Source: Bacteroidales bacterium (GTDB taxonomy: Bacteria > Bacteroidota > Bacteroidia > Bacteroidales > UBA12077). From it: 38,039 nucleotides of DNA. The position numbers were made by a program, and so were the translations under genes. The DNA is taken from NCBI GenBank assembly GCA_022360575.1, contig JAKSCO010000197.1, positions 1 through 38,039 on the forward strand. The letters are read 5' to 3'. Below are positions 1 to 38,039 of this stretch, piece by piece. Every line of letters starts with the position of its first letter. Positions within the stretch are counted from its first letter, which is position 1. The notes under the pieces were generated by a model. That model searched no databases. It saw only the letters and a list, made by a program, of their open reading frames with translations, and had not been told where the DNA came from.

Positions 1-138
1 AATGACATTGCTAAAATAACTATAAAAACGACCAAACCTTTATTTTATGATTCGTATCAGAAAAATAGAAAAACAGGGAGTGTTATTTTAATAGATGAAG
101 CAACAAATAATACTGTTGCAGCAGGAATGATTATATAA
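1..138 (+). CDS. cysN: Sulfate adenylyltransferase subunit 1, C-terminal end (partial)
   Basis: The open frame runs in from the left edge and stops with TAA at 136-138, giving the last 45 residues. The tail contains DSYQKNRKTGSVILIDEATN followed by NTVAAGMII, which is the conserved C-terminal end of the large GTPase subunit of ATP sulfurylase (CysN/NodQ). The family makes adenylyl sulfate (APS) from ATP and sulfate together with CysD, the first step of assimilatory sulfate reduction, in the cytoplasm. The GTPase domain lies outside the window, so I cannot say whether an APS kinase (CysC) is fused at its N-terminus. A terminator follows directly. Confidence 0.85.
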   Translation, partial: NDIAKITIKTTKPLFYDSYQKNRKTGSVILIDEATNNTVAAGMII

Positions 139-161
139 AACTAATTTATTATAAGACAATG

Positions 162-193
162 AAAGGCTGATCAAAAAAAGATCGGCCTTTTAC
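162..193 (+). terminator. Intrinsic terminator after cysN
   Basis: AAAGGCTGATC (162-172) pairs with GATCGGCCTTT (180-190) with one G-U pair around an all-A loop of 7. The stem ends in a short T run. It separates cysN from the convergent minus-strand operon that ends at 206. Confidence 0.75.
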
Positions 194-205
194 TTTCTCA
201 AAAAA

Positions 206-871
206 TCAGATATTAAAATTTATTGACAAGCCCACAATAAAATCTTCTGAATATCTCTGATATTTATTATCACGAATCTGATATCTGAAAAACAAATCAG
301 AACTCAAGAAACTTGTTACAGGAAAACCCACCCCAAAGGTATATCTTTGCTTATCAATTCTATTTCTTATTGGATTATTTAGGCTTTGATAAAATTCGAC
401 CTTACAAAATGGTTCTATTGATGATTTGGGTATATTATATTTTACCCTAATTCTATGCCTCAAATGATGAAAATTTGTCTCACCCAATATTAATTTATCC
501 ACATACTGTATTTTGTATTGATATCTTTCTTTAAACTGGATTTTAAATCTATTAATCTTAATTTGATATTTAAAATCAAAGAAACATCTATGAGCATATT
601 TATCTGTTTGCTCAAAATCGAATCTATACCCTATTCCTAAACAAAGTTTTTTCAGTATTTTCCGATTAATTGTAAGTTCTGACAAAAATTTATTGAACTC
701 AGAATAATAATCTTCAAAACGAAGCTCTTCGTTAATTGTAATATTTAAATTGTCTGTTATTTCATGCTTTAACGATACACTATTCCATGTAGCTACATTA
801 TTTTGAGACCACAATAATGTAGGACACAAAGTACATATAAAAACAAAAAAAACACTAAGTATCTTATTCAT
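206..871 (-). CDS. DUF2490 family outer-membrane beta-barrel protein
   Basis: This is a protein of 221 residues if started at the ATG at 871. That start is preferred because the next residues (MNKILSVFFVFICTLCPTLLW) form a clean signal peptide ending near WSQ; an in-frame extension to 922 would put 17 unlikely residues before it. The mature part shows alternating polar/hydrophobic strands, the early motif WNSVSLKHEITDNLNITINE, the RHRIRVKY strand and an ending in SINFNI with an aromatic-rich beta pattern. These features fit DUF2490 small barrels of Bacteroidota, whose function is unknown. It is the last gene of a three-gene operon; its ATG overlaps the stop of the DUF4956 gene by 8 bases (ATGAATAA). 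Co-occurrence with VTC and DUF4956 suggests a cell-envelope role, which is inference. Confidence 0.75.
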   Translation of the reverse strand: MNKILSVFFVFICTLCPTLLWSQNNVATWNSVSLKHEITDNLNITINEELRFEDYYSEFNKFLSELTINRKILKKLCLGIGYRFDFEQTDKYAHRCFFDFKYQIKINRFKIQFKERYQYKIQYVDKLILGETNFHHLRHRIRVKYNIPKSSIEPFCKVEFYQSLNNPIRNRIDKQRYTFGVGFPVTSFLSSDLFFRYQIRDNKYQRYSEDFIVGLSINFNI

Positions 872-1547
872 TAGATAATATTTTAAAATCAATATCTCTA
901 TTATTTTTCCAAGATTGTACACTTTTTAGAAAATAGACATTTATCTTAGCTGTATCTCTAACATAATCAATACTTGCAATCTCTATCCGATGAATTTTTA
1001 TTGATAACCTGTTTTCTAAATCACGAATTAATTCATCTTTTTTTTGAGTATTTACTAATTCGATGCGCTCATAAGTTATTGTTGCAAATGATTCTGACTC
1101 AGAAGTACGTAAACGCTCAACAAAATAAGTAATTGTACAAATAGCAATATTTGCAAAAGCTAATTCGACATACGATATTTTTTTATTAACTAAAGCATTT
1201 ACTACCGATATACCTATAACAATAAATAAATAGGTCATTTCTTTTATTGGAATTGTAGTTGTTCGGTATCTGATAATACCAAATACAGCAAACAACCCTA
1301 ACGCAAAACCTAATTGTAATTTAACGCTTTCGAGCAGGAAACACATCATAAAAACCACTACACTTATTAAAATAAATGTGAAAAAGAAATCTCGTCTTAA
1401 TGTTCTTGGATAATAAATGAATCGGACGATAAAAAAAATAATTGCAAAATTCAATGAAAATCGAAATAATAACTCTAAGAAATCATCAACTTTAATTAAT
1501 TGCATTTTAAAAAGCTCTATCGAAGCATCTGCTATTGTATTAATCAT
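864..1547 (-). CDS. DUF4956 domain membrane protein
   Basis: This 227-residue protein has about four to five predicted membrane segments (roughly residues 28-45, 53-73, 78-92, 104-121 and 125-143) and a cytoplasmic C-terminal alpha/beta tail of about 80 residues. The signature GLFAVFGIIRYRTTTIPIKE (about 85-104) is typical of DUF4956. The family is nearly always encoded beside a VTC-domain polymerase in bacteria, as here, and is thought to be its membrane partner, though no biochemical role is settled. The gene overlaps the VTC gene upstream (1540-1547) and the DUF2490 gene downstream (864-871), each by 8 bases. This suggests translational coupling and equal output of the three products. Confidence 0.85.
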   Translation of the reverse strand: MINTIADASIELFKMQLIKVDDFLELLFRFSLNFAIIFFIVRFIYYPRTLRRDFFFTFILISVVVFMMCFLLESVKLQLGFALGLFAVFGIIRYRTTTIPIKEMTYLFIVIGISVVNALVNKKISYVELAFANIAICTITYFVERLRTSESESFATITYERIELVNTQKKDELIRDLENRLSIKIHRIEIASIDYVRDTAKINVYFLKSVQSWKNNRDIDFKILSNE

Positions 1548-2298
1548 TTTCTAATTTATTTAATTTTAAAATTATATTTTTAAATGTATTCTGTTTTAAA
1601 TCGGGATTTAGCAATGCCATCCCAATACAATATTTACTAAATCTTATTGGGCGAATTCCCAAATTTTTGAGTGTAAGATAAAATGGGGTATACTGATATT
1701 TTTTTTCTCTTTTTATTTCAGCTACAACAAAATAATTTGAATTATAATTACGACCTTCTTCCGAAAAACAAATATTAAAATCTAGAGTTATACGCTCTTT
1801 TGTTGCAAACGACACTAAAGTTATTCGATAAAACGAGTTTGACCCACTCTCGATAAAACAATCATTCTCTTGATGTAATATTTTATTTATATACTCATTA
1901 CATACTTCATTATTTATGGTGTTACCAGATAACTGTTTTCTAGTTTTTAATGTCTTTCCTTTATTTGTTTTTTGTTTTATCTCAAAATATGAAATATCAT
2001 TTACACTATAATGCCTTTTTCTTACCTTAAATCGTTTTTTCCGATCATTATGATGAGCCAAATAACACTCTAAATTAGCTGTATCATAATATTGCGTTTC
2101 GTAATAAAAATGTCGCTGTTTATCTATTTCTACTACTTTATAATAACCAACAAGTTCTCTTAATAAAAAGGGTAATTTTTTTATTGAAAAAAGAAACTTT
2201 GTATCATACCTACGCTGTAAATTTAATTTGGCAATATCGGATAAGGATACAGAATCAAATTCAGATAAAATAGATTTGCACTTTTGTTCAAAACTCAT
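1540..2298 (-). CDS. VTC domain polyphosphate polymerase-like protein
   Basis: This 252-residue protein belongs to the VTC domain (Vtc4-like triphosphate tunnel enzyme) family. Visible family features are QRRYDTKFLF (about 28-37), the YETQYYDT strand (66-73), the basic strand KKRFKVRKRHY (87-97), the acidic/basic strand FEIKQKTNKGKTLKTRK (105-121), AEIKRE near 193-198 and RFSKYCIGMAL near the end. In yeast Vtc4, such Arg/Lys/Glu side chains line a tunnel in which polyphosphate is made from ATP. There is no membrane segment or SPX domain, so the protein is probably cytoplasmic and held to the membrane through the DUF4956 partner (inference). It is the first gene of the operon. A good -7 box lies 73-80 bp upstream. 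Confidence 0.85.
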   Translation of the reverse strand: MSFEQKCKSILSEFDSVSLSDIAKLNLQRRYDTKFLFSIKKLPFLLRELVGYYKVVEIDKQRHFYYETQYYDTANLECYLAHHNDRKKRFKVRKRHYSVNDISYFEIKQKTNKGKTLKTRKQLSGNTINNEVCNEYINKILHQENDCFIESGSNSFYRITLVSFATKERITLDFNICFSEEGRNYNSNYFVVAEIKREKKYQYTPFYLTLKNLGIRPIRFSKYCIGMALLNPDLKQNTFKNIILKLNKLEND

Positions 2299-2370
2299 AA
2301 CTATTAAATTCCTTTTTTATTATAAAAAAATGAGAAATGCTGATTTATCAATCAGCACAGAAGGTTTTCG

Positions 2371-2395
2371 CAAAAGTACAAAATAAATATTCAAA
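2371..2395 (-). promoter_or_regulatory. Candidate Bacteroidota promoter for the VTC operon
   Basis: On the minus strand TACTTTTG (2378-2371) matches the TAnnTTTG -7 consensus exactly. A TTTG sits at 2395-2392, but the 13-bp spacer is shorter than the usual 19 or so. Initiation near 2365 would leave a leader of about 65 bases. Confidence 0.4.
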
Positions 2396-2508
2396 CTATA
2401 CTCTCATGAGCGAAATCATTAAAGTTTTTGATAAATATCATTAAAAAAAAACTCGAATTTCGGTTTATTTATGATTCCTCAAAATAACTTTAAAATACGC
2501 GAAAAAAT

Positions 2509-5500
2509 ATGTACAAAATTAACGAACACCCTATTTTAGATATACCCAAAGACGAGTTTGTTACATTTAAATTCGAAGGGAAAGAAGTAAAAGGGACTAA
2601 AGGCCTAACTATTGCAGCTGCATTGCATCAGGCAGGATATCCTGTTCATAGCCATAGTTTAGAAGATCGAAACCGGAGTTTAGAGTGTGGTATCGGGAAG
2701 TGTGGTGCTTGCGAAATGCTTGTTGATGGTGTTGTGCGCAGAATATGTATAACAAAGGTCGATAATGTGAAAGAAGTAAATGAAATTCCCAACAACTATC
2801 AACCCGAACCCAAAAGCTATCAGCTTGAAAATGGAGTAAAAGTATTTAAAACAGATGTAGCAATTATAGGTGCAGGCCCCGCAGGTTTGGCAGCTCGCGA
2901 AGTGTTAAAAGAACATGATATTGATAATATTGTTATTGACAATAATGATAAAATCGGAGGTCAGTTTTTAATGCAAACACACCAATTTTTCTTTTTCGAA
3001 AAAGAAAAGAAATTTGGAGGAATGCGAGGATTTGATATTGCTACAACATTAGCAGGCGAAAGTCATGACGGCATTTTCTTAAATTCTACAGTTTGGGATA
3101 TTTTAGAAGGAAAACGTTTAGCTGTAAAAAATATCGCCACAGAAGAAATATACTATGTCGATTCGCAACACCTAATAATAACTACCGGAGCAGTTCCGTT
3201 TATGCCTCCTTTCGAGAACGACGATGTTCCTGGAGTATTTACAGCTGCTGTAGTTCAGAAAATGATGAATCAAGAATTCACCCTTCTGGGGAAAAATGTA
3301 CTAACTGTAGGTGCCGGAAATATTGGATATTTAACTTCGTATCAATTAATGCAGGCCGGAGCTAATGTAAAAGCTATTATCGAAGCACAAGCCAACGAAG
3401 GAGGATTTCCTGTTCAGGCAAACAGAGTAAGGCGGTTAGGAATCCCTATATTAACATCATGTATCCTTGTAAAGGCAATCCCTAACAAAGACTATACAGG
3501 TGTTGTAGGCGCTGTTGTTGCCGAAGCAAAAAACTTTCAGGCTATTCCCGGAACCGAAAGAATTATTGACGGCATTGATGCTATAAATATATGTACGGGA
3601 TTAGTTCCTGACGATGCTCTGCTTATTAAAGGGAAAGAGATTTTCGGACGAGCTTGCCATGGTGCTGGCGATGCTATTCGTATTGGTGAAGGTACAAGTG
3701 CTGTATTGCGGGGAAAACAAGTTGCTTTTGAGATTATCGAAGAAATAGGACACGGTTTTGATTACAATCAATACTTGAGTATCTCTAAAGAATATATCGA
3801 CTCGCAACAACACCCTACCCGAGTTATCGAAAAACCATTCTTGCCTACATCAGAGCGAATGAATGACAAACCATTTGTACAAATCGATTGCTTATATGGT
3901 TTTGCATGTAATCCTTGTGCTTTTGCCTGTCCTTATGGAGCAATTACAAAATCGTCAACCAGTACAGTTCCTCATATCGATTATGATAAATGTACAGGAT
4001 GTATGAAATGTGTATCGCAATGTCCGGGATTAGCAATATTTGGATACAATCTGAAAAAAGATTGGCTTTTCTTACCTATAGAGTACGATGCTAACGAAAA
4101 AAGCGAGGTTTTTTTAGTTGACAACAATGGCAAAAAACTAGGCGAAGGAATTATCGAGAAAATTATTCGTAAAGACAACAAAACACATGTTGCCCGAGTA
4201 AAATCGACCACACTACACGGCGAAAATCTGGTTAATGTACGCGGATTTATCGTTAAAGAAAATTATCCCGAAGAAATAATTCTAAAAGAAATTACAGATG
4301 AAGATACCGTAGATCAATACATATGTCATTGCGACGATGTTAAATTACAAGATATATTAACTGTTATAGGCGATCGTAAGTTTATTTCTGTAGATGAGAT
4401 AAAACATACTACTCGACTAGGAATGGGGGCTTGTAGAGGTAAACGTTGTGTTAAACGACTAAAGACAGTACTACCCAAATATGGTATTTCGCTAGTTGGA
4501 GAAGCTACACCTCGAGGTCCTTTGTCTAATCAATTGTCTTTAGGCGAGCTATATCCTAAAAACGAGAAAGAACATGTAATTCCTCATATTAATGGAAAGG
4601 GAATAAGAAAAGTAAAAGTTAAATCATTAGTTGCCGGAGGAGGTATTGGAGGAAGTGCTTTATTCAGATATTTAGCCGAAGAAGGGCAAAAACCTATATT
4701 GATTAATTACGGACGAGGAGCATCGTGGCGAAATATTGCTGGTGGACGACCTAATTTTTCGTTACCCGAATTATCAGAAATAGCTAATGAAAACTTAAAT
4801 ATTTTCCGAGAACTTCAAGAACAAAAAAATATTGATTTCTTGCCTATAGATTATGTGACATTTGCTCATAACGACGACATGTATAAAGCACTAGAGGCTT
4901 CGATGGAATGGTCGGATGCACGCATGATTGATCCAACACAATTTAGAAGTGAAATATCGCCAGTATTTAACGGAAATCTAAAAAAATATAAATCGGCTCT
5001 TATCACTAAAAACTGTTGGCAGGCAACTCCGGGTAAGGTAATTGATTTAATACGAAATATTGGGATTAACAAAGGAGGAGAAATACTTGAAGATTGCGAG
5101 CTTATAGATGTAAGCAAAACAGGTAAAGTGTATAAAATTATAGTACGAAATCACGATAAAGAATACGTTGAGTACGAAACAGAGATATTTATAAATGCTT
5201 TAGGTCCTGAAGCCGAAAAATTTGCTAAACCATTAGGAATCCAAACCGGATTATTCCCTGTAAAACATCAAGCTTTTATTACTCGCAGATTGCCTATGCT
5301 TGGTAAAGATGGCATTCCGTTGCCAATGGTAATTGATCGCAGAAACTACAAAGGTTTTACCGCTGTTTACGGGCAACAACTAGCCGAAACTGGACAAGTT
5401 ATTGGTTGTGCTTCGCCTTCGATAGAAGCCATGGAAGCTGATAAAAATCTTAAAATAAACTCTAAAGATTTCTTAGAAATTGTTTCTGAAATATTTGTCG

Positions 5501-5742
5501 ATTGGATTCCGATGTTATCATCGGTAGGATTTCAAGCTGTTTGGGCTGGCTATTATGTCGAACCTCGTATGATAATCGATCCCGAGCTAGGCTTGTTTAC
5601 AGGATTACGCGGACAAGGTTTTATGCTTGGTCAGTATTTAGCAAAGATGTATGTCGACTCGTTGGTAGGAAAGGAAGTGCCAGAATACTTTAAGCAATTA
5701 AAACTTTCGGGTGATGGTTTGTTAGAAAAAGCTTTTAAATAA
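2509..5742 (+). CDS. Single-chain FAD/Fe-S oxidoreductase of the HcnABC / proline- or opine-dehydrogenase superfamily
   Basis: This very long (1077 residues) fusion has modules in this order. A 2Fe-2S domain has C60, C65, C68 and C80. An FAD/NAD disulfide-reductase-like domain has GAGPAGLAA at 121-129 and VGAGNIG at 267-273. Two 4Fe-4S sites have C461/467/470/474 and C495/498/501/505. A BFD-like 2Fe-2S domain has C606, C608, C642 and C647. A D-amino-acid-oxidase-type FAD domain begins at VAGGGIGG (708-715). These equal the separate subunits of HcnABC, opine oxidase and dye-linked proline dehydrogenases. The GcvT-like folate domain of sarcosine oxidase alpha is absent. The likely role is oxidation of an imino or amino acid with electrons passing through the Fe-S chain. 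The substrate is not readable from sequence. It is monocistronic, followed by a terminator. Confidence 0.8.
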   Translation: MYKINEHPILDIPKDEFVTFKFEGKEVKGTKGLTIAAALHQAGYPVHSHSLEDRNRSLECGIGKCGACEMLVDGVVRRICITKVDNVKEVNEIPNNYQPEPKSYQLENGVKVFKTDVAIIGAGPAGLAAREVLKEHDIDNIVIDNNDKIGGQFLMQTHQFFFFEKEKKFGGMRGFDIATTLAGESHDGIFLNSTVWDILEGKRLAVKNIATEEIYYVDSQHLIITTGAVPFMPPFENDDVPGVFTAAVVQKMMNQEFTLLGKNVLTVGAGNIGYLTSYQLMQAGANVKAIIEAQANEGGFPVQANRVRRLGIPILTSCILVKAIPNKDYTGVVGAVVAEAKNFQAIPGTERIIDGIDAINICTGLVPDDALLIKGKEIFGRACHGAGDAIRIGEGTSAVLRGKQVAFEIIEEIGHGFDYNQYLSISKEYIDSQQHPTRVIEKPFLPTSERMNDKPFVQIDCLYGFACNPCAFACPYGAITKSSTSTVPHIDYDKCTGCMKCVSQCPGLAIFGYNLKKDWLFLPIEYDANEKSEVFLVDNNGKKLGEGIIEKIIRKDNKTHVARVKSTTLHGENLVNVRGFIVKENYPEEIILKEITDEDTVDQYICHCDDVKLQDILTVIGDRKFISVDEIKHTTRLGMGACRGKRCVKRLKTVLPKYGISLVGEATPRGPLSNQLSLGELYPKNEKEHVIPHINGKGIRKVKVKSLVAGGGIGGSALFRYLAEEGQKPILINYGRGASWRNIAGGRPNFSLPELSEIANENLNIFRELQEQKNIDFLPIDYVTFAHNDDMYKALEASMEWSDARMIDPTQFRSEISPVFNGNLKKYKSALITKNCWQATPGKVIDLIRNIGINKGGEILEDCELIDVSKTGKVYKIIVRNHDKEYVEYETEIFINALGPEAEKFAKPLGIQTGLFPVKHQAFITRRLPMLGKDGIPLPMVIDRRNYKGFTAVYGQQLAETGQVIGCASPSIEAMEADKNLKINSKDFLEIVSEIFVDWIPMLSSVGFQAVWAGYYVEPRMIIDPELGLFTGLRGQGFMLGQYLAKMYVDSLVGKEVPEYFKQLKLSGDGLLEKAFK

Positions 5743-5777
5743 TAAATAAGCTTAAGAAGCTCTGCATTTAAATAGTC

Positions 5778-5842
5778 AGTTTCCTCTGTTTTGGGGGTTG
5801 TTTGTAACAAAAACAACTTACTAAATCAGAGGAAACTTTTTT
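5778..5842 (+). terminator. Long-stem intrinsic terminator after the oxidoreductase
   Basis: AGTTTCCTCTG (5778-5788) pairs perfectly with CAGAGGAAACT (5827-5837) and is followed by a run of six T. The 38-base loop contains a second small hairpin (GTTGTTT / AAACAAC), so the structure is branched. Confidence 0.75.
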
Positions 5843-5870
5843 ATACCCAAAGAACATCAAAATGAGTGAT
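5843..5870 (+). repeat. Dispersed 28-bp end motif, copy 1
   Basis: The 28 bases differ at one position from the copy at 20299-20326; the core is ACATCAAAATGAGTGAT. Diverged relatives are found in the opposite orientation at about 28149-28178 and 29324-29349. Here it stands just before a 21-bp tandem array. Confidence 0.7.
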
Positions 5871-5874
5871 AAAA

Positions 5875-6150
5875 ATGAGGAATCGACCAGGAATACTGTT
5901 TGATGAGCTCATCGGCATGAATTCGCTTATCATCAGAATGACTTGGGGTGTAATCAAAATGAGTTGTTCGTCGGTAATAATGTCAGATTAAGCGGTAATA
6001 ATGTCAGGGGAACTCATCAGAATGAGTTCGATCATCATCAGAATGACTTGGGGTGTAATCAAAATGAGTTGTTCGTCGGTAAGAATGTCAGGTTAAGCGG
6101 TAATAATGTCAGGAGGACTCATCAGAATGAGTTAGGAATATGCTAGAATG
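5875..6150 (+). repeat. 21-bp tandem repeat array with 105-bp higher-order period (array 1)
   Basis: The ATG of a unit resembling ATCAGAATGAGTT occurs at 5917, 5938, 5959, 5980, 6001, 6022, 6043, 6064, 6085, 6106, 6127 and 6148, exactly 21 bp apart; a further in-phase unit is at 5875. Units come in a fixed cycle of five: ...GAATGACTTGGGGTG, AATCAAAATGAGTTG..., two GGTAATAATGTCAG... units, then CATCAGAATGAGTTCG. The 105-bp blocks starting near 5938 and 6043 are nearly identical. Because 21 is a multiple of three, a heptapeptide-repeat frame stays open (5943-6146), but I treat that as a by-product. The same array occurs inverted at 29009-29262. No spacers or leader of CRISPR type are present. 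Confidence 0.85.
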
Positions 6151-6494
6151 AACAGTTACATTATCAAAATAAAAAATTACAACTCCATTATATAAGGAGA
6201 ATACGCAATAACAAGAAAAACTACAAAACAAGGATGTTTGTTATATACCTATATCTCAAGTAAATTTGGAATTGTTGTTTTAGATTTCTAATTTTAGTTC
6301 TGACAAAATTTTAAATGATATTCGAAAAGGGATTATTGATATGAGAAACAATAAAATCAATATTTACATTAAGTAATTTGTCATTTTTTTAGGTAATGCA
6401 AAGTCTGAGCCTGAAAAAAGCTTTTTTATACTAGCTATACAAAAACTAGCTCGGGTGCAAGACATTGCTATTTTTCAATTTAAAATATTTATTT
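6151..6494. other. Intergenic stretch without a recognisable gene
   Basis: No credible coding region is seen. An open stretch ending at the TAA at 6374-6376 could encode about 25 residues (DIRKGIIDMRNNKINIYIK at its end) but has no proper start and matches no family I know, so it may be a gene remnant. An AT-rich palindrome AAAAAAGCTTTTTT lies at 6414-6427. The region presumably carries the promoter of the gene at 6495. Confidence 0.4.
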
Positions 6495-7136
6495 ATGAAA
6501 AAATCATTAGTAAATTATTTCAGGATGATAGATGTTACTTCGCAGTATATGCACCAACACGAAACAATTTGGAGCAGCACTGCTATGATTGCTAACTGTG
6601 TTACTGAAATAGAAAAAGTAAATGTAGATCGAATTACTGCCGAACAGGCATTGGGCGACTCGAAGGTTTATCTTTCTGAAAAGAAAAACGAAATCAAAAA
6701 AATCTTATCGCGCAAACTAGATGGCATTAATGATGTTATTTGTGTGTATGGCGAAATAAACAACAATGCCGACATGGCAAAACGCATGGATAAAAGCGCA
6801 TCTAAATTATGGAGCATGAGAGACGAAGAATTTGTTGCAGAATATAAAACAATTATAAGCACAGCAACAAAACTAACCGAGCAATTGGCCGATTATGGAA
6901 TAAATAAAGACGTAATTGACGATGCTCAAAACTATGGCAACATGTTTATCGAAATAGATAACAAGCCACGTTTGTATCGCACCGAAAGTGCTAAAGCTAT
7001 AGAGAAACTTAATCAGATTAAACATAGCTATCAAAACTTGCTATCAAAACTTGATCGGTTAATGAAAATTTATCAGAATCGCAATTCTGAATTCTATGCC
7101 GGATACTTAAGATCCCGAGGTGTAGTAAATAATTAA
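6495..7136 (+). CDS. Hypothetical helical protein of unknown function
   Basis: This is a 213-residue protein with the start chosen at the ATG at 6495 (MKKSLVNYFRM); an in-frame start at 6465 would add ten residues of hydrophobic sequence with no support. The sequence is almost entirely predicted alpha helix, rich in Lys, Glu and Asn, with no signal peptide, membrane segment or known catalytic motif. The C-terminal part (KLDRLMKIYQNRNSEFYAGY) resembles the end of uncharacterised four-helix-type proteins that I recall from Bacteroidota, where a pattern like LDxLMxxYxxxNxxFYxxY recurs; this is recollection, not a database match. It stands alone between a repeat array and a convergent ABC operon. 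I assign no function. Confidence 0.6.
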   Translation: MKKSLVNYFRMIDVTSQYMHQHETIWSSTAMIANCVTEIEKVNVDRITAEQALGDSKVYLSEKKNEIKKILSRKLDGINDVICVYGEINNNADMAKRMDKSASKLWSMRDEEFVAEYKTIISTATKLTEQLADYGINKDVIDDAQNYGNMFIEIDNKPRLYRTESAKAIEKLNQIKHSYQNLLSKLDRLMKIYQNRNSEFYAGYLRSRGVVNN

Positions 7137-7221
7137 AATTTTAAACGCAAATTACTTATAGTATTTCCCTTTTCGAATTCTCATACTTAAGATAGCTTCA
7201 AAAGTGGCTTCAACTCCCCTT

Positions 7222-7287
7222 CAACTCCGCTCAGGGAACTACCCAGCCACCAGAAATGCCCGGTCACTGAGCGGAGCCAAAGTGACC
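7222..7287. repeat. Palindromic intergenic repeat
   Basis: CTCCGCTCAG (7225-7234) and CTGAGCGGAG (7267-7276) are perfect inverted copies, and GGTCACT (7262-7268) pairs with AGTGACC (7281-7287), so two alternative hairpins are possible. Its GC content is well above the surroundings. Sequences with CTCCGCTCAGT / ACTGAGCGGAG cores are a common dispersed type in Bacteroidota genomes as far as I recall. Confidence 0.55.
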
Positions 7288-7292
7288 AAAAC

Positions 7293-7319
7293 AAAAAAAA
7301 GAAGCTCAAAAGAGCTTCT
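7293..7319 (-). terminator. Intrinsic terminator of the ABC adaptor/ATPase operon
   Basis: On the minus strand AGAAGCTC pairs with GAGCTTCT around a TTTT loop (7319-7300) and is followed by eight T (7300-7293). On the plus strand the stem is followed by A, so it works in the minus direction only. Confidence 0.8.
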
Positions 7320-7407
7320 CAAAAAAAACAAAGAGTAAAGTTTGGGGATCTTATATACTCAATTCTATTAAGTATAGGGAGATATTACTCCTGCATTTTT
7401 CCTATTA

Positions 7408-8091
7408 TTATAAAACCTTTTTAATGTTTTCGGTTACAATATGTCCGTCGAATAACTGAACTATTCTGTGAGCTTTTTCTGCATCCGAAGGCGAGTGAGT
7501 TACCATAACAATAGTAGTTCCTTCGTTGTTTAACTCAGTTAAAAGAGCCATTACTTCTTCTCCATTAGCCGAGTCTAAGTTTCCTGTAGGCTCATCGGCT
7601 AATATCAATTTAGGATTTGTAACTACAGCTCGAGCAATAGCAACACGCTGTTGCTGACCTCCAGATAACTGCTGAGGGAAGTGTTTTTTTCGGTGCGACA
7701 TTTTCATTCGATCTAAAACTTCTTCAACTCTTTTTTTACGCTCAGAAGATGGCATATTCAAATACAAAAGCGGTAACTCTACATTTTCGAAAACTGTAAG
7801 TTCGTCTATTAAGTTAAAGCTCTGAAAAACAAAACCGATATTTGATTTTCTTAAATTTGTTCTTTGTCTCTCCGAATATTTCGAAACTTCTTCGTCGACA
7901 AAATGCAACTCGCCAGCAGTTGGATTATCTAATAAGCCTAAAATATTTAATAAAGTTGATTTCCCACAACCCGAAGGGCCCATTATTGCTACAAATTCGC
8001 CTTTATTAATATTCAAGTTTACTTTATTTAAAGCAGTAGTTTCTACTTCGTCGGTTCTAAACACCTTTACTAATTCGTTTGTTTTAATCAT
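7408..8091 (-). CDS. ABC transporter ATP-binding protein, MacB/LolD type
   Basis: This 227-residue ATPase has every hallmark: Walker A GPSGCGKST (38-46), Q-loop FVFQ (Q90), signature LSGGQQQRVAIARA (142-155), Walker B LILADEP with E167 and the switch His in MVTHS (H199). The length and the motif DEPTGNLDS are typical of the LolD/MacB/FtsE group, which power FtsX-type permeases that act on periplasmic substrates rather than moving them across the inner membrane. It follows the adaptor gene with a 34-bp gap and closes the operon before a strong terminator. No permease gene is in this operon, so its membrane partner must be encoded elsewhere. The cargo is unknown; macrolides, lipoproteins or peptides are all possible. 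Confidence 0.9.
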   Translation of the reverse strand: MIKTNELVKVFRTDEVETTALNKVNLNINKGEFVAIMGPSGCGKSTLLNILGLLDNPTAGELHFVDEEVSKYSERQRTNLRKSNIGFVFQSFNLIDELTVFENVELPLLYLNMPSSERKKRVEEVLDRMKMSHRKKHFPQQLSGGQQQRVAIARAVVTNPKLILADEPTGNLDSANGEEVMALLTELNNEGTTIVMVTHSPSDAEKAHRIVQLFDGHIVTENIKKVL

Positions 8092-8125
8092 AATTGTAAG
8101 TTTTAAATTGTATTATAGACTATTA

Positions 8126-9379
8126 TTATTTTAAAATTAATTGGTCAACATCGTTAAAGTTATCGTAGCTCGATACAATTACTTCTTCGCCCGGTTGTAA
8201 TCCATCTAATACCTCGTAATATTTAGGATTTTGGCGACCAATCGAAATATTTCGTTTTACAGCTAGGTTCCCGGTTTCGTCAACTACATACACCCATTGT
8301 CCTCCTGTACTTTGGTAAAAACCTCCGCGAGGAATCAATACTGCTTGTTTCGACTCTCCTAGTTCTAATTTAATTCTAAAAGTTTGCCCTATTCTTATCT
8401 GAGCAGGTTTTTCTGAAGAAAACACCATATCTACAGCAAAGCGTCCGGCATTAACCTCTGGATATACTTTACTTATTTTTAATTGATATTTAGATCCAGC
8501 AAATTCGAAACTTCCGGACAAACCTTTCTTTACACGAGCAATATAATGTTCGTCAATCTCAACCCTTAATTTGTAATTGTCTAATATATTAATTGTTCCT
8601 ATACGAGTTCCATAGGCAATCACCTCTCCTATTTCGGGGTTTAAGCTAGCCAACTGACCATTGCATGTAGCTTTAACATTTAAATTATCTAATCGACCCT
8701 GAATAATTTTTAAGTTATCTTGCATGCGCTTTATTTGGTTATCCATCAATCGTAGTTGATCTTTTTTATAAATCGAATCTCTTTTTAAAGCTTCTCGATA
8801 CAATCTGTATTTTTCTTTTGTGGCACTATACAACTCTAATGATTGGTCGAAATTTTCTTGCGAAATATGCTCTTCGGCTAAAAGCTTTTTATTGTAATCG
8901 AAATTTCTTTTTTGCATTTTCAACTGACGCTCTGTTTCTATTAATGTCTGGCGACGATTAAGTCTTTGTAGTTCTAAATTAATTTTTGTATTCTCGTATT
9001 CGTTAATTGATCTAGATACAGCAGCTTCGTTGTTCGAGATATCCAAAACAAGATTAGTATTACTTAATCTTAATATTACATCTCCTTTGGTTACCATGCT
9101 TCCTTCTTCAATTAATATTTCTTCAACACGACCACCTTCAATTGCATCTAAGTATACTGTACGTATAGGTTCAACCGTACCTATTACAGCTATATAATCC
9201 TTAAACTCACTAGCAACAATCGACTCTATTGTTATTTTTTCTTTTTCGACTTTCAATTTCGAACTCTTATCTCCAAATAAAATGTTGTAGGCAACAAGGA
9301 TTAAAAAAAGACCTCCAACAGTAAACCAAATAGTTTTTTTATTTAGCCATTTATGTTTTTTTTCTATAACTCTATCCAT
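8126..9379 (-). CDS. HlyD/MacA-type periplasmic adaptor subunit
   Basis: This 417-residue protein has an N-terminal membrane anchor (about residues 17-34, WFTVGGLFLILVAYNIL), a first lipoyl half (IRTVYLDAIEGGRVEEILIEEG, about 75-96), a long alpha hairpin rich in Gln, Lys and Arg (about 115-225), the second lipoyl half (NVKATCNGQLASLNPEIGEV) and beta-barrel plus membrane-proximal domains ending in DGLQPGEEVIVSSYDN. This is the standard adaptor layout of tripartite ABC efflux pumps, bridging an inner-membrane permease to TolC. It is the first gene of a two-gene operon with a LolD-like ATPase. The operon is divergent from a sigma-54-type regulator, and the intergenic palindromes suggest that this regulator controls it. 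No permease or TolC is adjacent. Confidence 0.9.
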   Translation of the reverse strand: MDRVIEKKHKWLNKKTIWFTVGGLFLILVAYNILFGDKSSKLKVEKEKITIESIVASEFKDYIAVIGTVEPIRTVYLDAIEGGRVEEILIEEGSMVTKGDVILRLSNTNLVLDISNNEAAVSRSINEYENTKINLELQRLNRRQTLIETERQLKMQKRNFDYNKKLLAEEHISQENFDQSLELYSATKEKYRLYREALKRDSIYKKDQLRLMDNQIKRMQDNLKIIQGRLDNLNVKATCNGQLASLNPEIGEVIAYGTRIGTINILDNYKLRVEIDEHYIARVKKGLSGSFEFAGSKYQLKISKVYPEVNAGRFAVDMVFSSEKPAQIRIGQTFRIKLELGESKQAVLIPRGGFYQSTGGQWVYVVDETGNLAVKRNISIGRQNPKYYEVLDGLQPGEEVIVSSYDNFNDVDQLILK

Positions 9380-9433
9380 TATTCTAATTTTTTGTAAGAT
9401 TTATTTAGATTCTCACAAAAGGAATCATTAATT

Positions 9434-9440
9434 ATGCCAA
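9434..9440 (-). promoter_or_regulatory. Weak candidate -24 element upstream of the adaptor gene
   Basis: The minus strand reads TTGGCAT here, resembling the GG half of a sigma-54 promoter; ten bases further on there is GA where GC is expected at -12. Initiation would fall near 9413, about 90-130 bp from the palindromes at 9503-9542, a usual enhancer distance. The match is incomplete, so this is only a suggestion. Confidence 0.25.
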
Positions 9441-9502
9441 AAGGCTTTTGACTTTGAGCAACTGGTATTTACAAAAAATATTGTTTTTTTAAGCAGCCGA
9501 AA

Positions 9503-9542
9503 GTGTCCGATTTCAAAACATCCAGAGTCCGGAATCGGACAC
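9503..9542. promoter_or_regulatory. Palindromic operator/enhancer between divergent adaptor and regulator genes
   Basis: GTGTCCGATT (9503-9512) is the exact inverted copy of AATCGGACAC (9533-9542). Within it GTCCGGAATCGGAC (9527-9540) is a tighter palindrome around a GAAT centre, so there are at least three GTCCG half-sites. GC-rich dyads like this in an AT-rich intergenic region are what an NtrC-type, Fis-HTH regulator binds. The regulator encoded 72 bp away is the obvious candidate (inference). Confidence 0.6.
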
Positions 9543-9613
9543 TAAGATATTATTTTTATTGTATATTTACGTTTTATATTTCAATAAACTTAAATTACTT
9601 ATAATTATTGATT

Positions 9614-10990
9614 ATGGGCGAAAGAATAGGGAAAATTCTCGCAATAGATGACAATGAAGATATATTATTTGCTCTAAAATTACTTTTAAAGAATCACGTT
9701 GAGCTTATAAAGACCGAGACTAAACCAGAAAAAATTCCAGAGATATTAAATAACGAAAGTTTTGACGTTATCCTTTTAGATATGAATTTCACTAAAGATG
9801 CTATTAGTGGACAAGAAGGTTTTGACTGGTTAAATAAAATACTCGAAATCGACCCAGATGCTGTTGTTGTATTTATTACAGCTTATGGCGATGCCGAAAA
9901 AGCGGTAAAAGCGATAAAATCGGGAGCTACCGATTTTGTTTTAAAACCTTGGCAAAACGAGAAAATCTTAGCAACAATATCATCAGCAATAAGACTTCGA
10001 AAATCAAAAAGCGAAGCATCAAATTTAAAAAACAAACAAAAAGCAATCAGCGCAATCCAAGATCAACCTTTTCATGAGTTTATTGGAAATAGTGCCGAAA
10101 TGCAAAAAGTTTTTAATACAATAAACAAAGTTGCAAAAACAGATGCTAATATTCTTATCTTGGGCGAAAACGGAACAGGGAAAGAGCTAGTGGCAAGAGC
10201 TCTACACCGAAACTCATTACGTAAAGACGAGGTATTTATTAGTGTTGATTTAGGGTCGATAGCCGAAACTTTATTCGAAAGCGAACTGTTTGGACACACC
10301 AAAGGAGCTTTTACCGATGCAAAAAAAGATAAACAAGGCAGATTTGAAATAGCCTCGGGAGGTACTTTATTTCTCGATGAAATAGGAAATTTATCACTAC
10401 CAATGCAGGCCAAATTGCTTACAGCCTTAGAACGAAGAGAAATTACCCGCGTCGGAGCAAATAAATCAAATAAAATTGATGTTCGATTAATTTGTGCCAC
10501 AAACAATGATATACACACAATGGTTCATGACGAATCATTCAGACAAGATTTATTGTACAGAATTAATACTGTCGAAATCCATCTGCCTCCATTAAGAGAC
10601 AGAATCAGTGATATTCCGTTATTAGCTGAACACTTTTTAGGTATTTACTCTAAAAAATATCGCAAATCAATTAAAGGGATTAGCTCGGATGCTATGAAAA
10701 AACTATCGCAATACCAATGGCCCGGCAATGTTCGTGAACTACAACACTCATTAGAAAGAGCTGTTATTATGAGCGATTCCAATACAATCCAGCCCGATGA
10801 TTTCTTTCTTTCGAGTAAGAACGAAAAAGGAACCGAAATTCAAATAAACTCGTACAACCTCGAAGAAATTGAAAAGAATATCATTGTTAAAGTATTAAAA
10901 CAAAACCAAGGCAATGTTAGTCAGGCCGCAGGAATACTAGGGCTTACAAGAACATCATTATATCGAAGGATGGAAAAATATGGTCTTTAG
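9614..10990 (+). CDS. Sigma-54-type response regulator (REC, AAA+, Fis HTH)
   Basis: This is a 458-residue protein started at the ATG at 9614; a TTG two codons earlier is in frame but unlikely. The receiver domain has D12/D13, phospho-acceptor D56 in LLDMN, T89 and K111. The AAA+ domain has Walker A GENGTGKE (184-191), the sigma-54 loop as GAFTDA (231-236) and Walker B TLFLDE (251-256), followed by LLYRINTVEIHLPPLRDR. The C-terminus carries a Fis-type helix-turn-helix (NVSQAAGILGLTRTSLYRRM). It should activate sigma-54 promoters when phosphorylated by the kinase whose gene overlaps its end by 11 bases. The divergent MacA/LolD-like operon and the palindromes at 9503-9542 are its likely target. 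GAFTDA instead of GAFTGA keeps the key Phe and Thr. Confidence 0.93.
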   Translation: MGERIGKILAIDDNEDILFALKLLLKNHVELIKTETKPEKIPEILNNESFDVILLDMNFTKDAISGQEGFDWLNKILEIDPDAVVVFITAYGDAEKAVKAIKSGATDFVLKPWQNEKILATISSAIRLRKSKSEASNLKNKQKAISAIQDQPFHEFIGNSAEMQKVFNTINKVAKTDANILILGENGTGKELVARALHRNSLRKDEVFISVDLGSIAETLFESELFGHTKGAFTDAKKDKQGRFEIASGGTLFLDEIGNLSLPMQAKLLTALERREITRVGANKSNKIDVRLICATNNDIHTMVHDESFRQDLLYRINTVEIHLPPLRDRISDIPLLAEHFLGIYSKKYRKSIKGISSDAMKKLSQYQWPGNVRELQHSLERAVIMSDSNTIQPDDFFLSSKNEKGTEIQINSYNLEEIEKNIIVKVLKQNQGNVSQAAGILGLTRTSLYRRMEKYGL

Positions 10991-12323
10991 AAATTTTAAA
11001 CTAGTAGTTCTTTTTAGAATATTGTTGCTTACCGCGACAATATTTCTTTTTTTCTATGCATTAACCTTAAGCTATTTAACAACCCCGTTCTTAATTGGGC
11101 TTATTATTGTTTTTGAAATATACTCACTATTTAAATATCTTGATAAAACCAACAGAGATCTGGCTAGTTTCTTAGAATCAATTCGCTTTTCTGAATTTTC
11201 ACGTTCTTTTAAAATTGAAGGCATGGGATCGTCGTTTGACGAATTAAACAAAGCTTTTAATGATGTAATTTTAGATTTCCAGAAAGTTCGTTCAGAGAAA
11301 GAAGAACAATATCAGTATCTACAAAGTCTTGTCAGAAATATCGATGTTAGTTTAATTACCTATCAACGCAATGGAGTAGTTGATATGGTTAACAACTCAT
11401 TCAAGAAATTATTTCAAATAAATAGCCTTAAAAATATTCACGATTTAAACGAAATTAGCTCCGAACTGGTTGATACTCTCTTAACATTAGAACCAGGAAA
11501 TAATAAATTAGTAAAAATTCAGGCCGACGACGATATCTTACAATTAGCAATATCAGGAATCGAGTTTAAAATCCATAACAAGAGTATTGTTCTTGTTACA
11601 ATTAAAGACATTCAGAATGTTTTAGAAGATCAAGAAACCGAAAGTTGGCAAAAACTTATTCGTGTTTTAACACACGAAATAATGAATTCAATTACACCTA
11701 TATCATCTATTACATCTACCTTAGATTTAATGCTAAAAGATTCTAAGTCTCACGATACAGAACCAGACAAAGATTCGGTAGAAGATATCCATATGGCAAT
11801 CCAAACAATAAACAAACGAAGCAACGGACTTTTACACTTTGTAAATACTTACCGAAACTTAACCAAGATACCTAAGCCTAATTTTAAGATTGCTAAGATT
11901 AATGAGGTTTTAAGTGATATTCACTTACTCGTAAAAGAAGAAATAAAGGCAAGCAATGTCGATTATAAAGTTACTGTAACACCCGAGTCTATTGAGTTTA
12001 ATGCCGACACAAAGTTAATCGAACAAGTATTGATAAACCTTATAAAAAATGCGATTCATGCATTAGAAGAAAGAGAAAATCCATTGATAAGAGTTAAAGC
12101 TTATTATAATAAACGAGGGAGAGTTACAATTCAGGTTTCTGACAACGGACAAGGTATCTTACCTGATGTTTTAGATAAGATTTTCATCCCGTTTTTTACT
12201 ACAAAGCCAAAAGGATCGGGCATTGGACTTAGCTTATCAAAACAAATTATGCGTTTACACGGAGGCTCTATTACCGCAACCTCAGAAATAGATAAAGGAA
12301 CTACATTTACATTAACTTTTTAA
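10980..12323 (+). CDS. Sensor histidine kinase partner of the sigma-54-type regulator
   Basis: This 447-residue protein begins with two close membrane segments (about 9-31 and 33-54) with almost no periplasmic loop, so it probably senses a signal in the membrane or cytoplasm. A PAS-like segment follows (about 110-205, with LITYQRNGVVDMVNNSFKKL). The dimerisation/phospho-acceptor helix has H232 in LTHEIMNSITP. The ATPase domain shows the N box NLIKNAIHAL (N357), DNGQGI (388-393), FTTKPKGSGIGLSLS and HGGS. All catalytic motifs are present. Its ATG lies inside the end of the regulator gene (11-bp overlap), which points to a two-component pair made together. The short loop and the neighbouring efflux-type genes suggest envelope stress or a lipophilic compound as stimulus, which is inference. 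Confidence 0.92.
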   Translation: MVFRNFKLVVLFRILLLTATIFLFFYALTLSYLTTPFLIGLIIVFEIYSLFKYLDKTNRDLASFLESIRFSEFSRSFKIEGMGSSFDELNKAFNDVILDFQKVRSEKEEQYQYLQSLVRNIDVSLITYQRNGVVDMVNNSFKKLFQINSLKNIHDLNEISSELVDTLLTLEPGNNKLVKIQADDDILQLAISGIEFKIHNKSIVLVTIKDIQNVLEDQETESWQKLIRVLTHEIMNSITPISSITSTLDLMLKDSKSHDTEPDKDSVEDIHMAIQTINKRSNGLLHFVNTYRNLTKIPKPNFKIAKINEVLSDIHLLVKEEIKASNVDYKVTVTPESIEFNADTKLIEQVLINLIKNAIHALEERENPLIRVKAYYNKRGRVTIQVSDNGQGILPDVLDKIFIPFFTTKPKGSGIGLSLSKQIMRLHGGSITATSEIDKGTTFTLTF

Positions 12324-12377
12324 ACCTATTGTTTCGATTTATAAAAAAGGAGAGTAATACCAGAACATCAATATAAA

Positions 12378-12430
12378 ATAATGCCAATTGCATCTATATT
12401 CAGAAAAAAGAAACAATTGGCATTATTATA
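12378..12430. terminator. Bidirectional terminator between convergent genes
   Basis: ATAATGCCAATTG (12378-12390) pairs perfectly with CAATTGGCATTAT (12414-12426) around a 23-base A-rich loop. It lies between the kinase gene end (12323) and the hydrolase-like gene end (12432) and can serve both strands. Confidence 0.7.
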
Positions 12431-12431
12431 T

Positions 12432-13466
12432 TTATTTTACCAAACGAGCAATATAAATCGCTCTTTTTAATATACTGTCTCTACTTTGATTTCTGTTCGT
12501 AACCAAAAACACCGTAACGTTTGATTCGGGCAAATGCACCCATACATTCTCAAAATTATTGCCATTACTACCCATCCAATAAGTTAAATGGTCATCCTTT
12601 TTTATAACATACCAACCCAAACCAAAATTAATTCGATTGTTAATTCTCTGAAAAATCAACTTATTGGTCTCGCTCTTAAGAAAAGTTTTTTTCGAGAAAA
12701 AAGCATCATTTAATTTCTTAAAATCGCGAATAGACAAAAACACATTTTTCTGCCCAAACTCATCCAGTCTACTCAACTCATCAACCAAATTATACGAATA
12801 CAACGATAAAGCCTTATGTCCACGCATAAGCTTTTCTTTTTTACATTTATCTAAATATTTAGGTTTTATCCGTAATTTTCGATAAACCTTTCTATTTGTA
12901 TAATTATAATACGATTTTTTTGATTTCTTTTCGACAAGTAAAATAAGCAAAGCTAAATCAGAATTTGAATACCCCCAATGAGTTCCTGTCTCAAAATTTA
13001 ACGAATCAGAGTTAAGCAAAAAATCTAATACTTCTTTAGGCTTTTTAGTTCCTTCAAAACTTTTTAATCCAGATGTATGCTCCAATAAGTTCCGAATTGT
13101 TATTTTATTTCCGTAAGCCGGAAATTTTTCAAATACCGAACTAAGAGGCTCATTCAAATCCAGCTTCCCTTTCTCGTACAAATTCATAATAGCCAACATC
13201 GTTACTATTCTTCTCATTTTTCCGAAATAAAAATAATGCTGGGAAGTAAGCTTTTCTTTAGTTTCGATATTAGCCGAACCATATACCTTTTCAAAAACAG
13301 TTTTATCGTTTTGGTATACACCTAAAATAGCTCCTGGGAAATTTCCCTCATAAAAATAAAATAACTTATCTATGTCTAACGAATCTTGCTTACTTATACT
13401 TTGCGAAAAAACATTCATCAAAGACATATTTATAATTATAATCGTAAAAAAATATCTCATAACCAT
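12432..13466 (-). CDS. Degenerate serine hydrolase (beta-lactamase class C fold) protein lacking the SxxK nucleophile
   Basis: This 344-residue secreted protein has a signal peptide (MRYFFTIIIINMSLMNVFSQ). The body follows the CubicO/class C beta-lactamase pattern: PGAILGVYQNDKTVFEKVYG (44-63), IRNLLEHTSGL (124-134) and a retained YSN motif (Y166-N168). At the place of the nucleophile SxxK the sequence is GKMRR (82-86), so the catalytic Ser is Lys83 and the Lys is Arg86. The third motif (HTG/KTG) is also not clear; WMGSNGNN stands there. Hydrolysis by the usual mechanism seems impossible, and a binding role is more likely. The start could equally be the second ATG at 13460, which has AAAGGA six bases upstream. 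It follows the TPR gene by 9 bases and is probably co-transcribed. Confidence 0.8.
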   Translation of the reverse strand: MVMRYFFTIIIINMSLMNVFSQSISKQDSLDIDKLFYFYEGNFPGAILGVYQNDKTVFEKVYGSANIETKEKLTSQHYFYFGKMRRIVTMLAIMNLYEKGKLDLNEPLSSVFEKFPAYGNKITIRNLLEHTSGLKSFEGTKKPKEVLDFLLNSDSLNFETGTHWGYSNSDLALLILLVEKKSKKSYYNYTNRKVYRKLRIKPKYLDKCKKEKLMRGHKALSLYSYNLVDELSRLDEFGQKNVFLSIRDFKKLNDAFFSKKTFLKSETNKLIFQRINNRINFGLGWYVIKKDDHLTYWMGSNGNNFENVWVHLPESNVTVFLVTNRNQSRDSILKRAIYIARLVK

Positions 13467-13475
13467 TCCTTTATT

Positions 13476-14807
13476 TTAGTTTTGACAATACATTACCTTT
13501 TTTTCTTCGGCCGGTTTATAGCCCAAATCTATAGCTTTCGAAAAATCAACACATGCACCTTCCATATCTTTTGCATTTACTTTCGAAATTCCTCTATTGC
13601 AAAACACCTCACCATCTAATGGATTATGCACCAAATAAACATCATAATCAACAATAGCTTCTTTATGCTGCCCCATTAAACCTTTCGATACAGCACGAGC
13701 TAAATATGCATCGTAATAATTATTTTTAAACTGAATTGCCAAACAAAATTCTGTTACTGATTTCTTAAACATTTGTCTGAAAGCATAAACAACCCCTTTG
13801 GTATAGTGAGCCTCGGGATAAGATTGTTTTTGCTGAATTGCCAAGTTCAATTCTTTTAATGCATCATTTAATTTTTTCTGTTTTATATAAATCAGAGCTT
13901 GTCGATAATACAACTCAGCATCTTTACTATTTATTTTTTTTGCTTTTTGTAAATATTTTAAAGCCTCTTCATAGTTTTTTAATTTCGAATATGAAACTGA
14001 CATATATTTTAAATTATCAAAATTCGCAGGAGTACTCTCAAATACTTTTAAGAAATCGCTAACCGCTCCCTGATAATCCTGAATCTGATATTTAAAATAT
14101 CCTCTTTGATAATAAGCATCAATATTACCTTCATCTAATTCTATTATTGCATTATAGTCAGAAATTGCTCCCTTATAATCAGAATTATCAATTCGGTATT
14201 TCACCCTACGATTGTAAGCATCTAAATTTTTATTATCAATTTCTAATGATTTATTAAAATCTAATATCGAAGTCTCAAGGTCACCTAGATTAGCCCAAAC
14301 AATCCCCCTCTGATGATAGGCTTCTGCATACAAAGAATCTATTTTTATAGCTTCGGTTAAATCTTTAAGAGCCTCTTTGTTATTATTTAAACTCGAATTA
14401 GATAAACCTCTAAAATAATATATATCAGCATTTTTATTGCCAAAGCCAATAACCTTATCTAAATCTTGGACAGCAGCTTTAAAGTTTTTTAATTTAATAT
14501 AGACTAAAGATCGATTAAAAAAGTTTTCTGAAGTTTCGACTAAAGACAACAAAAAGTTATAATCAACTAAAGCCTCCTGCATTTTATCTGAATTGTAATA
14601 CAATTTAGCCCTTAATGCTAAAGCCTGAATATTTTCCTCATTAAATTTTAAGGCTTTATTTAAATTCTCAAGCATCATATCTTTCTTTAGCGAGTCTTGA
14701 AAAATTAAAGCTTCGTTGTAATAATAATTAGAGATTTTGGGTTTCGATACAAAATAAACAACTGCTATAATAAGAATAGCACCAACCAAAAACAACCATT
14801 TTTTCAT
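13476..14807 (-). CDS. Membrane-anchored TPR repeat protein
   Basis: This 443-residue protein begins with a hydrophobic segment (residues 4-21, WLFLVGAILIIAVVYFVS) that acts as a signal anchor or uncleaved signal. The rest is a chain of about eleven tetratricopeptide repeats of 34 residues, with recurrent patterns such as AYHQRGIVWANLGDLETSIL, DYNAIIELDEGNIDAYYQRG and LYYRQALIYIKQKKLNDAL. TPR superhelices bind peptides and assemble complexes; no enzymatic domain is present. It probably sits in the periplasm attached to the inner membrane. It is the first gene of a pair with the degenerate serine-hydrolase-fold protein, which suggests that the two may interact (inference). The partner or process is unknown. 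Confidence 0.85.
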   Translation of the reverse strand: MKKWLFLVGAILIIAVVYFVSKPKISNYYYNEALIFQDSLKKDMMLENLNKALKFNEENIQALALRAKLYYNSDKMQEALVDYNFLLSLVETSENFFNRSLVYIKLKNFKAAVQDLDKVIGFGNKNADIYYFRGLSNSSLNNNKEALKDLTEAIKIDSLYAEAYHQRGIVWANLGDLETSILDFNKSLEIDNKNLDAYNRRVKYRIDNSDYKGAISDYNAIIELDEGNIDAYYQRGYFKYQIQDYQGAVSDFLKVFESTPANFDNLKYMSVSYSKLKNYEEALKYLQKAKKINSKDAELYYRQALIYIKQKKLNDALKELNLAIQQKQSYPEAHYTKGVVYAFRQMFKKSVTEFCLAIQFKNNYYDAYLARAVSKGLMGQHKEAIVDYDVYLVHNPLDGEVFCNRGISKVNAKDMEGACVDFSKAIDLGYKPAEEKKVMYCQN

Positions 14808-15246
14808 ACGCTTATATTTTTAAAAAATTAATATTATTTCTATTTATTGTTCTTTTTTGCAAAAATTGTTTTTTATCTCTCGGGTATATTAAATCATAAA
14901 ACCTTTAATATTCAAGGCTCAACACTTGATCCTTGCAACATTAATAATGTGTATTAAACTTTATTTATCACAAAGACTTCATCTACTAAGGCTTACACAC
15001 AACAAAAATCATTACACACAATGTATTTATCTCGATTATTTGTGCCTAAAAAATAATTCATGATGCAATCTGTTTGTCGCTTTAATTTACACCAAGCAAT
15101 TATATGAAAAAATAATTATTTTGTTACATAATAGTGGAAATTGTGAATCTTTTCTACAATCAAACTGAGAGTAAAATTTCATCTTGAATCTATCAAAAAA
15201 TAAAGTGATTTAAAAAATGGAATCTGTAAGTAAAGTAAAAAAAGAA
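14808..15246. other. Intergenic region with no recognisable gene
   Basis: The region is AT-rich with many stops in all frames. I see no tRNA, conserved RNA or repeat matching the rest of the window. It must hold the promoter for the TPR gene and the transcription end of the SRP RNA (T-rich on the minus strand at about 15230-15246). Confidence 0.5.
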
Positions 15247-15343
15247 GGGCAAGCTACTTACATCGCACCGCTACAACCTTCTACCCTTGCTATCTTCCGA
15301 TCCTGGGGGAGTTCAAAGGGAGCTGGTCGTGTAAGACTTGCCC
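15247..15343 (-). ncRNA. ffs: Signal recognition particle RNA (4.5S, small bacterial type)
   Basis: Read on the minus strand, the ends GGGCAAG and CTTGCCC pair, and the apical part carries CCAGGATCGGAAGATAGCA, the conserved SRP hairpin with GGAA tetraloop and the asymmetric loop that binds the M domain of Ffh. The 97-base length fits the small bacterial type. On the minus strand the 3' end runs into TTCTTTTTTT, a terminator-like T tract. The promoter upstream is a near-perfect Bacteroidota type. The RNA guides ribosomes making membrane proteins to the membrane with Ffh and FtsY. The exact 5' end may lie a few bases upstream, since the promoter spacing points to about 15345. Confidence 0.92.
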
Positions 15344-15350
15344 GAGGGCA

Positions 15351-15381
15351 CAAAAGTAGAAAAATATCGAATCTTTTCAAA
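15351..15381 (-). promoter_or_regulatory. Promoter of the SRP RNA gene
   Basis: On the minus strand TTTG (15381-15378), a spacer of exactly 19 bp and TACTTTTG (15358-15351) match the -33 and -7 boxes of the Bacteroidota housekeeping sigma factor. The RNA starts about 6-8 bases further. Confidence 0.85.
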
Positions 15382-15411
15382 TAATTAATCATTTATTTTT
15401 GCGAAAACTGG

Positions 15412-15419
15412 TATCTTTG
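15412..15419 (+). promoter_or_regulatory. Candidate -7 box for the DUF4199 gene
   Basis: TATCTTTG matches TAnnTTTG and would give a leader of about 22 bases before the ATG at 15447. No TTTG is found at the proper distance upstream, so only half of the promoter is supported. Confidence 0.45.
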
Positions 15420-15446
15420 TTTTCAACTTATCAATAATCACATATA

Positions 15447-15977
15447 ATGAAAACAAAATCAACCTTTTGGAAAAATAGCTTAATTTTTGGAATAATTACA
15501 GGTATTGTGCTAATCTTATATTCGTACCTATTAACAAAGCTCGAATTGGATCAAAACAAAGCTCTATTATCAGCAGCCTATTTAATAATTATAGCATCTT
15601 TAGTTATCGGCATAAAGAATTATCGAGATAAACATTCATCTGGAACCATCAGCTATGGAGGTTCTCTTGGGTTTAGTATGATAATAATTTCTATTTCAGC
15701 ATTGTTTACCAGTATATATACGTATGTATTTCTAAATAACAATCCCGAAATAATTGAGAGATCAAGAATAACAACCGAAAACGAATTTATAGCAAAAGGA
15801 ATGTCCGATATGCAAATTGAAATGGCAACAAAGTTTATTTCAGCAGAATTTTCGGCTGGATCAACACTCCTCTCTTATCTATTAATGGGCTTTGTTATTG
15901 CTCTAATTATTTCGGCAATTATGAAAAAGGGAGGCGATCCTTACCAACAAGCAATGCAAGATATTAACGAAGAATAA
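15447..15977 (+). CDS. DUF4199 domain membrane protein
   Basis: This 176-residue protein has four membrane segments (about residues 10-30, 38-55, 72-93 and 138-158) and a charged loop between the third and fourth (NNNPEIIERSRITTENEFIAKGMSD, shortened here in sense to an acidic/basic region). A family clue is the phrase KNYRDKHSSGTISYGGSLGF between segments two and three. This matches DUF4199, a Bacteroidota family of unknown role that I recall being encoded just before a DPM1-like glycosyltransferase, exactly as here. It may be a partner or regulator of that membrane-bound transferase (inference). A hairpin follows the gene before the transferase starts 83 bases later. Confidence 0.85.
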   Translation: MKTKSTFWKNSLIFGIITGIVLILYSYLLTKLELDQNKALLSAAYLIIIASLVIGIKNYRDKHSSGTISYGGSLGFSMIIISISALFTSIYTYVFLNNNPEIIERSRITTENEFIAKGMSDMQIEMATKFISAEFSAGSTLLSYLLMGFVIALIISAIMKKGGDPYQQAMQDINEE

Positions 15978-15999
15978 ATACATATTAAATAAGGTATAT

Positions 16000-16042
16000 C
16001 CGAAAAGAAAGAACTATACAATCTTACTTTTCGGTTATTTTT
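16000..16042 (+). terminator. Hairpin between DUF4199 and glycosyltransferase genes
   Basis: CCGAAAAG (16000-16007) pairs with CTTTTCGG (16027-16034) and is followed by TTATTTTTAATTTT. It could terminate or attenuate transcription before the next gene. Confidence 0.45.
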
Positions 16043-16060
16043 AATTTTAAAAACAAAAGT

Positions 16061-17011
16061 ATGGATATTTCAATAGTAGTGCCTTTATTCAATGAAGAAG
16101 AATCGTTACCCGAATTAATGCAATGGATTGATAAGGTTATGAATAAAAATAATCTCACTTACGAAGTTGTAATGATTGATGATGGTAGTAGAGATAAATC
16201 GTGGGAAGTAATAAAGAATCTAAAGACAGAATATTCAACACTAAAAGCAATTAAATTTCAGCGTAACTACGGAAAATCAGCAGCATTGCACACTGGTTTT
16301 CGGCAAGCAGCCGGAGATGTTGTCATTACAATGGATGCCGATTTACAAGATAGTCCGGAAGAAGCCCCTGAGTTGCATCAGATGATTATGACTAAAGGAT
16401 ACGATTTAGTTTCGGGATGGAAAAAGAAACGACACGATCCATTTTCAAAACGCTTTCCGAGTAAAATATACAACCGTTTAGTAAGAATGGTAACAGGAAT
16501 AAAACTTCATGATTTTAATTGTGGTCTTAAGGCTTACAGAAAAGATGTAGTTAAAAGCATTGAGGTTTATGGCGACATGCATCGTTATATGCCCGTATTA
16601 GCTAAATCAGCGGGATTTAATTCTATCGGAGAAAAAATAGTTCAACATCAAGCTCGTAAATTTGGAGTTTCAAAATTCGGATTCGGACGTGCCCGAGGGA
16701 TGCTCGATTTATTAACAATTTCGTTTATTTCGAGATTTGGGAAAAAACCTATGCAATTTTTTGGCACATTAGGGACTCTTATGTTTCTTGCCGGATTAAT
16801 TGCTGCCGGATGGTTAGGCGCTCAGAAATTAATTGCACTATGGCATAATCAAAAAGCTCCTTTGATTACTTCTAGTCCATATTTCTATATCTCGCTTGCA
16901 ACAATGATTATTGGAACACAACTCTTTTTAGGAGGATTTTTAGGAGAGCTAATATCTCGTAGTTCGAGCGACAGAAATAATTATGAGATTGACGAAAAAA
17001 TTGTTGATTGA
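16061..17011 (+). CDS. Membrane-bound glycosyltransferase family 2 (DPM1/GtrB-like)
   Basis: This 316-residue protein has a GT2 catalytic domain first: VVPLFNEEESLPEL (6-19), the DDGSRDKS nucleotide-binding motif, DADLQDSPEE with the metal-binding Asp pair, and HDFNCGLKAYRKDV. Two C-terminal membrane helices follow (about 229-252 and 272-295, FFGTLGTLMFLAGLIAAGWL and YISLATMIIGTQLFLGGFLG). This is the layout of polyprenyl-phosphate sugar transferases of the GtrB/DPM1 group, which load a sugar from a nucleotide donor onto a lipid carrier at the cytoplasmic face. The sugar cannot be read from sequence. Neighbours are DUF4199 upstream and a GT4 enzyme downstream, so a role in surface glycan or glycoprotein making is plausible. 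Confidence 0.9.
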   Translation: MDISIVVPLFNEEESLPELMQWIDKVMNKNNLTYEVVMIDDGSRDKSWEVIKNLKTEYSTLKAIKFQRNYGKSAALHTGFRQAAGDVVITMDADLQDSPEEAPELHQMIMTKGYDLVSGWKKKRHDPFSKRFPSKIYNRLVRMVTGIKLHDFNCGLKAYRKDVVKSIEVYGDMHRYMPVLAKSAGFNSIGEKIVQHQARKFGVSKFGFGRARGMLDLLTISFISRFGKKPMQFFGTLGTLMFLAGLIAAGWLGAQKLIALWHNQKAPLITSSPYFYISLATMIIGTQLFLGGFLGELISRSSSDRNNYEIDEKIVD

Positions 17012-17079
17012 TACAAACAAAACAATTCGAACACACCACAAGTTTATTTTAGACAATAATTAAAGAAGAATATAAACAT

Positions 17080-18207
17080 ATGAGTAATAAAGTAAAAATA
17101 CTTATAGGTCCAGCTTATCCTTTGCGTGGCGGAATTGCCGATTTTAATCAAGCTTTAGCAACAGCTTACAATTTACAGAATAAACAAAATAAGATTTTTA
17201 CTTTTTCGCTTCAATATCCAAAATTTCTGTTTCCCGGAAAAACACAATTATCGCAAGGAGAAAAACCCAAAGATTTAAATATCGAATTAGGAATAAACTC
17301 TATAAATCCATTTTCATGGTTTAAAATTGCACGAAAAATATCAAAAGAAAATCCCGAAAGCATAATTATTCATTATTGGATGCCTTTTATGGCTCCGTGT
17401 TTAGGTGTTATTGCTCGTCGTGTAAAAAGAAAAACAAAAGCTCAAGTCGTAGGTCTAATACACAATGTTATTCCTCATGAAAAATTCCCTTTGGGTAATT
17501 TACTTACAAAGTTTTTTGTAAAATCATGCGACAGTTTTATCGCTATGTCAAAGTCAGTGTTAGGCGATTTGGATCAATTTACAAACAATAACAACAAAAA
17601 ATTCTCGCCACATCCGATATACAATACTTTTGGCGAAAAAGTAGATAAACAACAAGCTATAAAATATTTAAAATTATCTTCTGATTTTAAATACATTTTA
17701 TTCTTTGGAATAATACGTAGATATAAAGGATTAGACCTTTTGCTTGAAGCCTTAGCAAATGATAATCTGAAATCAAAGAAAATAAAACTAATTGTTGCTG
17801 GCGAATTTTACGAAGACAGAACTTACTATGATCAGATTATAAATAAATTTAATTTAAAAGATCATGTCATTTTTACAAATGCTTTTGTCCCAACAGACGA
17901 GGTTAAATATTATTTTTCGGCATCGGATATAATAGTTCAAACATACAAACATGCAACACAAAGCGGAGTAACACAAATAGCTTATCATTTCGAGCGTCCT
18001 ATGTTAGTAACTAATGTGGGTGGTTTGTCTGAGATTGTTCCTCACGAAAAAGTTGGTTATGTTACCGAAACAAATCCTCAGTCGATAGCCCAAAGTCTGA
18101 TTGCTTTTTTTGACCAAAATAAAGAAAGTGAATTTGCAGCTAACACAGCAAAAGAAAAAGAAAAGTTTAGTTGGGATAAATTTATCGAAGCTATAGAATC
18201 ACTATAA
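17080..18207 (+). CDS. Glycosyltransferase family 4 (group 1)
   Basis: This 375-residue GT-B enzyme has an N-terminal acceptor domain opening with LIGPAYPLRGGIADFNQAL (about 6-24), the glycine-rich loop and a long amphipathic stretch. The C-terminal donor domain has LFFGIIRRYKGLDLLLEAL (about 210-228), a Rossmann segment LIVAGEFYED and ASDIIVQTYKHATQSGVTQI. In the usual E-x7-E catalytic motif the first Glu region reads TQSG, as is common in a subset of Bacteroidota GT4 proteins I recall. A retaining sugar transfer from a nucleotide sugar is expected; the acceptor is unknown. It lies 68 bases after the GT2 gene on the same strand and overlaps the end of miaA by 6 bases tail to tail. Confidence 0.88.
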   Translation: MSNKVKILIGPAYPLRGGIADFNQALATAYNLQNKQNKIFTFSLQYPKFLFPGKTQLSQGEKPKDLNIELGINSINPFSWFKIARKISKENPESIIIHYWMPFMAPCLGVIARRVKRKTKAQVVGLIHNVIPHEKFPLGNLLTKFFVKSCDSFIAMSKSVLGDLDQFTNNNNKKFSPHPIYNTFGEKVDKQQAIKYLKLSSDFKYILFFGIIRRYKGLDLLLEALANDNLKSKKIKLIVAGEFYEDRTYYDQIINKFNLKDHVIFTNAFVPTDEVKYYFSASDIIVQTYKHATQSGVTQIAYHFERPMLVTNVGGLSEIVPHEKVGYVTETNPQSIAQSLIAFFDQNKESEFAANTAKEKEKFSWDKFIEAIESL

Positions 18208-19098
18208 CTTCGAATTTATAAATCGAATAATTTCTTCTTTTTTATCGGGATGAAACCATGTAAATTCTTTATCTCGATTAAACCACGAAATTTGTTTCTT
18301 AGCATAATGGCGCGAATCTCTTTTTATAAGCTCAATTGCTTTGTCAAGATCAATTATCCCGTCGAAATAATCGAAAAGTTCTTTATACCCAACAGTATTT
18401 AGCGAATTTAGATTCCGATCGGGGAAAAAACGTCGGGCTTCGTCAACAAGACCTTCTTCAACCATTTGATCTACTCTGAGGTTTATTCGATTGTATAATT
18501 CTACACGATCGCGTTCTAATCCTATTTTTATAATATTAAAGTCGCGTTGTTTTTTTGGTTTAGATAAAAAAGAAGAATAAGGCTTTCCGGTTTGTAACGA
18601 AACCTCAAGCACCTTTAGCATTCGTTTTGGATTTTTTAAATCAACACGCTCATACGAAACAGGATCGAGCATTTTTAATTGCATACGCAAACTCTCTATT
18701 CCTTCTTTTTCGAATCTTTCTTTTAGCTCGTTTCGCAAATCCTGATCGACTGTAGGCAATTCATCAATGCCATTACAAACAGCATTAATATACATCCCCG
18801 ACCCTCCTGTCATTATTACTTCGTTGTACGAATCGTGAAGTTGTTTTAATTTATCAATCACTTCGAATTCGAACATACTTGCATTGTAATAATCATAAAT
18901 AGATACGTTGCCAACAAAATGATGTTTAACTTCGCTAAGCTGCTGATCGGTAGGAACTGCTGTTCCTATCTTTAGTTCGCGATAAACCTGACGCGAATCA
19001 GAAGATATAATCTCGGTATTATACTCCTTAGCAATATCGATACTTAAATCTGTTTTCCCTATTCCTGTCGGCCCTACAATAACAATCAGATTCTTCAT
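18202..19098 (-). CDS. miaA: tRNA dimethylallyltransferase
   Basis: This 298-residue enzyme is of normal length for MiaA. Motifs are the P-loop GPTGIGKT (9-16), ISSDSRQVYRELKIGTAVP (about 32-50), HHFVG, GGSGMYINAVCNGID (about 98-112) and NTVGYKELFDYFDG, with HYAKKQISWFNRD near the end. It transfers dimethylallyl from DMAPP to N6 of A37 in tRNAs reading codons that begin with U, improving decoding. It acts in the cytoplasm as a single enzyme. The gene stands in the minus orientation between the glycan gene pair and the acyl-CoA reductase, without obvious operon partners. Its 3' end overlaps the GT4 gene by 6 bases, so no room exists for a terminator between them. Confidence 0.96.
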   Translation of the reverse strand: MKNLIVIVGPTGIGKTDLSIDIAKEYNTEIISSDSRQVYRELKIGTAVPTDQQLSEVKHHFVGNVSIYDYYNASMFEFEVIDKLKQLHDSYNEVIMTGGSGMYINAVCNGIDELPTVDQDLRNELKERFEKEGIESLRMQLKMLDPVSYERVDLKNPKRMLKVLEVSLQTGKPYSSFLSKPKKQRDFNIIKIGLERDRVELYNRINLRVDQMVEEGLVDEARRFFPDRNLNSLNTVGYKELFDYFDGIIDLDKAIELIKRDSRHYAKKQISWFNRDKEFTWFHPDKKEEIIRFINSKL

Positions 19099-19227
19099 CC
19101 GTTTATAATTTTGTTAGTTATTCGTTTCGTACTATTAATACTCTTTTTTATAAAAAAACCTCTTAATTTTTATTTCAATACTTCGATATAGCCATACTAC
19201 TCTATTTATCATAAAAGAGTTTAAATA

Positions 19228-20271
19228 TTATAAACTTGAAATAAAATTTAAGGTATCGATATTATCGGCATAATCCCATAGTTCTGGGCTTTGAGCTTTA
19301 CCTAAAGGCAATGCATTTTTTATCTTTTCTGAACAAGAAACAATACACTGTATTGATTCTTTATGAAAATCTAAAAATTCATTTAGCTTATCTATATCTT
19401 GATAATACTCAAAATATATAACTCCAATGGGCGAAGAAAAATCTTTCGATTCTTTTATAAGAGCAAATCCATTATCGAAATGCCGAATCTGATTCATTAG
19501 GTAAATAGACCTGTTGTAATCATAGTTATTAGCATATTTATTATGCTTATAAATATTCTGAAAAGAATCGATACTAGTAAAAAGCTTCTCGAAAGAATAA
19601 TTTTGGGGGACAAATAGTTTAGAAACATTTCGACAGCCCAAACCAAAATAACTAAAAATATCAATTCCTAATTTTTGGAGTTCATTAGAAGTTTCATTTC
19701 CTGTTAATACAGCAACCGAACTCCGATTTTTCCTTATAATATGAGGATATTTCCCAAAATAATATTCGAAATAACGAGCTGTATTATTATTACCTGTAGC
19801 AATAACTGCATCAAAATTTGTTAGTTTATCTTCGCAAAAAACAATTTGTTTTTCGAAATCTTGATTTAACGAAATTAGATATTGACTAATAAATTTTAAC
19901 AAGCGATTATCTTTCGACGAAAGTTTCCCTACAAAAACATCTCCCGAGATAAGAATTGTCAAAAAATCGTGAAATCCAACCAAAGGGATATTACCTGCGG
20001 TAACTACACCTATTCGAGATTGTTTGGTTTTATTATTCAATTTAGGATACTTACTAATCCACGAATTAATTTTTTCGCGATCGAGAGATTTGGCTATAGC
20101 ATCTAAAGCTTGTAATATATTTTGAGGAGTAAACCATGGATTATATACACAATCATTCTGTACTATTTCATTCAATAGTTTGGTATACTCATTTTGTTCT
20201 TCCTTACGAACAAAATTCGAAATAAACAGCCCTAATTTTACAAATGCATCAATGCGTTGAATCAAATCCAT
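19228..20271 (-). CDS. Acyl-CoA reductase, LuxC family
   Basis: This is a 347-residue protein started at the ATG at 20271 (MDLIQRIDAFVKLG); upstream in-frame codons would run through the promoter. The sequence has the aldehyde-dehydrogenase-like core of LuxC: RIGVVTAGNIPLVGFHDFL (about 93-111), ATGNNNTARYFEYYFGKYPH and the catalytic Cys motif FGLGCRNVSKLFVP. The end motif LGKAQSPELWDYADNIDTL is also seen in related Bacteroidota proteins. LuxC-type enzymes reduce acyl-CoA to fatty aldehyde with NADPH through an acyl-cysteine. No luciferase or acyl-protein synthetase lies nearby, so light production is not implied; lipid or aldehyde metabolism is likelier. Its promoter overlaps a dispersed repeat motif. 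Confidence 0.88.
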   Translation of the reverse strand: MDLIQRIDAFVKLGLFISNFVRKEEQNEYTKLLNEIVQNDCVYNPWFTPQNILQALDAIAKSLDREKINSWISKYPKLNNKTKQSRIGVVTAGNIPLVGFHDFLTILISGDVFVGKLSSKDNRLLKFISQYLISLNQDFEKQIVFCEDKLTNFDAVIATGNNNTARYFEYYFGKYPHIIRKNRSSVAVLTGNETSNELQKLGIDIFSYFGLGCRNVSKLFVPQNYSFEKLFTSIDSFQNIYKHNKYANNYDYNRSIYLMNQIRHFDNGFALIKESKDFSSPIGVIYFEYYQDIDKLNEFLDFHKESIQCIVSCSEKIKNALPLGKAQSPELWDYADNIDTLNFISSL

Positions 20272-20286
20272 GATAAATATTTTTTG

Positions 20287-20317
20287 CAAAAGTAAATAAT
20301 ACCCAAAAAACATCAAA
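20287..20317 (-). promoter_or_regulatory. Promoter of the acyl-CoA reductase gene, -33 box inside a repeat
   Basis: On the minus strand TTTG (20317-20314), a 19-bp spacer and TACTTTTG (20294-20287) match the Bacteroidota consensus as well as the SRP RNA promoter does. The TTTG belongs to the dispersed motif at 20299-20326. The start codon follows at 20271. Confidence 0.75.
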
Positions 20318-20326
20318 ATGAGTGAT
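20299..20326 (+). repeat. Dispersed 28-bp end motif, copy 2 (solo)
   Basis: This copy is identical to 5843-5870 except for one base (A for G). No 21-bp array follows. Further on, TTTTTATAAATCCCTCACCTT (about 20339-20359) in reverse resembles TGAGGGATTTGTAAAAA at 28034-28050, so the repeat may extend to about 20360. Confidence 0.7.
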
Positions 20327-20374
20327 CGAAACGTTTCCTTTTTATAAATCCCTCACCTTAAAATTTATTTGGCA

Positions 20375-20408
20375 TAAAAAAAGGATGATCAATTTAAATT
20401 AATCACCC
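20375..20408 (-). terminator. Terminator after the CCC-motif gene
   Basis: On the minus strand GGGTGATTAATTT pairs with AAATTGATCATCC (two G-U/C-type wobbles) and is followed by seven T (20382-20376). It lies 27 bases after the stop at 20435. Confidence 0.7.
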
Positions 20409-20434
20409 ATAGTATTGTAAAATTTCAATATTGA

Positions 20435-20788
20435 CTAAATGAAATTTTCCCAAGGCATTTGAGTTAATACAGCACCCAGAAAAACTACTATAATCAACAC
20501 ATAAACAATATATAATCCAGATAAAGCTGTTCCTATAATAGCACAAACTCTTCCTGCGTTTAGATTTTTTAACGAAGTTATAGTAAATTTTTCAGGAGTT
20601 TCGTTATACAAAGCTTTTGCCTTTTTTGATAAAACTAAAGCTATAATTCCCATGGTTGTTCCAAATATTCCATAACACCAACACACTACGATAGATAAGA
20701 TTCCTAATACTAAAATAGCTGTCGAATTTGGTAATGGTACTTGTACTTGATTATTCACTGGTTGATTCTCAATTGTTGTATTTTCCAT
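20435..20788 (-). CDS. CCC-motif small membrane protein
   Basis: This 117-residue protein has a polar, Asn/Gln-rich N-terminal tail (about 1-22) and two membrane regions (about 24-53 and 78-107). The first holds VVCWCYGIFGTTMGIIALVL, the cysteine-containing stretch that gives the CCC-motif family its name. The segment KNLNAGRVCAIIGTALSGLY starts the second. The family is known from Bacteroidota as a partner of DUF2752 proteins, and the DUF2752 gene lies 14 bases upstream here, so the pair is surely one transcript. The function is unknown. The cysteines may bind metal or form disulfides, which is speculation. Confidence 0.8.
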   Translation of the reverse strand: MENTTIENQPVNNQVQVPLPNSTAILVLGILSIVVCWCYGIFGTTMGIIALVLSKKAKALYNETPEKFTITSLKNLNAGRVCAIIGTALSGLYIVYVLIIVVFLGAVLTQMPWENFI

Positions 20789-20802
20789 AATTTAGGTTTT
20801 AT

Positions 20803-21102
20803 TTAAGTTAATGACTTATAAATATAGTTTAACACAACGATACTTGTGTTTATCATAAATAAATATTTTAGAATATTAGCTCCATTTTTAAATTTGAATA
20901 TCAAATGTAGAATTAAAAATACGATTAATCCAATAGTAGGAATAAGTGCAGGGAACAATCTAAAGCTTTCCAAAAAATCTCCTTTTAATAATTGAACAAA
21001 AGCTCTTTGCATACCACACCCCGGACATTCGATTCCAAAATATTTCTGATAAAAGCAGGATTGCATATGCGACTCAAGCCATGTTATTAGCTTATTTAAC
21101 AT
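20803..21102 (-). CDS. DUF2752 family membrane protein
   Basis: This 99-residue protein carries the family signature FGIECPGCGMQRAFVQLLKGD (about 23-43), with the invariant CPGCGMQRA loop. Two membrane segments follow (about 51-68 and 76-95). DUF2752 proteins are widespread small membrane proteins without a settled function; the CxxC pair suggests metal or redox chemistry. It precedes the CCC-motif gene by 14 bases. A -7 box (TATTTTTG) lies 26-33 bases upstream of the start, so the pair probably has its own promoter separate from the RND operon that ends at 21167. Confidence 0.85.
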   Translation of the reverse strand: MLNKLITWLESHMQSCFYQKYFGIECPGCGMQRAFVQLLKGDFLESFRLFPALIPTIGLIVFLILHLIFKFKNGANILKYLFMINTSIVVLNYIYKSLT

Positions 21103-21127
21103 TGTTGGTCTGTTATAAATATTGACA

Positions 21128-21135
21128 CAAAAATA
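21128..21135 (-). promoter_or_regulatory. Candidate -7 box for the DUF2752/CCC pair
   Basis: The minus strand reads TATTTTTG, a full TAnnTTTG match, about 26 bases before the ATG at 21102. A matching -33 TTTG is not seen. Confidence 0.4.
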
Positions 21136-21166
21136 TTATTTATTCTATAAAATCAGCATTTATCCA

Positions 21167-24100
21167 TTAATCTTTTGCTTGAGAGTAATTTTTGTAATCA
21201 ATTTTATATAAAATGCTATAAAATGCAGGAATAAAAAATAAAGTTATAATTGTACCAAAAAGTAAACCTACCATTATAGTTACTGCCATAGGTCTCCATA
21301 TTTCGCCCCCTCCTAAATACAAAGGGATTAAGCCAAAAATAGTAGTAAACGAAGCTAACAAAATTGGTCTAAAACGTTGCAAGCAAGCTTCGATAACAGC
21401 CTCTCTAGAATCTCTTTTAAGCTCTTTTTCTTCTATCTCAATCCTATCAATAAGTACTATGGCATTGTTTATTACAATTCCTGAAAGAGAGATAACCCCC
21501 AAAAAAGCCATAAAACCAAAAGGCTCTCTAAAAATTAATAAACCTATTACCATGCCGACAATACCTAAAGGTATAGTACTAATAACCATTGTTGTTTTTC
21601 GTAACGAGTTGAATTGTATGATAAGCAACATTACAATTATAAAAGCCGAAAGAGGTAAATATTTGGCTACAGCCCCCATATTTTCGGCACTATTTTCGGC
21701 ATCACCACCTAGTTTATACGAATAATTACCCCACATTTCCGACTGCTCTTCAAGCCACGGTTTTATCTCGCTAATTATCTCTGATGCATTTCCCGACGAA
21801 GTAAGCTCGCTAGAAACAACAATTGTTCGTATCAAATCTAATCGTTTGATTTTTGAATACTGCCACTGCGGAATAATATTAGCAACCTGTAATAAAGGAA
21901 CAGCTTTCCCTGTTCTTTGCGAATACACATTTAATGTTTCGATAGAAGTTAAAGATTGTTGCTTGTTTTTATTACTAAGCATTACAATAGGAATAGTTTT
22001 GTCTCCCTCGCGATACTCGCCTGCTTTAAACCCATCTAATACTGTTTGCAACGATATAGCAATATCCTGATTGGTTATTCCTGCTGCTCGAGCTCTATTC
22101 TGATCTATATTTATAATTATTTTTTTCCCTTTTGGACCCCAATCGTCTTTTATATTTTTTGTTCCCGAAATCGAAAACAATTTGGTTTTAACATCCTGAG
22201 CTATGTTGGCTAATTTATCAGGGTTATCGCCTGATATTTTAATCTCGACAGGAGTACCTGCACCACCGGCTCCCAAAAATTTTACTTTTATATCTGCATC
22301 AGCAAACTTATTAAAGCAATAATCATCCAACCTTTCAATCATCGCTTTATTAATTAAAAACGACGATGTATTAATAAAAATATGAGCATAATTCGAATTG
22401 GGTTCGTCGGCAGTGTAACCTAAATCGTACGACGAAGGTCCTTTACCTATATAAGCCGACCAGTCAACAATTCCTTCGCTGCGCTCATCGTTTACCTGTA
22501 AGTTTTCTTTAATAAAATCTTCTATTTGCTGAATAATCGATTGTGTTGCTTCGATTCGTGTCCCTTCGGGTAAGTTAACATCAACAGTTATCATATTTCT
22601 ATCGCTGTCGGGGAAAAAAACAAACAATAAAATAGAAAAACCAAAAATGGCTAGAATAAACATTCCGACAATACTTAAAAGGACTAAACGTTTCCAATTT
22701 AGGGCTTTGATAATTAATTTTTGATAATGCTTTTTTAGTGTATTAATTAATCTGTCGATAAAACTTTGCTTTTGTTGCTGCTTATTTTTTATGTTTAAAA
22801 AAAACACACAAAATAAAGTTGTTATAGATAAAGAAATAACCCAAGATGATAAAAGAGCTATTGTTATAACAACAAATATAGGTCCCATGATATCGCCCAT
22901 TACCGATTTGGCCATAAAGAATGATAGAAATGCAGCCGATGTTGTTAATGTTGATATTAACAATGGAGTAAATAACTCAGAACCCGAATCAATTGCAGCT
23001 TTCCGTATCTCGATCCCATTTTTTACTTTCACCATTATCGACTCGGCCACAACAATAGCATTATCGACCATCATACCAAGAGCCATAATTAAAGCAGCCA
23101 AGGATATTTGATTTAAACCAATATCAATTAAACCCATTATCATTAAAGTTGTAATGGTTACAATAGGTATTAAACTGGCAATAATCAAACCTGTACGTAT
23201 TCCCAGAAAAAATAACATAACAGCCAAAACAATAGCTATTGATTGCAATAGATTACTTATAAAACTTTCTATCTTTTGATTAATATATTTATCAATAGAT
23301 GCTAATCGGAATACCTCTAAACCAACAGGCAAATTTTCCTGCCATTTTTTTAACAACAAATCAATATCATTTCCTAATTTAATTATGTTGCTTCCTTTTT
23401 TTAGCGACACATGTAGCGACAAAGCATCTAGCCCGTTTACTCTTACTTTTTGTTTAGGAGGATTAATATAACCTTTATGAATTGATGTAATATCGCCAAG
23501 AGCTATAACCTGACCACTTTTACCCAAAGGGATTAATGTATTTTTAATGTCATCAATATCGTTGAAATTACCTGTAGGTTCTAATATTATTCGTTCATCT
23601 TCGATAATAATTTCACCTCCCGAATTTAAAATATTTGTATTACTAATTATTGCTTGCAAACTGTTTGATGTTAGTCCGTATGTTTTAAGCTTTATATTGT
23701 CAAAATTTACAAAAACACGTTCGTCTTGAGCACCATCTATTTCTACTTTTGCAGCATCGTCGAGTTTTATAAGCTCATCTCTGAAATCATCGGCATATTC
23801 TTTCATTTCTTTATAAGAATATCCATCGCTTGTAATTCCGATAGCAATACCAAACACCTCTCCTATTCCATCGTCGTTTAGTCTGGGATGTACATTAACT
23901 GGCAAGCCTTCTATCTTGTCTAACTTACGTCTTAATCGATCCCAAACAGCTTGTAATTGCTCGGGAGCCACATCAATTTTTAGCTCAACACTAACAACCG
24001 ATAAGCCTGTGCGCGATGTACTTGTTACTCGTTTCAGCTCCGGAAGTTCTTGTGCCACTTTCTCTATTTTATCGGTAACTAACTCTTCGACCCGCTCGGG

Positions 24101-24265
24101 ACTAGCTCCATTAAAAACACTAACAATTGTAGCTACCCTAATAGTATACGGAGGCATACTATCTCGCGAAAGCGATTGATATAAAACAATACCCATAACT
24201 ACAACAACAGTAAGAATACTTAATACTATTCTGTTTTTTTCTATTGCAAATTTGGTTAGGTTCAT
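21167..24265 (-). CDS. RND efflux permease (AcrB/HAE superfamily)
   Basis: This 1032-residue inner-membrane pump has the usual layout: one N-terminal helix (12-30), a large periplasmic loop, helices 2-6 (from about 335), a second loop and six final helices. The TM4 proton-relay region reads GMMVDNAIVVAES with D401 followed by N402, not the Asp pair of AcrB. The matching TM10 region reads SGIVINNAIVLIDRIE, without the relay Lys. Both variants are common in a large non-AcrB branch of the family. PERVEELVTDKIE and FLGVISLSGIV are further family motifs. It is the last gene of the TolC-adaptor-permease operon, 110 bases after the adaptor gene. The substrate may be a drug, dye or lipid; the sequence does not decide. 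Confidence 0.93.
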   Translation of the reverse strand: MNLTKFAIEKNRIVLSILTVVVVMGIVLYQSLSRDSMPPYTIRVATIVSVFNGASPERVEELVTDKIEKVAQELPELKRVTSTSRTGLSVVSVELKIDVAPEQLQAVWDRLRRKLDKIEGLPVNVHPRLNDDGIGEVFGIAIGITSDGYSYKEMKEYADDFRDELIKLDDAAKVEIDGAQDERVFVNFDNIKLKTYGLTSNSLQAIISNTNILNSGGEIIIEDERIILEPTGNFNDIDDIKNTLIPLGKSGQVIALGDITSIHKGYINPPKQKVRVNGLDALSLHVSLKKGSNIIKLGNDIDLLLKKWQENLPVGLEVFRLASIDKYINQKIESFISNLLQSIAIVLAVMLFFLGIRTGLIIASLIPIVTITTLMIMGLIDIGLNQISLAALIMALGMMVDNAIVVAESIMVKVKNGIEIRKAAIDSGSELFTPLLISTLTTSAAFLSFFMAKSVMGDIMGPIFVVITIALLSSWVISLSITTLFCVFFLNIKNKQQQKQSFIDRLINTLKKHYQKLIIKALNWKRLVLLSIVGMFILAIFGFSILLFVFFPDSDRNMITVDVNLPEGTRIEATQSIIQQIEDFIKENLQVNDERSEGIVDWSAYIGKGPSSYDLGYTADEPNSNYAHIFINTSSFLINKAMIERLDDYCFNKFADADIKVKFLGAGGAGTPVEIKISGDNPDKLANIAQDVKTKLFSISGTKNIKDDWGPKGKKIIINIDQNRARAAGITNQDIAISLQTVLDGFKAGEYREGDKTIPIVMLSNKNKQQSLTSIETLNVYSQRTGKAVPLLQVANIIPQWQYSKIKRLDLIRTIVVSSELTSSGNASEIISEIKPWLEEQSEMWGNYSYKLGGDAENSAENMGAVAKYLPLSAFIIVMLLIIQFNSLRKTTMVISTIPLGIVGMVIGLLIFREPFGFMAFLGVISLSGIVINNAIVLIDRIEIEEKELKRDSREAVIEACLQRFRPILLASFTTIFGLIPLYLGGGEIWRPMAVTIMVGLLFGTIITLFFIPAFYSILYKIDYKNYSQAKD

Positions 24266-24375
24266 ATCTTTATATTTTCTTTAATTGTCTTTTATCGTTT
24301 TTCTCTATAACAAAGAGGATTTCTTATCTTAATGCCCAAATCCCTCTATTGGAATATGTATTTTACTTGTATCAA

Positions 24376-25470
24376 TTATTGTAAGCGTACCTTTTGTTTA
24401 TCCAACAAGGTTTGTAATCCGGCAACAGCAATTTTATCGCCTTCATCAAGACCATCGACAACAATAAAACCCCTGTTTGTAATTTTACCAATATGAATAT
24501 ATTTCTTTTTCACAATTCCTACATTCTCTTTTTCATCTTCGATTCGAAAAACAAAATTCCCTTTACCATCGTGACCCACAGCTTTTACAGGAACAGTAAG
24601 CACTTTATGTACTTCTGATTTCTGTTCGTTAAAAGTAAAAGTTACTTCGGCAACCATCCCTGGTTTTATTGCTTCTATTGGATTTAAGACTTTTATCTTT
24701 ACCGGAAATGTCGAAGCTTTAATATCTAATACAGGAGCTACCTGAATAACACTCCCTGCGAATTTTTCATTTTCGATTGCCGAAAAAACAACCTGTACTT
24801 TTAATCCCAGCTCAACTTTATTCACAATATTTTCGGGCAACCCGACACTTACATTAATTCCTTGCCCAGAATTTAATACAGCAATAACCTGCCCAGCCGA
24901 AACATTCTCGTTTATTTCGTTATTCGACAAAGCAATAACTCCATTGGTTGGAGCATAGATAAAACCATAATTTATTTGTGTTTGTCTTATATCTTTATTG
25001 CGTTTTGCCGATTCGTATTTATCCGAAGCCGTTTGATAGTTATTTTTTGCCGCCTCGTAATCGCTCAACGAAGCACTTCCCCGTTCGTACAATATCTTAC
25101 TCCTTTCGAGACTCGATTTGGCTGTATTCATTCCCGATTTTGCTGTATTTAATGCAGAAATAGATTGCTCGTAAGCTAAATTAGCTTGTACATTATCGAG
25201 TTTAGCTATTAAATCTCCTTTTTTTACCCGCCGTCCTACTTTTGCATTTAGTTTTGTTATAATTCCACTACTTCTGAAACTCAACTCGGTTTGTTCGCTG
25301 GCTTTAGCAACACCACTAAAAGTACGTTTGTTTGTATCATCGGTTTTTCCTAACACCTGATACCTAACAGGTCGTAAAATCTCTTTTTCTTTAGTTTGTT
25401 CTGTTTTACATGCTGTAAACATCAAAAAAACAATAAGTATTAGTAGTCTGAATATTTTTATTGTTGTCAT
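24376..25470 (-). CDS. RND periplasmic adaptor, lipoprotein
   Basis: This 364-residue protein has a lipoprotein signal: LLILIVFLMFTAC with the acylated Cys at residue 21. It continues with the membrane-fusion-protein pattern: TELSFRSSGIITKLNAKVGR (first lipoyl half, about 61-80), KGDLIAKLDN, a helical hairpin with repeated GMNTAKSSLERSK-type sequence, INYGFIYAPTNGVIALSN (second half) and the barrel domain ending in VDGLDEGDKIAVAGLQTL. It links the RND pump to TolC. It starts 8 bases after the TolC-fusion gene ends, so the two are co-translated. No distinctive substrate feature is seen. Confidence 0.93.
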   Translation of the reverse strand: MTTIKIFRLLILIVFLMFTACKTEQTKEKEILRPVRYQVLGKTDDTNKRTFSGVAKASEQTELSFRSSGIITKLNAKVGRRVKKGDLIAKLDNVQANLAYEQSISALNTAKSGMNTAKSSLERSKILYERGSASLSDYEAAKNNYQTASDKYESAKRNKDIRQTQINYGFIYAPTNGVIALSNNEINENVSAGQVIAVLNSGQGINVSVGLPENIVNKVELGLKVQVVFSAIENEKFAGSVIQVAPVLDIKASTFPVKIKVLNPIEAIKPGMVAEVTFTFNEQKSEVHKVLTVPVKAVGHDGKGNFVFRIEDEKENVGIVKKKYIHIGKITNRGFIVVDGLDEGDKIAVAGLQTLLDKQKVRLQ

Positions 25471-25478
25471 AACATATC

Positions 25479-27821
25479 CTATTTATCGTAGTTTATAATA
25501 AATTGACGTGCTCGAAGTATAAATTCGTTATTATCGGCTTCTGAATTCAGAAAAAGAAAATATCCTAACACTCGCTGCATTTCGGCTAAAACTAAAAGGT
25601 AATTATACTGAGCAGTAGCTCGAACCAATTGTGCTTTTAAATAATTATTTTGTGCATCTAATAACTGAATTACAGGAATAGAACCCACTTTGTATGCATT
25701 TTGCGACAAATCTAAACTCTCGCGTGCATATTTCTCGTTAGCTTTTGATGTTTCGATATTCGAAATTTCTTTTAATAATGCTGATGCTATCGAATTAACT
25801 TGTTTCTCGATATCTTGTATCGCTCCAGCTCTTTTTATATTCAATTGTGTTTGTTGTATTATTGAGGTTTGGTGACTTATATTTTGTTGATTTCGTTGAA
25901 ATATCGGAATCGACAGGTTTAAAGCGACATTGTAATTACCATCTGGCGGAACAGGATACCCCTGAGGAACAACAGCCCCTTCGCCCGATCGTGAAAAAGT
26001 ATAATTGTAGGCTCCTTTTAATGCCAGAGTAGGAATAAATCGACCATACGAATTTAACTTATAACTCCGATTTATGGCTTTTAAATTATAATCTATATTT
26101 TTTATTTCGGGAGCATTTCTTAAAGCTTCATCAATAAAAAAATCGATTAATGCAGGACGCTTTTTAGGATCATCAAGTATTTTTAGCAAATCGGTATATT
26201 TATATTTTTCAAACAATTCGCTTTCTAAGTTGGCATCCTCAATACTTATTTTAGCTAAAATCGGGCGATTCATTAATTGATTCAAGCTATAATAAGCCTG
26301 ATTTAATGAGTTACTCCCTTCGATTAAGCTCTGCAAATTTTGCGACAACTCACTCTTAAAACGCAATACATCAGATTTTCCTGAAGCTCCAACTTCGTAA
26401 TTTTGTTCGGCTATTTTTAAATTCTTTTTTGTTATCTGTAAATTTTGATTTTGGATATAAACATTTGTTTGCAAAATCAATGTATTAAAATATGCTTTAT
26501 AAGCATTAAGCAATGCATTTAACAAACTTGTATTATAGCTTTGTTCTTGAGCCTTTTTAAGATTTTTCTGGATAGAAATATTCGCACTTGATTGTTCTGA
26601 ATAAATAACTTGTTCGAGACCAATATTTCCAGAAGTCGAAAATTCGGGCTTACTACCCAAAGCTATCTTTGCTGTTTCTTTATCTAAATAAATTCCTGAT
26701 GCACTAGCATCAATTCGAGGTAGATAATTACTTTTCGAAACTTTTACTTTTTGCTCACTCAACTCTACTTCTTTTTTATCGGCTTGCAACAACAAATTAT
26801 TTTCGATAACACGATTCATTACATCAACAATAGAAAAAGTTGTTGACAGGTTTCTATTTTTGCCTACCACAAAATTGGTTTTATCAACCATGCCATATTT
26901 TAAAGGAAAATCTATTTGATTAGCTGTTACTACATTTATCGATAATATTTTATTGTAATCTAAAAATATTGGCAAATCCTTCGGATTTACTCCATTTAGT
27001 ATCGACTCTATATTTAAAGCAATACGCCTGAAAAAAAGCTCGTAGTTTACCTCAGCTTCGTAAGTTGCCAAAACACCCCGCTTTACGTCATTTATACCAA
27101 ATGCTGTAAGCGACGGAATTCCGTTTTCATTTATTGCATCTATTATTTGATCGAATTGTTTATCGTCTGACGATCGATTTAAGCCCAAATAAACAGCATC
27201 AAGACCATCGAGCTGTGTTGTGATATCGGTAGTTTCGTTAACAGAAATAATTTTGACATTAACCTCTTTATCTCGAAAATATTTCTCGAAATATTGTTTA
27301 ATTGGCAACAAATTCAATATAAATTCATCTACTAATATTCCTAGATTTTTGTAATCGATTAATTTTTTTAAAGCCTCTAAATCTTCGCTAAACGAAAAAG
27401 GTGTTAATAAAAATGTTAAGTTATCTATCCCCGATGTTTTTTTCTTATCCGAGAATCTTATAAAATCGCGATTAATCGGACTCAATAAAATTATGGGCTT
27501 CGGAAAATTTTTCTCGTTATGAAGCATTATTGTATTTACAACTCCAAATGCCAGTATTATATCGGTATTGTCATTTAATAATTTCTGATAATTTTCTTTT
27601 GCTTTGTCCGATTCGAAATTATTTAACAGTACACTTTTAAACTCAACTTTATTTTCTTTACCTACTACTGCTCTAATTTCTTCTTTCAAACTTTTAAGAA
27701 TCGGAACCAGCTTTTTATCGCCTTTATCATCTAAAATACCTATCGAAATAATATTCTGATTTTGAGAAAAACCAATTAAGGAAACACAAAATAAAATCAG
27801 AAATAACAAATAAAATCTCAT
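25479..27821 (-). CDS. TolC-family outer-membrane channel with fused N-terminal substrate-binding-like domain
   Basis: This is a 780-residue protein; ordinary TolC proteins have about 420-490. After a signal peptide (MRFYLLFLILFCVSLIGFSQ) residues 21-320 form an alpha/beta domain resembling the ABC-type substrate-binding family (PF04392-like): SIGILDDKGDKKLVPILKSL, DIILAFGVVNTIM, LGILVDEFI, DAVYLGLNRSSDD, IPSLTAFGINDVKRGVLATY and INVVTANQIDFPL. From about 335 the OEP pattern starts (SIVDVMNRVIENNLLLQADK). Two duplicated helical repeats follow, with YEVGASGKSDVLRFKSELSQ and AYKVGSIPVIQLLDAQNNYL, the usual marks of TolC. It is the first gene of the RND operon. The fused domain would lie on the periplasmic or N-terminal side and could capture or sense the pump's substrate, which is inference. 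Confidence 0.88.
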   Translation of the reverse strand: MRFYLLFLILFCVSLIGFSQNQNIISIGILDDKGDKKLVPILKSLKEEIRAVVGKENKVEFKSVLLNNFESDKAKENYQKLLNDNTDIILAFGVVNTIMLHNEKNFPKPIILLSPINRDFIRFSDKKKTSGIDNLTFLLTPFSFSEDLEALKKLIDYKNLGILVDEFILNLLPIKQYFEKYFRDKEVNVKIISVNETTDITTQLDGLDAVYLGLNRSSDDKQFDQIIDAINENGIPSLTAFGINDVKRGVLATYEAEVNYELFFRRIALNIESILNGVNPKDLPIFLDYNKILSINVVTANQIDFPLKYGMVDKTNFVVGKNRNLSTTFSIVDVMNRVIENNLLLQADKKEVELSEQKVKVSKSNYLPRIDASASGIYLDKETAKIALGSKPEFSTSGNIGLEQVIYSEQSSANISIQKNLKKAQEQSYNTSLLNALLNAYKAYFNTLILQTNVYIQNQNLQITKKNLKIAEQNYEVGASGKSDVLRFKSELSQNLQSLIEGSNSLNQAYYSLNQLMNRPILAKISIEDANLESELFEKYKYTDLLKILDDPKKRPALIDFFIDEALRNAPEIKNIDYNLKAINRSYKLNSYGRFIPTLALKGAYNYTFSRSGEGAVVPQGYPVPPDGNYNVALNLSIPIFQRNQQNISHQTSIIQQTQLNIKRAGAIQDIEKQVNSIASALLKEISNIETSKANEKYARESLDLSQNAYKVGSIPVIQLLDAQNNYLKAQLVRATAQYNYLLVLAEMQRVLGYFLFLNSEADNNEFILRARQFIINYDK

Positions 27822-28102
27822 CTACTTATGTTTTTAAATTTTGTATTATTCGGTTTGTGTTGTTAATAATTTAGATCATACAATATAACAACCCTTTACA
27901 CAAAAAGTTTATTCAATACAAATTGAATAAGAAAACTATTCCTCAGAATGACAATAAAAAATGGGGTTTTAATTTTTCAACCAATAAAACAGAAGTAGCG
28001 TATCGAAAATATTATACCAAATGGATTTCAAGATGAGGGATTTGTAAAAATGAATAATTTTTGTCTTAGACACGACGAAACAGTAAAAGATAGCCGAGTT
28101 AT

Positions 28103-28172
28103 CTTGCAACTTTTTTGGCAATGGATAAGGCAAAAAGAAACTTTTTTACCACTCATTTTGATATTCTTTTGG
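28103..28172 (+). repeat. Dispersed 70-bp repeat, copy A
   Basis: Begins CTTGCAACTTTTTTGGCAAT and continues with AAGGCAAAAAGAAAC and ACCACTCATTTTGATATTC. It matches 29280-29349 in the same orientation with scattered differences. Its right end (ACTCATTTTGAT...) is the reverse complement of the 28-bp motif found at 5843 and 20299. Confidence 0.7.
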
Positions 28173-28361
28173 TATTATACCCTGAGTTCGATTCTAAATA
28201 AATCCATATTAGTCCTTACCTACCCAAGGTATTTGGGTGTATTACTTCTTAATATATGGAATTGTTTGTTTAAGAAATAAAACTCCTTTTTCTGTTGCAA
28301 GTTTGTACCTAAAATTTGCGGCAGTGGGAGAATGTTGATTACCTTAATGCGTATTCACCTC

Positions 28362-28390
28362 TTTCCTTTTTCCACCGATGAAAAAGGAAA
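28362..28390. repeat. Hairpin repeat 1
   Basis: TTTCCTTTTTC (28362-28372) pairs perfectly with GAAAAAGGAAA (28380-28390) around CACCGAT. This kind of sequence is, to my recollection, scattered in many Bacteroidota genomes beside the next hairpin. Confidence 0.6.
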
Positions 28391-28455
28391 CGAAAAAATC
28401 TAGGCAGTCAAGCTCGCTTACCCATTATCGATTCACAATCGAAACAATTCTTTAA

Positions 28456-28481
28456 GTTCTTTTGTCTTGACACAAAAGAAC
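28456..28481. repeat. Hairpin repeat 2
   Basis: GTTCTTTTGT (28456-28465) pairs perfectly with ACAAAAGAAC (28472-28481) around CTTGAC. It lies 65 bp after hairpin repeat 1, and the two seem to be parts of one dispersed unit. Confidence 0.6.
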
Positions 28482-28541
28482 CAAAAACTCAAGGTTCGCT
28501 GATATTTTTATAATAAAATTTACAAAATAGACTTTATCGCA

Positions 28542-28609
28542 CATCCCTAGTCGTATCGATGATAGATTCTTTGCATTTCTTTTTGTTTTTGCTTCGATAC
28601 TGAGGGATG
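28542..28609. repeat. Imperfect long hairpin
   Basis: CATCCCT (28542-28548) pairs with AGGGATG (28603-28609) and TATCGA (28554-28559) with TCGATA (28594-28599), with a small bulge between them and a 34-base loop. Confidence 0.4.
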
Positions 28610-28763
28610 CTTACTTGTCCTATTCGCACTCAGCCTATTTTTTATTTTATGGAAAAAAATCTCATGATAACCGATCTTATTCTCTTAAAAAGAGAATTTA
28701 TTAATCATAAAATATTCTATTTCTGAAAAGGAATACGAAAACAGAATTTGTCGATTTCAGAAC

Positions 28764-28800
28764 CCTTCATGATTTCAAGATATATTAAAAATCATGAAGG
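28764..28800. repeat. Perfect 12-bp hairpin
   Basis: CCTTCATGATTT (28764-28775) pairs with AAATCATGAAGG (28789-28800) around a 13-base loop. No T run follows on either strand, so it is not a typical terminator. Confidence 0.5.
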
Positions 28801-29008
28801 TTATTCGCAAGACTCATGAGATCGCTTCGCTTAGTTCACGAGCGGGATGAGCTTCGGACTTGTGGGAGTGAGTATCTACTTGGTTCTTTAATCTCAAAGA
28901 ACAGAAAGAAAATATATTATGAGCGCTCTCATTGTTTGCGGTTGTACACGTTGCGTCAACACGACTATTTATTGCGATGAGCTAATCCTATATTTTTACT
29001 ATTCAACA

Positions 29009-29262
29009 AGTCATTCTGGTGATGATCGAACTCATTTTGACGAGCTCACCTGACATTGTTACTGATCAACATGACATTCTTACCGACGAACAACTCATTC
29101 TGATTACATCCCAAGTCATTTTGATGATGATCGAACTCATCCTGATGAGCTCACCTGACATCATTACCGCTTCGCCTGACATTCTTACCGACAAACAACT
29201 CATTCTGATTACATCCCAAGTCGTTCTGATGATGAACAAACTCATTCTGATAAGTTCACTTA
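29009..29262 (-). repeat. 21-bp tandem repeat array with 105-bp higher-order period (array 2, inverted)
   Basis: CAT (ATG on the minus strand) recurs at 29012, 29033, 29054, 29075, 29096, 29117, 29138, 29159, 29180, 29201 and 29243, with CGT in phase at 29222: always 21 bp. Read on the minus strand, the units follow the same order of five as array 1 (ACTTGGGATG, GTTGTTCGTC, two GGTAA..ATGTCA units, GTTCGATCA). Unit variants differ by a few bases. Frames stay open on both strands because the period is seven codons. The 70-bp repeat copy B adjoins it at 29280. Confidence 0.85.
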
Positions 29263-29279
29263 ACTTTGTTATGGTTTTC

Positions 29280-29349
29280 CTTGCAATTTTTTGGCAATGA
29301 CTAAGGCAAAAAGAAACACTTTTACCACTCATTTTAATGTACTTTCGGG
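29280..29349 (+). repeat. Dispersed 70-bp repeat, copy B
   Basis: Begins CTTGCAATTTTTTGGCAATG, then AAGGCAAAAAGAAACAC and ACCACTCATTTTAATGTAC. It is a diverged direct copy of 28103-28172 and borders the 21-bp array 2 in the same relative order as the 28-bp motif borders array 1. Confidence 0.65.
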
Positions 29350-29417
29350 ATAAATAAGCAAATGTATATTTATCGGAAATCAAATCGCCCTCCCCACAAG
29401 AAACAATATTATAAAGC

Positions 29418-29444
29418 AAAAAGCACCTCGAAAGGTGCTTTTTT
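29418..29444. terminator. Strong hairpin terminator
   Basis: AAAAAGCACCT (29418-29428) pairs with AGGTGCTTTTT (29433-29443) around CGAA. A and T runs on the two sides make it work in both directions; the minus-strand hydrogenase operon is the likely user. Confidence 0.75.
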
Positions 29445-29503
29445 ACGGATAAACTCAATAGTCGTAAACCATTTCATCTAATCACTAAACTATAAATTTT
29501 AAT

Positions 29504-29532
29504 AATAGATCGGCACATGGTGCCAATCTATT
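29504..29532 (-). terminator. Hairpin directly after the hydrogenase operon
   Basis: On the minus strand AATAGATTGGCAC and GTGCCGATCTATT pair with one mismatch around a 3-base loop, 12 bases after the stop codon at 29545. The T run is poor, so it may protect the mRNA 3' end while the hairpin at 29418 ends transcription. Confidence 0.55.
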
Positions 29533-29544
29533 ATCCTTTAATTA

Positions 29545-30033
29545 CTATTTATCTTTGTATTCTTCAAGAATAGCTTTAACTCCTTCAGGCGAAACACGTC
29601 CGTAAGTTTTTTCGCCAACAAGAACAACTGGTGCTAAACCACATGCTCCAACGCAACGCAAACAACTTAACGAGTGTTTTCCATCTTCGGTAGTTTCTCC
29701 AACTTCGATATTCAACTGACGCTTGAATTCTTGTAAAACATTATCTGCTCCACGAACATAGCAAGCAGTACCAGTACAAATCGAGATAGGATGTTTACCT
29801 TTAGGTAACATTGTAAAGAAAGAGTAAAATGTAACTACCCCATATACTTTAGCTACCGACATATTTAATCCTTGAGCAACAGCTTCCTGAACTTCAGCTG
29901 GTAGATAACCAAAATGTTCTTGAGTTTTATGAAGAACGTTAATTAACTCGCCTTCTTCGTTATTAAAAGACTTACAAATTTCTTTGATTTTGTTTAAGTC
30001 CTTTTCTTTTAATTTAACTTTTATACTTGACAT
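29545..30033 (-). CDS. [FeFe] hydrogenase NuoE-like subunit (HydC/HndA type)
   Basis: This is a 162-residue protein started at the ATG at 30033, which has GGAGGA seven bases upstream; an in-frame TTG 15 bases earlier lies in that ribosome-binding site. A helical N-terminal part (LINVLHKTQEHFGYLPAEVQ) is followed by a thioredoxin-like 2Fe-2S domain with C86 and C91 (CTGTAC) and C127 and C131 (CVGAC). This is the NuoE/24-kDa family. In HydABC enzymes this subunit carries a 2Fe-2S centre in the electron path between NADH oxidation and the catalytic subunit. It is the last gene of the hydrogenase operon, 29 bases after the catalytic subunit gene. Confidence 0.92.
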   Translation of the reverse strand: MSSIKVKLKEKDLNKIKEICKSFNNEEGELINVLHKTQEHFGYLPAEVQEAVAQGLNMSVAKVYGVVTFYSFFTMLPKGKHPISICTGTACYVRGADNVLQEFKRQLNIEVGETTEDGKHSLSCLRCVGACGLAPVVLVGEKTYGRVSPEGVKAILEEYKDK

Positions 30034-30062
30034 CGATTTTTCCTCCAAATTTAAATATTCAA

Positions 30063-31838
30063 CTAGCTAATTTCAATTTTCTTACTCTTATCGAAATAAG
30101 CAGTATGTAATAAATGATGGGCTTTTTCGCTCATTGGTTTTCCTAAGAACTCTTCGTACAATTTAATAATGTATGGGTTCTCGTGTGACTTACGGATTGG
30201 CTTTCCTGCATCTTCTTGGTAAATAGCTCTAGTTCTAGCTTTCAATATCTCAGAATTACTATGGTGTAGAGGCTGACCACCACCACCAATACATCCTCCA
30301 GGACATGCCATTATTTCAATTGCATGAAACTCTGATTTTCCTGATTTGATATCTTCTAATAATTTACGAGCATTTCCTAATCCATGAGCAATACCTATTT
30401 TAATAGGAGTACCATCAAAATCAATAGTAGCTTCTCTAATTCCGTCTAATCCTCTTAATTCTTCGAAATCTATTTTTTCAAGTTTTTTCTTTGTATGTAC
30501 TTCGTAAGCAGTACGAGTAGCAGCTTCGATAACACCACCAGTAACACCAAAGATAACACCTGCTCCTGTAGATTCTCCAAGAGGTTTATCAAAATCTTCT
30601 TTAGGTAAAGTATTTAAATCTAAGTTTGCTTCTTTTATTAAGTGAGCCAACTCGCGAGTTGAGATTGAGAAATCTACATCAGGATTTCCGTCAACTTTAA
30701 ACTCATCACGTTGAGCTTCGTATTTCTTAGCTAAACAAGGCATTATAGAAACAACAACTAAATCGTCTCTCTTTACATTAATTTTGTCAGCAAAGTAAGT
30801 TTTAGCTATAGCACCAAACATTTGCTGTGGAGAACGAGCAGTTGAAGGAACATCTTTCATTTCTGGGAAATTGTGCTCAAAGAAATTAACCCAAGCAGGA
30901 CAACACGAAGTAAGGATAGGTAATTTTACATCTTTATCTCCACTTAAGTGTTTTGTTAATCGTCCTAATAACTCTGTTCCCTCTTCCATAATGGTTAAGT
31001 CAGCAGCAAAATCAGTATCGAATATATGATCGAAACCTAAACGACGTAAAGCCGAAACCATTTGTCCAGTAACTAATGTTCCTGCCTCCATTCCAAACTC
31101 TTCGCCTAAAGCAGCACGAACAGCAGGAGCAGTTTGAACAACTACAGTTTTTGTAGGATCAGAAAGAGCATTAATAACATCTCTAGTATGATCTTTTTCG
31201 GTTAAAGCACCTGTAGGACAAACAGCAACACATTGTCCACAGTATGTACAAGTAGAATGTACTAAATCCATTTCGAAAGCAGGTCCAACAGCAGCATCAA
31301 ATCCACGATTGAAAGCAGAAAGAGCACCTACAGTCTGGAATTCGTTACACATCATCTCGCAACGACGACACATAATACACTTGTCTAAGTCGCGAATAAT
31401 TGATGGAGAGAAATCTACTTTATATTCTGACATCTCAGCATATTCTTGTCCAGGAATTTCTCTGATACCTAATTTAACAGCCATATCTTGTAACTCACAG
31501 TTACCCGATTTAGCACAAGTTAAACAATCTTTAGGGTGATCAGATAGAATGAATTCCATTACAGTACGACGAGCGTTAATAACTCTCATTGTATGAGTAT
31601 GAACAACCATTCCTTCTTCTACATTAGTCGAACATGAAGGAGCTAAATTTCTACGTCCTTCTACTTCAACCACACAAATACGACATCCACCTGGCTTATT
31701 TTCGATACCTAAATCCTCAAGATTCATATAACAAAGCACAGGGATATCAATTCCTAATTCTTTGGCAGCTTTATAAATAGTAGTCCCTTTTTCTACTTCT
31801 ATAAGCTTATTATCTATAGTTAATTTCACTTTTTCCAT
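30063..31838 (-). CDS. [FeFe] hydrogenase catalytic subunit (HydA/HndD type)
   Basis: This 591-residue protein contains the full set of centres: 2Fe-2S (C36, C52, C55, C69), a His-ligated 4Fe-4S (H101, C105, C108, C114), two 4Fe-4S (C154/157/160/164 and C197/200/203/207) and the H-cluster domain. H-cluster motifs are TSCCPAW (310-316, proton-relay C312 and ligand C313), MPCLAKKYEA (C368) and ACPGGCIGGGGQP (C512, C516). A small-subunit-like tail ends the chain. It reduces protons or splits H2 in the cytoplasm and works with the NuoF- and NuoE-like subunits, using NADH and perhaps reduced ferredoxin together (electron bifurcation). The maturases HydE, HydF and HydG are not in the window. Confidence 0.95.
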   Translation of the reverse strand: MEKVKLTIDNKLIEVEKGTTIYKAAKELGIDIPVLCYMNLEDLGIENKPGGCRICVVEVEGRRNLAPSCSTNVEEGMVVHTHTMRVINARRTVMEFILSDHPKDCLTCAKSGNCELQDMAVKLGIREIPGQEYAEMSEYKVDFSPSIIRDLDKCIMCRRCEMMCNEFQTVGALSAFNRGFDAAVGPAFEMDLVHSTCTYCGQCVAVCPTGALTEKDHTRDVINALSDPTKTVVVQTAPAVRAALGEEFGMEAGTLVTGQMVSALRRLGFDHIFDTDFAADLTIMEEGTELLGRLTKHLSGDKDVKLPILTSCCPAWVNFFEHNFPEMKDVPSTARSPQQMFGAIAKTYFADKINVKRDDLVVVSIMPCLAKKYEAQRDEFKVDGNPDVDFSISTRELAHLIKEANLDLNTLPKEDFDKPLGESTGAGVIFGVTGGVIEAATRTAYEVHTKKKLEKIDFEELRGLDGIREATIDFDGTPIKIGIAHGLGNARKLLEDIKSGKSEFHAIEIMACPGGCIGGGGQPLHHSNSEILKARTRAIYQEDAGKPIRKSHENPYIIKLYEEFLGKPMSEKAHHLLHTAYFDKSKKIEIS

Positions 31839-31847
31839 CGTCCTAAA

Positions 31848-33641
31848 TTATTTTACAATGATTGCATCAAATTTACATTTCTCAATACAAGCTCCACACT
31901 TGATACAAATAGAAGTATCGATATTATGTGTTTGTTTTCTCTCTCCTGAGATTGCACCTACAGGACAAACTCTAGCACAAGCTGTACATCCAACGCAATT
32001 CTCTTCGATTATTTCGTACTTCATTAAGTCTTTACACTGACCCGCAGGACATTTTTGCTCTTCGATGTGAGCAACATACTCATCCCAGAAATTATCTAAT
32101 GTAGATAAAACAGGGTTTGGAGATGTTTGACCTAAACCGCAAAGTGAAGTATCTTTAATTACATTACTCATATTACGTAATCTTTGAAGATCTTCCATTG
32201 TACCTTTTCCTTGAGTAATACGATCTAATACTTCGTACAAACGCTTGTTACCAATACGACAAGGAGAACACTTTCCACATGATTCTTCAACTGTAAAATC
32301 TAAATAAAATTTAGCTACAGAAACCATACAATCATCTTCGTCCATTACGATCATACCACCTGATCCCATCATAGAACCAGCAGCTAATAAGTTATCAAAA
32401 TCAATAGGAGTATCTAAGTCTTTTTCAGTTAAACAACCTCCAGAAGGTCCACCAGTTTGAACAGCTTTAAATTTCTTGCCATCCTTAATACCTCCACCAA
32501 TTTCAAAAATAACTTCGCGTAATGTAGTTCCCATAGGAACCTCAATTAAACCAACATTGTTAATTTTACCTGCTAAAGCAAATACTTTTGTACCTTTCGA
32601 TTTTTCAGTACCAATTTTGTTAAACCAATTTGCTCCTTTGTTTATAATTACAGGAATATTAGCATAAGTTTCAACATTATTAACATTTGTTGGTTTTCCT
32701 AAATAACCTTTTTCTGCTGGGAATGGAGGTTTTATTGTAGGCTCTCCACGTAAACCTTCCATTGAGTGAATTAACGAAGTTTCTTCACCACAAACAAAAG
32801 CTCCAGCACCATATCTTAACTCAACATCAAAGCTGAAATCTGTTCCAAAAATATTTTCACCTAATAATCCATATTCACGAGCTTGATCAATTGCAATTTT
32901 CAGACGTTTAATTGCAAGAGGATACTCAGCTCTAATATAAATTAAACCTTTTGTAGCTCCCATAGAGTAACCACAAATAGCCATAGCTTCAAGTACAGCA
33001 TGAGGATCACCTTCTAATATCGAACGATCCATAAATGCTCCTGGGTCTCCCTCATCAGCATTACATACAACATACTTTTGATCTGCATGATTTTGTGAAG
33101 CAATTTCCCATTTTAAACCAGTAGGGAAACCTCCACCTCCTCTACCTCTTAAACCTGATTCTTTTATTTCGTTTATAACATCTGCAGGTTTTAATTCGGT
33201 AATACATTTTCCTAATGCAAGGTATCCGTCTCTAGCAATGTACTCATCAAGATTTTCTGGATCGATAAAACCACAGTTTCTTAAAGCAATACGGATTTGT
33301 TTTTTGTAAAAATCCATATGTTTCGAATCAGAGATGTGCTCTTTCTTCTCTGGATCTTCATATAATAATCTTTCTACTTTACGTCCCTTTATTACATGCT
33401 CTTCAATAATTTCAGGAATATCTTCAGGTTTAACCTGAACATAAAAAGTATTATCTGGTTGCACCTTTACAATAGGTCCTTTTTCACAAAAACCAAAACA
33501 ACCCGTAGTTACAACCTGTACTTCATCTTGTAATCCTTTGTTTTCAAGTTCTTGCTTGAAATTCTCTACAATTGATTCACTTTCAGAAGCTCTACATCCT
33601 GTACCTCCACAAACAAGTAAGTACATTTTATATTTAGCCAT
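31848..33641 (-). CDS. [FeFe] hydrogenase NuoF-like flavin subunit (HydB/HndC type)
   Basis: This 597-residue protein has an N-terminal thioredoxin-like 2Fe-2S domain (C11, C16, C48, C52), a NuoF core with the FMN/NADH loop GRGGGGFPTGLKWE (166-179), NADEGDPGAF (194-203) and YGAGAFVCGEETSL. The 4Fe-4S site is SCGKCSPCRIG with C455, C458, C461 and C501. A C-terminal tail has C531/C536 and two 4Fe-4S motifs (C549/552/555/559 and C579/582/585/589). It oxidises or reduces NAD(H) and is the flavin site where bifurcation is proposed in related enzymes. The start has a strong Shine-Dalgarno (AGGAGG, 8 bases before the ATG), rare in this window. It lies 9 bases upstream of the catalytic gene. Confidence 0.94.
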   Translation of the reverse strand: MAKYKMYLLVCGGTGCRASESESIVENFKQELENKGLQDEVQVVTTGCFGFCEKGPIVKVQPDNTFYVQVKPEDIPEIIEEHVIKGRKVERLLYEDPEKKEHISDSKHMDFYKKQIRIALRNCGFIDPENLDEYIARDGYLALGKCITELKPADVINEIKESGLRGRGGGGFPTGLKWEIASQNHADQKYVVCNADEGDPGAFMDRSILEGDPHAVLEAMAICGYSMGATKGLIYIRAEYPLAIKRLKIAIDQAREYGLLGENIFGTDFSFDVELRYGAGAFVCGEETSLIHSMEGLRGEPTIKPPFPAEKGYLGKPTNVNNVETYANIPVIINKGANWFNKIGTEKSKGTKVFALAGKINNVGLIEVPMGTTLREVIFEIGGGIKDGKKFKAVQTGGPSGGCLTEKDLDTPIDFDNLLAAGSMMGSGGMIVMDEDDCMVSVAKFYLDFTVEESCGKCSPCRIGNKRLYEVLDRITQGKGTMEDLQRLRNMSNVIKDTSLCGLGQTSPNPVLSTLDNFWDEYVAHIEEQKCPAGQCKDLMKYEIIEENCVGCTACARVCPVGAISGERKQTHNIDTSICIKCGACIEKCKFDAIIVK

Positions 33642-33661
33642 TTCTATATCCTCCTATGCTT

Positions 33662-34063
33662 TTATTTATCTTCGTCAATAACTTGATAGTTTACAGGAAT
33701 AATACCTTCAACTAATTCACCAAGCTTAATATATTTCTCAATAATCTCGTCAGCCTTTTGGGTATCAACATAACCAAAAACAATAGGTTCTTCTCCTGGC
33801 TTTGTAACTTCGATAGTAGGTTCTGCAAAACAATAGCCCATATCGCCTGTTTGAGTAACAATAGCCTCAATGTTTCTCTTCTCTAGAGCTTCAATCAAAA
33901 AGTCCATTACTTCTTTTGCTCCAGAAGCAATCCCGCTGGTAGCCATACCAACCTTAATCTGCACGTAGCTCTCAGGAGTGTTCGAACGCTCCCTTACATC
34001 TACCTTTGATTGCAGATCTTCTTTCATTTTCTTAAGATCTGCTAATGTTTTGATTTTTGCCAT
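33662..34063 (-). CDS. Cys-poor thioredoxin-fold hydrogenase accessory subunit (HydD/HndB-like)
   Basis: This 133-residue protein has a helical start (LADLKKMKEDLQSKVDVRE) and a thioredoxin-like ferredoxin fold recognised from VGMATSGIASGAKEVMDFL (38-56), TQTGDMGYCFAEPTIEV (70-86) and FGYVDTQKADEII. In the 2Fe-2S relatives these motifs read GTCGIAAGA and GCxGxCxxEP. Here the first Cys is Ser43, the third is Asp74 and only C78 remains, so a normal 2Fe-2S centre cannot form. A cofactor-free HydD subunit has, as I recall, been described for Acetobacterium HydABCD, and the position next to the NuoF-like gene (20 bases) fits that. A structural or assembly role is likely. Confidence 0.82.
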   Translation of the reverse strand: MAKIKTLADLKKMKEDLQSKVDVRERSNTPESYVQIKVGMATSGIASGAKEVMDFLIEALEKRNIEAIVTQTGDMGYCFAEPTIEVTKPGEEPIVFGYVDTQKADEIIEKYIKLGELVEGIIPVNYQVIDEDK

Positions 34064-34120
34064 GTTTAAATATTGATTTTAAGTGTATTTTACAATATAT
34101 AGTAATTAAAATTATTTTAA

Positions 34121-34128
34121 CAAAATTA
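34121..34128 (-). promoter_or_regulatory. Candidate internal -7 box before the hydrogenase structural genes
   Basis: The minus strand reads TAATTTTG, a TAnnTTTG match, within the 112-bp gap that is the only sizeable break in the operon. Initiation near 34115 would give a leader of about 50 bases. No good -33 box is seen. Confidence 0.35.
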
Positions 34129-34175
34129 AAGTTTAGGGTATTAAGAATCATCTTAAATAATGTATCCTACAACTA

Positions 34176-34721
34176 TTATAAAACATATAATTCATTTAGA
34201 TTTTCAACAATCATTTCTTTTAAAAATCCTCGAATTTTAGGATCATTAATCTTGACATCTTCTAACACCTCTTTTATTTCTTTAGTATTAAATTCATACT
34301 TATTATCATTTAATTGATGAATATATTTGAATTCAATTTCAGGGTTTGCGGCAACAAGCAATACTATCGTCCCCGCAAGATCTCCCATAGGGGGTCTATC
34401 AATATGCGAATGCTTAAATCTAACCGAAACAATAGTTCCTTCTTCAAGCTTCGAATCTATCATTAAGTATCCTCCAGCTTGTTCCGCACTATGCTTTAAT
34501 AAAGGTAATCCCATACCAATCTTTCGAGTGGTACGGGTGGTTGTATATGGATCTATAACATGAGTTAACATTTCGTTGTCCATACCTCTGCCATTATCTT
34601 TTATTATTATCTCTAGAATATCTTCTTGAACATATTCATTTACTTCAATTTCAATCAACGAAGCTTCTCCCCTAATTGAATTTTGAGCAATATCTAATAT
34701 GTGCATCGAAATATTATTCAT
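34176..34721 (-). CDS. Histidine-kinase-type ATP-binding protein without kinase dimer domain (HydE-like of bifurcating hydrogenase operons)
   Basis: This 181-residue protein has only the GHKL ATPase fold: the N box SMHILDIAQNSIRGEASLIEI (5-25), G1 motif DNGRGMD (about 43-49), DPYTTTRTTRKIGMGLPLLK (G2, about 57-76) and GTIVSVRF. There is no phospho-acceptor His domain and no membrane segment. A C-terminal part of about 70 residues (from GDLAGTIVLLVAANPEIEF) is specific to this group. Similar proteins are encoded beside [FeFe] hydrogenase genes in clostridia and Thermotogae as far as I recall. It may be an anti-sigma or protein kinase in H2 control. Its start overlaps the PHP gene by 8 bases. 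Confidence 0.82.
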   Translation of the reverse strand: MNNISMHILDIAQNSIRGEASLIEIEVNEYVQEDILEIIIKDNGRGMDNEMLTHVIDPYTTTRTTRKIGMGLPLLKHSAEQAGGYLMIDSKLEEGTIVSVRFKHSHIDRPPMGDLAGTIVLLVAANPEIEFKYIHQLNDNKYEFNTKEIKEVLEDVKINDPKIRGFLKEMIVENLNELYVL

Positions 34722-35457
34722 CTACAATCACCTTTCTCCCTTTTTCTGATTTTAATGCATATCGTATCTCGCTAAATGATTTCTCTTTCATTTGAAAATA
34801 AGTAGCAGTATCTCCTATATTTTCGATATAATGTGCATCAGAACTTTGAATAAAACAATAATCTGCCAGATATTGATTTTGTTTTAAAAATTCATTCTTC
34901 TTCACAAACTTCGAAATTTCAAGAGCATCAATTCTTAAATCGCTCGGAACAAACCCTAATTGACTCAATATCGAATATCGCATTTTATCTATATGCGCAG
35001 GAATAAACAAGCCTTTCAATTCGTGAATTTTCTTTTCGATTTGATTAATATTTGCATTAAGAGCCGAGATCAAAAGCCAGTTTTCTTGCTCTATTATATT
35101 TTCATCTCTATCTACTACTACTTGATATCCAAACTTATTAATGTCATTTTCTATCTCTGGAAGATGATTATCTAAATATTTCTGGAACTCAGATAATTCA
35201 TCATCATTTTCAAAGAACGCTAAACAATGAACTTCTTCTTTTGTGGTAACTTCGGCACCTTTCAAAATCATAAGATCATTGTTTTCGGCTATATCATTTA
35301 AGGCTTTACAATTTTTTGTGCTATTATGATCTGTTATTCCAAGAATATCAATTCTTTTTTCTTTAGCCCTGCGCACAATATTTACAGGACTCATGTCTAA
35401 ATCGCCACAAGGTGATAATACTGTATGTGTATGTAAATCTGCCTTGTATAAATTCAT
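34714..35457 (-). CDS. PHP domain metal-dependent phosphoesterase
   Basis: This 247-residue protein carries the PHP metal ligands in order: DLHTHT (7-12), GITDHNS (about 40-46), KGAEVTTKEEVHCLAF (about 65-80), PAHIDK (about 152-157) and SSDAHYIE (about 204-211). All key His and Asp residues are present, so it should be an active trinuclear-type phosphoesterase. Substrates in the family include nucleotides, 3'-phosphoadenosine phosphate, oligonucleotides and histidinol phosphate; none can be singled out. The gene has one base between it and the DRTGG gene upstream and overlaps the ATPase gene downstream, which ties it firmly to the hydrogenase regulatory module. Confidence 0.88.
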   Translation of the reverse strand: MNLYKADLHTHTVLSPCGDLDMSPVNIVRRAKEKRIDILGITDHNSTKNCKALNDIAENNDLMILKGAEVTTKEEVHCLAFFENDDELSEFQKYLDNHLPEIENDINKFGYQVVVDRDENIIEQENWLLISALNANINQIEKKIHELKGLFIPAHIDKMRYSILSQLGFVPSDLRIDALEISKFVKKNEFLKQNQYLADYCFIQSSDAHYIENIGDTATYFQMKEKSFSEIRYALKSEKGRKVIVDE

Positions 35458-35458
35458 T

Positions 35459-35791
35459 CTATTTTAATAATTTGTGAAGCTTTCCACTAATATCAAATGT
35501 AGTTTCGTTTGTTAATAATACAGGAATTCCTTCCTCATTACTTTGCTGCAGCATATCTTCGTCAGGTTTAAAACCCTTTACTAAAATTACTGCAGCCAAA
35601 TCTTTTAACGAAGCTATTGCCATTACATTCTTATGGGTTTGTAATGTTATCCATACCTGTCCTTCTTTCGAGCTTCCCATAACATCACTTAATAAATCAG
35701 ATACATAACCTCCAGATATTTGGTTATCAATACCTGATTCTCCGCTAACTAATTCTAAGTTTAATTTCTCTATTAAATCTGATACTTTCAT
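35459..35791 (-). CDS. DRTGG domain protein 2
   Basis: This 110-residue protein is made of a single DRTGG-type domain: MKVSDLIEKLNLELVSGESG, then GGYVSDLLSDVM (28-39), GQVWITLQTHKNVMAIASL and GIPVLLTNETTFDISGKL. The DRTGG domain is found in phosphotransacetylase-associated and CBS-linked proteins and is thought to bind a small ligand, perhaps a nucleotide. The protein has no enzymatic motif. It is a clear paralogue of the protein encoded at 37580-37924; both share the pattern SDLxSDVx and the N-terminal repeat of about 15 residues. It lies 16 bases after the H-cluster sensor gene. Confidence 0.8.
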   Translation of the reverse strand: MKVSDLIEKLNLELVSGESGIDNQISGGYVSDLLSDVMGSSKEGQVWITLQTHKNVMAIASLKDLAAVILVKGFKPDEDMLQQSNEEGIPVLLTNETTFDISGKLHKLLK

Positions 35792-35807
35792 AATTTATTG
35801 ATCATTA

Positions 35808-37154
35808 TCATTTACGGTCGAATTTTTCATCACCCCAAATATTCTTCATTATCTCATGAGATTGTTCCCAGTCAATAATTCCTTTTTTCTCAAATACTTT
35901 TTGTACAAAAATACAATGATTTATAGCAGCTCTCTCTTGAACAATATCCTCGGCTAAAGCCTGACAGTTTGGAGCTCCACATGCACCACAATCAACATCA
36001 GGCAAAAATTTCATTATCTCTTTAACCCTTCGCATCTTTTTCATTGCTTCAGTCATACTCTCGTCTAGTTTCATCATAGAACGAGGTTTTATTTTTCCTA
36101 AAGAGAGACTTTCGTTCAAATAAGTTTGATAATTAAATATATCTTTTTTCGTTTTCTCAATTCTAGCATCCTCGTAATGTTGAGCTCGTTTTTTTAAGCG
36201 CTCTACAGTTAAGAATCTATTTTGTGTTGTTAAAACACCTCCTGCACAACTTTCATCACAAGCTCTTAGCTCTAAGAAATCTACATCTTTGATTTCTTCA
36301 TTTTCTATTCTCTCTAAAAAATCCATTACATTATGGACTCCATCAATGGCCAAACATCTACCATTCATTTTGTCTGCTTCTCCATTAGTTAAACTCCACA
36401 TTGTTCCTTCTGGAGTTAATCTCTCTTTATTGATATTAATAGAGTCTGAATATTCTCCTCTTCTAATACTTTTATAAACTTTATTAAAAATAAAATCCAT
36501 ATTAATAACTCCTGTTATAGATGATTTTTCTTCGCCAACAGGACTTTTTACTGCAGCAATTTTAGAAGCACACGGAGTAACATAAAAAATTCCTATTTCT
36601 GATTCATTTATACCTTGCGATATTAGTTTTTGCTTATAATATAATGCTGCAATATCTAAGGGAGGATGCAATGAAATTATGTGATCAACTAAAGCTGGGA
36701 ATCTCACTTGAATTAAGCGAACAACAGCAGGACAAAAAGCAGATATCAAAGGTTTATTTTCTGATTTCTCTGTATATGAGATCATCGATTCTTGCAAAAT
36801 ATCAACACCATGTTCAGCTTCATAAACATCAGTAAAACCTAAATCTTTTAGTACGCTATAAATCTGAGATGTTCTTATATCTTCAGGAAATTGTCCTATT
36901 AATACAGCAGGCAGTAAAGCAACTCTATATTTGTATTGAAATATTTTATTAAAGTCATCTTGTTCTATGATTATTGCTCCTACAGGACAAACTCGAAAAC
37001 ACTCTCCACAATCAATACATCGATTTTCAAACAACTCAGCTTTTCCATCTTTTACACGTATAGCTTCGGTTGGGCAAATATTCATACAATGAGAACAACC
37101 TATACATTGTTCTTTCTGAATTTTTAGTGCGTGATGAAAAAACTTTTGTTCCAT
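35808..37154 (-). CDS. Putative sensory [FeFe] hydrogenase-like protein (HydS/group C-D type)
   Basis: This 448-residue protein has two 4Fe-4S motifs (C17/20/23/27 and C46/49/52/56), a reduced H-cluster domain and a C-terminal 4Fe-4S domain of the PF04060 type (C389, C392, C397, C414). The H-cluster ligands are kept: C141 in SAFCPAVV, C195 in VTPCASK and C299 and C303 in ACDESC. The proton-relay Cys that precedes the first ligand in catalytic enzymes is Phe140, and the third motif lacks the GGGGQP tail. This is the state found in sensory-type hydrogenases (groups C and D), though no PAS or phosphatase domain follows here. It probably senses H2 or redox state and signals to the RsbW-like kinase encoded 3 bases upstream. 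Confidence 0.85.
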   Translation of the reverse strand: MEQKFFHHALKIQKEQCIGCSHCMNICPTEAIRVKDGKAELFENRCIDCGECFRVCPVGAIIIEQDDFNKIFQYKYRVALLPAVLIGQFPEDIRTSQIYSVLKDLGFTDVYEAEHGVDILQESMISYTEKSENKPLISAFCPAVVRLIQVRFPALVDHIISLHPPLDIAALYYKQKLISQGINESEIGIFYVTPCASKIAAVKSPVGEEKSSITGVINMDFIFNKVYKSIRRGEYSDSININKERLTPEGTMWSLTNGEADKMNGRCLAIDGVHNVMDFLERIENEEIKDVDFLELRACDESCAGGVLTTQNRFLTVERLKKRAQHYEDARIEKTKKDIFNYQTYLNESLSLGKIKPRSMMKLDESMTEAMKKMRRVKEIMKFLPDVDCGACGAPNCQALAEDIVQERAAINHCIFVQKVFEKKGIIDWEQSHEIMKNIWGDEKFDRK

Positions 37155-37157
37155 CGT

Positions 37158-37577
37158 TTATTGTGCTTTTAAATACGAAACTATCTTTAAGCTAGTACCA
37201 ATACCCACTTGAGTTTCGATTTGAAATTTATCTGAATTATTTTTTATGTTCGACAAGCCCATTCCTGCTCCGAATCCCATTTCTCGAACTTTTTCTGATG
37301 CAGTAGAATATCCTTCTTGCATAGCTAATTGAACATCTGGAATTCCAGGTCCTTCATCTTCTACCTTTATTACGACCTTTTCAGTATCAATATCAATAAT
37401 TACTTTTCCCGAATATGCATGAGCAACAACATTCACTTCAGCCTCATATAATGCAACAACAATTCGTTTCACTATTTTATGAGCTCCAACTAATTGCTTC
37501 ATTATTTTTTTCAACTGACTGGAAGCAAATCCTACTTTTGAAAAATCCCCAGCTTCTATGTCAAATTCAAAATGCAT
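37158..37577 (-). CDS. RsbW-like anti-sigma / serine protein kinase
   Basis: This 139-residue GHKL ATPase is of the RsbW/SpoIIAB size and type: the N box VALYEAEVNVVAHAYSG (about 41-57), G1 DEGPGIPD (about 73-80) and G2 GFGAGMGLSNIKNNSD (about 101-116). Such proteins bind sigma factors or phosphorylate antagonist proteins on Ser. No STAS-type antagonist or sigma factor gene is in the window. It has two bases between it and DRTGG 1, and the H-cluster protein gene follows by three bases. These distances suggest coupled expression and a direct functional link, with the kinase as the probable output of the H-cluster sensor (inference). Confidence 0.83.
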   Translation of the reverse strand: MHFEFDIEAGDFSKVGFASSQLKKIMKQLVGAHKIVKRIVVALYEAEVNVVAHAYSGKVIIDIDTEKVVIKVEDEGPGIPDVQLAMQEGYSTASEKVREMGFGAGMGLSNIKNNSDKFQIETQVGIGTSLKIVSYLKAQ

Positions 37578-37579
37578 TT

Positions 37580-37924
37580 TCAGTACACTGGATTAATTCC
37601 TGCATCATAAAGTTTTCCTGCTGCTTTAAAAACAGTACTCGAACATTCAATTAAAACAATATTATTCTCTTTAGCAAGTGCAATCATTTCTTCAGAAACT
37701 TTTTTATTTCGTGCAAAAACAATACATGATATATCAGACATTTCGGCTGTACGTATTGCTTGCAAATTAGCTAAACCTGTAATTAACAAAATTTTTTCTG
37801 AATCCAAAGTTAAAACATCACTCATTAAATCCGAAGCAAAACCTTTCTCAACTTCGATTTCTAATGAAGATTCTCCACAGATTAAGTTTCCGTTTATTAT
37901 GTTTACAACTTCTTTAATTTTCAT
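37580..37924 (-). CDS. DRTGG domain protein 1
   Basis: This 114-residue single-domain protein has MKIKEVVNIINGNLICGESS, the shared core GFASDLMSDVLTL (28-40), KILLITGLANLQAIRTAEM and a C-terminal part KENNIVLIECSSTVFKAAGK. It is a paralogue of the protein at 35459-35791, so the module holds two DRTGG proteins around the kinase and sensor. A ligand-binding or adaptor role is likely; there is no catalytic motif. It is the first gene of the operon visible in the window, and a -7 box lies 63-70 bases upstream, so the operon probably begins here. Confidence 0.8.
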   Translation of the reverse strand: MKIKEVVNIINGNLICGESSLEIEVEKGFASDLMSDVLTLDSEKILLITGLANLQAIRTAEMSDISCIVFARNKKVSEEMIALAKENNIVLIECSSTVFKAAGKLYDAGINPVY

Positions 37925-37986
37925 CTTATTTTTGCTTAAAAAGACTTTATTTTTTGGTTTATAAATATCTTATAAAATATTTCCCA

Positions 37987-37994
37987 CAAAAATA
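37987..37994 (-). promoter_or_regulatory. Candidate -7 box of the hydrogenase regulatory operon
   Basis: The minus strand reads TATTTTTG, a TAnnTTTG match. Initiation near 37981 would give a leader of about 57 bases. The -33 position has no TTTG, which would fit a promoter that needs an activator. Confidence 0.45.
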
Positions 37995-38004
37995 CAAAGC
38001 TTTT

Positions 38005-38036
38005 TGTTATTCTTTTCACAGTGTTATTCTCTTCAC
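38005..38036 (-). promoter_or_regulatory. Tandem direct repeat upstream of the operon promoter
   Basis: On the minus strand GTGAAGAGAATAACA (38036-38022) and GTGAAAAGAATAACA (38019-38005) are direct copies with one difference, 17 bp apart. They cover about -24 to -55 relative to the expected start, a usual place for an activator or alternative sigma contact. The window ends three bases further, so more copies may exist. Confidence 0.5.
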
Positions 38037-38039
38037 GGT

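Follow-up and report, generated by a model that had tools for sequence, protein, structure and literature searches.

In the window, the whole 38,039-bp stretch of Bacteroidales DNA analyzed here (contig C169 of a 3.6 Mb assembly of 362 contigs), a gene for a 213-aa protein lies downstream of a non-coding tandem array of 21-bp units (array a). The pairing of this gene with such an array is class-wide in Bacteroidia, with the array at the 5′ side of the gene and its pitch fixed. The initial annotation of this DNA had described the array and did not mention its link to the neighboring gene. The arrangement points to an unrecognized DNA–protein pairing, and we put at roughly one in two the probability that the genes encode DNA-binding proteins of one family, every member having a phased array of its own in front of its gene, with dispersed orphan arrays in addition. 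The features of the window are collected in Table 1.

Table 1. Features located in the window
Feature	Position	Strand	Description
MITE right terminal repeat	5844–5875	−	MITE positions 129–160, 96.9%; joins the 3′ end (unit strand) of array a
Array a	5908–6159	−	Twelve 21-bp units (CATT cores on this strand), five-unit 105-bp cycle
Leader	6135–6204	−	On the other side of array a from the MITE end; short inverted repeat CTCC..GGAG
Family gene	6495–7133	+	213-aa protein, predicted all-helical; start 345 bp after array a
Small SRP RNA	15243–15350	−	Bacteroidales small SRP RNA, Rfam RF04183, 109 bits
Short MITE copy	20300–20372	−	Internal deletion, both terminal repeats kept
Full-length MITE copy	28015–28174	+	95%, TTA/TTA target duplication
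Array b	29007–29262	+	Second type-1 array, 105-bp cycle; orphan, no family gene adjoining
MITE right half	29276–29348	+	MITE positions 85–158, 86.5%; directly 3′ of array b

Array a is a non-coding array with a five-unit cycle

The repeat structure proposed in the initial annotation was seen exactly as described: on the + strand, an ATG recurs at 5917, 5938 and onward to 6148 in steps of 21 bp with zero slippage. The set of five units forming 105-bp blocks was likewise recovered by TRF, which reported a period of 105 bp with 2.2 copies, 92% matches and 0 indels over 5908–6133. Read on the minus strand, the unit is (C/G)(T/A)CATTnTKAYnR followed by ~9 variable bases, and its five kinds recur in a fixed order. 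Scanning with the unit profile placed 12 of 13 hits in one phase, the odd hit belonging to the MITE terminus on the left of the array. The interval first given, 5875–6150, holds a real array; its start falls in the MITE terminal repeat. The leader on the opposite side is shared only with a short array on contig C255 (92%).

Twenty-one base pairs correspond to two turns of B-DNA and also to seven codons. Reading frames had been expected to stay open through the repeat, which proved wrong: stops occur in all six frames, and array a is non-coding.

The gene family is paired with upstream arrays at a 21-bp pitch

The genome carries three paralogs of the gene beside array a (C72, C118, and C31), and all four family genes have a 21- or 42-bp array within 0–352 bp upstream. 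The C72 and C118 proteins are 69% identical and their genes follow arrays of AT-rich 21-bp units, while the array at C31 has a 42-bp period. A palindromic repeat of the kind GGTCACTGAGCGGAGCC...AAGTGACC occupies 7210–7290 of the window, and the C31 array ends in a stretch resembling it (L388, ~600–640).

Homologs were present, patchily and often in several copies, in 45 of 396 Bacteroidia genomes (~11%). Those from further genera and families within the order (G003, G053, and G026) also have upstream arrays, built from other units; in G023 the clearest array lies downstream of the gene. Across 37 unique loci, a 21- or 42-bp array was found upstream in 21 and downstream in 2 (two-sided p ~7e-5 against an even split). 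A lag scan of the 33 homologous loci with at least 500 bp on each side, covering lags 12–63 at a threshold of z ≥ 5.5 and using the downstream flank as an internal control, gave lag 21 above threshold upstream in 20 of 33 loci and downstream in 2 of 33. Lags 42 and 63 followed as multiples of 21, and every other lag from 12 to 63 exceeded the threshold upstream in at most one locus. The median upstream z was 6.9 at lag 21, against 1.8–2.1 at lags 18–20 and 22–24 and 2.5 at lag 21 downstream. In 13 of the 33 loci, no upstream lag-21 signal passed the threshold, so an array is not a fixed companion of the gene. Two array-less family members (L395 and L397) have instead a conserved gene of ~300 aa directly upstream, with 36% identity.

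Most arrays lie less than 400 bp 5′ of the start codon, array a (345 bp) being farther away than most. None of the genes neighboring the gene–array pair was generally conserved, and no replication or partition gene is conserved beside it. Similarity between units correlated weakly with similarity between proteins on the gene strand (Mantel p = 0.014) but not on the opposite strand (p = 0.118), a relation that could reflect descent alone. The C72 and C118 units are closely related on the same strand (0.86); distant proteins mostly lack related units.

The 21-bp period recurs in unrelated arrays

An autocorrelation census covering 0.84 Mb of this genome detected 38 non-coding tandem regions, 22 of them with a fundamental period of 21, 42, or 63 bp. 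Other periods were 41 bp (six regions), 22 bp (two), 20 bp (one), and 40 bp (one). The six 41-bp arrays (L252, L260:1-282, L305, L311:497-753, L313:508-931, and L320) have a period of about four helical turns. Non-coding arrays of 14 bp were also noticed in two genomes of the genus (L241, L247, and L282; L366 and L367 in G016), with ATCAAGACACAAGATAT-like and CTATGGACTATCAACTATC-like units. In 396 kb of a same-genus genome, two non-coding 21-bp arrays were found, a background rate that comes from this one relative.

Unit profiles split the 21-bp arrays of the genome into distinct types, several of which join a gene-linked array to others: array a groups with seven orphans, plus the C255 array by BLAST (type 1); the C72 and C118 gene arrays group with the orphan C217b; and the C31 gene array groups with the orphans C32 and C53. 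The pitch of 21 bp is common to arrays across the class, and the unit sequences differ almost everywhere. Array a had no match among 24 other genomes of the family, nor did blastn find one in 58 relatives, because units differ from genome to genome; the relation between arrays of different genomes is visible only by a period search.

Type-1 arrays are dispersed, keep their phase, and often abut a MITE

A genome-wide search found at least eight further arrays of the same type as array a, dispersed over the assembly: C15, C26, C35, array b in the window, C189, C217, and C293, with the short form on C255. When spacings of 18–24 bp were permitted in a gapped-pattern search of the genome, the spacing was 21 bp in every array match, and 117 of 119 matches in the unit-profile scan shared one phase within their locus. 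The array is thus neither a single occurrence nor free of constraint on its phase, the two outcomes against which the initial annotation had set its reading. The five-unit cycle is kept at several type-1 loci despite sequence divergence of up to about one-third; at C35 the cycle has six units (126 bp). Ungapped comparison of array a with the C169b, C189, and C293 arrays gave 32, 45, and 55 substitutions and no gap. Copies of a MITE in the same genome differ by 226 substitutions and 12 indels, a ratio at which ~7 indels would be expected per 132 substitutions; this figure is rough, as the three array comparisons share a branch.

This MITE is ~160 bp long and present in at least 40 dispersed copies. 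It has imperfect terminal inverted repeats of ~35 bp, a 3-bp TTA/TAA target duplication in 15 of 19 complete copies, and no long ORF. The initial annotation had offered a mobile non-coding repeat as one of two alternatives, which gains support from the non-coding state, the dispersal, and the MITE association of the arrays; its other alternative, a phased platform, is nevertheless favored, as described below. Taken further, the arrays could be selfish minisatellites, that is, functionless repeats enlarged through slippage or unequal exchange and carried about as cargo or passengers of the MITE, with the gene at most a chance or hitch-hiking neighbor. Six of the nine type-1 arrays end in a MITE terminal repeat or abut a MITE, in each case at their 3′ side and with one constant orientation, compared with 8.8% of random intergenic sites near a MITE; an array of a different 21-bp type on C23 (L260:15300-15563; TTTTGCAAAGATAGACGGTCT) terminates, like array a, in this MITE's terminal repeat; copy number varies, the C255 array having no 105-bp repeat and array a two; and a comparable 23-bp minisatellite lies within a MITE in Porphyromonas gingivalis (PMC4596501). 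We nonetheless consider this explanation unlikely, as it leaves unaccounted for the exact pitch of unrelated arrays in many families of the class, their position upstream of one gene family, and the phase kept in type-1 arrays through 15–32% divergence.

The MITE is likely part of how type-1 arrays moved. Its right repeat alone caps array a and the C189 and C255 arrays, and no matching left repeat was found there. The arrays on C15, C217, and C293, like most other 21-bp arrays, have no MITE, and the MITE is therefore not a defining feature of the arrays.

The protein family resembles no known transposase or nuclease

The 213-aa protein had no match in Pfam, NCBIfam, PADLOC, PHROGs, or PDB. Searches with the protein's own domain gave no curated family above cut-off, no confident match to a solved structure, and no recognized DNA-binding fold, and a single-sequence structure model of the protein was poor (pLDDT 43), too weak for a fold search. 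In the alignment, one protein has an additional CarboxypepD_reg/PEGA-like domain at its C terminus.

RAYTs have been proposed to drive the birth, upkeep, or spread of REPs. By a comparable route, the gene product might serve as an amplification factor for the repeats upstream of its own gene, driving their birth, upkeep, or spread and seeding the orphans. The coexistence of orphan and gene-linked arrays of the same type in this genome would suit such a factor, as would the patchy distribution of the gene and its multiple copies in some genomes. However, no similarity to a transposase or nuclease was found in the family, whose alignment lacks an invariant acidic or HUH-like set, and single-protein queries found no relatives on plasmids, phages, or viral contigs. 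We regard this role as improbable.

Conservation within the unit follows the DNA helix

Within the unit, the power of the conservation signal was elevated at one and two cycles per 21 bp, reaching 0.36 where column shuffling gave 0.20 ± 0.027 (0 of 5000 shuffles). The phased platform for protein binding or DNA bending put forward in the initial annotation is favored because unrelated units keep exactly 21 bp and because conservation follows the helical period; that a protein is what binds there is our inference.

The array might instead function in the transcript: it would form a long 5′ leader, and its repeated units would bind the protein or another factor as RNA. The closeness of most arrays to the start codon agrees with this, as does the single orientation of type-1 units relative to the gene ending beside them at eight of nine loci. 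On the other hand, the 21 arrays analyzed showed no excess of RNA structure (mean z −0.33 sense and −0.23 antisense), and two B-DNA turns are not a period of A-form RNA, so an RNA-level role ranks among the poorer candidates, a little below the amplification factor.

That the arrays encode heptapeptide repeats is close to refuted: some are open in one frame (L408, L428, and L420) and array b overlaps ORFs of 93 and 130 aa, but neither the open frames nor the 3-bp conservation signal of protein-coding heptad repeats was found, as any sense frame was open in 6 and any antisense frame in 5 of 21 arrays against 4.1 expected from column shuffles, the 3-bp conservation power (0.054) fell below the null (0.10), and stops interrupt every frame of array a.

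Comparison with known repeat systems

Plasmid Rep-iterons and ParR–parC likewise consist of phased tandem sites directly upstream of a gene for a small protein, and sites and protein change together; they operate in the manner that we propose for the arrays here. Array a shares with them its place adjacent to and upstream of a gene. The arrays described here differ in being chromosomal, often multicopy, accompanied by orphans, and far more divergent, and no replication or partition partner gene is conserved beside them. CRISPR arrays also present direct repeats beside a gene, but the divergent 21-bp units here are contiguous, with no repeat/spacer structure and no cas homology.

The nearest described system is BrickBuilt of P. 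gingivalis, a minisatellite/MITE of 23-bp units with ~19 dispersed copies (PMC4596501). That report also notes 22- and 41-bp repeats, the 41-bp repeats of P. gingivalis lying in a MITE. BrickBuilt likewise belongs to Bacteroidota and combines intergenic, spacer-free tandem units each spanning about two helical turns, a leader and tail, and MITE terminal repeats. Array a has the constant-length, spacer-free direct repeats; it is not enclosed by terminal inverted repeats in leader and tail, as only the right MITE repeat is present. In BrickBuilt, moreover, the unit is 23 bp long with indels of up to 6% reported, whereas it is exactly 21 bp here, and BrickBuilt has one unit sequence in one species group with no linked gene family described, whereas here there are many units and a protein family.

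The (C/G)TCATT start of the unit recalls many CGTC- and CCTC-tagged REPs (PMC3733652), which are also non-coding and intergenic. Unlike those REPs, the units here lack a palindromic second arm, and other 21-bp types lack the tag. No hairpin corresponding to the CGTC REP stem was found in the array units, and no such REP was found within 231 kb of the genome. A pattern scan of GTDB and IMG-VR returned many 18–24-bp arrays with GTCATT cores in unrelated bacteria. Reading array a as a half-REP array was considered and rejected, since no palindromic arm is present in its units and a MITE repeat forms its end.

The same scan brought up tandem 18–24-bp half-REP arrays in unrelated bacteria (GTDB loci L066, L070, L078, L080, L085, L093, L099, L107, L113, L129, L130, L136, L153, L163, L168, L176, and L178), in which one end is a complete hairpin REP. 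Their units are of the form GTCATTTCGACC... or CTCATTCCGAC..., the hairpin REP is, for example, GTCATTTCGACCGAAGGGAGAAATCT, and the second arm occurs in the last unit only; the search pattern did not select for the hairpin. The arrangement suggests growth in one direction beside a REP. On five viral contigs (L203, L204, L194, L209, and L216), copies of GTCATTTTGAC are clustered with 22/23 and 14–16 bp between them; these are possibly the multiple terminal sites of a transposon, an IS21-type idea that concerns these viral contigs only.

In the open-access literature, which is what the search covered, we found no description of gene-linked 21-bp arrays; an earlier one may exist in subscription papers.

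A proposed module of protein and phased array

We propose, as the simplest reading, that the gene and its array together make up a chromosomal module of two parts, the gene encoding a helical protein of ~213 aa and, just upstream, a tandem array with an exact 21-bp pitch. Each protein would bind its own unit, a single protomer or dimer occupying every 21 bp and all of them sitting on the same helix face. Such binding could cover the promoter region of the protein's own gene with a cooperative nucleoprotein stretch, giving autoregulation, and might also mark other sites by forming the same stretch on orphan arrays. If protein and unit change together, the letters would diverge while the pitch stays. 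The type-1 arrays, several of which carry a MITE terminal repeat as a cap, probably spread within the genome with the aid of this MITE or by way of it. The pairing, the position of the array, its pitch, and its non-coding state are observations, while binding, cooperativity, and autoregulation are inferred. More tentatively, the module may represent an undescribed, class-wide family of chromosomal DNA-binding proteins in Bacteroidia, with a private array of two-turn pitch for each gene and, in some genomes, scattered arrays of the same type, in which binding specificity would be free to evolve under a fixed geometry.

Such a family would supply naturally matched pairs of protein and site with which DNA recognition and helical phasing could be studied. 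It would also give a possible role to a protein family that has had no name until now, and might explain the recurrence in these genomes of minisatellites whose period is about two or four helical turns.
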